Source: Ptychodera flava
Lineage: Eukaryota; Hemichordata; Enteropneusta; Ptychoderidae
Assembly (NCBI RefSeq): GCF_041260155.1
Contig: NC_091932.1
Span: forward strand, 10,396,304-10,460,303
DNA length: 64,000 nucleotides
Direction: 5' to 3'
Shown here: piece by piece, positions 1 to 64,000 of the stretch
Numbering within the stretch: the first letter of the stretch is position 1
Layout: each line of letters opens with the position of its first letter
Program-made: the position numbers and the translations under genes
Notes under the pieces: generated by a model
Database searches by the model: none
The model's input: only the letters and a program-made list of their open reading frames with translations
What the model was told of the DNA's origin: nothing

Positions 1-1384
1 CAAGTACTTGTAAAGAGCAAATTACAATCAGTTACACAAAAAAAAAACTTTTTATTTTACTATTTTACGTCATATAATAATCCAGAATAATTGATATCAA
101 ATTTGATCTTTTCAGATCAACAATGTCCTTTCACAATGATTGGTGAAATCACAAAGATTTCACAAAGACCTTTGTCTTGGCTTTTCAACATATCATAAGT
201 GTTACAGGATGAATTGGTGCTTAGGTAAATATGTGAGTGCATCATCAGCATTATTCCTTGCTAACTTTACAAGTCTTTTAACTTTGGGAGGGGGTCACAG
301 TTCAAACTGCAAAGGTTGGATTTTGTTGACATTGAACCCATTAGTCCGTAAACTCTAATTAGTATACATAAACTATAGTATTCAGTCAGTGGCTCAAAAA
401 AATTTATTTTGATTTGACATATCATCTATTAGTTATCACCGTCAGTTTGGAAATAGCAGAATTACACTTGGCATACTGGTACATGTATTCTTGGACATTT
501 CTACACTGCACATGTACTTGTAGGCAGGTGTTCAGCAGCATTGTCATTAGAAAGGAAGACATCGGAATGCTAGTGCAAACTTCAATTTTTTCTGAGAATA
601 TGATACCTTCAAAGGCCATCACATTTACACTTTGCACCACTCTAAAACAAGGAAATATGCCGGAATATCTATTTTGTGATTTCTAGACTAGGTTTTGCTA
701 CTCTGTAGCCTCAGTTGTAAACTGCACAGTGTTACAATACACTGACTTACATTGTAGTGGATAATTATTGTACACATTTACTGAGCCATTTAATCATACA
801 TGTTATTACCATATTAGTGATATTAAAGGGAAAATCCATGGTCATTGGACCACGCAGGATGATTTTAAAGCTTGGTGATGGAAGTTTGCATAGGCATGCA
901 AAGGCTGCTGAATATATTTACATGACTAAGATTCTTCTACTTCATTTACTTTCTACATTTTTCAGCTTTCTGTTTGGTGACAGTGAAAGGTGAGCAAATG
1001 TTTAAACACAATAGATGGTGGTTTAAACTTTCTCATATCAAGTCCTTCGTATTAAATATAAAAATCAAGGTACATGTCATAAAGACACACACTACTATGA
1101 CAATAAAAACTATGTTCATGTGCTGCATTTCTTATAAAGGAAAGTCACTGAAAATCATGATTGTAAACAGTTTATTTTAGATATAATGATATCAGATCAT
1201 AGTGAAAGACTGGCTTGTTGATGAATTCAAATACTGCAAATGTCACTCTATGATTGTAAAAGAATACACAGCAAAAATTCGTTTTGTATTTTTTTAATGT
1301 TACTCAATGTCAGACAATAAGCAAATAAGGGAATAATTCAATATGGGCATGACTGAATTATGGGATCTTCTTGATCAGGCTTAC
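1..1384 (-). other. ARFGAP1 intron 2 (partial)
   Basis: This AT-rich stretch lies downstream of the ARFGAP1 exon 2 donor on the minus strand. No ArfGAP-like coding segment with splice signals is visible, and no clear repeat was seen. The short open frames here have no recognisable protein character. Confidence 0.6.
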
Positions 1385-2670
1385 CTTAAATGAACTCCTA
1401 AAGATCTGTGTTTACCAGAGCATTCCAAACATATATATATTCCATAGTTAACACTAACCCATTGTGGATTGTGACCACCACATTCAAAACATGTCTGTAA
1501 TGATGAAATATGAAAGTATATTACGGTAAAAATCCCCTACATCTACTTATGTAATATTAACATTGTTCAGTGGTCCAGTTATAATAAAGGGAAAGAATGT
1601 AATGGAATTTTCCTATGGAAAATTTTAATACAATTTAGTCTACATGTCATAAAAGTGGGCAGATAATGTCATGATATTGTAAGACACATTACTGGTGTTG
1701 TTATTGCTGTATGATCACAGTTTAATATTTTCACTAGTGTGATACAGTCCTCTGACTAAAATTCATAGACTGCTGTACTCAGTGAAGTTTGGCAACCTGT
1801 TCATTCAGCCATTTCAAATAAGCATAATGAAGTGTAACAAATAAAAAGATTTAATTTTATGACGTCAGATCTGAGCACACATGTGCTGTATCACTGTATG
1901 ACCAGTATCCTGTGTCACATAAGCAATACTACACTGTGTCTGTACAAATAATACGTCACTGGTCTGTCCGTGACGGCATGAGCGTTCACATACGGTATAA
2001 ATACTACTGTATGCGTGTACCATATATTGGGGATCTTCAAATATTGAAACTTTACTATCAGTGATTTGAAATGCTACACTATGAATAACAATACTTAATT
2101 CAAATTAGAATAAACATTTTATCAGATAATGTGGTTATCGTGGTGAGCGATATTTTTCGGGTGCAGTAAATGGACATGCAACTATGCATTACATTTACAA
2201 CCAACAGTAGCACCAGCATATGGTAATTCAATGACTGGAACATGTGGAGAAAGGGAATGGGGTGAAACTGACAGTGATATAGTGGTTTACAGCAGTATCA
2301 ATACCAGTGACAGTTTGTTCGCTAGGTCTACGATCGAGCAAACTACAGTCACAATTTGTGCCATTACACGGGGAAAGAAATTATGCCGGATTTTGAGTTT
2401 CCATTGATATTTATCACTTTCAAGGATACCACACAACCACTGAACCGGTCTTTGGCACTTCCTGTTTGGCCAACTAAGTAGTTTACATAATTGTTCCGCA
2501 CACGTTATGTGTTAACACTACCGCAACAGCGATCATAACGATTACCTGGTTGAATGAAGTTTGAAACAAATTAAGAATACATGACGGAAGAAAATATAAC
2601 AAATACGTACGTTATTGTTGTCTTTAGGGCGGAGATCCTTCAGTACTCGCCGGGTCCTCGGACTCGCCAT
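1385..2670 (-). CDS. ARFGAP1: ARFGAP1, first two coding exons (partial, runs off the left edge)
   Basis: ArfGAP1 stimulates GTP hydrolysis on Arf1 at the Golgi and helps uncoat COPI vesicles. Reading the minus strand, exon 1 (2670-2611) encodes MASPRTRRVLKDLRPKDNNN and ends at a GTACGT donor, phase 0. Exon 2 (1494-1385) follows a TTACAG acceptor and ends phase 2 at GTAAGC. The joined protein contains the ArfGAP zinc finger C-x2-C-x16-C-x2-C (Cys22, 25, 42, 45), followed by SGKHRSLGVHL. The arginine in that segment falls at residue 50, the position of the known catalytic arginine. The MASPRTR start separates it from the ARFGAP2/3 type. The next exon (expected to begin FVRSVTMDKW-like) was not found in 1-1384, so the gene continues outside the window. 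It is divergent from TAF2 with 585 bp between start codons. Confidence 0.93.
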
Positions 2671-3255
2671 CCTAGAACTTTGTCGGCTCCTTTGACGCGT
2701 AAACTTCCGATAATGAAAACGTTAGACGATACAAATGGAATTAACTTGAAAAACTTGACTGTAGAGTGTCCTTTGGATGAATGCAGCGGTTATAATTACA
2801 AATTGTTTGCTTCGATCTGAGGGAGATGATGTGTCACTTGTGTCAATGACGTTTAGATACTGTCGCCATCTTTAATTTCTACCAAACTTGCTTAGAAATA
2901 GCAATACGGCCGCTTAAAATGATGCAAATGCAGAGCTCATTGTTCAAAAGAGGCTTTCATGGATAAAAAACAGAGGGATGAAATTTTCAAGAAAGAAAAA
3001 TCGCGTATTTATCAATTCGTGCCGCTCCAGGCAATAAATCACATGAATATCAACTTCTTTACAACAATTATGAAGACCACTTAGGAAAATGTTATTTCTT
3101 TCACCGGAAATACGTCATCACAGGTCAACTGGAAGAGCAACTTTCAAGTCGTGTGTGGATATCACCGGCGTCTTCGCTGATAAGTCGATCTGTAGACCTC
3201 TTCCGAGACGCACTGAGCGAACAGTCATAATGTTTACTAGCTAACAACAATCAAA
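2671..3255. promoter_or_regulatory. Divergent ARFGAP1/TAF2 promoter region
   Basis: The start codons of ARFGAP1 (minus, 2670) and TAF2 (plus, 3256) face away from each other across 585 bp. The region lacks an obvious TATA box. At 3104-3120 there is an ETS-type CCGGAAA followed directly by TACGTCATC, which contains a CRE-like half site; both are common in housekeeping bidirectional promoters. Promoter function is inferred from position and these motifs only. Confidence 0.6.
3230..3244 (+). promoter_or_regulatory. Four-codon upstream ORF in the TAF2 leader
   Basis: An ATG at 3230 opens a reading frame of four codons that ends at TAA (3242-3244), 11 bp before the TAF2 start. The TAF2 ATG has A at -3. 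Whether the uORF is transcribed depends on the start site, which cannot be seen. Confidence 0.4.
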
Positions 3256-6200
3256 ATGTCCAAAGTCACTAAGAAGGGAGACAAAGGATTCGAGACTCCT
3301 CGACCTTTTAGATTATAAGTATCGATTTTGTGATTGTTTTTGTTTATTTCTTCAATCTGCTTTGCTGATGAATTTATGGAGGTAGTAGCTCCATTAGATA
3401 TTTTCGTACTCCGTACAGGGTCTGTGTAACCACGTGATTGCAGATCATTTTTCGCCTTGTATTACAGAAGTTATTTGAATAACCGTTAATGTAGTTTCAT
3501 TGAAAGGATGAAAATACAGAATTGGCTTACATGTAAGACTAAGTGTGCAATCATTGATACAAGGGTCAGTCAAGTGTAACAAGGCAAGTTGCAAGCAGTG
3601 GTTGAAACTCTGTAATTTTGAGAATATACTTGAGAATTTACAACATCACCTCAAGATATTTAATCCTTTAAGGTCTGTAGTTTTTTACCTATATATCTTT
3701 CGTCCTATATGCCCAGAAGTGAATAATTTTGTCAATATTGACAAGCAGAATACTGATATTTCAACATATTCGTCGAGTTGGATTGATAACAGTAGGAATG
3801 GGGTAAGAGAGAGAGCCTTCTCCCATCTACCTCCATGCAGTAGGTGATTAATACATTGAATTGCAGTATTCAAGTAAAACGTTACACCTGACTCTTTAAT
3901 GATGTAGCTTGCTAATGAAAAGGCACCTTTCATAAGATTTACATAATAATTCCTTTGCACAAGTTAGCAGTACCAGTACCTAACCATTGTTTTCCTTTTT
4001 CTCTTTACGAGTCATCAGATACTGTGTATCACAGGTGTAAATTTCCAGAGGAAGTCAATTATAGTAAGTACTCATTGAGATAAAAAATATTGCTTTATTT
4101 TTGTTTTTGCAAATTCACTTTTAGCAATTTTCAAAATAATATATCATCCAGAATATTAGAACCATAATTGTTGTACAACTTTTTTTGGTGTTGGTAATAT
4201 GACTTGCCTTTCCACCGAAAGATTCAGATGAAAAAGTAAAGCATGAAAAGGATTGTCAAGTTTGCTGTTCATATTTTCTCAATAGTAAAAACAGTACTAC
4301 TGTCTATTCTCTAAAAGTTTTGATGATTACATGTACATGTTTTTATTACCATGTGTTTTAGTTGTGCACATGAAAGTATATTGCTCAATGCAAATGCTCT
4401 ATTCTATCCTGTATGTTGAGAATTTGCTAGGTATTTGACTGATCTTGTACCTTTGTACTGTGTACTAGGGAAAGTAGTTTTTGTTATGTAGCATAAGTAA
4501 CATGCAAAACAAAGGAGATATCTAAGCTTGACTAGGCAAGTTTTACTGCTGACGAGATTATATTTGCCATATGGGACTGCTGTTGAATTTAAACATTTCT
4601 AGCACATACTCTTACTACATGTATAATAAATTTGTTTAGTATACCTTTGTTCCTCGTAATGATTAGGTAGACTGAAATATATCTTTTAGCTACTTCATTT
4701 GGAATTTTAGTCCACCAATTCATACAGAAATTTGATTGTTGCAATGAAATAGATTAGTAAACATAATCTTTCTTATCATTTTCCAGGGTTACGTGGAGCT
4801 TCATCTTATTCCAAGCAAACCAAATCTCAACAAAATCAAGTTGAACAGCAAACAGTGTAATATCCTTTCACTCAGTAGTGACTAGTCTCAGCCGATATTA
4901 AATGAAATGTGACATTGCTTGGATAAGTATGGATGTACAAACCATAGTTTCAGTGCAAGTGTGGCACTAGCAGTACATCCATCTTCTGCAAAGATTGATC
5001 AATATTCATTAGTCTTTCACCGCAATGAAATACACTTGGTTGATATACATGTGTATTCATCTATGTGGATTGTCTGATCTTGTAACATATATTATTGGTA
5101 TTCAAGGAGCTCTCACCATACATGTATATTAGAGTGACTTTGCTTGAAAGCATTGGTATCTGTAATTGTATAATTCAGTTTTACATTCATTAAGTTAAGA
5201 TTCAAATAGCACTCGAAAATTAACCATGATAGCTCAGTGCCTCGTTATACCACTTTGTTCATGCTGAAGATTAAATTGACAATTCATAAAAATCAAACAA
5301 ATTATGGAAAATTGAGACATTCATGAATGAAGGTAGTATTCATTCCTGCAAATTATCAGACTTCCATGAAATATTTTCATTCTTTCAATTGAATGAAAAG
5401 CAGTTCCGTGACTTACAATACACCGTAGTACAGATATACGCATGTAACTGTAGCCGTTGTATCATTGAATCATGATTTAGTCAGAGTGATCACTGAGTAT
5501 ACTCTCTGTTTTCCACTAAAGGAAAGGCAAGTAGTGTATTTGGCTTTATAAAGATTTACCAAATGTAACACTTTTATGAAGGTTGGTAACTTTCAAATAT
5601 GAGTGTTTCAGTTTCACATAAATACTGCAAGTTATACACCCTTGACTTTAGATTTGAACGGATCTACAGAGTGTGCATCAATGATATTTGGGAAGCTTCA
5701 TTTCTGTACAATGATCCAACTCTAGCAATCTGTCAGAGTGATGCTAAACAGTAAGTATTCAAATCAATGTTCTGAATAGATCATTTGTCAAAGAAGTGCA
5801 TGTCATACAGATGAATAGTAAAATGGATGAGAAGAACCAACTTCGTAGAAATGAACTTGGCATGCTGTATTGTAGTACAGTATTTGGTTGCAGTGAAAAT
5901 CATGAAGTAGTTGAAATCCATGAAGGCATATACCAGTGCATGTGGAAAGTACTTAACTTTGCAATGGTTTCTAAACTCTTTACAGCTTCTTATTGGTTGT
6001 GTAGCATGACTGTATCCTTCTGTCTTTACATTCAATCTCACATTTGTAACAATTGGGCTTAGCATGGCCATTAAGCAAGTTGGCATATGGCAATGCTCAG
6101 CTTTACCACTACTTTAGGCCAGATAAATGAGATTTGTTTGTGATCAAGGAAAGCTGCAGCATTGTGAATATTGCTCCTTTACTCTTCTCAAAATCTGTCA

Positions 6201-9200
6201 TGTTTACTCCGAAGCAGCATACTGATAAACATAAATGAGCTGTTGCACATCTTGCTGAAAATCAATAATCAGACATGTTATCAATATGATAATTTGAAAA
6301 AAGGTGGGAACATATTTGAAAAAAGTGCTCTGGAAAAAAGAAATAAATTTGAAAACTTTTGTGTTTCTTCCGCAGACGTAATTTAAATTTCTTTTCAACA
6401 TGTCACTCTGCTGCGGTGAGTTCAGTGGATGCAGACAGTGGCAATGGAGAGCTGACTATCAGAATCCCACAGGAAGCAATGCATCTTGTTCAAGGTAAGA
6501 GGAGTCTACAGCATTATGATGTAATAATGTGTACATGAAACACTGATGTGTACAGTGTTTAAATCTTCAAGCAAATGCAAGCTTAAACGTTTCTATTCCA
6601 AAATGACATAACTAACATACATAACAATGCATATTGTACTGCTATGAGTCTGAGTCAATTGCCTGGTTGGGAATGAGTTGTAATCTAAAGGAATGGAGAG
6701 AGATATCGATGCATTCATGGTTTAGTGCCACTCCATTTTGCTCTATCCTGGATGTGTTGTTTTTTTCAGACATGAAACCACTGAGAGTTAGCATAGAATT
6801 TTCACTGGAAACACCACAGGGTGGGATTCAGTTTGTGGTCCCTGAATTGGATGGCACTATGGCAGAGGTGAGTTCATGCTTAGATCATTTCATCAAGTCA
6901 ATTACATTATTTTTCAGTCATAGCTAATATATTTGTGACAAAACTATGTACATATAGCAGATGTGGCACAAATTAAATGTCATAACAGTTAAAGGGCACC
7001 ACTTTTGATGATTTTTTTCACAATATTTGTTTTGTATATCAATTTCAAGTTCCTGTTCTTTGCCCAAAAGCATGTTTAAACGCTTACTGTTTGTCAACAC
7101 AGTGTATGTACAAGCAAAATCTAGTGATTTTGTTTACATTTAAATTCTAACCCAAACCAGAATTAGCTTGTCAACAATAACAATAGTAATCTACACATGT
7201 ACGTGCTTAGTTGAGTAGTTACTTTGTATCTCAATAGGCTTCAATTGCCAGTAGGACAAGAAACTGCAGAGGACATTAACCCTTGACTACCTTGAACGCC
7301 GGATATATCCGGCGCCATATTGAATTACCATATACCTTTAGTGCCGGAAATATCCGGCACAGTTAAATAGGCGTATTTGCTTCATTTTTGTCCCTAAAAA
7401 TCCCATAATTTTGGCGTCGGCACGCAGCGCGACTAAGATTGATGTATACCGATCTGGCCTGAATTTGATTGCGCCCCCCTTACGTCCGAGTATGGCCAAA
7501 ATCCGGAAGCAAATGTCGTGACCCATGACCTCGACCCTGAAAGGTCAGGCTGATCACAGAAGCGTCGCGCTGATTGTTTACAGTTTTCAGAAGTACGGAC
7601 GATCGCGAAGATTTTTATGGTTTGTTTTTTTTAATGAAATGAAATGTTTATTTATTGAAAACAAATGATTAATATGTAAATATGTTCTATTAACAGCAAT
7701 ATTCTGTGAATGAAACTGGAGGAAATATAATTTTTTACTATAACCCAGTGAAATTTTATAGCAGCCATATTGTCAATATGACTGGTCACATGACTGGTCA
7801 TGTGATTGGTCATGTGATATGTTGTTCCCTAAAATGTATTTTTAAATATTGTGAATTATTTTTTGATAAATCATAACCATTTTAGATGCATGTTTCTGCA
7901 AGGAAGACATAAAGCAGGTGTTTACAAATAAAATGTGTTGATTTTCAAATACAGAATTATGTCAGATGCTGATGTTTGTGGTTCATTTACTCTGCCTTTT
8001 GTGAGAAAAATCTTAAACAGGTACATCTATAAATAAAGTAAAGGGTAGTTATTATCACATATATGTAAAGACAAAGCCCTGAAAATTGCAAGTGTATTCT
8101 AATTGCGTCATTTTATGGATTCAAAACACGTCCTGATGCTTCAAATATTCATATTCTTTGCCAACTCTGGTCATATGTGTCATGTGACCAGTCACATGAC
8201 CTGGAAATACAAAACTTATGAAAAAGTGGGAAATTTCATGCTGATTCAGAAAATATATGGTTTATTGGTACTTACTTAAATTTTACTCTAAGCAGTGTTC
8301 ATTCAATGACCACACCCAAGATTTTATCAATATTTACATAAGGGGCCTGGTATATAGGAATACATCGGCCTGGTAGTCAAGGGGTTAAAAACAAAAATAC
8401 TCAAAAAAATCATCAAGTTACACCCGTTAGTGATGGTTTGACAGTGAAGCCATGTAATTTTCTCTCAGTAAAAGTGTCTTTTTGGGTGAAGTGTTCTGCT
8501 GTTTACAGTTTGCTTCATTTCTACATCCTTACTTCTGCAAACATCAAAATAACAGTGTAATACTTTTAATGAAAAAGACAGAGTTATGCAGCAGATCAGC
8601 AATTTGATGGTATGAAGTTTTGATCTCATCTGAAACCCATCTTGTTTTCACAGAGATCAGCTCACATGTTCACCTATGGCTATGAGAACTCAGCCAGACT
8701 CTGGTTTCCCTGCATTGACTCATACTCAGAGCCCTGTACCTGGAAGTTAGAATTCACTGTGGATGCCTCCATGACAGCTGTGTCATGTGGAGATCTCATT
8801 GAGACTGTCTACACACCAGACATGAGAAAGAAGACTTTCCACTATGTACTGAACATACCAACAGCAGCACCAAACATTGCACTGGCTGTGGGGTAAGTCA
8901 TCAATACAGTGACTATAATAGTTTGTTAATGAAGTAACCCAATTTCAACCAACATTATTACAATGTCTGGAATCTCTGAAAGTGAGAGGAGAGCTTACAT
9001 TTAATGTACAAACCTTATATCCACTTTGCTCGTTGCATAAAGGTTAGTTGAAAATGCTTCATGCTCGCTCCGTCAGAACATTTACTCTAACACAAAGGCA
9101 TGGACTTTGTAATGTTTGGCAACCAAACTTCTATCGATGTGAAAGAAAGACAGATAACAAGACACAGACAAATGATATCAGAGATAATGTTAAATCTCAG

Positions 9201-12200
9201 AAGAAATAGTATGGTAATATTTATGTCTTCAGGAGAGTTGTTTTGGTCACAAATATTCCCGTCAAATAAAATAGATTTTATTTTTCAAATGAGTCTGTAT
9301 TTTGGAATAAAACTGTAATCAAAGTTGATATATTCTGTGTCAATGGTAAATTTGGCAATGATAGGTTTTTTGGCAAAACTCTAAGAATTTTCACTTTTAA
9401 GTTAACTTTTGAAGCAGTGTAACTTGAGTATTGTGTTAGAATACCATACAATAGAATGGGCAGTTGGGCCTTTGTGAGTCTCTCCACTTACTACATAAAT
9501 TGTAAATAATAACTTCTTAACATAAATTCTTACAGAAAAAGAATCAAAAGAGACTCATTCTCCCATTCTCCTTTTCTCCTTCAGCCCATTTGAGATATTT
9601 GTAGATCCATATATGAATGAGGTGACTCATTTCTGCCTGCCACAGTTGTTACCAGTGTTAAAGCACAGCACAGACAGACTCCATCAGGTAATGACATATC
9701 TCTTTGTTTGCAGTATCAGTGCAACCATCTTCAATCTTGCCAAAGTAGTTGGTGATAGCTACATGAGCTTCCCTAAGAATATTGCAGCTGCAAAAAAGTT
9801 TCATTTTTGTCCTGAGACCTGTTGAATTCAAATTCAAAATCTAGCAACCTTTGATAAAGGTTTCATCCATCTAAGCTTATACAATATATTAGCAATTTTA
9901 TTAATTAATAATGAAAATCAATGAGAGTTCAATGCTATAGATACTCCACTATAGTAGGCTTATTAGTTTTGTACTAGCATTGATTATCAAACAAGGGACT
10001 GAAACTACATTGAAGACAAAATAGGAAAAAATGTACAAGAATACAGTAGGAGAGAGTGACATTGCATCATAGTGACGTATATTCAGTGAGATCAATGTGT
10101 GGTTGAAAAAAATGATCTGTGGATTATTATCCAACTAGTAATAGTGTAATGTTGGATAAAATGGAGTATATGAAGAAGTGGCAAATTTCCATAAAAACAA
10201 TTAGTGTGTTCTGCAATGTCAAGTGTAAAGCATACCATAGAGCATTCTGCTACTGGGTAATGAAAACATCCTACAACTGGTTGTGAACTTTTGGGGTGTG
10301 TATATTTTTCAAAATGTTTAGAGTCAAGTCTGCACTTGGTAGACTGGATTTATAGTCAGGATTGGTTTTTTGTCATCACAGGCATTTGAATTCTATGAAG
10401 AAGTTCTTGGTACTCGATACCCATACAGCTGTTACAAACAAGTTTTCATTGACTGTGCTTACATAGAAGCTGCAGCCTATGCATCTATGACAATATTCAG
10501 GTATTTTTATCTTATCGTATCTCACAGCACTTGTTTCTTTTTCAACCAAACATTTTACAAGACAACACATTCTTTCAACTTGGCTGGAGCCTGTACTCAA
10601 GTTCATGTCAGTCATCAAAATCAAGTCCCCACAAATCTTTATCTCAGTTTTTTGCTAATTTTGGAATACTCTATGTGAAAAGTTGGGGCATTACTGAAAG
10701 GTTTCAGCCAAGGATGTTGATATACTGGTAGATGTGTCTGGCAAGGAAGCAAAACCCTAGGGTTTCTGTTGAAATAATGATTTAACAAAAGGGGGAAAGT
10801 TTGTGGCAAGGAAGTCATTTCTCTACTTCCTATACACAATGTTATTGATTTCCACCATAAAGACAATAACCAATACAGATTAAAACCACTCTGTCTCAAT
10901 CACAGTTACTTTCCCCTCATATTTTTTCAGCACTAACATCTTGCACTCCAGTCATGTCATTGACCAGACTTTCACATCACGTCGTCTGATGGCACACGCT
11001 GTCGCCCAGCAATTCTTTGGTAGTTACATATGCATGCAGTCATGGCCAGATGCCTGGCTTATCAAAGGTATTGCTGAATATCTGAATGGTCTCTATATCA
11101 AGAAGAAGTTTGGTAACAATGAATACAGGCACATGATCAGCAAGGTAAGAAATTTAATTAGACATTGGGTTATTCACAACATGGTAATGTATTGATGGCA
11201 TGGGTATCTAGGTATGACGTATTAGACGAGGCAGAGCCCAAATGTAGTTACATTTGCATATAACCATATTATTGTACACCTTTTATATCAAAACATGAAA
11301 TGATGAGGTACTCTTTTGTAAAAAATTTGGCACTTTGTGTTTTGTACCTACAAGCAGATGGATAAGCATGAGAACTGGGAGTGATATTGCTACAGATATG
11401 ATTTTCATACTACAAAGAATAGACAAAATGCACACACACACACACACATACTCTTTTCACAGCTCCTTGGCTCCTGGACATCTAAATTTGCATATGTAGA
11501 ATTTTACACTCTCAGCGCGTATGTTGTACAAAATGTATGGTAGCGTATTGTATGATTTGAATGCCATAGGTTACAACAATAAACCTGTAATGATGCTAGA
11601 AAAGTAGAACACTAGGATCATGAATATCTCTGTTTCTTATCATCATCACCAGGGCGTTTTCCTTTCTTGTTTTTCAAAGTTGCCTCAAGAATTCAAATTG
11701 TACTGGCATGGAGGATCAACCCATCATTCAATAGGAAATGCCAGAAATTTAACATACATATTATGTACTTCATCTGTGATAAGTAGCCTTTGTGTATAGT
11801 GAGAAAAAAGAAGACTTGTAAATAACACGTTTGTAAACTTGTAAACAAATCAAAAGATGTCAGTTTTCACATGTGAACAGATATGTGTTGAAGGAATTGA
11901 GACGATGAAGAAAAGAATGGTGTCAAGTCTCCTTCGGCAAAATGTTAGGAAATGTTTGAAACTCTCAGTTTTGAAGTGCAGACTGCAATAAGAAGTTTAT
12001 AAATGAATAAACATTATTTTTCTGTAGATTCTGAAAAGAGTTTGCAATGCAGAGGAAGAATACGGAGGATTGATTCTCTATCCAAATGCCAGTGGCAACA
12101 AGACAGAATCCACCAGCTCCAATGGTGGAAAGTTACATTTTCCGAGGAAACACTCACATACAACATCTTGGAAGTATGCCAAGATGATTCGACTGAAGGC

Positions 12201-15200
12201 ACACATTGTTATTAGATTGATTGCTCTCAATATTGGACAACATCTGCTATTACAGGTAAACTTACTCATATGTCAACATATCAGAAAGAGTCTCAGTTTT
12301 TTCCTGCTATACAATCTTTCCACCCCAAAGTCTCTGTGAGTGGAGCCAATCACACCATTAACAATCACCAGGGTGACAACAAATTGGATAATGTATTTGT
12401 TTTTGTGGAGTTGATGGCTGAACATTTTAAGTTTGCAAAACAGCCTGTCAGAAATATCATAATGATACTTTCTCTTTCTGTACAAACATGTTTTTATCCC
12501 GTGTAGTTGATAAAACCATCATAAACCGTTTACTCCATCTGTCGTAACCTTACTGTGTGTAATTGTACATCCACAATGAGTAAGCTATAGGGATGTAACA
12601 AATAGTGAAAGCTTTGATATTTGAATTTTGTGATTAATGAATTTCATCGTTTTCTCCATCTTCAGGCACTGAATAAATTGTTGTCACTGGCATCTGCAGC
12701 AGCTCAGCAGAAGTTTCAAAGTAACAGTTGGTCAAATATGCTGCTATCTACAAGTGGGGTAAGTAGGTTGTGTTGTGTTATTCCTCAAGGATGCAGTTCC
12801 GGTCTACCCGCCTCTTCTAGTTTATGGTCAATAAAATAATAATTTACATGTAAAAGAGTTCAGCTTCTGTATGATGATACAGTCCATCTGCTTGGTATTG
12901 AAGTCTTTACAATACACAATTCCAACATTTCGATATCAAGTTTACATCTTATAAGAAAGCTCTTTTCTGTGTCTTTGTCTTTTTTCAGTTCCTCAAGTCA
13001 GTGGCTACTGTTTCTGGGAAGGACCTTAAGACACTTCTTGACCAGTGGGTTTATCAAGGTGGATGTGTACGTTTCCATGGAAACTTCATCTTCAACAGGA
13101 AGAGGAACATAGTTGAACTAGAACTCAAACAAGATCTTTCAAGCAGTGGTGTTATGAAATATGTGGTATGTCACGTCAACAACACAGTTTTACTTACACC
13201 ATTCCATAGCAGAAAATGTCTGTAAATATCACAGTCATTGTTGTAATTACAGTGCTAATAGTAATACACAGTAGCTTTTGGTTGTGCAGACTTTTCTTGA
13301 CATCTGCAATCACACTAAATCTTCACCAGCAAAATTCTAAGATGTACCTGTTTTATCATAGGATGTAAAAACAGATATTTGCACATATCGGTAGAAGGCA
13401 TGCAGCCCTACATTTGTAGTCATAGAATGTCAACATAATCTTCAAAGAGTCACCCCTATTCAATGCAGCGTACAATTTGCAAATTCTTTCAATCTCCTAT
13501 GATATTGCTATGCTTTCTTTGATGCAGGGACCTCTACAAGTCACAATCCAAGAATTGGATGGTTCATTTAACCATAATGTGCAAATAGAAGAAAACAACA
13601 CCAAACATGAAATGACATGTCATTCCAAGAGTAGAAGGTAATCATACATGTTGTCTGTAACATCCATATGTCTTGAAAGTCATTAGTCAAGAAAGGTCAT
13701 GTGACAAAATAATTGCCAATGGACTGAGGACAAGTGACATATCAGAATAACTGAACCTGTTCAATGGAAGATGGCTGAGGATGGTATTTTTTGCTGCAGT
13801 GTGAAAAAAACTGATACAATGATATGCACTAGCCGTACGCTTATACAATTGTATGTCATAAAATAAGAATTTCTAATTCCTTTATTATCTAAAATCACAG
13901 GAGCAACTTCAAGAAAGATTGTAGCCTCTAGTTAATTAAGCCAGTTGGTTATAAAATCATTTCTCTGTGTGCAAATTCAAATGTAAAATCAGACCTGAAT
14001 GTAAAATCACATCATTTTGATTTCAGACATAAAAAGAAGAAAATACCATTAGCTAATGGTGAGGAAGTAGACATGGATCTCAGTGCTATGGAGTAAGTAG
14101 ACATGTTAAAATATTCATAAAGGATTGATGCAAAATATAATTACTAGTGGCTCTGCTGATGATGATGTCAGTATTTAAGAGTGTCTTTTTGGCTTCCATT
14201 TTGTCCTTCTTTGAAAAAATACTCACAGTTTGTAATGCAGTGTGGGGAGCTGTCATCTTTGATTCTGAAATTCCCAACAAACCTCCCTGTGTTGCCCTGT
14301 CAATCATTTTTACACAAAAAAGCATAAAATGGTGAGACAGGAGAAGTTCACCTATTTAAAATATTATGAAAATGTCCATTTTACAATGGTTCACAGTGAT
14401 TTATATCTACCTTCAACACATTTATTCACAGCATGTATAATGCTTGTGTTGCATTTTTTTTTAAATATATGTATAGTAATATGGACAAAATAATTTGTGT
14501 TCATGTACATTTCAGTGCTGATTCTCCAGTACTATGGATTCGTATTGATCCAGAGATGACTACAATAAGACGTGTTACTTTTGAACAGCCTGATTATCAA
14601 TGGCAATACCAACTGAAATATGAAAGAGACGTGGTGGCTCAGTGTGAGGTATGTCAGTTTTCAACACCCTGTTTATCTACAGCTATGTTGATGGGTTCTC
14701 CACCAGTTACTGCTATCAGGTTTGACAGCTTGTCCAGTGTTCATCTAGACTGGGGGATGGGGGATTCCCCTCCCCCTGTTGACATGTTAGCACCCCCTAG
14801 TAATTTGTCAAGAGGGGACCACCCTCCCATGAAATGGTGCCAGTAACACCTAAGTTAGAGATACAAGTAGAACAAATGAACTGGTGAAATCCCCCCCCCC
14901 CCCCCCAATATTTCTGGTAAAGGGGGAAAATCCCCCCTGTTGATGCCATCCTGGCTGAAACACTGCTTGTCGTAACTTTGATTAAAAGCTTCAAAGTGTT
15001 CCAACCAGTAACAACAATTCAGAGTTTTAAAGCTCACAAGGATTTGTCAGGTTTTAAAGAAGTTAAATACTTCATACAACCAGACATGATGTCTGTATGC
15101 TGGCACTTGCTGATTAAAACAAAGAAAAAATATAAATTATTTCCCACCTTCATGAATGCAAAGTGAATGTCATAATATACATCCAGCAGTATGGAGTTAA

Positions 15201-18200
15201 ACTTTGACAACTGATGTGAATTTTTTTGTTTTGACAGGTACATTATAAATTTAAGTTATTTAGGAGTGCCTGTTTGATAATCATACAAAATTGACCACAG
15301 GTATCTGATAATATTTGCATATTCTATATTCCAGGCCATAATAGCTCTGGAAAATTTTCCCAGTCTAGCAACAAGAACTGTTCTGTCAGATATCTTGGAA
15401 TATGAACAGTGTTTTTACAAAGTTAGGATGCAAGCAGCACACTGCCTGGCAAAGGTCAGTATTTATTATCAACATATCATTAATAAAGGTGATAAATCAA
15501 AGGGTCCATAAATGAAAAATTCTTTGTCAGTGTTCAAAGATTCAGTCAATGAACAGACTTCAGATTTTTTAGTCCCCGCGGATGAAGTCCGGCAGGGACT
15601 TATAGATTGGGTCCCGTCCGTCCGTCCGTCAGTCCGCAGCCATTTCTCAGACACTGCTACACAAATTTTGTTCAAACTTGACACAAAGGCATAGCACTAT
15701 GACCTACAGATGCAAATCGATTTATTTTGCGATACGATCCAATATGGCCGCAAGGTGGCCATATTTTTGCGATTTTTCATGTCTTTGAACCATAACTCAA
15801 ACATCCTTGAACCGATTCTGTTCAAACTTGGCACAAAGGCATAACACTATGGCCTACATATGCATGTTGAATTATATTGCGATACAATCCAATATGGGCA
15901 TGAGGCGGCCATTTTGTTTGCAATTTTTCATGTCTTTGAACCATAACTCAAACATCCTTGAACAGATTCTTTCAAACTTGGCACAAAGGCATAACACTAT
16001 GGCCAACATATGCCTCTCAAATTATGTTGCGATACAATCCAATATGGGCGTGAGACGGCCATTTTGTTTGCGATTTTTCATGTCTTTGAACCATAACTCA
16101 AACATTCTTGAACCGATTCTGTTCAAACTTGGCACAAAGGCATAACACTATGGCCTACATATGCATGTAGAATTATATTGCGATACAATCCAAAAGGGCG
16201 TGAGACGGCCATTTTGTTTGCGATTTTTCATGTCTTTGAACCATAACTCAAACATCCTTGAACCGATTCTGTTCAAACTTGGCACAAAGGCATAACACTA
16301 TGGCCTACATATGCATGTTGCATTATATTGCGATACGATCCAATATGGGCATGAGGCGGCCATTTTGTTGCAATTTTTTCATGTCTTTGAACCATAACTC
16401 AAACATCCCTGAACCAATGTTGTTCAGACATGGTACAAAGGCAAAGCACTATGGCATACATATGCATGTATCAATTAAGCTTGCGATAGGATCCAATATG
16501 GCTGCAGAACTGCCATTTTGTTGGAATTTTGCATGTCTTTGAATCGTAATTCAAAGGTCATTATACCCATTTTGTCCAAACTTGGCACAAAGATCAAGCA
16601 CTATGGCATACATATACATGTCAATTTACTTCGTGACATGTTCCAATATGGCTGCCAGATTGTCATTTTTTGCTCACGTGTTCACACACGTGAGCATATG
16701 GTTTAGCCATGTCTGTCTGTGTGTGTGTCTGTGTGTCTGTGTGTGTGTCCGTGTGTCTGTATCCCCATTATCTCAAAAACGGCTGAACGTATTTCAGTCA
16801 AATTTGGTAGACATCTTCAGAATTTAAATGGCTAGAACTGAAAAGGTTTTGGTGGGCGTGGCTTGCATACTTTTTAATTTGCATAATTAATGATTTTAGA
16901 GAAAACAGATATACATTAAAACAACTGCACACAATTTGATGAGATTTGCTACAAATGTTGATCACACCAAGATATATCAGCAGTGGGAACCATTAAGGGG
17001 TGACGTGAAAGATAGTTGCTAATTTGCATATTTAATGAACTTTCCTAATTAGGGATATATATCTGATTTGACACGATCAAAATTGACCAAACTTGCTAGT
17101 GTATTGAAGATACTATGATACAATATTATTGAAAGTCATTTAGCATTTTCTCTTCAGGTAATTCCTAATTTGCATATTTAATGAACTTTCCTAATTAGGG
17201 ATATATATCTGATTTGACACCATCAAAATTGACCAAACTTGCTACATGTATTGAAGATACTATGATACAATATTATTGAAAGTCATTTAGCATTTTCTCT
17301 TCAGACAATTCCTATTTTGCATATTTAATGAACTTTGTTAATTAGGGATATATATCTGAATTGACTGACCAAAGTTGACAAAACTTGCTACATGTATTGG
17401 AGATATTATAATATAACATTATTGAAAATCATAAAGCATTTTTACTTCAGCCATTCCTAATTTACATATTTGATGAACTTTGCTAATTAGGGATGTGCAT
17501 CTGAATTGACTTGACCAAAATTTATGAAACTTGCTATATACAATAAAGACACTATGATACAACATTATTGAAAGTCATTTAACAGTTTTACTTCAGCCAA
17601 TTCAGAATTTGCATATTTAATGAACTTTCCTAATTAGGGATATATATCTGAATTAACTTGATTGTAGTGTTTGAAACTTGCTGTATACATCAAAGATACT
17701 GTGATATAACATTATTGAAAGTCAAAAGACAATTTTACTTCGGCCAATTCCTAATTTGCATATTAAATGACTTTTCATAATTAGGGATATATATCTGAAT
17801 TGACTTGATCAAAATTAATGAAACTTGCTATGTACATTAAACTATAATACAATATTATTGTAAGTTAGTAAACATTTTTCCTTCTGCCAATTCCTAATTT
17901 ACATATTTAATGAACTTTGCTAATTAGGGATATATATCTGAATTGACTGGACCAAAGTTAAAGATACTATGATACAACATTATTGAAAGTCATTAAGCAT
18001 TTTTTCTTCAGCCAATTCCTAATTTTCATTTTCAATGATATTTTCTAATTGGGGATATATACTGGGATTTACTTGATCAAAGTTGGCAAAACATGCTGTG
18101 TACATTAATGATTATGCCAGGTTAAAACAATATTGAAGGTCATTTCACATTTTCATGTCAGCTAATTTATAATTTGCATATCTAATGAGCTTTCACAGTT

Positions 18201-21200
18201 TGGCATATATGGCTTGAAGGACTTGGCTAAAGGTAATTACACTTGCTTTATAAAGTGGTGGTACAATGACAGCAGTCAAAGAAGGTATTTGTATTCTAGC
18301 TAATTACGTATTTGTATACTTCATGATCTTTTAGAATTAATCGGCGGTGAATATTGTTCATTATGTTGATCGTAATACTTTCAATGAAGTTGCAAACATG
18401 TGCCAAAGGTTCAAATTTACACATAACTGCAATAATAATGAAACACGTGAGCATTTTCAGTTCATATCTGCTTGCTCACGTGTTTACACACGTGGGCATA
18501 TGTCGCAGCGATGTCTGTCTGTCTGTCTGTCAGTCCGATGTCTCAAAAACGGCTTATCAGATCAGAATCAAATCTGGTGCATAGATTCAGTAAAGCAAAT
18601 GGCAAGAACTGATTATTTTTGGTGGGCGCGGCTTGCATACTTTTTGCTCATTTGCATAATTAGTGATTTTAGAAAAAATGGATATACATTAAGAATGACT
18701 ACACACAATTTGATGAGATTTGCTACAAATGTTGATCACACCAAGATATATCAGCAGTGGGAACCATTAAGGGATGACATGAAAGATAGTTGCTAATTTG
18801 CATATTAAATGAATTTTCCTAATAAGGGATATATGTCTGATTTGACTCGATCAAATCGACCAAACTTGGTATGTATATTAAAGATACTATGATTTAACAT
18901 TATTGAAAGTCATTAAGCGTTTTAACTGCAGCCAATTCCTAATTTACATATTTAATGAACTTTGCTAATTAGGGATATATATTTGAATAGACTGGACCCA
19001 AGTTGATGAATCTTTCTACATGTATTGAAGCTACTATGATACAACATTTTTTGAAAGTCATTAAGCATTTTTCCTTCAGCCAATTTCAATTTGCATATTT
19101 AATAAACTTTCCCGATTAGGGATATATATCTGAATTAAATGGATTGTAGTTGTTGAAACTTGCTATATACATCAAAGATACTGTGATATAACATTATTGA
19201 AAGTCAAAAGACATATTTTTACTTCAGCCAATTCCTAATTTGCATATTAAATGAATTTTCATAATTTGGGATATTTATCTGTATTGACTTGATGAAACTT
19301 GCTATGTACATTAAAGACAGTCATTAAAGGCCAGGGCTGGGTATAAATAGCAAGCTGCCCCTGTTGGAGTTAGTTCATGCAAAGCGTGGCTTGGGTAGCG
19401 TCACGCTCGATCGCTCCGTAAAAACCATGCCAAAATGGTCACAGGCGAAGAAACGTAGGCGTCCATGCACATGTACCCAACTATGAATGTCTAGTGATTG
19501 AATATGTAGATAAAATTTTATGATTTGAGCATAAATAAAGCTGATTTTGGTCGATGAATGTATTTCTCTTTGTCTTCAACTTGCGTGGCAAGCGGCCACA
19601 ACAAAGGTCTGCAAGCTGTCAATCAAAAAATGACGCGCTACAGGTGTGAATCGGTAAACGTTTGCGATGTCAACATGTCAGATACGCACAGCCATGTAAT
19701 TAGATGGGGCGACCGCAGTGCAGAGCCGCATGCACAGGCACTCTTTAGCTGGGTAGTCTGCTAAATAGATCGATTTTCAGCTCAATCTATAGATCCCGTA
19801 GTCGATATGCCCACCTATTAAAACACCCATTTAGATTGCAGTGCCGGCATGTCGACTACGGGATCGATAGATCGAGCCGAAAAGCGAGCAGACTACCCAG
19901 CTCGAGCCCATGTGACTGCTAGTATGCCACCCAAGCCATAGCTCGTTCTCGCGTAGACGTCGTACACGCCGCTATTTCCGACCGTTTCTTCCACATTTAA
20001 AGTTCAGATTCAAGTTCTTTTAGATTTTTCTGTCGTGAAAAGTATTATTATTATCGTCTTGCTGTTTTAAAAGATTTTTGATGACCTAAACGACATCGTG
20101 TGTTGCTCCATTGTCATGGAATCTGATGTCAAGGAAAGGCGGTGACTTTTTTCAAGTTGAATAAAATGTCCTTCCTGGTTGCGTCAGTCAATTAATAGAA
20201 ATACTCTTGTTCACAATTGATTAAACCATAGACAGTGGACTGTCTCGATTCTCCCGTCTATGATTCGATATTAACTGACTCATTCTTTCTCTTCTTTGTC
20301 GATCGATGAAAGTATTTTCATCTTCAATACTCAGTCCTAATTTGACAGATGTAATATCCAAACCTATAATGTCATTTATTTCAGACCAATGTACAAAAAC
20401 TTGGTCCGTTCGCCAAAGTACATATCTGACGAGATGTTTTGCGACACAGTGAATAAACATATTCGATGAACAGCCGTACTCTATGCATTAGGGGGATATT
20501 CATGTTGCAGTCTCCTCGGAAAAAAACAGGGGATGTTTAGGCGATAATAAAGGCGATGACTCAGTTGAATAAAAAAACTTTTCGGACATCATATTTTTAT
20601 CTAAGCGTACATTTATCGGTTTGATGTGCGACCGTACGCAGATCGTTCATATTCTCCATAAAACTAGTCAAAACAATTCTGCGACAATGGTGGCGTCTCT
20701 TCGTGAACGTCCTTGAACCCATAGCCGCGACCATTATCTTTTTATGTGTTCGTGGTTGATGATCGGTAGAATTAATGTATCAAAATTTGAAGACACACAT
20801 TATTGAATCCTGTGATTGTTAGGAAATTGACGGTGTGTAGGGACGGTCACAGTCAACGGACCAAGGGAGCATCAGCAGTACGCAGTACATTGCATGCTTT
20901 CTGAGAATGAACGGCGTGTTTCCATAGCTACCATGCGAAATCCGGCTTTGACCAATGTTCCTGTCCTGTTTCGGAGGATAATTTTCGAGCTACGTATATC
21001 TACTGTTGAGGTTCAGATAGCCGAATCTTTCATGTTCGAAAGGCTTATCGATGTACAGAAAATACTAAACTTTTGTTATTAGTTAAACGTTTACATGTAC
21101 ATAACTCACAGCACACGGGGCAAAGCCAAATTACTTACCAGGTTGGAAAATTTCAGCGAGTCGCTCTCACCAGCGGTCGCGAGGAAAAAATACGTCGGTA

Positions 21201-21471
21201 TATCATTGATGCGCCATGTTTATCGTTGTTGTTTGTACGACTAGTTTGAAAGTCATAGACTTTCTTAACGGTGAAATTCATATTGCCATTCAATATTTTA
21301 CGCACTAAGTCACCTGTGCATTTAAATACGTCCATTCGGAAGCAGAAACGTTTACAGATTTTCGATGGTGATAACTAGCTCCAGGCCGTGACATGTCTCC
21401 AGTTACGAAGTTTACCCGATCGTGCACCGTTAAATAAATGTCGGCAAAGTAAAACATCAAATGGCTAGACT

Positions 21472-21539
<68 letters not shown>

Positions 21540-24500
21540 GGTTTATGCAGTCGCGAACTTATCATGGTCTTTAGGATGGATGGATACATTTGCGCTGCAC
21601 AGATATCGAAAATGTACAGATACTTTCCCGAACTTTGACTAATTTTAGAACAAGAGTAGAACAAAACCAAAAGTGTTGAAGTAACTCTTCAGATGTTTGA
21701 TTCGCAAGTTTGCTAAAGATAGATTATACTTACAGAAAATAGTCGCTGTAGTCTTCTGTTCAAAGAAATATGTTCTTCAACATCACGTTTCTTATGATCG
21801 GTGATTTTACATTTTATTTTTTCTCTCAACAAGGTTATAGATTAATGCACCACGGTATTAATTTACGATTAATTCAACGATTTCAGACCGTAATTATTTT
21901 TTTAGTGAGAGGGCTTTTAGTAGTTCTGAAGACGAAACGATCAGAAATAGCAGAGTATCTTGGCAATGGCACGACGTCTACGCTGTTGTTTAGCTGAAAT
22001 GATTGTACATGTACAGTTGAAGCCCGGGCCCCCGGGTAAGCCTAATTCGGAACATAATGTCGTTAGTTGCAGCGGCGTGGTGCTGTACCTTTGTCATTAC
22101 AGTTGAAGTTCACCTGTTATTGCTACAAGCAGCGCACGCTTCGCGAAACGTACAACGCGTTGTTTCTCAGTGTACTGGTCTCGCCGTTATATTCAGTTAC
22201 ATATAATCTGTTATTTGCATGTCAACACATTGGCCTGTTTACAACCTCCTGTGCATACTAATCGTGACCGTAATTTACAAAGACATAAACATTCGATCCC
22301 GCCCGTGAATGTCAAAGGTGAACGGCATTAACTTGATCCCGGGTATCAAGTCCCTGGCCTTTAAGCATTTTTGCTTCAGCCAATTCCTAATGTGTGTATT
22401 TAATTAACGTTCTTAAGTAGGGATATATACTTGGATTTATTTGACCAAAGTTGACAAAACTTGCTACTTTTATTGCATATACCATGATACAACATTATTG
22501 AAAATCATTAAGCATTTTTACTTAAGCCAATTCCTAATTTACATATTTAATGAACTTTGCTTATTAGGGATATATACTGGGATTTACTTGATCAAAGTTG
22601 GCAAAACATGCTATGTACATTGATGATTATAACGGGTTAAAACAATATCAAAAGTCATTTCACATTTCCTGTCAGCTCATTTATAATTTGCATGTCTAAT
22701 GAGCTTTCACAGCTTGGCATATATGGCTTGAAGGACTTGGCCAATGGTAATTACACTTGCTATATAAAGTGGAGATACAATGACAGCAGTCAAAGAAATT
22801 TAATATTTTTATTTCAGCTTATTACATATTTGTATACTTTATGACCTAATCAGCAGTGATTATTGTTCATTATGTTGATTATAATTCTTTCAATGAAGTT
22901 GTAAACATGTGGCAAAGGTTCAATTTTACACAACTGCAATATATAATGAAACACGTGAGCATTTCAGTTCACATCTGGTTCCCCAATATTGCTGCCAGAT
23001 GGTCATTTTGGATTTCTTGATGTCTTTGAGGCTTAATCATATTCAAATATTCCTTATCCAATGTTGTTGAGACTTGGTACAAAGATAAAGTACATTGTAC
23101 TATTGCATACATATGCATGTCTACTAATTTTGTGCTATGATCCATATGGTCAATAGACAGCCATTTGATTTCAATTTGGTGTGAATTTTTTATGTCTTTG
23201 AAACATAAACATAGGTCACTGTCCTTCGATGGACTGATTTTGTTTAAACGTGATATGGCTGCATTCTTGTGCACATTAATTTGTTTGATTATATGATCCG
23301 AAATGGCTGATTACAACAACATACCCGATCCCATACCATTTCTAAAATTCCACCAAACCATGTGTATAGTTTGTGCCATCATGACACTAGAGGCAGTGAG
23401 GGCATCGTTATGTGTGATGTAATCAAAAGTTCCTTCAATGGTCATTACTGGCAGAGATGGGTCAATTTTATTGAACGTTCCTCAGATTACTTTATTATGG
23501 AAGTCACAGGCCTGATGCACACGTTGCATCAATGTCATTCCACAGCTACCTAGACCACAGCTACGTAGACACAAAGATTATAACAAAATGGACATGCGGG
23601 GACTGTGTCATCAATGATGACTTGTTTATCAATGAATCGATCAGTGAATTGTGGAGCTTTCTGTGTCAATGACTGCATTTCATGTATTTATTTCTGAAAA
23701 AGTGTATGAAACTATTACAGAGGGTATGCCTGACAAAACCAATGAATGGAGGGATCCCACCGTGGAAGAGGATATTGTCAATTGATAAGCCAATGAATAA
23801 TATCAAAGTATATAAAGGATCTAAGATATATCATGCCAATATTGATGACTTCATCAATGAATTATGCATAAATCTGTGTGAGCAGGTCATTGAATGGATG
23901 ATTTTCAATCCAAGAATTAATTTGAAACTATTGAGAATGGCACTGATTATGTCAGATCAATATTTTCAGTAGTGGTTGTTCTCTAATTTTTGTCCATGCT
24001 TAGGTGGACTTCTCATTTTTCGTTTCAAATTCATGTGTTCTCTTTTAGGTTGCCAATGAAATGTCAGCCACCTGGACTGGGCACACCGCCATGATGGCCA
24101 TGTTTCGAAAAATGTTTGGATCTTATTCATGTCCGAACATCGTCAGAAGAAATAACTTTTCAAATCTGCAAGGATACTTTATCCAAAAGGTCAGCATGAA
24201 AATAGAACATTTCATGGATAGACTAAAAAAGTTTTGTTGTTTTGCTGATGATGTATCTTTTGTTGATTGAAAATAGAAAATCAAAGCGCAGTTTTTTGAT
24301 GTGGATACAAAGGAGAGTTATTGGCCATTCTGTCCCATTATAAACTCACAAGAGTGACAGTTCATGTACAACTACAAAGTAGCTGTTTGTACATTGATGA
24401 AGGAAAGACAGCAGAGTCTGTGGAGGAAGCAATTTGTAGTTATTGACTTAACATTGCTGTGAATATTAGAACACAGCGTAGTTTGCTACTTTTCTAACTA

Positions 24501-27500
24501 TGGCTATCTATCTAAATTTCATGATATTTTCAAGAGCCACCCAGATAAAACTAATTGCAGCAGCATGTACGATGTATCCCATAGTAAAGTGTTGCAATAC
24601 AGCCAATGGTGTTTTATGAACCCAGACAAAATGGGCTATTCCATAGAGAAAGTAGGGGTGTGTCAACTAATTCTTTGACTCCTTCTTGACCTTTGATTTT
24701 TTTGCAGACACTGCCAATAGAGATGAGTAAAATCAGAAATGCAATTCTAGTTTGTCCAAAAGAAGTTGTCCACTTTGTGTCAGATTTGATTAAGTACAAT
24801 GACAACAGAAAAAATAAGGTAAGATACCAATTTGAACATGAAATTGCATTGAATTTCAGCCTTGGGTTGCCCTTGTTTAATACAACTATCCATTAGAAAT
24901 AAAACAATACAGTGTAACTTATACTATTGTGGGTGTTCTTTCCTGTTCCGGCAGTCTCTCCAGATCTTATGAAGTCTAAACAGATATGAGTATATCTATG
25001 TTTGAACATCAGTGACTCAACCACTACTAAATAGATGTGTTTATTAAAACTCCACACTGTACATCGAAAGATTTCTTCAGAGGAAATTAATAATCATTCA
25101 AATAATTTTGGAACACTGTCATGTATAACAATCTGCTTGTCCATTCTTATGTTTGCAGTTTTCTGACAATTATTACAGAGCCTCGTTGATAGAGGCCCTG
25201 GCCAATACAGTCACTCCATCTACATCTTTGGACAAGACCGTGGACAGTCTTTCTTCAGAAAATAAGGTAAGATCTTCAGGTAGTTTGGCTCCTCTGCACC
25301 TTCTGCACTGGATTGTCAGGAAACATTATGAAATGAATGATACCTGAAATTACATTTTGTTTCACACAAAGGATCAAGACTTGAAATTTCTGCATTTCAG
25401 GATTTGTAATGGAACATGTTACTCCCCCTGCAAATTTGTTTCATGCATGCTTATGGGTTTGCTGTGTTCACTGTCCACCATGCTAATTTTGGAATTTGTT
25501 TAAGTTGGGCTGTTTGGATCTCTTCATATATGGAAATTTGTCTATTATGAAAATTTTGTTATCAAGAGACAGTGTTATTCTTGTCAAGGTAGTAGAAATT
25601 TACATATTGCATATTGGAACAAAGTTTGTTGACAGTAGCATGACTTTCATCAGAGATTTACAAAAAGTAATTTAACCTGCTGAGAGAGATTAAAAAGTTG
25701 TCACTTCAAAATCAAAGTTTTGAATGAAATAAATAAATTTGCATCAGTTTGTGTCTTAGTTTCAAGAGAATACTTCAATAAAAATATTTCTATAACATTT
25801 GTACCTTCTGATTGTCTCTTCATTAAACCAAAATGTTGAACTTCATCCATGAGCCGGGCCCTCTGTCAGAACCTCTGCCAGATCATATGTAGCACCCTCT
25901 GTAAGTATAGAAAGTAACCACTTTTGTTTTTTCTTCTGAAACCTACAGTTGATTATTGAAGAAATTACAAGGTTTCTAAATCTGGAGAAGTTGTTGCCAT
26001 GTTACCGTTATGTCATCACAGTTGGCTGTCTCAAAGCTATCCGTGTTCTACAAAAGAATGGTTGGATTCCGAATGAACCAGGTGTATTCCAGAGCTATGC
26101 TGAGCATGGACACTTTGTGGATATCCGTCTTGCTGCCCTTGAAATCCTGGCTGATTGTGTCAAAGGTCAGTTGTTAGATCAAAGTTGATAGTTTCAAGGT
26201 CACACTTCTTATGAACAAAAACACAGATATTCCGAAATATGACCTGCCAAAGCTGATCATTCCATGAGTAGATGTTAGGAAAATTTTTTTCATTGTTGAC
26301 ATTTTGCACTTTCCAACTAATGTTTACTGTTTTTCACTTTTCAGTTGAAGCTAACGAAGAATTGCTTTCATGGTTGCTAGACATTGTTGAAAAGGATCCG
26401 GTGCCCTACATAAGGTAATAATGAATATCCTATAGTAGAGAAGTCTTCTTTTGAGTGTTTGATTGCGGTGATATGACTCAGAAGAATGACTGTAAATGTA
26501 GTCACTGTCTTTAGGACTTAATGTGCTTGCCTCTCTGTTTTCATTCTCCATGAAGTGGCCGGACCAACAAACAGAAAAATTAGGGATAAGGAAGGTCCAT
26601 CTTACACTGCTTGACAACTTCTTTTTGATGATACACGGTTCATGCAGTGCCCAAGTGTTATAAATCTCATTTGTGAAAAAAAATCAAATATTGACAACAC
26701 TGAGAACAGTAAAATGAGGTTTTTGCAACCATAAATGATAGATGCAGTAGGTTTTATATCAGTTTTGACTGTAATATTACTAACATGCCATTGTAAAACT
26801 TCCTTTTAAAGCCATCTTTATTTCACAAGAAAAAAATTCTGACCTGCATTTTAAACTAGGATCAATCAACAATGAACAGTCCACTGTTGTGGGTGTTATA
26901 TGTTTTGGAGTTTGACAGGTGACCAGTTTTCATAGTTGCAAAACCAGAATAAAGTTTCCCAGATATATAACATGTACTCTGGATTAAATTTGTATCAAGT
27001 AATACACTTAGTTTGCCCTTCATGTTTTACCTGTTTGCACAAAAAAGCAAATGGTGTAATTACATCCAACTATAAGTGGTCATCCTTTGTGCATTTTGAC
27101 AGAAGTGTGTCATTTATTTTCAGGCATGCAGTGTTGAAAATGTTGACAAAAAACCCACCCTTCTCAAAGAAAGATGAGTCACCTCTGAGTAATGAAGCAT
27201 TGGTGGAGAGACTTTGGTCGCTAATGAAGTAAGTGTCTTCCACCTACAATTGTGTGCAAATGATCTTTAGAAGTGCTGTATAAACACAAGTTGGACAAAA
27301 TAGTAAAGTATGCTAAACTATTAACCATTAGCTTGAGCCGTCAGTGTCACTGAGTGCAAAGATTGAGTTTAAAGGTAGTTAGTGCCTCGAAAGTGAAAGA
27401 CTTAAACTTTTGCTCAAACTTACCTTAAGGAATCATTCAACCATTCTCTTACCAAATCAACAATAAAATTTTTATTTTATTGGGGATCACCGTGCAAAGT

Positions 27501-30500
27501 TTGGAACTAGCGAAACAAATTACAAAACATTTTGCAATATTTGAAATTCAAAATGGATGCCATCCCTGTGTTAACTCTATGGGGGAAAATTAAATTTTGG
27601 ATTTTCGAAAACCTGAGACAGTAAAGTTTTTCTTTCTCCAAGAGCTTTAAAATGAGCACCTACAAGTGGTGGATCAGAAAAGAATTGTAGGAATTTGAAA
27701 GTCCGAATATCTGTCCCCGAGGTGCATTCTACCTTCAATGCATGTAATCTCACACTTTCTTACAGCCATAGCCATCTAGGGTATACAGGAATGACAACAG
27801 AAACACATACATATATATTGTTAACACAGACACATAGTTTATTGAGTGATACCAATAGTAAATTGATTTAACTGAAGTTTATATTGCAGTACCTGTAAAG
27901 GTTGATAAAATTTCAACAGATATATATCAGATCAATCTTTCTGCATTTACTCTGATAGGTCATGTTACAGCTTATAATTTGTGAATTTATGAGCAAATCA
28001 AGACAGAAAACCATAGATAATGAAGCTATTTATATGTCAGTCAACAGAGAAAAATATTCAACAAATCTGTATTTACTTTGCAATTAGTGTACAACATCTG
28101 AGAGTTTTATATTCCAATATATATATATCCATATTCTACACTAAATTTGTTCGGTGCAGTTCTGGTACTTCCCATGATGCAAGGCTACGATGTGATGCTG
28201 TTGACTTGTACAGTGCATTGTGGGGCAGAACAAGACCAGCATGTCTGCCCATACCTGAGGTTTGTAATTATTAGTTAAGTCTAAATCTACAAGTGTGAAA
28301 TTGCCTCATTTTGAATTCAACATCCCCATGGAGATTTAAAAATTAGGCCATTTCAACCGCTGAAAAGGGAAATGTTACGTTATACCATGGAGGCAGCACA
28401 CAAAGGGAGTTGCAACTGAGAGGACATCAAATGGACCATGTGCGTCGAAAGCAAAGGAAATGAGTAATATGTATGAATGTAGTTGGAAACTCTGTAAATA
28501 TAGATATGAATTTTTGTCCAGACTTGTTCTGTTTTTTTTGTGAATATCAAATTTTCTTCATGTTTGTACTCATTTTGTTGACAGCTTGGAATGGTGCTGA
28601 ATTTAAAGGAGAAGAAAGCAGTCTTGAATCCATCTTTGGTTCCTGAACCAAGTAATTCTGCTGGATCTCCAAAACCAGTGAGTGAGAAATTGTTACTCAA
28701 CTTTTGCTGTCACGAAGTTTAGTTTGTACTCTCATCAAAATATTCATAAAACTCATCTATTGCTCCAGAACACATGACAAATCAGTTGAAAAAAGCATGG
28801 AGACAGTTTACAATAAAGTCGCAGAACCCATTTCTACTTGATAGACTAATTTAACACATTTTTTGGAGTTGTTCAAAATTTAGGGCTACATTTCACATAC
28901 CTATGATTTCTTCTACCTTATTTACAATGATTACCCTATTACAATGATATATCACAATGCTATCATAGTACTGATAAATTACTTCTTCTGAAAAGTGAAA
29001 AAAGATGATGACCCAAAGGTGCTTTAGGTCACATCATAATATCTTTCCATTCAGCAAGAGACTTCCCAGAGTTAAGTAGATCAAAGACAAAGTCCTAATT
29101 CCATGGTTTTCGCAGTCGTTCTTGTTGACACTGGCTAATTACATGATATTTGTCCTTTGCTTTCCTTTCGAGTGTTGTGTTCAGTTCAGTTAATCAATCT
29201 GTTGAGAGGAATGGCTGATAACCTGCCTCTTGTAAATATTTCTGATGCCTCCCTAACCACTCTCATACGTGTACTGTCCTCTGCCCTACGCATATATTGA
29301 TTTTAAATTTCTCCCATTCTCTGAAAATCAGTTGCTGAAGATCAACAGCAAATATTTTGTGAAGCCGCTTGTTTGCTGCAAACTGAGCGAGTCAAACTTG
29401 ATATATGTGGCCCAAAAATTGAAGTAGACAAACCACTTCTAAAACAGAATGCACCTCAGAACAAAATTTTAAACTTATGTTGGTACTTTACTCAAGGAAA
29501 CTTCAAACCATTCTCTCTCATAACCAGAATGAAAATTAGAGTCCATGTTGCAAATTTGGATGTAGAGAAACGGATTGCCTAAAATTCACAGATATTTGAA
29601 ATTCAGGATTCAGGCCATTCACTATGTCAACCCTGTGGGGTAAAATGAATTTCTTGATTTGCACAAACACAAAAAAAGTTCGTTTCTTCCACAGGCTTCA
29701 AATGAACCAATACAGGCAGCTAACCAGATGAATAAGAGTTTCAGAGTCTGAAATGTCTCCATGGTGCATTCTATCTTAACCCGGTCATACCATATTTTCT
29801 TTTATAACAATGAGAATATACCAACAGTAAAAAAGTTAAGTTAGTAACATGAATCAAATTCAAAATTGTAACATTCATTCAAACTCCGTGGATTTATTTC
29901 TCCTATAGATTTTGGTGGACAGGCAGAATGAAGAAGCTGACTTGTTAGGAGAGCCCTCTTTTGACAAGAAAAGGAAAGCTGAAGGGCCAGGGGAGCCCTC
30001 TGCGGACAAGAAAAAGAAAATGGACTCTCCTCTGACATCACATGATGCTGAAGAAGGACAGCACTCTGATGATAGTCAATTCAAACTGAAAATCACGGTT
30101 AGTGTTGTTTGTACCCTTCAGAGGCTGTGAATTCCTTTGGTGTGAAAAAACAGTGGGTCCAATTCACACAATAGTAATGTTATTGTCTTAGGGTATCTTT
30201 TGTAATGAATCGATTTAACCCTTTGAGTGCCAAAGTCAATTTTTGTCTATTGCATAATGTATAACCCAGACAACTTTGTTTTTTCAGATCCAGACAATTT
30301 TTTCATTTTTTTTCCAAAATTTTGTTCAAATGTTGTAGTTAATGAAGAGTAATGCCAGTTTGGTCCAAAATTATCCAAAAAAGTACAGAAAAATTTATAA
30401 AAATAGGTGAAATGTTGCACTATAGAATTTTGGTGGGGAAAATTACAGCTCTCAAAGGGTTAACATGTAGATACCAACCTATTGGGATAATATTGAGTTG

Positions 30501-33500
30501 TAGCATGGCCTGGCATGAAGCCAGTGTCGTTCAGTCCTGAAACGAGTCGAGGAAATTAGATCAATACTTAGGATCTTACAAATTTAATGTGTTAAGAAAT
30601 ATTTCACATCATTTCAGCTTCATAATGTAAATGCTACCATGGTTGCTCAGAGACAGTCTAACAGTTATTCCATTATAAATGCTGCACTTATAATCAATTC
30701 TCGAAGTCCTCTGTGATAAAATGAACTCTATGAACAAATCATGATTAAAAGTAATATGTCAAAAAAGCTTTCTCTTTTCATTTTGATAATCTGTCGTTAT
30801 CACTGTTTACCATCCAGAGATGTAAAATCCCTGAGTTTGTTTGTAGAGTTACTCTATGCTGTGATTTAGAACTCTTAAAACAACAGTGAAGATTAATGCG
30901 ACAGGTGGATTACTTTGAAAACGTCACTCAACCCCATTTACAGCATGAAACTCTTGAAAGCAATTGATGCGTGAGAAACTAAACATTATTTATGGAACAG
31001 CCGGCCTTACTGGCTCTTGAGAAGCTAGACTACAGAATTATGTTGAAATGGGAACAGGAAGGAACAAGCATTTGAGTCTAGTTTAAACACTCTCACTTTC
31101 AGACATCAATCTCTTGTCCTCTGACAGTTTCATTCCTATGACACTGGGAACAGAGCACGTGGAAGGAAGTCGTGATTTGCCATACGTTGTATGTGCTCTT
31201 AATCAGTGGTCATGAATTTTCTCATCGTGTGGAAAGTTTTAACAACTGAAATGAGGCTATTGAAGGAATAGTCCTTGAAATGAGGACTGTTAAAACTGTC
31301 TGACTTAGTATGAAATCAATATGAAATGTTATTATATACCCATGCCCATATTACTTCATCCTAGTGACGTTCACCGTAAAATATCAGCCGTGATATTTTT
31401 ACAGTAAACGTGGAGATATGCATGATAAACGTCATGTTTTGGATTTCTCCCAAAGTACATTAGCAGTTTGTTTGTAAACAACGTAAACAAATAAAATGGC
31501 TGCCGCTCTCGGCCTGCGAAGCAATGTTGCCGACGTGAAAAATTGAAGGGCTTCGAGGAACACAGGTATTTCTGGTTGCCAAATACGGAATTAACATTTT
31601 GAGTCTTGTAATGATTTCCCATGGTTTTCCTGTTAAAGTTCTCGTATTTTTTTTGCCAAGCTTTAGCAAACATTCTGCCGTTCGCACGGCACCAGTACTG
31701 TGCAGGTAGTGAGCGCGTGGCATGACTGCAATGTCGCACCCGCGACGACTGTTGACATGGTAACTCTCAGGGTAAACAAACAAAATGGCAGCCCCTCTTC
31801 ATGCTGTACGACGATCGAGCGCAATTGAAATCAGGATAAATTTAAAGCTGAGGACAGTTTTTGATCGGTTACAATTGTAATAGCATATTGCACCTTTAAA
31901 TTTTCCTCCTGTAGAATGATTTTTGAATCCCGGTGTCTTTCTTCTTGGGTTAATTGAGATAACGAGGAATTTCAGCGATATCGTGCGTGATGTTGACTTT
32001 GTCGTATACTTTATGAATGAAGCCTGTTCACATAAATATCCGATATTTATGGGCAAGGCATAATAAAGTAAAGCGTCAAAATTTGAGGTTTTTTGTACTA
32101 TTAGTAAAATTATGGCATGGGTATATGATAAATTGGTTATTACCCAATAACGCCTGTTCCTTGTGTCGTATCAGCATTCGTGTCATTTGTGCTGTGTCAG
32201 ACACTCGACTCTGTCTAGTGTCTGACGCAACACAAATGACACTCATGCTGATACGACACAGGAACAGGCAATATTGGGTATTATATCATACCAGTATATT
32301 GATGGTGCAAATACAGCAATCTGATTGGTCGAGACGCGAAAAGAACCATGGTATATTGGCGATAGTTCACAGCTGGCATGTGCCTGAGCTCTCAGCTTGA
32401 GGAAAATTCCTTTTATGACATTCCACGCCAGAATTTCAATATACTGTTATGATATGATAGCAATAAATCACACCCAGCGACGGTATACCACTCGATTTCG
32501 ACCATTTCACTTCATATGCACTCTCTATCGCTCGTGTATATATTTCGTGAACTGGTCAAAATCTCTAAACACATACAAACACAAACATTTTGGGTACCAC
32601 CCATCATTGGTGAGTAAAGGAAAGTGACAGAAAATGAAGAAGGGATTGGCTACATTGTAACAAATGACAAAAAAAGCAACCAATCAGGAGACAGACAGGG
32701 CAAAGGCAGTGTCAATGTGCCAACATATGATAAGGGCATGTTCTCTGATTGACATACTGATCCCATAGTGTGAGTTAATCAATAGATAATCCATATGACC
32801 CTTCATCCGCGTTTTCCTTTGCTCCATCAGTTGGGACGAAATAGCCAAGATGATGAGGGAGAAGACAAGAAGAAAGAAGACACTGAAGATGCAGAGGTTG
32901 CCATGGCAAGCAGTAAAGGTGACAAAATGGATGTCAGTGAGAGTTTCGATACCTCATTGGAGGAAAGACCAAGCACACCAGGAACAAATATCAAAGATAG
33001 CGATCTCTCTAGACCAGGTAAACATGCAGACACTGACCTTTGACCTCTGACCTCGATAGCAGACAAACCGAAAAGACAAATTCACCTTGTATACTTGACA
33101 TAACACCATGTACTGTAAACACTAATACCATATATTTGACATACTAACAAACTCAAATATCCATCTCAGAGACAGTGCATTATGTCAGCTCAATTACTCC
33201 TTTCACTCTCAGCATTGATACAATACCAGAATAGAAATGAAAGCATCAGTTGGTAAATGGTTATCTTGGCTATGAATTTGAATTCTTGTAGAATTTCTAT
33301 ACCAACAAAGTTGAGCATCCATCTATGTTTAGTAAGTCCACACAAAATGGCAGAAATTTGGGCAAGTGAAAGCTTGACCTTTATGTTTCATCAATATTTA
33401 TTTTGTCAGTTGACTTGATATTTTATTCAGCAAATTTCCCAATCCAGACAAAAGCACCAAAATGAGTTATGTAAGACAATGTGTAAAATGTATAAATGTG

Positions 33501-34797
33501 GTAAATTCTATCAAGTTTTCTCAGTGTTGTATCTTCTCATGGGGTACTGTATTGGCATAGACCAGTAGATGGTGTTCACATGTAATGATAACTGAAAAAC
33601 TCACATAATGTATTTATTTGTGTTGGCTTTCCTCGGAAAAATATTTCTTTGTCTGGAGTTTGCCTCCTGAGGGCAGCCAATTGGAGTCAGTGTGATATAC
33701 AATGAAATGAAATACAATGTGACAGGATGACACATGTAAATGTATGATACATTTGGTAACATGACATGGTTCACTCATTCCCTAAAAGATAGTTGCTGTG
33801 AAAATGATTAGAGTAGAAAGAGAGCCCACTGTGATGGAAGACTATATCTTTCTGTCATATGTACATGTAGGTCTATTTTGCATAATGAAGTTACTAAAAA
33901 AAAAAATCAAGGAATGGTTTATTATAGTTCACTGGTACACTTCTGCAGTGAAATGTCCTTTTTTGTGAGAATCTCCAAACTACTTAGCAGATGGCTGAGT
34001 CATGTGATGCATTGGTAAATATACCAAACTCAAGTGTGTCCCATGTGTTCTTTCATTGCCTAGCAACACCCACTGTTGAAGTAGGATTAAGCTCTCGCAG
34101 CACGACGCCTTCTCCAACACCACTCCAGTCTAAATTATCGTCTCTTGGAGAGCCCAGCAAGACAGCCAGTCCCTATCATAGACCAGGCCTGGATAGCAAG
34201 TCTCTGTCAAGTGGTCACTACAGCAGACCAGGCCTTGATGGAAAGTCAAGATCATCTAGCCCTTATCACAGGGCAGGGTTTGAGAGTAAGCCTCAGACAT
34301 TGGAGACGAAGGCCAGGGACAGTGGCAGCCATCATCACAAACCAAGCAGCCAGCATTCATCCCACTTTAAACACAGAGATAGCCCTTCAGGTTCGTCTTC
34401 TTCATCGATCCCACGAAAGGACAAGAAAGACACTCATCCACACAAAAGGACGGAGACAGACGACAGTAAACTGCATAAAATCAAGAAAAAGAAAAAGAAA
34501 AACAAACACAAGCACAAACACAAACATGGTAAACATGAGAAGCATGACCGACCAAGCAGCGGAGGGTCAAGTCGACCAAGTAGCAGTGGAGGGTCAAGTC
34601 GGCCACATGGTAGTAGTGGAGGGTCAAGCAAACATGGTAGTGGGGGAGGGGGTTTCAGTAGGCCAAGCAGTGGCAGTGGAGGGTCAAACAGGCCAAGCAG
34701 TAGTGGGGGTTCTAGTCGGCCTGGTAGTGGTGGACCAAGTGGTTTTCAAATGTCATTTCTGAGTGGGCTTAGTGGGTCTTACCATGGACCTAAATAG
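3256..34797 (+). CDS. TAF2: TAF2, transcription initiation factor TFIID subunit 2 (28 coding exons, 1384 aa)
   Basis: TAF2 is a TFIID subunit that helps bind the core-promoter initiator. Coding exons: 3256-3314, 4009-4063, 4787-4854, 5652-5750, 6376-6494, 6770-6867, 8654-8892, 9585-9687, 10382-10500, 10931-11144, 12028-12255, 12666-12758, 12989-13165, 13528-13637, 14027-14092, 14516-14648, 15335-15454, 24049-24189, 24708-24818, 25159-25266, 25949-26165, 26345-26414, 27124-27228, 28160-28259, 28585-28677, 29909-30097, 32831-33017, 34064-34797. They total 4155 nt including the stop, and every junction keeps phase. All introns after the first are GT-AG. The protein follows human TAF2 closely from residue 1 to about 1010, for example KKGDKGFE near the start, [20 protein letters not shown] and [12 protein letters not shown]. 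It is longer than human TAF2 (about 1200 aa) because of the tail. The start at 3256 is chosen because its first residues match the human KKGDKGFE segment. Exons 26-27 are the least certain. Confidence 0.96.
3315..4008 (+). other. TAF2 intron 1, apparent AT-AC intron
   Basis: Exon 1 reads ...PRPFR then TT, and the next bases are ATAAGTATCG. Using the nearby GT at 3319 would put an in-frame TAA (3316-3318) at the exon end. Joining TT to the G after TTTAC at 4008 gives L-S-HQILC, matching human TAF2 L-T-HQVVC with no gap. The donor ATAAGT and the pyrimidine-rich acceptor (about 3986-4006) fit the rare U2-type AT-AC class better than the U12 class (ATATCC). A CTAAC branch-like site lies about 25 nt upstream of the acceptor. 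Confidence 0.8.
7280..8384. mobile_element. TTAA-flanked piggyBac-type MITE in TAF2 intron 6
   Basis: A 1.1-kb element is bounded by TTAA at 7276-7279 and 8385-8388. Its ends are inverted repeats: CCCTTGACTACC on the left and GGTAGTCAAGGGG on the right. Just inside the left end are two palindromes, CGCCGGATATATCCGGCG and GTGCCGGAAATATCCGGCAC. Repeated CATGTGA/TCACATG motifs lie inside. TTAA target duplications and CCCTT-type ends are hallmarks of the piggyBac superfamily. No transposase frame is present, so it is non-autonomous. Confidence 0.88.
8654..14648 (+). other. TAF2 exons 7-16: M1-aminopeptidase-like region with degenerate active site
   Basis: These exons encode most of the domain that resembles M1 zinc aminopeptidases. 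The position of the substrate-binding GAMEN motif reads EAAAY (residues 309-313). The zinc motif HExxH reads H342-A-V-A-Q346 within [12 protein letters not shown]. The catalytic glutamate and second histidine are gone, so no peptidase activity is expected, as in other TAF2 proteins. One histidine is retained where human has Gln. Confidence 0.85.
15568..16670 (+). repeat. Tandem array, about 150-bp unit, six copies (TAF2 intron 17)
   Basis: The phrase GTCTTTGAACCATAACTC recurs (diverging in the last copy) at about 15781, 15932, 16082, 16232, 16383 and 16535, a period of 150-152 bp. Each unit carries a conserved AAACTTGGCACAAAGGCATA segment and a CCAATATGG...GGCCATTTTG segment. A (TCCG)n tract near 15617 and a GTCCCCGCGGATGAAGTCCGG leader precede the array. 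Because the period is close to a multiple of three, the array gives false open frames with repeated peptides. A diverged unit reappears at 22976-23300 beyond the inserted elements. Confidence 0.9.
16672..18470 (+). repeat. Hairpin-headed repeat element, copy A (TAF2 intron 17)
   Basis: It begins with a hairpin, GCTCACGTGT-TCAC-ACACGTGAGC (16672-16695). A (TGTC/TGTG)n tract, a TCTCAAAAACGGCTGAACG block and a GGTGGGCGTGGCTTGCATAC block follow. From about 17030 there is a tandem array with a unit of about 145 bp, each unit holding AATTTGCATATTTAATGAAC and AATTAGGGATATATATCTGA. The copy ends with a tail, AACACGTGAGCATTTTCAG (about 18443). No protein coding is seen; the family is unclassified here. 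Confidence 0.8.
19748..19902. repeat. Long inverted repeat inside the 3.03-kb element
   Basis: Left arm 19748-19812 and right arm 19846-19902 pair through CTGGGTAGTCTGCT / AGCAGACTACCCAG and GATCCCGTAGTCGA / TCGACTACGGGATC. The loop is about 33 bp. Confidence 0.8.
21475..21537. repeat. (GA)n microsatellite
   Basis: An uninterrupted GA/AG dinucleotide run of about 63 bp lies inside the TTAA-flanked element. It produces a false poly-Ser/Leu frame on the minus strand. Confidence 0.95.
22976..23330 (+). repeat. Diverged continuation of the 150-bp array
   Basis: CCAATATTGCTGCCAGATGG, GATGTCTTTGAGGCTTAATC and GAGACTTGGTACAAAGATAA correspond to segments of the 150-bp unit seen at 15.6-16.67 kb. 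The left array stops at CCAATATGGCTGCCAGATTG, just before copy A, and the right part resumes with the same segment. This suggests the hairpin-headed elements landed inside the array. Confidence 0.65.
23640..23972 (+). other. Unrecognised protein-like segment in TAF2 intron 17
   Basis: Two overlapping frames look protein-like: one with [20 protein letters not shown] and [13 protein letters not shown], the other with [21 protein letters not shown] single frame does not carry both, so this may be a frameshifted fragment of a transposon or old gene. No family was recognised. Confidence 0.2.
27410..27735. repeat. Interspersed repeat, copy 1 (TAF2 intron 23)
   Basis: It shares ATATTTGAAATTCA, CTCTATGGGG and GGTGCATTCTACCTT blocks, in the same order and spacing, with 29480-29780 in intron 25. 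The copies are strongly diverged. No coding or terminal repeats were seen. Confidence 0.5.
29480..29780. repeat. Interspersed repeat, copy 2 (TAF2 intron 25)
   Basis: This is the diverged counterpart of 27410-27735, with ATATTTGAAATTCAGG, CCCTGTGGGG and GGTGCATTCTATCTTAA in the same order. Confidence 0.5.
30219..30459. mobile_element. Short TTAA-flanked piggyBac-type MITE in TAF2 intron 26
   Basis: A 241-bp element lies between TTAA sites at 30215-30218 and 30460-30463. Its ends are CCCTTTGAGTGCC and, inverted, CCCTTTGAGAGC, the typical piggyBac-type CCCTTTG terminus. It has no coding capacity. Confidence 0.88.
31329..32131. mobile_element. Candidate MITE with 26-bp terminal inverted repeats (TAF2 intron 26)
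   Basis: Left end TTATTATATACCCATGCC (31329 onwards) and right end GGCATGGGTATATGATAA (to 32131) are imperfect inverted repeats about 800 bp apart. The inside is richer in CpG than the surrounding intron, has two ATAAACG-type blocks, and a palindrome ATAAATATCCGATATTTAT near 32040. The open frames on the minus strand have no recognised domain. The target duplication is unclear because a foldback abuts the right end. Confidence 0.5.
32141..32280. repeat. Foldback element with 64-bp arms (TAF2 intron 26)
   Basis: The arms 32141-32205 and 32217-32280 pair almost fully: GCCTGTTCC / GGAACAGGC, GTGTCGTATCAGCAT / ATGCTGATACGACAC and GTCAGACACT / AGTGTCTGAC. The loop is 11 bp. The outer flanks continue as weaker complementarity (ATTACCC / GGGTATTAT). 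Confidence 0.88.
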
Positions 34798-35580
34798 GTT
34801 ATGGTGCACTCTATGAGAATTTTTTGAAGATGAATATCAAAAGTGTATATTTTAAATATTTTGCCTGTCCGGTCTAATTTTCTTGTCAAAGTTTGTGACC
34901 ATGAACATTATCATAGTTTTAGAAGAGAATTGTGATGTTTCATGCCACAGAGGAAGAAACTTATGCTACCCTCAGTGACTATTTTCTTTGTAACATCCAT
35001 ACATATGGTAGCTTTTTCAGTGTCCAGAAATGAGCAAAATGACAAGAATCCACTACTGTATTGCGTTTATTACTTTTAGTTTTATAATTAATCGTTTGAT
35101 AATCCTTCAGAGATTCAATTTCTGATCAAACAACAGTGCTTTGATGTGATCGTTTCAACATTACGACATGAAACAGTGCAGTAAATACATGCGCTCAGAG
35201 TATACAAGTCTCAGAAACGAAGCCTTCCTTTGTCGTACTAATGAAGATTCTGGTATCAACACAGTTACAAATGTTGAGTCGATTTCACTGTCACTTAAGG
35301 CAAATTTGTACTATAACAGTGGTAGCGCCTGCCCAAATGAGTAAGATACCTTACCAACTTGGGCTTTTTGCCACTCTGGAAAGTTGACCATGTTGTTGAG
35401 AGAATATTCATCAAATCTTGAATACTGTTCTACATTGCCATTGAAATTTTGATCAGAAGTTAACAGTTGATTTAAAACATCTATCACAGTGAGAAAATAA
35501 AGTACAGTAGCGATAAGGACTATTGTTTATCTTATGATGAAAGTTGTCAGTTTTTATCCAATAAAATCCTTGAAATATTT
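34798..35580 (+). promoter_or_regulatory. TAF2 3' untranslated region with two AATAAA signals
   Basis: After the TAG at 34795-34797 there is no further coding signal. AATAAA hexamers at 35496-35501 and 35560-35565 are the likely polyadenylation signals, which would place the mRNA end near 35.52-35.58 kb. The GPCR gene on the other strand ends at 35931, so the two genes converge with about 350 bp between them. Confidence 0.6.
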
Positions 35581-35930
35581 TCACAAAAGTGATATTCTGT
35601 ATGTCTGTATTCCTTTTGAAATCTAGAACGACTTGTAACTGTATGAAATGAGAGTTGGTTTCTTTGACTAACCTACTATGACAAAACAGGGCAAGATGAC
35701 ATACTTTTTATAAATATCACCAGAAAGTCTGATCATTGCTAACTTTGGAAGCAAATTACTCATGAAATCTGGCCTGAACAGTAAATTACCATAGTATGAT
35801 ATTTTTTTGTCTTCCTAAAGGATAAATTGACACAAATCAGAACAAACTATTTCAAACTGAATGAATTTTAGTCGACACACATTCTTGCATTCAAAGTTAA
35901 TTGTACAGCAGGGAGCTTCATGATGCCAGG

Positions 35931-36950
35931 TCAACATCTACTGGTTTGAAATACCTGTACGTTATCTGATGCTGATTGGATGACCTGATTAGTTTGAAAT
36001 TTCTTGCAATGAGTGCAGCTCCTCAGTACTTGTGTCAGAGTTCTTCTGAAATTTGTGTTCATGGCGCTATAAATGAGAACATTCCAGAAGCTGTTCGACA
36101 CGGCAAGCCACACCGCCAAGAACACCAGCCACTCTGGCAGGTCATCGGCGTCCGTCAGAGATTTGTAGATGAGTCCAACAGCGTAGGGAAACCAAGCAAT
36201 GATGAAACAACCGCCCACCACAAACATCATCTTGGTTGACTTGTAACTGTTTGTCAGTGAAATCTGTCTGTTATCGTGAAAACCGTTGCTGCTTACACTG
36301 CTATCTCTGATCTGCCGAACATGGCGGCGTGAAATTTGTAAGATTCTGCAATACATTGTCATGATGCACAGGGCAGGCACGAAGATGAAGATCACCGTGA
36401 TCGCTATGGTAACAACATCCTGGTCAGTTGCTCCGTAATTCGGCAAACAGGCCATAATTTTGTCGCTGAAGACAATAAAATCGTCTGGCATGGCGAGCAC
36501 AATAGCCCAGACAATGATTTCCACGGCAACCCATTTCAGAATAATTACAGCTACGACTCTGCGTTCTGTGACCATTAACGGATAGTGCAAAGGACAGACT
36601 ATGGCCACAAAGCGTTCTGTTCCTACGAGTAGGACAGACAAAATTGAAACGGAGGTGAAAATTTGATTGTGTGCCCCCGTTATGAGACACCACACATCCC
36701 CGTAAAACCAAGTACGGCTGAATGAAACACTCAGCGGGAATATTGTCAAAATCCCCACAGCGAGGTCGGAAACTGCCAGCGACATCATGAAATGTTTAGT
36801 GGTCGGTGGAACTGAGGCAAGCCGGCGGATAACTACGATGTTCACGGTATTTCCCAAAATTATGAAAATTGTATTGATAAATATTATGGTTGTCTGAATC
36901 GCCGGCCAAGCTTGGTTGGAGACGTTCATTGATGACAGTTGGATGTCCAT
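35931..36950 (-). CDS. Class A (rhodopsin-like) G protein-coupled receptor, single exon, 339 aa
   Basis: Seven hydrophobic segments and class A landmarks are present: GN34 in TM1, LAVSD62 in TM2, Cys88 at the top of TM3 with Cys168 in loop 2, E112-R113-F114 at the end of TM3, and AWFPY (252-256) in TM6. TM7 has N290-V-L-I-Y294 in place of NPxxY, followed by helix 8 and Cys312/Cys315, possible palmitoylation sites. An N-glycosylation site (NVS at Asn9) is in the short N-terminus. The position equivalent to 3.32 is Asn95, not Asp, which argues against a standard monoamine receptor. The ligand is unknown. A paralog lies 5.7 kb away on the same strand. Confidence 0.93.
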   Translation of the reverse strand: MDIQLSSMNVSNQAWPAIQTTIIFINTIFIILGNTVNIVVIRRLASVPPTTKHFMMSLAVSDLAVGILTIFPLSVSFSRTWFYGDVWCLITGAHNQIFTSVSILSVLLVGTERFVAIVCPLHYPLMVTERRVVAVIILKWVAVEIIVWAIVLAMPDDFIVFSDKIMACLPNYGATDQDVVTIAITVIFIFVPALCIMTMYCRILQISRRHVRQIRDSSVSSNGFHDNRQISLTNSYKSTKMMFVVGGCFIIAWFPYAVGLIYKSLTDADDLPEWLVFLAVWLAVSNSFWNVLIYSAMNTNFRRTLTQVLRSCTHCKKFQTNQVIQSASDNVQVFQTSRC

Positions 36951-38562
36951 GTCGATATATATATTGAGAAACGTATTGCTTCCAGCACAGGTGTTTGGAC
37001 AATTCTCTTCAGCACTTTGCTAGCAACTCTTCCTTCAAAACGATACATTCAAATGAAATTATCCGTATTCCATCCCATAGTTCAAGAGCTGAATCGATAA
37101 ATTATATCAACCAACTATTCTTCCGTGCATTGGCTATAGAATATTATTTATCCACAGAAACGAACCTTCCATATACGAAACTACTTCCAACGATTATCAT
37201 TCACTGAGGATCTGAAGGTGAATCTCCGACGATTCGACGCAGAAACGAGATTCCGATTTCCCTGTGGTCTAATTCCAACGCATCGCACGATGCCAAAATT
37301 TCCGACACTGTTAATAATCCAAAGGTAAACCACCGTTTGGAGGTGGTCCTATTTTTGCCAAATAAGAAATTAAGTAAACCAGCTTTGTGAAAATATTTGC
37401 GGAAGAAACAGATGTTACGCGATCGATTTGGTTATCCTTGTATTACGCAATCAGCGGGGAAATTGGGGCAAAACTGGATAATTCAAAAAAGACCATGTGC
37501 ATCTCGATAGTTTAAATCACCAACAAGGAAGAAATATGATATGATCAAGAGTAGAAAGTATGGTTTGTAAGGTAAATATAATGTATTTTAAAATGACTTT
37601 TGTCAATTTTAACGATGAGACGTCGACGTAATAATGACCATTGTCTTTGTTACATTGATTTAACAAACTTGGGTCTATATGAATTTACAGTCTTTCATTT
37701 CCTTCAGTAAACATTCACCTTTCATACCACCTAACAAATGTCACAATTAAATCGTTGCTTTCATATTTTACTCTGCTTTTCAGGGGACGTATGAGAATCG
37801 CGTACAAAATGATGGTTGAGTTTCATTGAAAAATGCCAAGATTTTGATGGCGGTCAAGGGTACAAAAATAAATCATTTATCCATCTATCTCAGGTGAAAT
37901 GAAGTCTTCGTCATTTTCATATCGTTTGAAGAGTTAATTTCCTGTTCGAATTTCAAGTTTGACGGATTATGTTCATTTCAAGATCATGGTCGGAAGTGGA
38001 CTTGACACCGGTACCGTACAAGGTTGAGAGGCGGAAACATTTGCTAAGCATTCACTCTGTGTTCGTCACGTACTCTCTTCTGTTAATCACACATGATAGA
38101 TGTAGAAGCCACGATAGATTTACAATGGGGCACTACAAGACCTCTAGTTCTCGATCGGTCTTTCATCTGTGAGCGTGAAATGTTCAGGGGAGTTATCACC
38201 AGATTTGCGCAATATTCAGTTAGTTCCCTAGTTGAAAAAACTTCGCTCTTTTTTGAAAAATGAAGTGACCCAATACGCCTTCTCTGACAAAGTACAACAT
38301 ATGAAACATGTCTTGTGAATGTTACAAAAATGATGTTGCCCGCTGTCTTTTCTTTACTGGCAACTTCTCTCCAAGTCAGAGAATTAGCTCGACGAGAGGT
38401 ACCAACTGGATGCTTTAGCTACCACACAGGGACGTCGTAAGATTGAAGTGGATGAAGTGTATTGATAAGCTGTCAGGTGGGACCAACCAAAAGTCTGCCG
38501 AGGCCAGGGGACGCCTAGACTTATAAAAGCCTAAGCCTCCCCTATTAAGTCTAAAGTCTAGA

Positions 38563-38636
38563 GTCCAAAAGCCTCCAAAAGTTTCCAAAAGCCTTAGAAA
38601 GTCCCCGAAAGTATCGGAAAGTGTGCGAAAGTTTAC
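38563..38636. repeat. Degenerate 10-bp tandem repeat
   Basis: Seven successive decamers end in AAA: GCCTCCAAAA, GTTTCCAAAA, GCCTTAGAAA, GTCCCCGAAA, GTATCGGAAA and GTGTGCGAAA, plus a partial first unit. The period is exactly 10 bp while the middle of the unit varies. Confidence 0.7.
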
Positions 38637-39667
38637 ATGAAAACTTCACATTAAATAGACAAATTTTAAAGGCGTACCTGAATATGTAAAATACATCACA
38701 GCATCACAGGAAGTATACGTACTGAAAAGTATGAAAAGTACAATTATTGGATAAGAAATGAAAATCCAAATACTTGATTGGGAGAATGTTTTAAAGATAT
38801 ACATAATTATTCTGCTGGCTCGGCATAGCAACCGACGCTTTTTAGTATTTATGATATTCTTGTGATCAAATGCCGACTTCTAAAATAGTAGTCACTAAAA
38901 TTACATGGACAAGATTTGTGGAGCCAGAATTTGATAATATATGTATGAGCTATTGTTTCATTTTAAATTTAATCATGTGTTGACTAAACTGACGTAACCA
39001 TATCATTGTCACAACTTATGTTTTAACATAAGTGTCCATTTGAGTACCAGTATCAATGTCAATGTCAGTAAACATCTTCTATCCTCACTCAATAAAAAGT
39101 AAAGTTGTTGGTTGCTTTCCAGTTTCCCTTAATTGACCGACTGGTAGCTGCATTGTATGTTAATCAACACATTGACAATGATACTCGGGTCAATAAAAGA
39201 AACATCGGTAATGATACTGGAGTTAATCTAAGAAAGAGCTTCCACGTTTGACCGACTGCAATTGTTAGTATTCCCACCCTCCTAGTTGAATGTTCGTCAT
39301 GGAATTAACAGAATTATACAATTATAAGACTTTCACCTGAAAATTATAGTCGTAACAATGGCAACACTTAAAAGAGTAAAGATTATCGCCATGGCATCTT
39401 TGAAGGACAGAACATGCAGAGATCACACTCGGTATTGAGAATAAAGAAGATTAATTTATCCAAATAGAAATAATTAGAAATCTGTAGTGTAAATATGAAT
39501 TCAATCACTACTTTTGTGAGACATGGTAAGTGTTCTGCTTGAAGTGTGGAAAACACTTGTAAAATACGTCAGAAGATCTAATAACAAATGTCAAAAGGGA
39601 TGGAACATGTATCATTTACAACAGTCGGTGATCGTCTATGATCTTTCTTCAAATTAAGGAACACTTG

Positions 39668-39761
39668 ATGATGATGACTGTGATGATGATGATCATCATC
39701 ATGATCATGTGATGACGATCATGATCATTATCATAAGGACGACGACGACGACGACGACGAC
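39668..39761. repeat. Triplet repeats: (GAT/ATC)n then (GAC)n
   Basis: GATGATGAT and ATCATCATC runs face each other and form a local inverted repeat. A (GAC)n run follows at about 39738-39761. Confidence 0.85.
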
Positions 39762-40859
39762 AATTGTGAAGGGGGATAAGCAAGATTGAAGAAAAAAGAA
39801 AAGAGCATAAGTGTGACAATGATTGAAAATCACATCAAGAGTAAACATCCCTAAATTGAACAAGTTGATCTCTTTCAAAGGACTGAGTCCCTAGATAGGT
39901 GGACAAGATAGTGCTTCCTTCATAGGAAAGGACCTACTTTATTGCATATATGCGGAATTGGATAAGAAATTGTCCTATTATCTGTCACTTGGAATCTCTT
40001 TTTTAATAAAAACGTTACGTTGTTCCAACCTTTACTAGCTTTGTGTATAAAACCGATTTTCTTTGTAAGCTCTAATTTTCTACCTTTCTATGATGAAGAC
40101 ATGTTTACTAGCTCGCTAGGACGATCACTTCGCTATTACCCACTATCAATATGGATGAATTTACTGAACTTAATTCCTTCGATCGGACAGTAAGCCTGAT
40201 AAGTCCCCAGACTTCGCGCATGCAGTTCTGCGGTACACGAGCAATAGAAGAGTTTGATTTAAATAATAGTTACATAAGAAATAGGAGGGGCTAATAGCAT
40301 AGATCGCAAATGACGTCATGTTTTCTCACATTAATAAATATTCGTCCACATTTCCCGCATAAACGACGACAATAAAACCTGCTAGTGTTACAATGGCAAC
40401 TAAAGTTACACTTATTCGTAAGAATTGATGGCTCAGACTACAAGATGCAACAACAGCCGCGCATGCAACGACAAAATTTGTCCAAATTTCAGGCATATTT
40501 GTCCGAAAGTCGCGGGCGTGCAGCTATATTTAGTAACAAACCTGAAATCGCGATCAACGATATTGAAGATTCACCAGTGAGATCCCCCTCTTTAAGCTAA
40601 AGCACAGCGAATAAAGGAAATTTATTGGTGCGTTACAGATACACGTGCTCAGTACGATGGTTATTTGTCATTTGCCAAACGTCTGATCATATTTATGGCG
40701 TCCTTAATGTGACTTGCGGTCTTGTCTTATAATCGAAATGCTGAGGGGCTGCACACGCCGTTTGAAATTTAAAAAGCAGAATTGAGCAAGCGCCCGTACA
40801 TCGTGAAAAGCCCCTCAACCACCTGTTGATGTTCCGTTGGTAGGACTTGGTGTGTTACA

Positions 40860-41108
40860 ATGAACACATTGGGCTGGGGCTTCCTTATAATTCTCTTCCT
40901 GTTAACGCACGTTCTCCCGGGTGATAAACGGGCGCTACTCTCGACAGCTCGATCAAATTACAGATTTTTTCAGGCAAATCAAGTGTCAAGAGTTCCCGGC
41001 CAAAATACTCATTTAAAAACTCTACATTTTTTACAAAATAATGGTAAAATTTACGGTATACATCATGTGTACACCTATCGTGTCTCAGTGTCCCCATACG
41101 CATCGTAA
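40860..41108 (+). CDS. Possible small secreted protein or first exon (82 aa frame)
   Basis: The frame starts MNTLGWGFLIILFLLTHVLPG, which has the form of a cleavable signal peptide, followed by DKRALLSTARS. No conserved family is recognised. Possible donors (for example GTAAAATT near 41043) would make it a first exon. It may equally be chance. Confidence 0.25.
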   Translation: MNTLGWGFLIILFLLTHVLPGDKRALLSTARSNYRFFQANQVSRVPGQNTHLKTLHFLQNNGKIYGIHHVYTYRVSVSPYAS

Positions 41109-41279
41109 CGATAGATTTTAAGAAGTTTGTGGGGTTAGTCTTCACAACGGTTGTGGAGCCATAATGCTGGACTCGAATCGGATACATTATCAGTAATAAT
41201 CAGATGACGTCACAAAATTCAGTGGTACTGACAATGTCATTCGCTTACCAAATGAAATATTTGGCCGCACTTGAATATT

Positions 41280-41460
41280 TGTCGTCACTAAGCTTTTCGG
41301 ACTTTCAAGTTCCTTGGCTGTGGAAATGCAGAATAACGGGGGTTTTTTATCCATGGCTCGTTGCTCGTATCGCTCTGACCACCCGCCATCGCTTCAAAGT
41401 TGCAGACGACATTTCCAGTTGGTCACGTGATCGGACAATTTCTACACGAATAACGCTGTT
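41280..41460. repeat. Diverged interspersed repeat, copy 1
   Basis: CACCCGCCATCGCTTCAAAG, GCAGACGACA and GGTCACGTGATCGG correspond to CACCCGTCATTGTTGCAAAG, GAAGACGACA and GGTCACATGACCGG at 51565-51612. Upstream blocks (TTCAAGTTCC / TTCAGGTTCC) also match. Confidence 0.55.
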
Positions 41461-42643
41461 CACGGTTACAGGTTTGTTACTGAATATAGTTGTATGCGCG
41501 CGACATCGGACACGCAGCTTGAAATGCGGACAAATTTTTATTTCCCCTCCTTCAATACGTAAAGAATTTGGAATTCTTTCCGTGAATACATTTACCGAAT
41601 ACGACGAATGTATTGCTGTGCGTACATGAAAAAATATCAAAATAATAACATACAAAGAGTAGCATGCACATGCGGCGTATCATGAAACACTTTTGGTCTT
41701 AGTTGTTTGCAGCTTATGTAAGAATGGATCCAGGACACTTTGATGTAAATATTATTTTAAAAATACGTTTATTTTACATTTATATTTCAGCAAACTAAAG
41801 TAATTCAATTCATTATATTTCCATAATTTATAATAAAAGTGCAATTTACACTTACATTTTACATAGTAGTACTTTTATTTCTTCCTTGTAAGAACACGTC
41901 TGTAAGTCACGGAAGTTGCTTTTGCTTTTATGAGTTCCGATTCTTGGGTTTAAAGAAACAAGCTCAAAGAACACATGATACACAAATTGATTTTGAGCAA
42001 CAAGTTTTTAGAAGTGTGGATAAGAGGATTACATTTGTGGCTGGTAGTGCTGGGAAAAAGAGAACTTTATATACATGGGATTCACTAGTGATCTGGGATT
42101 GTTTCATAATATCCCTTCGTCGGACAATTTCTTGATAACATGTAACTTGGCTATTAATAATATTAAAGTTTGATGTCTCTGCAATATCTGTAGCCTTTTG
42201 ACTGGCATACGCGATATGCGGCTTGTGTATTTGCCCTGCATGTGTAAGCCGCCAGGCGGCCGGCTGCGAAACTTCTCATACTGACCACGGACAACAATAA
42301 TTGCAGCTACATTTCAATACATGTCGAGCATAAATAACAGATTTCCATGACACAGACAACTATACACCTGACGAAGTTACGATAAACAATATTTTACCTT
42401 TCTTCGCCACACAGGTGTCCTATTGTTGCTTACCTGTCCGTCGTTACAGGGATACGCATTTGCCCTCGTCATAAGAACATATCCAACGTAAATAATATTG
42501 GCAACTTTTAGATTAATGAAATTGTTGTTAAAGTAAACAATTATCTTACTCGCAAGTTGTCCCAACGTTATACTTTTCGTATAGCTAGTACGATTGTCAG
42601 CCATTGGTAAATGTTCTTCTCCCTCTGGGATGTACTACAACTG

Positions 42644-43828
42644 TCATTCAACTCTTGTTGTGTCAGTGTCAGTATTTTCTCTCACACTTGACCTATTTCT
42701 CATCTCAATTCTTTCCTTGCCGACTTCGCTCTCAACGTCGTAAACGGATGGTGAAACACGAGACCAATTGTTATTGGCACTGCTGCATCGGATGCAGGCG
42801 ATGACTGTCTGTTTTGCCATGGCCCGGAAAGCCCCATTCATGACGCTGTAGATAAGCACGTTTAAAATGCTGCTTGAAGCGCCGAGCCATACCATACTGA
42901 AAACTGTCCATGGAGTTGCGCCTCCATGGAACACCCTCATAGAGTTTATGGTGGTTATCACTGCGTACGGATACCAAGTCACTTGAAAACCTCCACACAC
43001 CACCAGAAACATTCTGGCAGCTTTCATATTTCGCCAGTCTGACGTCATGAGTCTAGTTGTGCTATTTCGATTCGTTCCGTCGTCGCTGTTCGACAACTGA
43101 CGGCTGATTTGACGGGAGTGCACCCATGAAATCCGCATAATTCGTACATATATAACAATGATGACAATCGACGGAATGAAGACCAAAACAGTCATCGACA
43201 CGGTCGTTATCACTTCAAAGTCGATACTGCCGTACCTTGGGTAGCATATGTAGGCATGCTTAAGGTAGCCGTAAAACTGTTCGTGCGCTGCACCGAGAAT
43301 GACGGAGTGAAGTTCAAGAACAATCCATTTGATGATGATGAGGGTGATTACACGACGATGGGTGAACCATCGAAGATACCTGAAAGGCATGGTGATGGCC
43401 AGAAATCTTTCCACGCTGATGAGAAGCAGAGACGCTATCGATGCCGACAAGAACACATGGAGCTGGATGCCGCAGAATACGCACCAGCCGTTGCCATAGA
43501 CCCAGTTTGTCGTGATGGCAACGGGGATGGAGAAAACACCGAAGATGCCGACTCCGAGATCGGAAAAGGCCAGCGATATCATGAAGCAACGGGTCGTCAC
43601 AGGAATCTTGTTTGTTCGTGATAAAACAATGATGTTGATGATGTTGCCGAATATGGCAAGAGTGCATACGGTGCAGATAATTGTCGTTTGGATAAATCGG
43701 TCAATGTGAACGGGATCCATATCAACCACGTCGAGATATATGATATCCTCCAGGTCCTTTTTCAATAATCGCAATAAGATAAATGAATGTAAATTACAAG
43801 ATATATCAATTTCTCTTGAACGGCTCAA
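42644..43828 (-). CDS. Class A G protein-coupled receptor, single exon, paralog of the 36-kb receptor
   Basis: The open frame is 394 aa. The likely start is the internal ATG at 43720 (residue 37, MDPVHIDRF), because the TM1 region then lines up with the neighbouring receptor (both have IQTTII before TM1). Numbering from the long form: GN62, LAFSD90, Cys116 paired with Cys195, E140-R141-F142, TWYPY (284-288), and N323-V-L-I-Y327 in TM7. The third loop is longer and Ser/Thr/Asn-rich, and the tail is charged. Residue 3.32 is Leu123, so an aminergic ligand is unlikely. It shares ERF, NVLIY and (A/T)W(F/Y)PY with its paralog. The ligand is unknown. Confidence 0.93.
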   Translation of the reverse strand: MSRSREIDISCNLHSFILLRLLKKDLEDIIYLDVVDMDPVHIDRFIQTTIICTVCTLAIFGNIINIIVLSRTNKIPVTTRCFMISLAFSDLGVGIFGVFSIPVAITTNWVYGNGWCVFCGIQLHVFLSASIASLLLISVERFLAITMPFRYLRWFTHRRVITLIIIKWIVLELHSVILGAAHEQFYGYLKHAYICYPRYGSIDFEVITTVSMTVLVFIPSIVIIVIYVRIMRISWVHSRQISRQLSNSDDGTNRNSTTRLMTSDWRNMKAARMFLVVCGGFQVTWYPYAVITTINSMRVFHGGATPWTVFSMVWLGASSSILNVLIYSVMNGAFRAMAKQTVIACIRCSSANNNWSRVSPSVYDVESEVGKERIEMRNRSSVRENTDTDTTRVE

Positions 43829-45102
43829 TGTGTTTTACAGCTCGAAATAACTTGTTTTACAATGTTTTGGTCCATGGAATCGCAGGCGGGATCTGCATCA
43901 CACGTGGTGGTTAACGTTGTTCATTGCATCTGAGTCCCGGTGTACAAACTCTCTGGTCTATCGTCGGTTTGATTTCGAGAAAATCTTTCAAGCGGAATCC
44001 AATATGTTAAGTAGCACTTTGTGCCTTGGTTGGTACATATACATTTGGAAAGTGAACAGATGCGGCTTTTCAGATTTGGCAAGGTCAACCTGGTCATAGA
44101 CTTTTTACGCATGCCCTTTTAAATTTAGGCGTGCACGAGGGGAGGCTATTGTAAACAGCTACGACCTGACTGAATTAAACGTCTCGATGAAGTTTCGTTG
44201 AATACACAATCTCTTTACAAGGACGGGTAGGGCGGAGCGGGAATGGTAAAGTGTTACCCTTCGGATTGAAAGCACTTGACTATTAATTATTGCAGCATGG
44301 GTTAGTTCACAACAACCTGCCCGAGTTTCCCGAATGATTTTCCACAACATGTGAAAAAGCGCATCGTGATATATGTGATAACAGTGGCAAAAATCACTGC
44401 AACAAATCACCATGACTATATATCAAGAGGTACTTGCACTGTGAGGCTTTAAGTATTATTAATGGCTTGTTACTTCGGCATATTTGCTTTCGAAAGTGAG
44501 TAGCAGCTAAAAGGCACCTGTCAGCCTACAGTGATTCACATCATAGCTCCCTATAGGTCGACGAGTAAAATACCCTATCTTTCATTATGCTAAGAATTTA
44601 GGTATATTTACCTGTCACCTGTAAACATCTCGCGAAGTATACTATAAAAAATCACCAAAAGAGGCACAGATCATGATGATTATCTGATATTTGTTGATGT
44701 TATGTTCAATTCTGGTTGTGAGTTCTCCATTGCAGAATTATGACGTTTTTCACTGAACAAAACATGTCTATGTGGTTGTGTCATCACTGGATTCATTTTG
44801 AGAATGATGTAATTTTTTGATGGAAATTTGTTGTTTACCTTATAAATTACAGCATACCAATAAATGCCAAAACGATATTTTTGTGGAAATTTGCAGGGAC
44901 AGTAATTTCACATAAAATTAACATCTTCACAAATTAACTGAGTGCAGAAGTGGAATCATGACGAAGAAGGAGTGACGGCCTCTGTGAACTGATGTTTGTA
45001 CTCAGAAATCGATCTAAAAAGCCATTTCCAACAGGCATTGTTCCAAAGCCATACCAGAAACAATATCATTGTTTTGCAATATAACTGAGGAAGGCTATTT
45101 TT
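43829..45102. other. 5' flank of the second GPCR and intergenic DNA
   Basis: No gene-like frame, RNA gene or clear repeat was seen. The promoter of the minus-strand GPCR is expected here, but no motif decides its position. Confidence 0.5.
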
Positions 45103-45165
45103 AGCTGACGTGTTCACACGTGAGCTAATGTCATAGCGATGTCTGTCTGTCCGTGTGTGTGTGCC

Positions 45166-45196
<31 letters not shown>

Positions 45197-46112
45197 TTAC
45201 ACGATAACTTAAAAACGCCCGAACAGATTCAAGTCAGATTTGGTAAACAGGTACCATATGCTACTTGCAAGAACTGATTAGATTTTGGTTAGTGTTGCTT
45301 GCATATTGATGAAGTTTATATGACATATCAATTTTTTATATAATGGTTTCCCTATGGAGACGGTAATGGCAGTGTCGACATATATCAAGAAATACTGCAC
45401 AAAATTTCATGAAACTTTTCACAGATGACAATCTTAGAACATTATGGATGATACTGTGAGTGTCATGTCAATTATCTGCTCATTTGCATATTTAATGAAC
45501 TTTTGCAATTAATGACATATCTTTGAAATTCCAGTACCAAATTGGATGATACATACAACAAATATTGATCTGATATAATACTAATTGTACTTAGAAGCAC
45601 TGGGGAATGTCAAGTTAATAAAGAGCTCATTTGCATATTCTATGAAGTTTTGTAATTAGTCATATAACTCCGAAATAAATGCACCAAATTTTATGAAATC
45701 TGCTGCAGATACTGATCCGACAGATATCTGACTGTGTAGTAGTGTGAAGTTAACTAAGGGTCCATTTACATAGTTGATGACCTTTGTAATTAGGTATGTA
45801 ACTCTAAAATTACGGCACCAAATTTGGTAAAACCTGTCACAGATATTGCTGTAACAAATATCTAATTGTGCTATGAAACATTGAGCAGTGTCAAGTAAAT
45901 TAAGGGTTCATTTGCATATTTAGTGAACTTTATAATTAGTTATATTACTCTGACATTGCAGTATTAAATTTGATGAAACGTGCTGCAGATGTTGATCTGA
46001 TAGATATATAATTGTCCCATGAAGCATTGAGCAGTGTCAAGTTAATGAACAGCTCATTTGCATATTAAATAAATTTTTGTACCGGTGATATAGAGTAATC
46101 GTGTACGGTCTT

Positions 46113-46145
<33 letters not shown>

Positions 46146-46170
46146 GTTAATTTTATACTCGCATGTGTAC
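45103..46170 (+). repeat. Hairpin-headed repeat element, copy C
   Basis: The head is an imperfect hairpin, AGCTGACGTGTTCACACGTGAGCT (45103-45126). A (TGTC)n tract, AACTTAAAAACGCCCGAACAG and a TTGCTTGCATAT block follow, then about five units of about 145 bp. Each unit starts near GCTCATTTGCATATT and carries GTAATTAGT...ACTCTGA-like segments. A second (TCTG)n tract lies at 46110-46145. It is the same architecture as the two copies in TAF2 intron 17 but with strongly diverged array units. Confidence 0.75.
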
Positions 46171-46460
46171 ACTTTTTTGAAAGTCGTTTCGATTCCATGG
46201 GTTAAAACCCCTGCCTTGGCAAAAAATTGGAGACAATTACTATTTTATAGAGCCGATCATGTATAGTGTTAAGAAGAGATCGCTTGCCATCTGGGCACTG
46301 GGGTTTTCAGACGTTAGTAGCTATTAAAGTAAAAAGTGCATTAGTAACGTAGGGAAAATCCATTTGACTCGGTAACTTAGCTAGTCTTTCAAATACCCTT
46401 CATGGCAATGAAGAAGTATTATGTATCGATAACTATAGCTCACTTAACATTATGCACAAA

Positions 46461-46645
46461 TGCACTGCAAAATTCAATACAGCCTTACTGTACACATGGA
46501 GGTAAGCTACCTCCATGCTATACACATGCGCTGCAAAATTCAATACAGCCTAAGTTCAATTTTGCAGCGCATGTGTATAGTATACTATAAAGACTGTATT
46601 GAATTTTGCAGTGCATGTGTATAGTTTGGCTGTATTAAATTTACA
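46461..46645. repeat. Cluster of alternating-orientation 33-bp repeats
   Basis: The unit TGCAAAATTCAATACAGCC, with a TATACACATG prefix in some copies, occurs forward at 46466-46484 and 46518-46550. It occurs inverted at 46558-46580, 46592-46624 and, shortened, near 46628. A small palindrome (CATGGAGGTAAGCTACCTCCATG) sits at about 46495-46517. Confidence 0.75.
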
Positions 46646-46677
46646 ACCCATACTTTGTTCTTTTCTACAAATACTGT

Positions 46678-46711
46678 CAACAACAACAATAACAACAACA
46701 ACAACAACAAC
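46678..46711. repeat. (CAA)n microsatellite
   Basis: A run of CAA triplets with one TAA interruption. It is followed by an ATC-rich stretch near 46760-46795. Confidence 0.85.
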
Positions 46712-46799
46712 TTTACTGAGTCCGAATATATTTTTATTTTTCTTCATTTTTAAATATTTAATCATCATCATCATCACCATCTGATCATCATCATCGGTG

Positions 46800-48885
46800 C
46801 CTGAGGACCCTATGGATAAACATTCACTAGCCGCCTCTGGTTCTTTGCCAGAAAATTCTAAGGAATCCCCATTGTCAGGTATACGAAAATTTTGAACTTC
46901 AGAGACTTGGTTACCTTTGTAGACTATGCCAGTCTAAAAGAAGAGCGGAGTCTCACTGAAAGATCACTTCTGCCGACATAAAAGTATCAATTTGCATTTT
47001 TGCAGTTGTTCTTTTTTCTCATCTGTTTATATATTTCCCTATTTATGTAATCCACCTATTGATTTATATTTCGATTTATTTGGTTACTTGTATTTTTTGT
47101 GTGAATAGTTTTGGCTAATTGCCCAGTTCGAGATTAATACAATAAACTGGGATAGACTCGACTAGTTGTTTGTTAGCACTTTTTCCGTCTCCCCTTTTCC
47201 CACTTTCCTCATTGTTCTTGTATCTGTAAAAATCTATAACATTGCCATAATAGGGGAATAATTGTTATATTAAACAAAAAATACACAATGCACTTTGGGT
47301 AGCCGTAATTATCGTTGAAATTTTAATCTACGTTAATTTAGTGTTCAATGCGTATACCGACTGTGGAGCCGTAGGTTTATTTTCATAATTTCAAAACAAA
47401 AACAGTAAAATAACATAAAGAAATCTCGTCAAATTCATCAAAATTGACTCTAGTAATTGAAATAACCTGACCTATGTTTGATGGCAAGGTATTGGTGTCT
47501 TCTACTGTCATTTTTATACAGGAAAGCTGGCTTCATAATTTAGGAGTTGACAGCCTTATTTGTAGGTTATCGCGGGGAATTATGGTGTATAATGTTGAAA
47601 AGTCAAATGAACAGAAAAGACTCTAATTGAAATTTAAAAAAAACATGTGTGACTGAATTGAATCGTTTATTTCCTACAAAATTTTCAATTCTTACACCGA
47701 ATATTTTGAGGTTATAACGTTTATTTGATGGAATAATTTAACCTTCCAGTATTGTCAGGTTTGTAAGACATAAGTAGCTACTAGCATCTAAGTCCTATTT
47801 GTTTGTTTGTTTATTTGTTTTCTGCGTGCATTCCTAATAAATATGCGGCTATATGAAAATTTGAGCGGGAACTTGAACAATTTGATCATATAGGCGGGTG
47901 ACTTGAAAATTTTTGCGAGCATTCAGGGGATCTGAAAAAAGATTTCAATCGCGATTTTTGTAAACGCAGCCTTAGCCGTGTTTGTTGAGTCTTCATGGTA
48001 CAATCTCAGTTATTTTTAATGTCATCTTTTGACATATACTGTGTAGAAATGGTGATATTGAATAAACACTCGAGGGCTGGAGCGTCAATTAATGATGCAA
48101 CGTTGGTGGTGATTTTTCGGCTCTGTTCTGTGAATCATGAAACTAAACCGTCACAACCCACTAGTGGCAGCTGAGCATCAACTGTACATCTTATTTGAAT
48201 ATGCACCATGATGATTATTTAAGATACTCGGTCTTAATAACGACTGTGAGGGAATACCAACGAATTAACAGTACTATTTTGGTGATTGGGTTAACAACAA
48301 CTTTGATAATTAAGTCTTATAATAATTTAACTGAAATGTGTTGATGCTTCCCCATGGAATCGTTCAGCGTAACGCATCAGTCGTGAGTAATTTAAATGTA
48401 ATACATGTACAAGTAAATACTGCCATTGTATTATCTTGCAACTTAATCTAAGGTTCAGCATTAACTTGGAAACTAGGACTATATAATCACTGTTTCTGGT
48501 TTTCAGAAACATATGATACGGGCATGCATAAATCCAAAACAAGTTATCATTATGTCTTGTAACATGCATGAAATTATGGGCGTAAACTCTCCATTGTTCA
48601 TAGACTACCGATGTTTTCATTCACGATGGAATGCTAACTAATATTTTGATTATGAGGGAACGTTATTTTTCTGCGCAGAGCAGATTTCTTTTTCTTAATG
48701 CCTTTGGTCTCATTAATTGACTTTGAGTCTGATCAAAATGATGAACGACCTTCCTCTGTCTTGTGAAAAAGAATGAATCCCTCATTTGATTGCCAGATTT
48801 AGCTGACCCCTCCCGGATTTCGCTGTGCAGTACCTCTCATAAAAATTGAGCACCCCGGCGCGTCGTGAGAGCCTGGGGATAATAT
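46800..48885. other. Intergenic DNA, nothing recognised
   Basis: AT-rich sequence with only short, uninformative open frames. No splice-supported coding segment, terminal inverted repeat or tandem array was seen. Confidence 0.5.
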
Positions 48886-48888
48886 ACC

Positions 48889-48963
48889 CGAGCGGTTTTG
48901 ACCGCTAATGTTCTTACTATACGTTGTGGGTTTGAATCTTATCGAGTATTTACTGAACTCCCG
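48889..48963 (+). pseudogene. tRNA-like sequence (decayed tRNA or SINE head)
   Basis: An A-box-like CCCGAGCGGTTTTGACCGC and a B-box-like GTGGGTTTGAATCTTA are spaced as in a type II (Leu/Ser) tRNA. The acceptor stem does not pair well and no clean anticodon arm can be drawn, so it is not a functional tRNA gene as read. Confidence 0.3.
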
Positions 48964-51050
48964 TATTGCGCAACTTTTTAGCATTTCGTGTCAAGTGGGC
49001 AAGTGGAAACGAATAACTGCGTCGTAACTCGACATCTACAATTATCAGTGTTCTTGCATAATTAAAATGAAATACAGGTGCATTTATTTGTTTCTGTCAC
49101 CTCTAAGATTAACGAATGTCAGTTATTGGCAAAAATGCGCAGCATTTAAAAAAAACCTGTCTTCGGCACTTCCCAAGGAAACCCGACCTTTACTTCTTGA
49201 ATTATCTTCGTGATATTATCTCCTGCGGTTCTTCGACGTGAACGTTCTCCGTATTTTAATGAGAAATTTGTGCCTCGGTCACGATCAAAGACAGGTAACC
49301 TGCAAATATTTCACTCAAGAGTTCACTGTCGTCAATATATTTAAATTGTGAAAAAATCATGACTTTCTATGGCGTCCAGAACCACTGTACGGTCTATTCT
49401 GAACTCGTCATCTGACATTTATGTGTTATTGCTAGTAGAACGATTTGAAAATGTGACAGGGAACAAAATCTTAATAATGTTTTATCATTTCGCAGTCTTT
49501 TCATATCTACCACCGGTACCCTGTCTTTGTTTCACTCCAGAGTTAACTGTATTTTGAATTATCAAAATGTTACGTCAGTGGCGTCGAAAACAACTGAATG
49601 TGTGTTATACTGAATTCATCATCTGATATTTTGCGGAATATTTCTGGCATACAGATTCGAAAAATGTCAAAGGCAATAAAATATCGAATGTGTGGATTAA
49701 TTCATCTATATCAAAGGTGAGCGTGTTCACTAGGTAGCTCACGGTCATAAAAATCAATAGTTCGGATTTTCCGAGGTCTACACAGAAAATGGTAGCTATG
49801 ATTATAAATTGATTTCAGGTACTGTTTTATTAATTTTCAACTTCGAATTCAACCATCAGTCAATTTGTTAGTTATACATAATTGTAATGTTTCTATATTG
49901 TCGGTATCAGCAAACATCCTTCTGATGCATTATTTAAAAAAAATGAGTTACTGTCTATGTACATGACGATGTTTTCAACACATTGAAACTCCAAGTGCCA
50001 TTGTCACGTTTTCAGTATGTTTGCACGGTCTGTAAAACACAGTTTCCAATTCTTCTACCTAAATCATATAGGAATGCATGTGGTACAGCTGGTAATACAG
50101 TGCATGTATATGTGTAATGTCCGGATGTTAGTTTTGACAACTGAATTTTAGTCCTGACAAGAATTCACTTGTCAACGTTACAGTGTCACTTGTTCACTTG
50201 TCAACGTTACAGTGACTACGGTACAATACGCTGTATTTCAACACATTTTGCGAGAAACAACAAAAACGTGTAATGATGAAAACTAGGCGCAAAAATTACA
50301 GCTATAGCCCTTAGCATCTTATAACAAGAACAATTTTGTGATGCTATTACACGAGTCATGCTCAAAGAAGGTATAGGCGACTACGAGTGTTTGTCTCACT
50401 CATATGTCAGCTGCTTGCAATTTTGTAAGCTGCAATACAGTGGACCCTCCCTGAGTCGCAGTTTCGGGTAGGTCGCAGTTTCGGCTAAGTCGCGGTTTAC
50501 GTTATTGCTCCTATTGTTTTCTTTGTATTATTTACAAACTTCACTCTGGCGGCCACAATCAAACGTTCAAGCATTTTCTATTTCATGCGGCTCGTGTGAC
50601 GTGTAAATAGGATACACAGATATCAAGGGAGTGGTCTGTTTAGTCTGTAAACTCCCTCCATTTTATAGAGGGTAAAATAGGGCCAAATAACGATATGTGT
50701 GTGTCCAGCAACCCGAATGACCCTAGAAAAACCCGCCGATTCTAAACTTAAAAAATTAAGTAAATTGTCTACACTTTCCTGTATTATATGGCTCTTATTC
50801 GACAACATAAAAACGAGAAATACATAACCCCCGACCACCTCCCCTATTTTGAGAGGCATGTTACAGGAAACACACATACATGTTTTTTATTTCGCCTAAA
50901 GGCCTACGTGTTCGCACGAGCCCAGCACCATAGGTCGAGAACTTGGAGCATGCAAAGTTTCCAAGTTAACCAGTTGTACAAAATTGTCCGATAATAATTC
51001 TATGTGTATTTTGTGACACTGTCGAGTGATGCTGACATGACTATCATCAC
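48964..51050. other. Intergenic DNA with little structure
   Basis: The only visible structure is a 22-bp direct duplication, TTCACTTGTCAACGTTACAG..., at 50164 and 50193, and a triplicated GTCGC(A/G)GTTT motif near 50455-50500. No gene is supported. Confidence 0.5.
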
Positions 51051-51054
51051 GATA

Positions 51055-51254
51055 ATAAACACCTATCGCCTGGTCATGAGGGCTATAGTTCCAGTCTATT
51101 ACCCCGAGGGGCCGTGTGTTACCAGAAACAAATCGCTATTCCCCAGGCCGTAGGCCGAGGGGTATAGCGATGTGTTTCTGGTAACACACGGCCACGAAGG
51201 GTGATAGACGAGCGCTATAGGCCGAATACAGACCAGGCTATAGGTGTTTTATAA
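51055..51254. repeat. 200-bp foldback element
   Basis: The arms 51055-51144 and 51158-51254 are inverted copies. The inner 35 bp are nearly perfect (GGCCGTGTGTTACCAGAAAC / GTTTCTGGTAACACACGGCC). The outer parts are diverged (CACCTATCGCCTGGTC / GACCAGGCTATAGGTG). No coding capacity. Confidence 0.88.
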
Positions 51255-51454
51255 CACACCACATGCTCATGTTGTATTGTTATATAGTTTTTAACATTTG
51301 TGTTTTGATGTTTTGCATCGCAACAATCCATTGTGACAAGTTTACTGGGCGACGTTTCCACAGCGGTTTCAATTGTACGTGGTACCACTTTCTTTCAAAA
51401 AATATTCTAAGCATACCAAGCAACATCCTTAGTTGCACTTTAATCTTTTTCCGT

Positions 51455-51640
51455 CGATGAGCTGTTCAGGTTCCTACGCTGTTGGAATGTTGGGAAATGT
51501 TGGAAAATCTGTTTAAGAGAATGTGTCGTCACCTATCCTGGACGCATATCACGTTCTAGTCACCCGTCATTGTTGCAAAGCTGAAGACGACACTACGGTC
51601 ACATGACCGGGCATTTTTCCAAATTTGGTCAGAACTATTT
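51455..51640. repeat. Diverged interspersed repeat, copy 2
   Basis: Counterpart of 41280-41460 in the same orientation; see the shared blocks listed there. It lies directly left of a foldback element. Confidence 0.55.
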
Positions 51641-51785
51641 CCCTATGGAAATAGCTTTTCAAAAAATACCCTCTGACGTCACTTTTGTCGATCTGGTGGG
51701 GACTAGTCGTATCTATTTTCTCGTCACGTGACGTATTCTGGCGAATCGCGACACGGAATGAGCATGTGGCGTGTTATAATACCAA

Positions 51786-51908
51786 TTATTACAAAAATAC
51801 CGCAAAGGATGCACTAGGACATTGGCGCAGCGTATCGCCCGATGCGAAGCGGAGGGCGATGCACGGCGCCAATGACCTCGTGCATCCTTTGCGGTATTTT
51901 TGTAATAA
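51786..51908. repeat. Foldback element with 43-bp arms
   Basis: The arms 51786-51828 and 51866-51908 pair through TTATTACAAAAATACCGC / GCGGTATTTTTGTAATAA, AAAGGATGCA / TGCATCCTTT and ATTGGCGC / GCGCCAAT. The left flank ATAATACCAATTATTAC recurs at about 52267-52283, so the foldback may be part of a larger element of about 500 bp. A short perfect inverted repeat (GCCGTACGGAAC / GTTCCGTACGGC) lies at 52187-52219. Confidence 0.85.
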
Positions 51909-52289
51909 CCTTATTATTATACATCTTACATTCCTGATCGGGGCATCAAAATGTCGGAGTAGTGACCGTTTCGTGCAATGTCAACAATTTTTCTTCCGAT
52001 TTTATCGCGCCAGTGTGGAACGCTACCTCGCTACGCGCTTCTGCAAGTTTTGGAGTGTGTGCACTACACAGAACAGTACAGAGCGCGCGCGAGACTTGTT
52101 CTGGCACTCGTCCAAGGGGTCCCTTGAAACCGTTCTACAGTGAACGCGCAGATACAGCCGCAGGGAATGGGGCGCCTTGAAACCGTGCCGTACGGAACGG
52201 GCGCGAGTTCCGTACGGCTTTTTTAGCGCACGCTAAATTCTATTGTTCTCGATGGTAGATGTATAATAATACCAATTATTACATATGTT

Positions 52290-53037
52290 CCACAGTTTAC
52301 TTACATCGAAGCGCGCGCGTACTACCGGTATTTGCACTGCAGTACAATACCAAAAACATTATGCCACTTCTTTATGTTAATGAGTATTTACCAGTTTTGA
52401 CCCGAGACTATTTTTGTTTGTAAACACAAAAATTTTTGTCTACTCTGGCAGTAGACCGTATACACGTCTAGTCTTATCAGTAGTCTGTCTTTTACTCTGC
52501 GTCGTGTGCTCAATTAAACTACTGTCAGAATATACAATGTCCTTCTTTGTTCTTGCGTTTTGGTTAGTGATTATCCTGAGGTCTGCAAATGTTGCGTAAC
52601 AGCTCCTTGCTCCTTGTTTTGTCACTTTAAAATGAGACAGGTCAAAGGTACAATTGTTTTACACAACTTCATAACAGTAAAAAAGGATACAGTAATTCAT
52701 GTCATACTGTATTATTTCATGCGTCCAGTTGTGTCTGATAAATGTCAATACATGTCGAGTCATCAGCAGTCAATTTCAATGCTTGGTAACTAAGTTTGTA
52801 ATTTTTGTCAAACTCAAAATCTGTACAAGTCATTTGCATATGACACGTCATTCCTTCCATTCAGGTGTCACATTAGCATGTCAAGTTGTTCTGCTGAGTA
52901 AATGCTAAAATTTGCTAGTCTGTTTACAGGATATCCAACATTCTGTGCAGCGAACTACTATTAATGAACCTGTTGTAAGACATGTGAGCACATTCAGTTC
53001 ACATGTGGTTTATCAATTACAGAGAACACCACATTAA
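52290..53037. other. Intergenic DNA
   Basis: No gene is supported. At 52980-53008 there is GACATGTGAGCACATTCAG..., which resembles the tail of the hairpin-headed repeat family (AACACGTGAGCATTTTCAG in intron 17), probably a relic. Confidence 0.45.
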
Positions 53038-53193
53038 CCCGTCAAGCCATTTAGCAAAATGCCTAGTGAGACAGGGAGTCATTTGGCCAGATAACAAATA
53101 AATTGGCGATCAACTTCACTGGTTGGGTACAGCAATTGCAAACACTAAAATCAGCGGGTAATCTCAATCGGTGTCAATTGTGAATTATTCTTC

Positions 53194-53838
53194 TGTTATG
53201 TTTCTATAATTTGCACCGGTTACTGTAAATCTTCATTCTAGTAATTCGCCAAATTTCAACATTTCGCCACTTGGGCTTGAATTCCCACGATTTACCGGAG
53301 GTGTAATTCTTCAAAATTGGCGGCAAATTTACATTTTCAAGTCTCTTCTGTTTAAATTCAATGGCAACGCCATTCCAGGCACCCGCATGTCTCGTGAATT
53401 CCTATGATTATGCATGAAATGTCTCACGCAAGGTTGGACAATAGAAAGACAATGTAGTCGAACTTTTATCAGAACTGTAGCTGTTAAGTATCGCTTTTCA
53501 TATTTTCACAGCTTGGATTTAAAACAATGGTGTTGTGACATGTCTCATGCATACTATGTATTAATCATTGTGAAACAAGCGTTGGCAAGTTTGCTTGTCG
53601 ACAAAGTATTGTAAATTTGGGGGTCGGACTTTGGGAGCCTTGGAGTGAGCATATCTCCAGGCTCTCGGAGCTAAGAGTTGCCCCAGGCAGCCATCAGGCT
53701 GACCTGGGGAAATAAAGTTTCGAGCGCAACGTTAATTCCTGTGTCGCCTGATCTATATATTTACTCCATCTACGCGTGGTCAGAAGTTCCCCTTAATCCT
53801 GATTCGGAACTGCTAGAACATTTCATTACAATTTGACA
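53194..53838 (+). repeat. 5' LTR
   Basis: It starts TGTTATGTTTC and ends AATTTGACA. It contains an AATAAA hexamer near 53713 that could serve for polyadenylation. It is about 99% identical to the 3' LTR; one deletion lies in the GGCGGCAAATTT segment. Confidence 0.92.
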
Positions 53839-54928
53839 TGGTGGAGAACTAAAACCCGGTTGCAATATCGACCAATTGTGGTGTTTGGTCGAGCCTCGAG
53901 CTGCAAATCGAGTCGTTCTGCCAAAATCTGAGCTGCATGATTCCCCGAAAACAAAGAAAACGAAGACTCTCACAGCAAAGCTGAATGGAATTTCCCGATA
54001 GAACGGCGAGAAGCGAGTCGCTCCCGGACACCTGAGTGAAATTCCCCGGATGACATAAAGGATGGACAATGCAGAATTCAGACCGAAAAAAATTACAGAA
54101 GAAGATGGTATTTACAGAGGCAAGCTGAATCATTCAACCCAAGGAAGCTAGCGAAGAGCACGTCAAGGTAGATCAACCATGAGAAGATAACAGTATTAAC
54201 ATTTTGAAGGGTGAGCAGATTCGAGATTTGTCGAAGTTGAACAAGAGAACTGTGTATGATCGTTGGAACTGCGTGTTTTGTCTGCGAACTGAATTTGACA
54301 ATTGTTCGAGGGGTTTTTGTGGTCAAATAGTTAGTATAGTAGACTCGCTTTAATTCCAAATATTGGTATTGTTCAACAGAGAAATCTAATTATTTATTCT
54401 CGTTTGTCTTTATTTTATACGAAGCCTCATCTACGCGGGTTGGTTTGGGGGGGTTGGGGGGTTGGGAGTGGTTTTTTTTTTATTAAGTGAAGATAATTAT
54501 AGAGCTACGAGAATTACCGACGCTGCAGTGCTACGCGTAAGACGTCTCCGATACGAAGGGTTGTGGGGTTGGAGAGTTGAATAGTTAGTTTTTAAATTTG
54601 AACATCGTCAATATGGTAATCGAAATTGTTCTAGAAACGGATCTCACTGGGAGAAACTTTTGATCACAAACATAACCGCGGACATTGCCCGATACAGCTT
54701 GTATACATCTGCTATCAGCACTGCAACACATACATTATTCGATTATTTTCAAATAACGATGTCATGTTTCTAATTACAAACAAAAAATTGTACTTTCCAC
54801 TTTATGTTCTTCTGAAATTCTGTACTTTCCTTGTGTATTTTGTGTAAATGTAATATTTTTGTATTCTATCCATATTTGAGACACCTTTTATAAGGCTTGA
54901 GGGCAAGCCTTTGTGGGAGAAAGAACGA

Positions 54929-55572
54929 TGTCATGTTTCTATAATTTGCACCGGTTACTGTAAATCTTCATTCTAGTAATTCGCCAAATTTCAACATTTC
55001 GCCACTTGGGCTTGAATTCCCACGATTTACCGGAGGTGTAATTCTTCAAAATTGGCGGCAATTTACATTTTCAAGTCTCTTCTGTTTAAATTCAATGGCA
55101 ACGCCATTCCAGGCACCCGCATGTCTCGTGAATTCCTATGATTATGCATGAAATGTCTCACGCAAGGTTGGACAATAGAAAGACAATGTAGTCGAACTTT
55201 TATCAGAACTGTAGCTGTTAAGTATCGCTTTTCATATTTTCACAGCTTGGATTTAAAACAATGGTGTTGTGACATGTCTCATGCATACTATGTATTAATC
55301 ATTGTGAAACAAGCGTTGGCAAGTTTGCTTGTCGACAAAGTATTGTAAATTTGGGGGTCGGACTTTGGGAGCCTTGGAGTGAGCATATCTCCAGGCTCTC
55401 GGAGCTAAGAGTTGCCCCAGGCAGCCATCAGGCTGACCTGGGGAAATAAAGTTTCGAGCGCAACGTTAATTCCTGTGTCGCCTGATCTATATATTTACTC
55501 CATCTACGCGTGGTCAGAAGTTCCCCTTAATCCTGATTCGGAACTGCTAGAACATTCCCTTACAATTTGTCA
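54929..55572 (+). repeat. 3' LTR
   Basis: It starts TGTCATGTTTC and ends AATTTGTCA, followed by the CTTC target duplication. The single open frame in it is identical to the one in the 5' LTR and is not a gene. Confidence 0.92.
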
Positions 55573-55940
55573 CTTCATTCGATTCAGTTTATTTTCTAAG
55601 ATACACCATGAGAGAAACGGTTTGTACCACTGTGCGATGTTTAAGTAGCCTGTAGTATCAGTATCAATTTTATGGCCAGAGTTGGGCTTCCTGCTGACTT
55701 TTGTATTACAATCGCTGTACCAGACCACTGAAGTTGACCGCCAATTTACTTGTTATTTGGCCAAATGACTCTCTGTTTTACAAGGCATTTTGCTAAATGG
55801 CTTGACGGGCATTCCCCATGAGTTACATTAGGAACCTGCTTAAAATGGTGCAAAATGCAAATTACATTGAAAATTCCACCCACACTGTCATACAAATCAC
55901 AAACCTGTCACGCTCTCTCTGTAGATCATAGATCTTTTTA

Positions 55941-56158
55941 GGCCAAAAATAATAATAGGTTTGTTTCTGGTCATTGACATGTGGCAAAAATAATGCGGCG
56001 ACGCGATTTTTTTAATTTTTTTTTTTTGGAGGGGGTGGAATTTGATACATTTTCCCTTTTTCCATATGGGCAAATGAAAAACAGGAAAAAAAAGAGTTGA
56101 CGCGCACACTCTGAAATGATGCACACAATGACCAGAAACAAATCATTTTTTTGCCTTA
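55941..56158. mobile_element. Candidate MITE, about 215 bp
   Basis: The end GGCCAAAAATAATAATAGG plus TTTGTTTCTGGTCATTG is mirrored by CAATGACCAGAAACAAATC plus ATTTTTTTGCC. TTA flanks both sides. The interior is a poly-T/poly-A-rich segment with no coding. Confidence 0.65.
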
Positions 56159-56844
56159 TCTTGCAGTAAACCCAATTATTTGGACTTCAGGGGAAGCTGC
56201 CATTTTAAATTGACCCAGCTGGTAATGCACAGACATATCAAAATGCTTGTGTAGCTGCATATCTGTGTACATGTAGATGTATGTAGGCCATGCCAAGTAG
56301 GAACTAGTCGAGAGAATGGAATCAAATCATAACTTCTGTTGTGTTTGAAAGTGATATGACGCAAACTTGAAGCTTGCCTTAGAATTTAGAGGTGAAGGGT
56401 AAATGGATGCCATTTCTAGTCTGTGTAATTATCAGTCTTGTCTTACAAGAAGTCAATAATTCTTTTCCTCACAGGTAAAGTCCTCAGCTGTGTATCCTTA
56501 GAGGATAGCTTCCACTTTCTTGCAGACTTCATGCTCTAAAAGGCCTTGTGTGATTCCTGTGAACACAATGCTAATACTTTCTTGTACAGTGATCTCAAAC
56601 AGCCCTGAAAAGTCTTTGGTGAATTAAAGTCATTTGGCTACAGGATAAAAAGTAACAAAAGTTTTTCTGAGCAGACAAAAAGCAATTAGGTTTTCTTTAG
56701 TATAATACCACCTCTATAGTTAGCCAAAGGTTTTAGAGAACACTGAATGCTGTCAAATGTACTGGCACATGTCTTGCGTCATGTGTCTATTGGTCTTCCC
56801 AAATTACTCATTTTAATACCCATATTGTATTAATTTCTTTCTTT

Positions 56845-57430
56845 CTTTTTTTTTTTTTCAGTAAATATCCATTGTTTTTTTTTTGTTTTTTTTTTTTTAA
56901 ATATGTTTATTTACTGTTTAATAAAGTTACAATATCTCGTATACATTCATTAATTGTACAAGTACAAACGCCATTTCAAAAATTCGCTACACTATAATAA
57001 TCAGCAAAGCGTATGACTAGAGCTAGCAATGCTCCTATTACTGCAATATTTTTTTCCAAAGTGTATAAAATTTTTTGTATCTGTTGCATTTGTGAGTTGA
57101 ATAAATAAACTGTAAATATTTATAAAAAATGTCGTATGACAAGACAGATTTCATGCTTCCACTGTTATTTCTAGAATTAGCCCAAGCAGCAAAAATACAA
57201 TATTTTGCAATTGTAATTAAAGATTGACAAATCTGACTAGGGAGGATTCCTGAAGAGGTTTATACCCTAATACAATGATATGGAAATCCACATCTATATG
57301 GATGCAAAGTTTACTTAGAAGACCTTTGATATGTTCCCAGAAATTTCCGAGCTTTTTACAATATAAAAACATATGTTCGTAGGAATCAGATACTTTAATT
57401 TCTACACATTTCTTTAATTTCTTTCTTTTG
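56845..57430 (-). mobile_element. 3' end of a decayed LINE (non-LTR retrotransposon)
   Basis: Minus-strand translation of about 57430-57230 gives DSYEHMFLYCKKLGNFWEHI, then IIVLGYKPLQESS. After a one-base frameshift near 57225 comes LITIAKYCIFAAWANSR and RYKKFYTLWKKIL. This is the typical region C-terminal to a LINE reverse transcriptase (ExxxHxFxxC...FW motif, then an IAK-Y-I segment). T-rich tracts at 56845-56900 on the plus strand fit a poly-A tail at the 3' end. Only a 5'-truncated remnant is present. Confidence 0.7.
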
Positions 57431-57491
57431 GTATTTGGGATAGGTGCATATTTGCTGTTGGCAAGGTGTATGTGTGTGTCTATATCTATCT

Positions 57492-57595
<104 letters not shown>

Positions 57596-57764
57596 TGGTT
57601 TTGTGTGTGTCTATTTATGGCAACACCATGGAACTATTCCTCCTGATTTTTTCTTGATTTGGCTGATAAATTGTCATTATTGAAAAACCTGAATGTTATT
57701 CACAAGATATCTACAAAACCCTTGATTTGAAGGATTTAGCTGTATTTCCATTCTTCCTGTACAG

Positions 57765-60703
57765 CTTGTTGAAGTGATTAACAGAATAACAGCTTCCCCT
57801 GTGACAAGTCCGCTGATGAAATTTGTGACTGGCTTAGAAGTGCTACTACTGAAGGCTCAGATATGATCCCTGAACAGAAAGATACGATAAGGAACCCCTC
57901 ACTGGCGTGAACAGTTACAAATGTGCATCTGCCCACAGATACAGCTACTCACACCAAATGAAACTCAAAATTTATGCACATTGATGCCATGCTTAAATGT
58001 ACTTACTACAATTGATTAGTTTGCAAATAACTTTTTACTTCATTTGTACAGTGAAAGTGAAAAAGTGACACATTTACTGTCACATGATCATTATGTAAAC
58101 AATTATTACATGTGTTAGTCACCTTAAAGGCGGAGCCTCCCTTTAAAAGGACGGGAAGCTATGACGGCGTTCATTGTGTAAGTGGACACCGAACAGGCAA
58201 CACGCGGGCACACGCTCCAGAAAATGCCACTTTTTTAGTTTTTTCCAGCCGCAAAAACACAGACAGACTGTAAGGCTGTCAGCGCTAAGCTGCTGCCGAT
58301 CAATCTCTGTGGTTATATTCAAAGTCTTCCGCGACAGGAAGACAATATTTTAGGAAATTCGAGCGTTTGTGGTTGGGAATCATGACCGTTGGCGATTTGA
58401 ACCGACCGTCAATCAAACGCTTGTATAAACTCTGTTTGCAGGATTAGCGAAAGGTGACAAAAGGTTGAGATCAGTTTGTGTAATTAATGTTATAGAAATC
58501 AAACATCGTCCTGGCCAAGTGTTTGACTGGGAGGAGAACTCCATTAATGCGAGAACCTGGGATTGAAAAGTGCGGTTTTAACAAAATGTTTTGCTGTAGT
58601 ATGGAAAATGAGTACCCATTTAAAAATTCACCAAATTGCTCAAATTATAATTTTGTAGACTTTTACTGACGCAAGTTTGTTTTGTGACTGTTTAGCTGTT
58701 GGTCCTCATGTATGGACATGGTAGTGTACAGATACATGTACAGCCTCAAAGTTTGCAAGAAGTGGTACGTACCTGTATCAACTTATAGGATATCATCTGA
58801 ACCCTTCAAATGAAGAGAATGAAGATGATACCGACATAGAGTGTGATTCAGTTGCTATGCCACCAAATGATGAAGAGAGTGATTACAAGATGGAGCCTGG
58901 TTTGAATAAGTTTGTAACTAATCTGCATCAGTTCATAGAAGGATCAAGTGTCGGAGAGTTCTCTGTGAGACTTCAGATGTTGATGACATTTCACTGTCAA
59001 GTTATCCACGCTGCTGAAACACCTGAACAAGGTAAGTATTAGAATACTTTGAATTCAGTATAACATAATGTAAACCTGTGTCAGGACTCTATGTACATGT
59101 AGATGTATCAAAGAATAAAGTTTCAACAGACCTTCATACATCTATTGTAATGACACCCGAGGCTACTCATAAACAATCTGCCTTCTATCTTTCTATTGAG
59201 TTGATAGATCTCCATAACAGAAAACCAGGGAAGATAAATATCTTGATACCTCAGTTGTATAACGTTTTTGCTGCACAAACATAACCAACTGCAGAAATTT
59301 GTGTCTTTGATGTTTCATGGCCATGAAAACGCACTAACGTTGGCAAGTAATATATAAAATTTGTGCGATGTCATATTTTCTTTGCTAAAGTGAAAAACTT
59401 TTGCTTTGCATATAACGGTCCAATGATAAAAACAAATGAGTTGTGCTGTAAAAGATTGTAAACTCCAATAGATGTCAACTATTCAATCTGTTATATTGCA
59501 ACAAATATTTGTATTTGACAAAATTTGAGATGTGCATATACAAATATATGAAAATTGCTTTTCAAGCGACTGAACAAGGAATGCATCATTTTCTGTGAGT
59601 CATGCCATTGTCTTATTACATAGGTAAAGTGATGACTATACTATGGAATGTTCACCAGTACTATAAGCAATGCTTGCCAGAAGTAGAGGGAAAACTTTAG
59701 GAGCTGAAGAAACCCATTGAGAAAGAACTCAAGGGTACAAAGCTGAAACTATAGGTGATTTCCTTACTGTTTTTGCTTTGTATATTAATTTCAAATTCTT
59801 GTTCTACCCTTAAAAGCATGTTGACACAACACATTTTATCTATACACGTGAAATGTGATTTTTTACATTCAAATTCTAGTCTGGACCAGAACTCTCTTGT
59901 CAGCAGTCACAATGCAGTTTACTCATGTGCAGGCTGAGTTGATGCTTTGAAAAGTAGAACAAAAAACTGTAATTGACATTTAAATACAAAAAATAGTCCA
60001 AAAATCACCAAATGCTGCAGCCACAGGTTCTTTATAACCAACAAGGCAACAACAGGGTTGTCAGCACCTCAACAACTCAATTATCATGAGTTCTAATCAA
60101 CAACAAGCTATCTTTTGACAAAATAACATTGCATGTTCCTCATGATGAAATAGGTACTACCTCTTCCCTTTGATTATTTCTTCTCAAATGAAATGATTTT
60201 CTTAGATGTCGCCATTGGTGTACATGTATTTCCATGTGCATATAGTCAGTATATTTACTTTAATTTTCAGCAAAATATTTTAGAAAATAACAATGTTGCC
60301 AATCAAAAAGACCCAGAGCAAGATGATTTAGCATGTTCAGATAAAGATAAAAATATTTGCAATATCATTTTCAAGACACACAGCATGCACACTGGTCTGA
60401 CTCTCCACCTGCACCAAGTTAAACATGAACATGCAGAGTGCTGTGTGCACTCCAATATTCCAAATCCTGGAGTTTGCAGTGTTACAAGGCAAGTAATAGG
60501 AGCAAATGAATAAAATACGTAAAATATTTCAAAAGTGAGTGATTGGTGGTTTAAAATCTTGGTGTTTTTCTCATCATCCTTTTCTTTTCTCGTTCAAAGG
60601 CTTTGTCAAGATTCATCGCTGGAGTAATATGAATTTCTGGGCAATGAAGCAGTATGTGGAAAAGTCGCACAGAACGCTGCACAAGTATAATAAAACGTTT
60701 GAG
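57765..60703 (+). pseudogene. MDN1: Midasin (MDN1) gene fragment with introns and an in-frame stop
   Basis: Midasin is the giant AAA ATPase that remodels pre-60S ribosomes. Four segments match its C-terminal half in order: 57765-57860 (VINRITASPVTSPLMKFVTG, GLEVLLLKAQ); about 58790-59031 (SSVGEFSVRLQMLMTFHCQV); 59624-59734 (TILWNVHQYYKQ, ELKKPIEKELK); and 60600-60703 (FVKIHRWSNMNFWAMKQYVE, KSHRTLHKYNKTFE). Junctions between the last three are phase-compatible with GT-AG signals. The third has an in-frame TAG at 59698-59700, and the first has no donor after KAQ and runs into a stop. Flanking MDN1 exons are missing. Introns are kept, so this is a duplicated genomic fragment, not a processed copy. 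A sequencing error cannot be excluded. Confidence 0.72.
60270..60490 (+). other. Exon-like frame with a C2H2-like motif inside the MDN1 fragment
   Basis: After a TTTTCAG acceptor-like site the frame reads ENNNVANQKDPEQDDLACSD, then FKTHSMHTGLTLHLHQVKH, similar to a degraded C-x-F-x-GL-x-H-x-H finger as found in some transposon proteins. It does not fit midasin and lies in the intron between MDN1-like segments three and four. The function is unknown. Confidence 0.25.
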
Positions 60704-61144
60704 GTATGTCAGCGGGAAGAATTCTTTTTAAGAAGTCTCTAATGATTGACAGATGCTTATGATGAAATCACTATCAAAACGATTTCAAGTACGGTTGTAT
60801 CTTGATTTTTTGAATGACCAGGGGACTGACCAATTGGCATATCTGAGAGATGCTAAACTATCCTATTCATATTTAGTTCTCTATTTTTAAGTAAACATTG
60901 TTAACGTTTGTAACCATCATTTGAGCATCTCCTGTAATTTTATGTTGACAATGAGACTACTTTGGGATATGTGATAACAGATCGCCACTCTGTTGTGTAC
61001 ACTCCGGCTTCACTTACTAGGAAGCATCAACTTTTGAATTGAACTATGAAAAATACATTGTGAAGGAATACAATAAAATGACATGAAAGACTGAGGGAAT
61101 GAATGGATAATGAGGTGAATGATACATTGATATACTGTTCAACA

Positions 61145-61390
61145 GGCAGGTGGCTCACGAGTGTGAACATTTGAGCTAATGATAGCTCATAACTCCACTA
61201 ATATGCAAGCCACACTAATAAAAATCTAATCAGTTCTTGCAATTAGCATACAATACCTGTCCACCAAATTTGACTTGAATTCGTTCAGCCATTTTAGAGT
61301 TATCGTGTAATCAGACAGACAGGTAGACACACACACAAGGACAGACAGACAGACATTGCTACGACATTAGCTCATGTGTGATAAAAATCA
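61145..61390 (-). repeat. Hairpin-headed repeat element, head fragment (copy D)
   Basis: On the minus strand this reads ATGAGCTAATGTCGTAGCAA, (TGTC)n, AACTCTAAAATGGCTGAACG, TCAAGTCAAATTTGGTGGAC and GTGGCTTGCATATTAG, the same order as the head of copy C. The 145-bp array is absent; a CTCACGAGTGTGAACATTTGAG remnant ends it. Confidence 0.7.
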
Positions 61391-61734
61391 GTCTGATCGG
61401 AGAAGATGTACTTCTAAGACAGTGTTTTGCTTCAAGTAATCCGGAATAGGAGCAATGAATTTTCTAGGAGCGACAGTTTCTCACAATACTTTGAACATAT
61501 TCTGATCGGAGCTTTCAGTTATTATGAAGGGGTGGGCCGGAGGAAATTGAGGGTGGTCCATCATGTGAAATATGACCCTCCCCTGATGACCCGTGCCCCC
61601 TTCCAAAAAAAAAAAAAAAATCAAAACTTAGAAATGTGTGTAGCCTTGATAAATTGATTGACTTTGTTGTACAACAGGTAAAGATAAACGAGGCATTTGA
61701 AGATTTAGTCCGTTTAGTTTTGTAAAAAACATAA

Positions 61735-62275
61735 TTCATAGTTTTCTCATTGACTACCATGTATGATTTTCGATGGAATTCCAAAATTAAGTTTCTTGTA
61801 CACATATGCACTTGTAACACCCGTATTCAAATCAATTATAATTATGTCAGTTATCCAATGTCTATAAGTGCACAGATATTGTTAGTTTTATATTTGGAAT
61901 ATATCCAAACTTTTCTCATAGCCTCCCATGCATAGCAGATCAACATTTTCCGTGAAATTCCAAAATCAAATTACTTGTGCACATATACACTTGTACCAGT
62001 CCTATTCTAATCAAGTACATTTATATCAGTTATCAAACGTCTATAGATGTACAAATATTGCTAGTTTTATACTGGAAAAAATATTCATAGTATTCTCATA
62101 GCCGATCATGTGTTCTGAGTCAACATGTTCGATGGAATCCAAATATACAATTTTTGTACACACATTGCAACTAAGTCTTTCTACTTCCCACTTCAAGCAA
62201 AGTACATTAACATCACTTACAAAACATGTATAAAAGTACAGATATGTTTGCTTTAAAGGGGAATGTTATTAACAG
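61735..62275. repeat. Tandem repeat, three units of about 170-180 bp
   Basis: TTCTCATAGCC-type starts at about 61742, 61914 and 62094 are each followed by a TTTTCGATGGAATTCCAAA-type block, CTTGTACACATA and a CAGTTATC...TATAAGT segment. The units diverge progressively. Confidence 0.75.
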
Positions 62276-62329
62276 TTTGCCCAATCGACTACAATGTATT
62301 ATGATTTGATTATTTTGGACAAATCACTA

Positions 62330-62640
62330 CATGGGCCATATCTCGGGTTCAACGAGTTGCGCAAAAAATGCTGACCCTCCCGAAAAGGCACGTGTGAAAT
62401 GTCATGACCCTTCAAAGCCACTTGCGCGAAAAATCATGCATTCCCAAAAAACACCAGCCTTTCCCCTTGTAATTTCTGTCCAGTCTGTCACACAACTCGT
62501 TCAGATTTTTCATTCAACATATACTTAGCAATGTAAAATGTAACCCTCCCCAGGGCTAAGTTCATAAAATATCACCCTTCCCCAGGGCAAGTTTGTAAAA
62601 TGTGACCATCACATAATTTCTCCGACCGATCCCCTCATAA
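62330..62640. repeat. Imperfect short repeats rich in CCCT
   Basis: AAATGTAACCCTCCCCAGGGC and AAATATCACCCTTCCCCAGGGC recur at about 48 bp, and a third AAATGTGACC follows. A similar TGAAATATGACCCTCCCC phrase occurs at 61565. No gene is seen. Confidence 0.5.
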
Positions 62641-62649
62641 TATCTGAAG

Positions 62650-64000
62650 GCTCCCTAATGGTGATAGACCACCGCACGGCGAAATCCAAGGCACAAGGAC
62701 ACTGACCACAGGAAAACTTTTATCATGCAAAGCTCATAAACATAAAGTGCGAGGGTGTTCAGTAATGGATATGAAACCTCCCCGGCTATAGTACAACTAA
62801 CATATTTCGGGAAGTAATTACTGAGCAATGCATGTGTGTGCACGCGCAAGATGCGCAAAATTTCCTGAATTAACTGTCGTCATCACCCTTGTTCTTAAAT
62901 TATATATTGTTGGTATTGTGTAAGAGCAAAAATATGCTTAACTCTGTGATGCATCTTTATAAATCGTATACACATTGGGGCCTCATCTAACTGACGCGGT
63001 GTTCTTACATGTCAAATAATATTTTGTTAGGCTTGACTTGTATAAATTACTCTCCTGGGAAATTCGTTTTCGACAGCGAGCTCATCCTTTAATTCCAAAC
63101 TTCGCTTGCTTGCCTTCTCTCATCATTACCACTGTGTGAAAACGTGTTTTGTTGAAAGAACCTTAATTGGCTCTCCAGCGCGAAGCTTTCAATATCAAGC
63201 ACTCACAATTGTTGTCTTTCAAAGACTCTATCGTAGAATATATAATTAAAGTACCTATGAGAATACAGCAATTTTCAAAACAAACGATCAGATTGGTTGA
63301 TTGTCGTTTTCAATTCTAAGCAAGTAGGTGAATGTTTTATTTAAGGGCATAGCCCTGTGTTTTCTCAGGGAATAAGAAACTCTGCATGTACGGGTTTGTT
63401 GGTGCTTAAATAAGTAATCAAATCGGTGTGGAAAAGCTGGACAGCAGAAGAATCTGCCATTTGACGGTCCGGTAAAAAGAACAATCGAGGTGACCTGGTA
63501 TTGATAAATATGCTTGTGTCGTCGGTATTTTTATGGCAGTTCTATCTGAATGTCTACGGTAGGTGATCGTATAAATCATAAACCGCACGGTGGCAATATT
63601 GAAACTTAATGGCAAAATAGACATGTAGATGATCAACGGATGATACACGACGGATGATACACGATATACAGTCAAATGTACCAAATCTGTATGAAAAATA
63701 TATTGCAAAGTAATAATATAGCTCCCAAATACATTTGTCATTACGTTTAAGAATAGTATATAGGATATGTCCGTTAGGTTTATGCTGTAGTTTATTAACT
63801 TTGTGCAAGAATATACCTTTCTATTTCTGAAAGCAGCGGTAATGACAATTACTTCATTCTGTTTGCCTTCAATTTACTAGACACAAGTGGCCTTATATTC
63901 TAAACCTTGAGATAATTTCTCATAAGGGATGTAGTTACAGGGAAACGTGCAGAACGAACAGTTTATGTACAAAAAATTTTTTAATTCACTGGAGCCATGG
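62650..64000. other. Right-edge intergenic DNA
   Basis: No supported gene. On the minus strand, about 63800-63480 encodes a hydrophobic frame (NLTDISYILFLNVMTNVFGS ... HPLIIYMSILPLSFNIATVR) that could be part of a membrane protein. No diagnostic motif is present and a family was not recognised. Confidence 0.35.

Follow-up and report, generated by a model that had tools for sequence, protein, structure and literature searches.

The TAF2 gene and its introns

The stretch of DNA analysed here (the window) comprises 64,000 nt of contig NC_091932.1 from the hemichordate Ptychodera flava and, judged by protein similarity, contains an animal TAF2 gene. The first 132 residues read from exons starting at 3256 matched human TAF2 in the PDB sequence set (E 6.3e-54), as did a longer exon-peptide string (TFIID subunit 2, E 5.3e-278), and a third string also matched human TAF2 (E 3.6e-111); these matches bear out the gene identity proposed in an earlier sequence-only reading of the locus. 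Pfam assigned the domains Peptidase_M1 (E 1.8e-11) and Peptidase_M1_N (E 1.3e-5, with a score exactly equal to its cut-off), and aminopeptidases were also among the PDB matches of the longer string, in agreement with a Peptidase_M1-type fold, which we take to be a feature of TAF2.

3256–28647, plus strand: mapped part of TAF2, from spliced alignment, with 24 introns

The gene model was built by spliced alignment to the human TAF2 protein, which placed introns between 3315 and 28584 at costs that favoured GT-AG ends (GT-AG 12, GC-AG 16, AT-AC 18, any other pair 30). Twenty-two of the 24 introns read as GT-AG, two of them set by hand, and the exceptions are introns 1 and 3, both AT-AC. For intron 20, where the alignment gave TA-AA ends (25268/25940), the GT-AG pair 25267/25948 was entered manually; intron 17 (15455–24048), which no alignment spanned, was likewise placed manually according to its flanking sequence. 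The end of intron 10 was placed at 12027, rather than at the 11354 of another alignment run, because more of the human protein was then aligned. A Ser/His-rich frame that reaches 34794, outside the mapped part, may be the C-terminus of TAF2. Intron 17 (8.6 kb) holds tandem-repeat arrays at 15665–19293, with units mostly of ~147–150 nt, and a repeat unit similar to these by eye recurs at 45741–46077.

Boundaries of intron 1

3256–3314, plus strand: TAF2 coding exon 1, ending with TT of codon 20; aligns with human TAF2
3315–4008, plus strand: intron 1, 694 nt, phase 2, AT-AC termini, U2-type features; from alignment and boundary scoring
3315–3320, plus strand: 5' splice site ATAAGT, matching the U1-pairing consensus at +2 to +6, with A at +1
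3319–3320, plus strand: nearest GT (taa/GTATCG), 4 of 9 consensus positions; as a donor it leaves an in-frame TAA
4004–4008, plus strand: 3' splice site TTTAC, from boundary scoring
4009–4063, plus strand: TAF2 coding exon 2, starting with G of codon 20

Spliced alignment selected AT-AC ends for intron 1 despite their higher charge relative to GT-AG (18 versus 12). We then scored against human TAF2 all in-frame, stop-free boundary pairs with a start in 3258–3344 and an end in 3940–4063 (n = 1968). The top score of 144 was shared by the AT-AC pair 3315/4008, which restores the conserved protein, and by its one-base shift, the TA-CG pair 3316/4009, which yields an identical protein. Among AT-AG pairs, the best (3315/4011) stays in frame but drops a residue (RFHQ) and scores 128; the best GT-AG pair scores 71 with loss of the conserved peptide. 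Canonical introns were also sought more widely: eight GT/GC-AG pairs give a frame that is open from the ATG at 3256 into exon 2, and all eight lose the conserved block, the best of them again scoring 71.

Most of what the sequence-only reading had said of these boundaries stands. ATAAGT and TTTAC lie at 3315 and 4008 and form a top-scoring pair; joining 3256–3314 to 4009–4063 shows codon 20 to be split by the intron, after its second base; and the GT at 3319 does leave an in-frame TAA when used as a donor. Its statement that the peptide is rebuilt only by 3315–4008 goes slightly too far, as the TA-CG pair gives the same protein.

When all end costs were made equal, in a run over 3200–6560, introns 1, 3 and 4 each moved by one base, to TA-CG, AA-AA and TA-GA, respectively; protein similarity by itself is therefore insufficient to fix intron ends. 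As AT-AC and TA-CG tie on protein, the choice of AT-AC rests on knowledge of splicing, by which a TA-CG intron is implausible. Given the dinucleotide content of the window, AT and AC would be expected jointly at one fixed boundary pair with p ~0.006.

Compared with the window at E 1e-3, intron 1 matched only itself, and no RNA structure was found around its donor (3280–3360, z −0.48). Searches of Rfam at gathering thresholds gave no matches, no tRNAs were found, and one scan of viral_contigs gave a single pattern match and no relative.

Intron 3

4860–5659, plus strand: intron 3, AT-AC termini; from alignment and boundary scoring
4860–4868, plus strand: U12-type donor ATATCCTTT, 9 of 9 consensus positions
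5638–5646, plus strand: branch-like ACCCTTGAC, 7 of 9 positions, its A 14 nt from the 3' end

The more interesting addition beside intron 1 is intron 3, an AT-AC intron with a minor-type donor that is absent from the sequence-only reading. The donor ATATCCTTT occurs as a single exact copy in the window, both strands counted, and sits at the boundary that restores SKQC-RIYR. Among 4098 boundary pairs, AT-AC 4860/5659 and AA-AA 4859/5658 tie for the top score (192). GT-AG pairs reach at most 170, with 4855/5651, which replaces SKQCRIYR with an in-frame SKQFERIYR. The nested GT-AG donor at 4855 (aca/GTGTAA) appears weak by eye; the junction may be used by both the U2 and the U12 spliceosome. Four of the 22 GT-AG introns hold matches to the U12 branch consensus at 7 or 8 of 9 positions, and the assignment of intron 3 to the U12 type thus rests mainly on its donor.

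No human counterpart of intron 3 was found in the literature searched, which was mostly open-access main text; the sole paper there to combine TAF2 with U12-type or minor introns, PMC8280824, mentions TAF2 once, for intron 1.

Spliceosome type of intron 1

3980–3984, plus strand: CTAAC, candidate branch site (use inferred); the A (3983) lies 25 nt ahead of the 3' end of intron 1
3989–4005, plus strand: polypyrimidine tract, 16 of 17 pyrimidines

The donor of intron 1 is of a form compatible with U1, having A at +4 and G at +5, lacking TATCC and agreeing with the donor consensus at five of nine positions. Its calculated pairing with U1 (−4.5 kcal/mol) is weaker than that of all 22 GT donors (−5.3 to −11.9) and stronger than that of intron 3 (−1.4). 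The pyrimidine fraction of its tract (0.94) is the joint highest among the 24 introns, and no strong U12 branch motif lies close to the 3' end, the best being a 6 of 9 match 25 nt away. The sequence-only reading had likewise assigned intron 1 to the major spliceosome, an assignment with which the donor, the pyrimidine tract and the class published for human TAF2 intron 1 all agree. We put at about 90% the probability that intron 1 truly has AT-AC ends, is excised by the major (U2) spliceosome and is probably the ortholog of human TAF2 intron 1.

During such removal, U1 would bind TAAGT (positions +2 to +6) even though position +1 is A, U2 would use a branch site near 3983, helped by the strong pyrimidine tract, and the first A and last C would take the place of the first and last G that usually interact in the second step. 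Splicing of intron 1 is probably constitutive. The sequence-only reading had suggested a regulated splicing step, for which we find no support here: retention of intron 1 ends translation from the ATG at 3256 after 20 codons, as read from the sequence, and this stop says nothing on regulation.

Removal by the minor (U12) spliceosome instead is highly improbable. Three points speak for it: the AT-AC ends themselves; the motif GTACCTAAC, which agrees with the U12 branch consensus at 6 of 9 positions; and, two introns farther downstream, another AT-AC intron whose donor is of the U12 type. However, the U12-type donor ATATCCTT, matched at all nine positions by intron 3, is matched by intron 1 at only four, within the range of 3 to 6 found for the 22 GT-AG introns of the gene, and intron 1 has G at +5. 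The branch-like A is 25 nt from the end of the intron as against 14 nt in intron 3, and branch matches of this kind tell little in either direction, given the GT-AG introns that reach 7 or 8 of 9. The strong pyrimidine tract, and the classification of human TAF2 intron 1 as major in PMC8280824, also argue against the minor spliceosome and for the U2-type reading.

It is less likely still that the true first intron has GT-AG ends and follows another first exon, so that 3256–3314 is not spliced directly to exon 2. Mechanical enumeration yields 99 first exons, each running from an ATG to a GT, that continue in frame into exon 2 from AG 4011 or 4018, but their donors agree with the consensus at no more than six of nine positions. 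Moreover, 3256–3314 encodes the conserved block KKGDKGFE(S/T)PRP, and the alignment with human TAF2 runs from it straight into exon 2. There is no GT between 3266 and 3318, and hence no GT donor after this block and before the TAA; for the same reason, none of the 99 alternatives can carry the block. That two assembly base errors made ATAAGT...TTTAC out of GTAAGT...TTTAG is barely credible, since, although a G at 3315 and a G at 4008 would restore a standard GT-AG intron with the same boundaries, it requires two independent errors at exactly both partner bases, and human TAF2 intron 1 is also reported as AT-AC in PMC8280824.

Probable conservation and possible origin

AT-AC introns make up ~0.01% of human U2-type introns, and from 0 to 0.07% across the species listed, in the IAOD table (PMC7367187, section 17). 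In a survey of animals, fungi and plants, the partner aligned with an AT-AC pair was again AT-AC in 967 other sequences and GT-AG in 157, figures given without a division into U2 and U12 types (PMC7072748).

In PMC8280824 (Fig 5E legend and section 10), the first intron of human TAF2 is listed among the AT-AC introns of the major (U2) type and was assayed by RT-PCR; that paper reports no response of this intron to CENATAC depletion. The intron described here shares with it the gene, the intron number, the AT-AC termini and the major type; the human intron belongs to another animal and is known to us by its published class rather than by sequence or codon position. On the grounds of gene, intron number and type, the two are probably orthologous. 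As the human intron is already published as U2-type AT-AC, intron 1 is no new kind of intron; it has the look of an ancient peculiarity that was conserved, and a novel mechanism need not be invoked.

Intron 1 also has AT-AC ends and G at +5 in common with the U2-type AT-AC introns of sodium channel genes, another gene family than TAF2, and has in addition A at +4 and T at +6, two changes credited in section 16 of PMC2831892 with improving U2 recognition. It shares AT-AC ends with U12-type AT-AC introns, whose donor is present in intron 3; unlike them, it lacks an ATATCC donor, and its branch-like site lies farther off. From sequence, two of the first three introns of TAF2 thus appear to be AT-AC, one of the U2 type and one of the U12 type.

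Section 16 of PMC2831892 proposes that U2-type AT-AC introns arose from U12-type AT-AC introns through a change of C to G at +5, after which +4 became A or +6 became T, and were then trapped. ATAAGT carries all three of these bases; a good U2 donor would hold the same bases anyway, and the motif therefore fits the conversion path without proving it. It is conceivable, if rather doubtful, that TAF2 keeps both AT-AC types in its first three introns and that intron 1 began as an AT-AC intron of the U12 type. It would then have been converted to the U2 type without moving, by changes at +4 to +6 (ATATCC to ATAAGT), before the split between this animal and vertebrates, and would have stayed trapped since splicing would fail if only one of its ends changed. 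As both spliceosome types of AT-AC intron appear to be present, TAF2 offers a good internal test case for the conversion idea of PMC2831892.

The comparison with the human gene suggests that the U2-type AT-AC intron of TAF2 is older than the split of vertebrates and this animal; if so, intron 1 has departed from the GT-AG rule for a very long time. In practice, a gene finder that accepts no ends but GT-AG would cut short the start of TAF2 or put it in the wrong place.

Other features of the window

35934–37019, minus strand: one 362-codon open frame; Pfam 7tm_1 match (E 5.5e-38), the domain of rhodopsin-type 7-transmembrane receptors
53194–53835 and 54929–55569: direct repeat of ~642 nt

The two copies of the direct repeat lie 1.7 kb apart and are 99.4% identical, with 497 nt exactly identical, and represent either a recent duplication or an effect of assembly.
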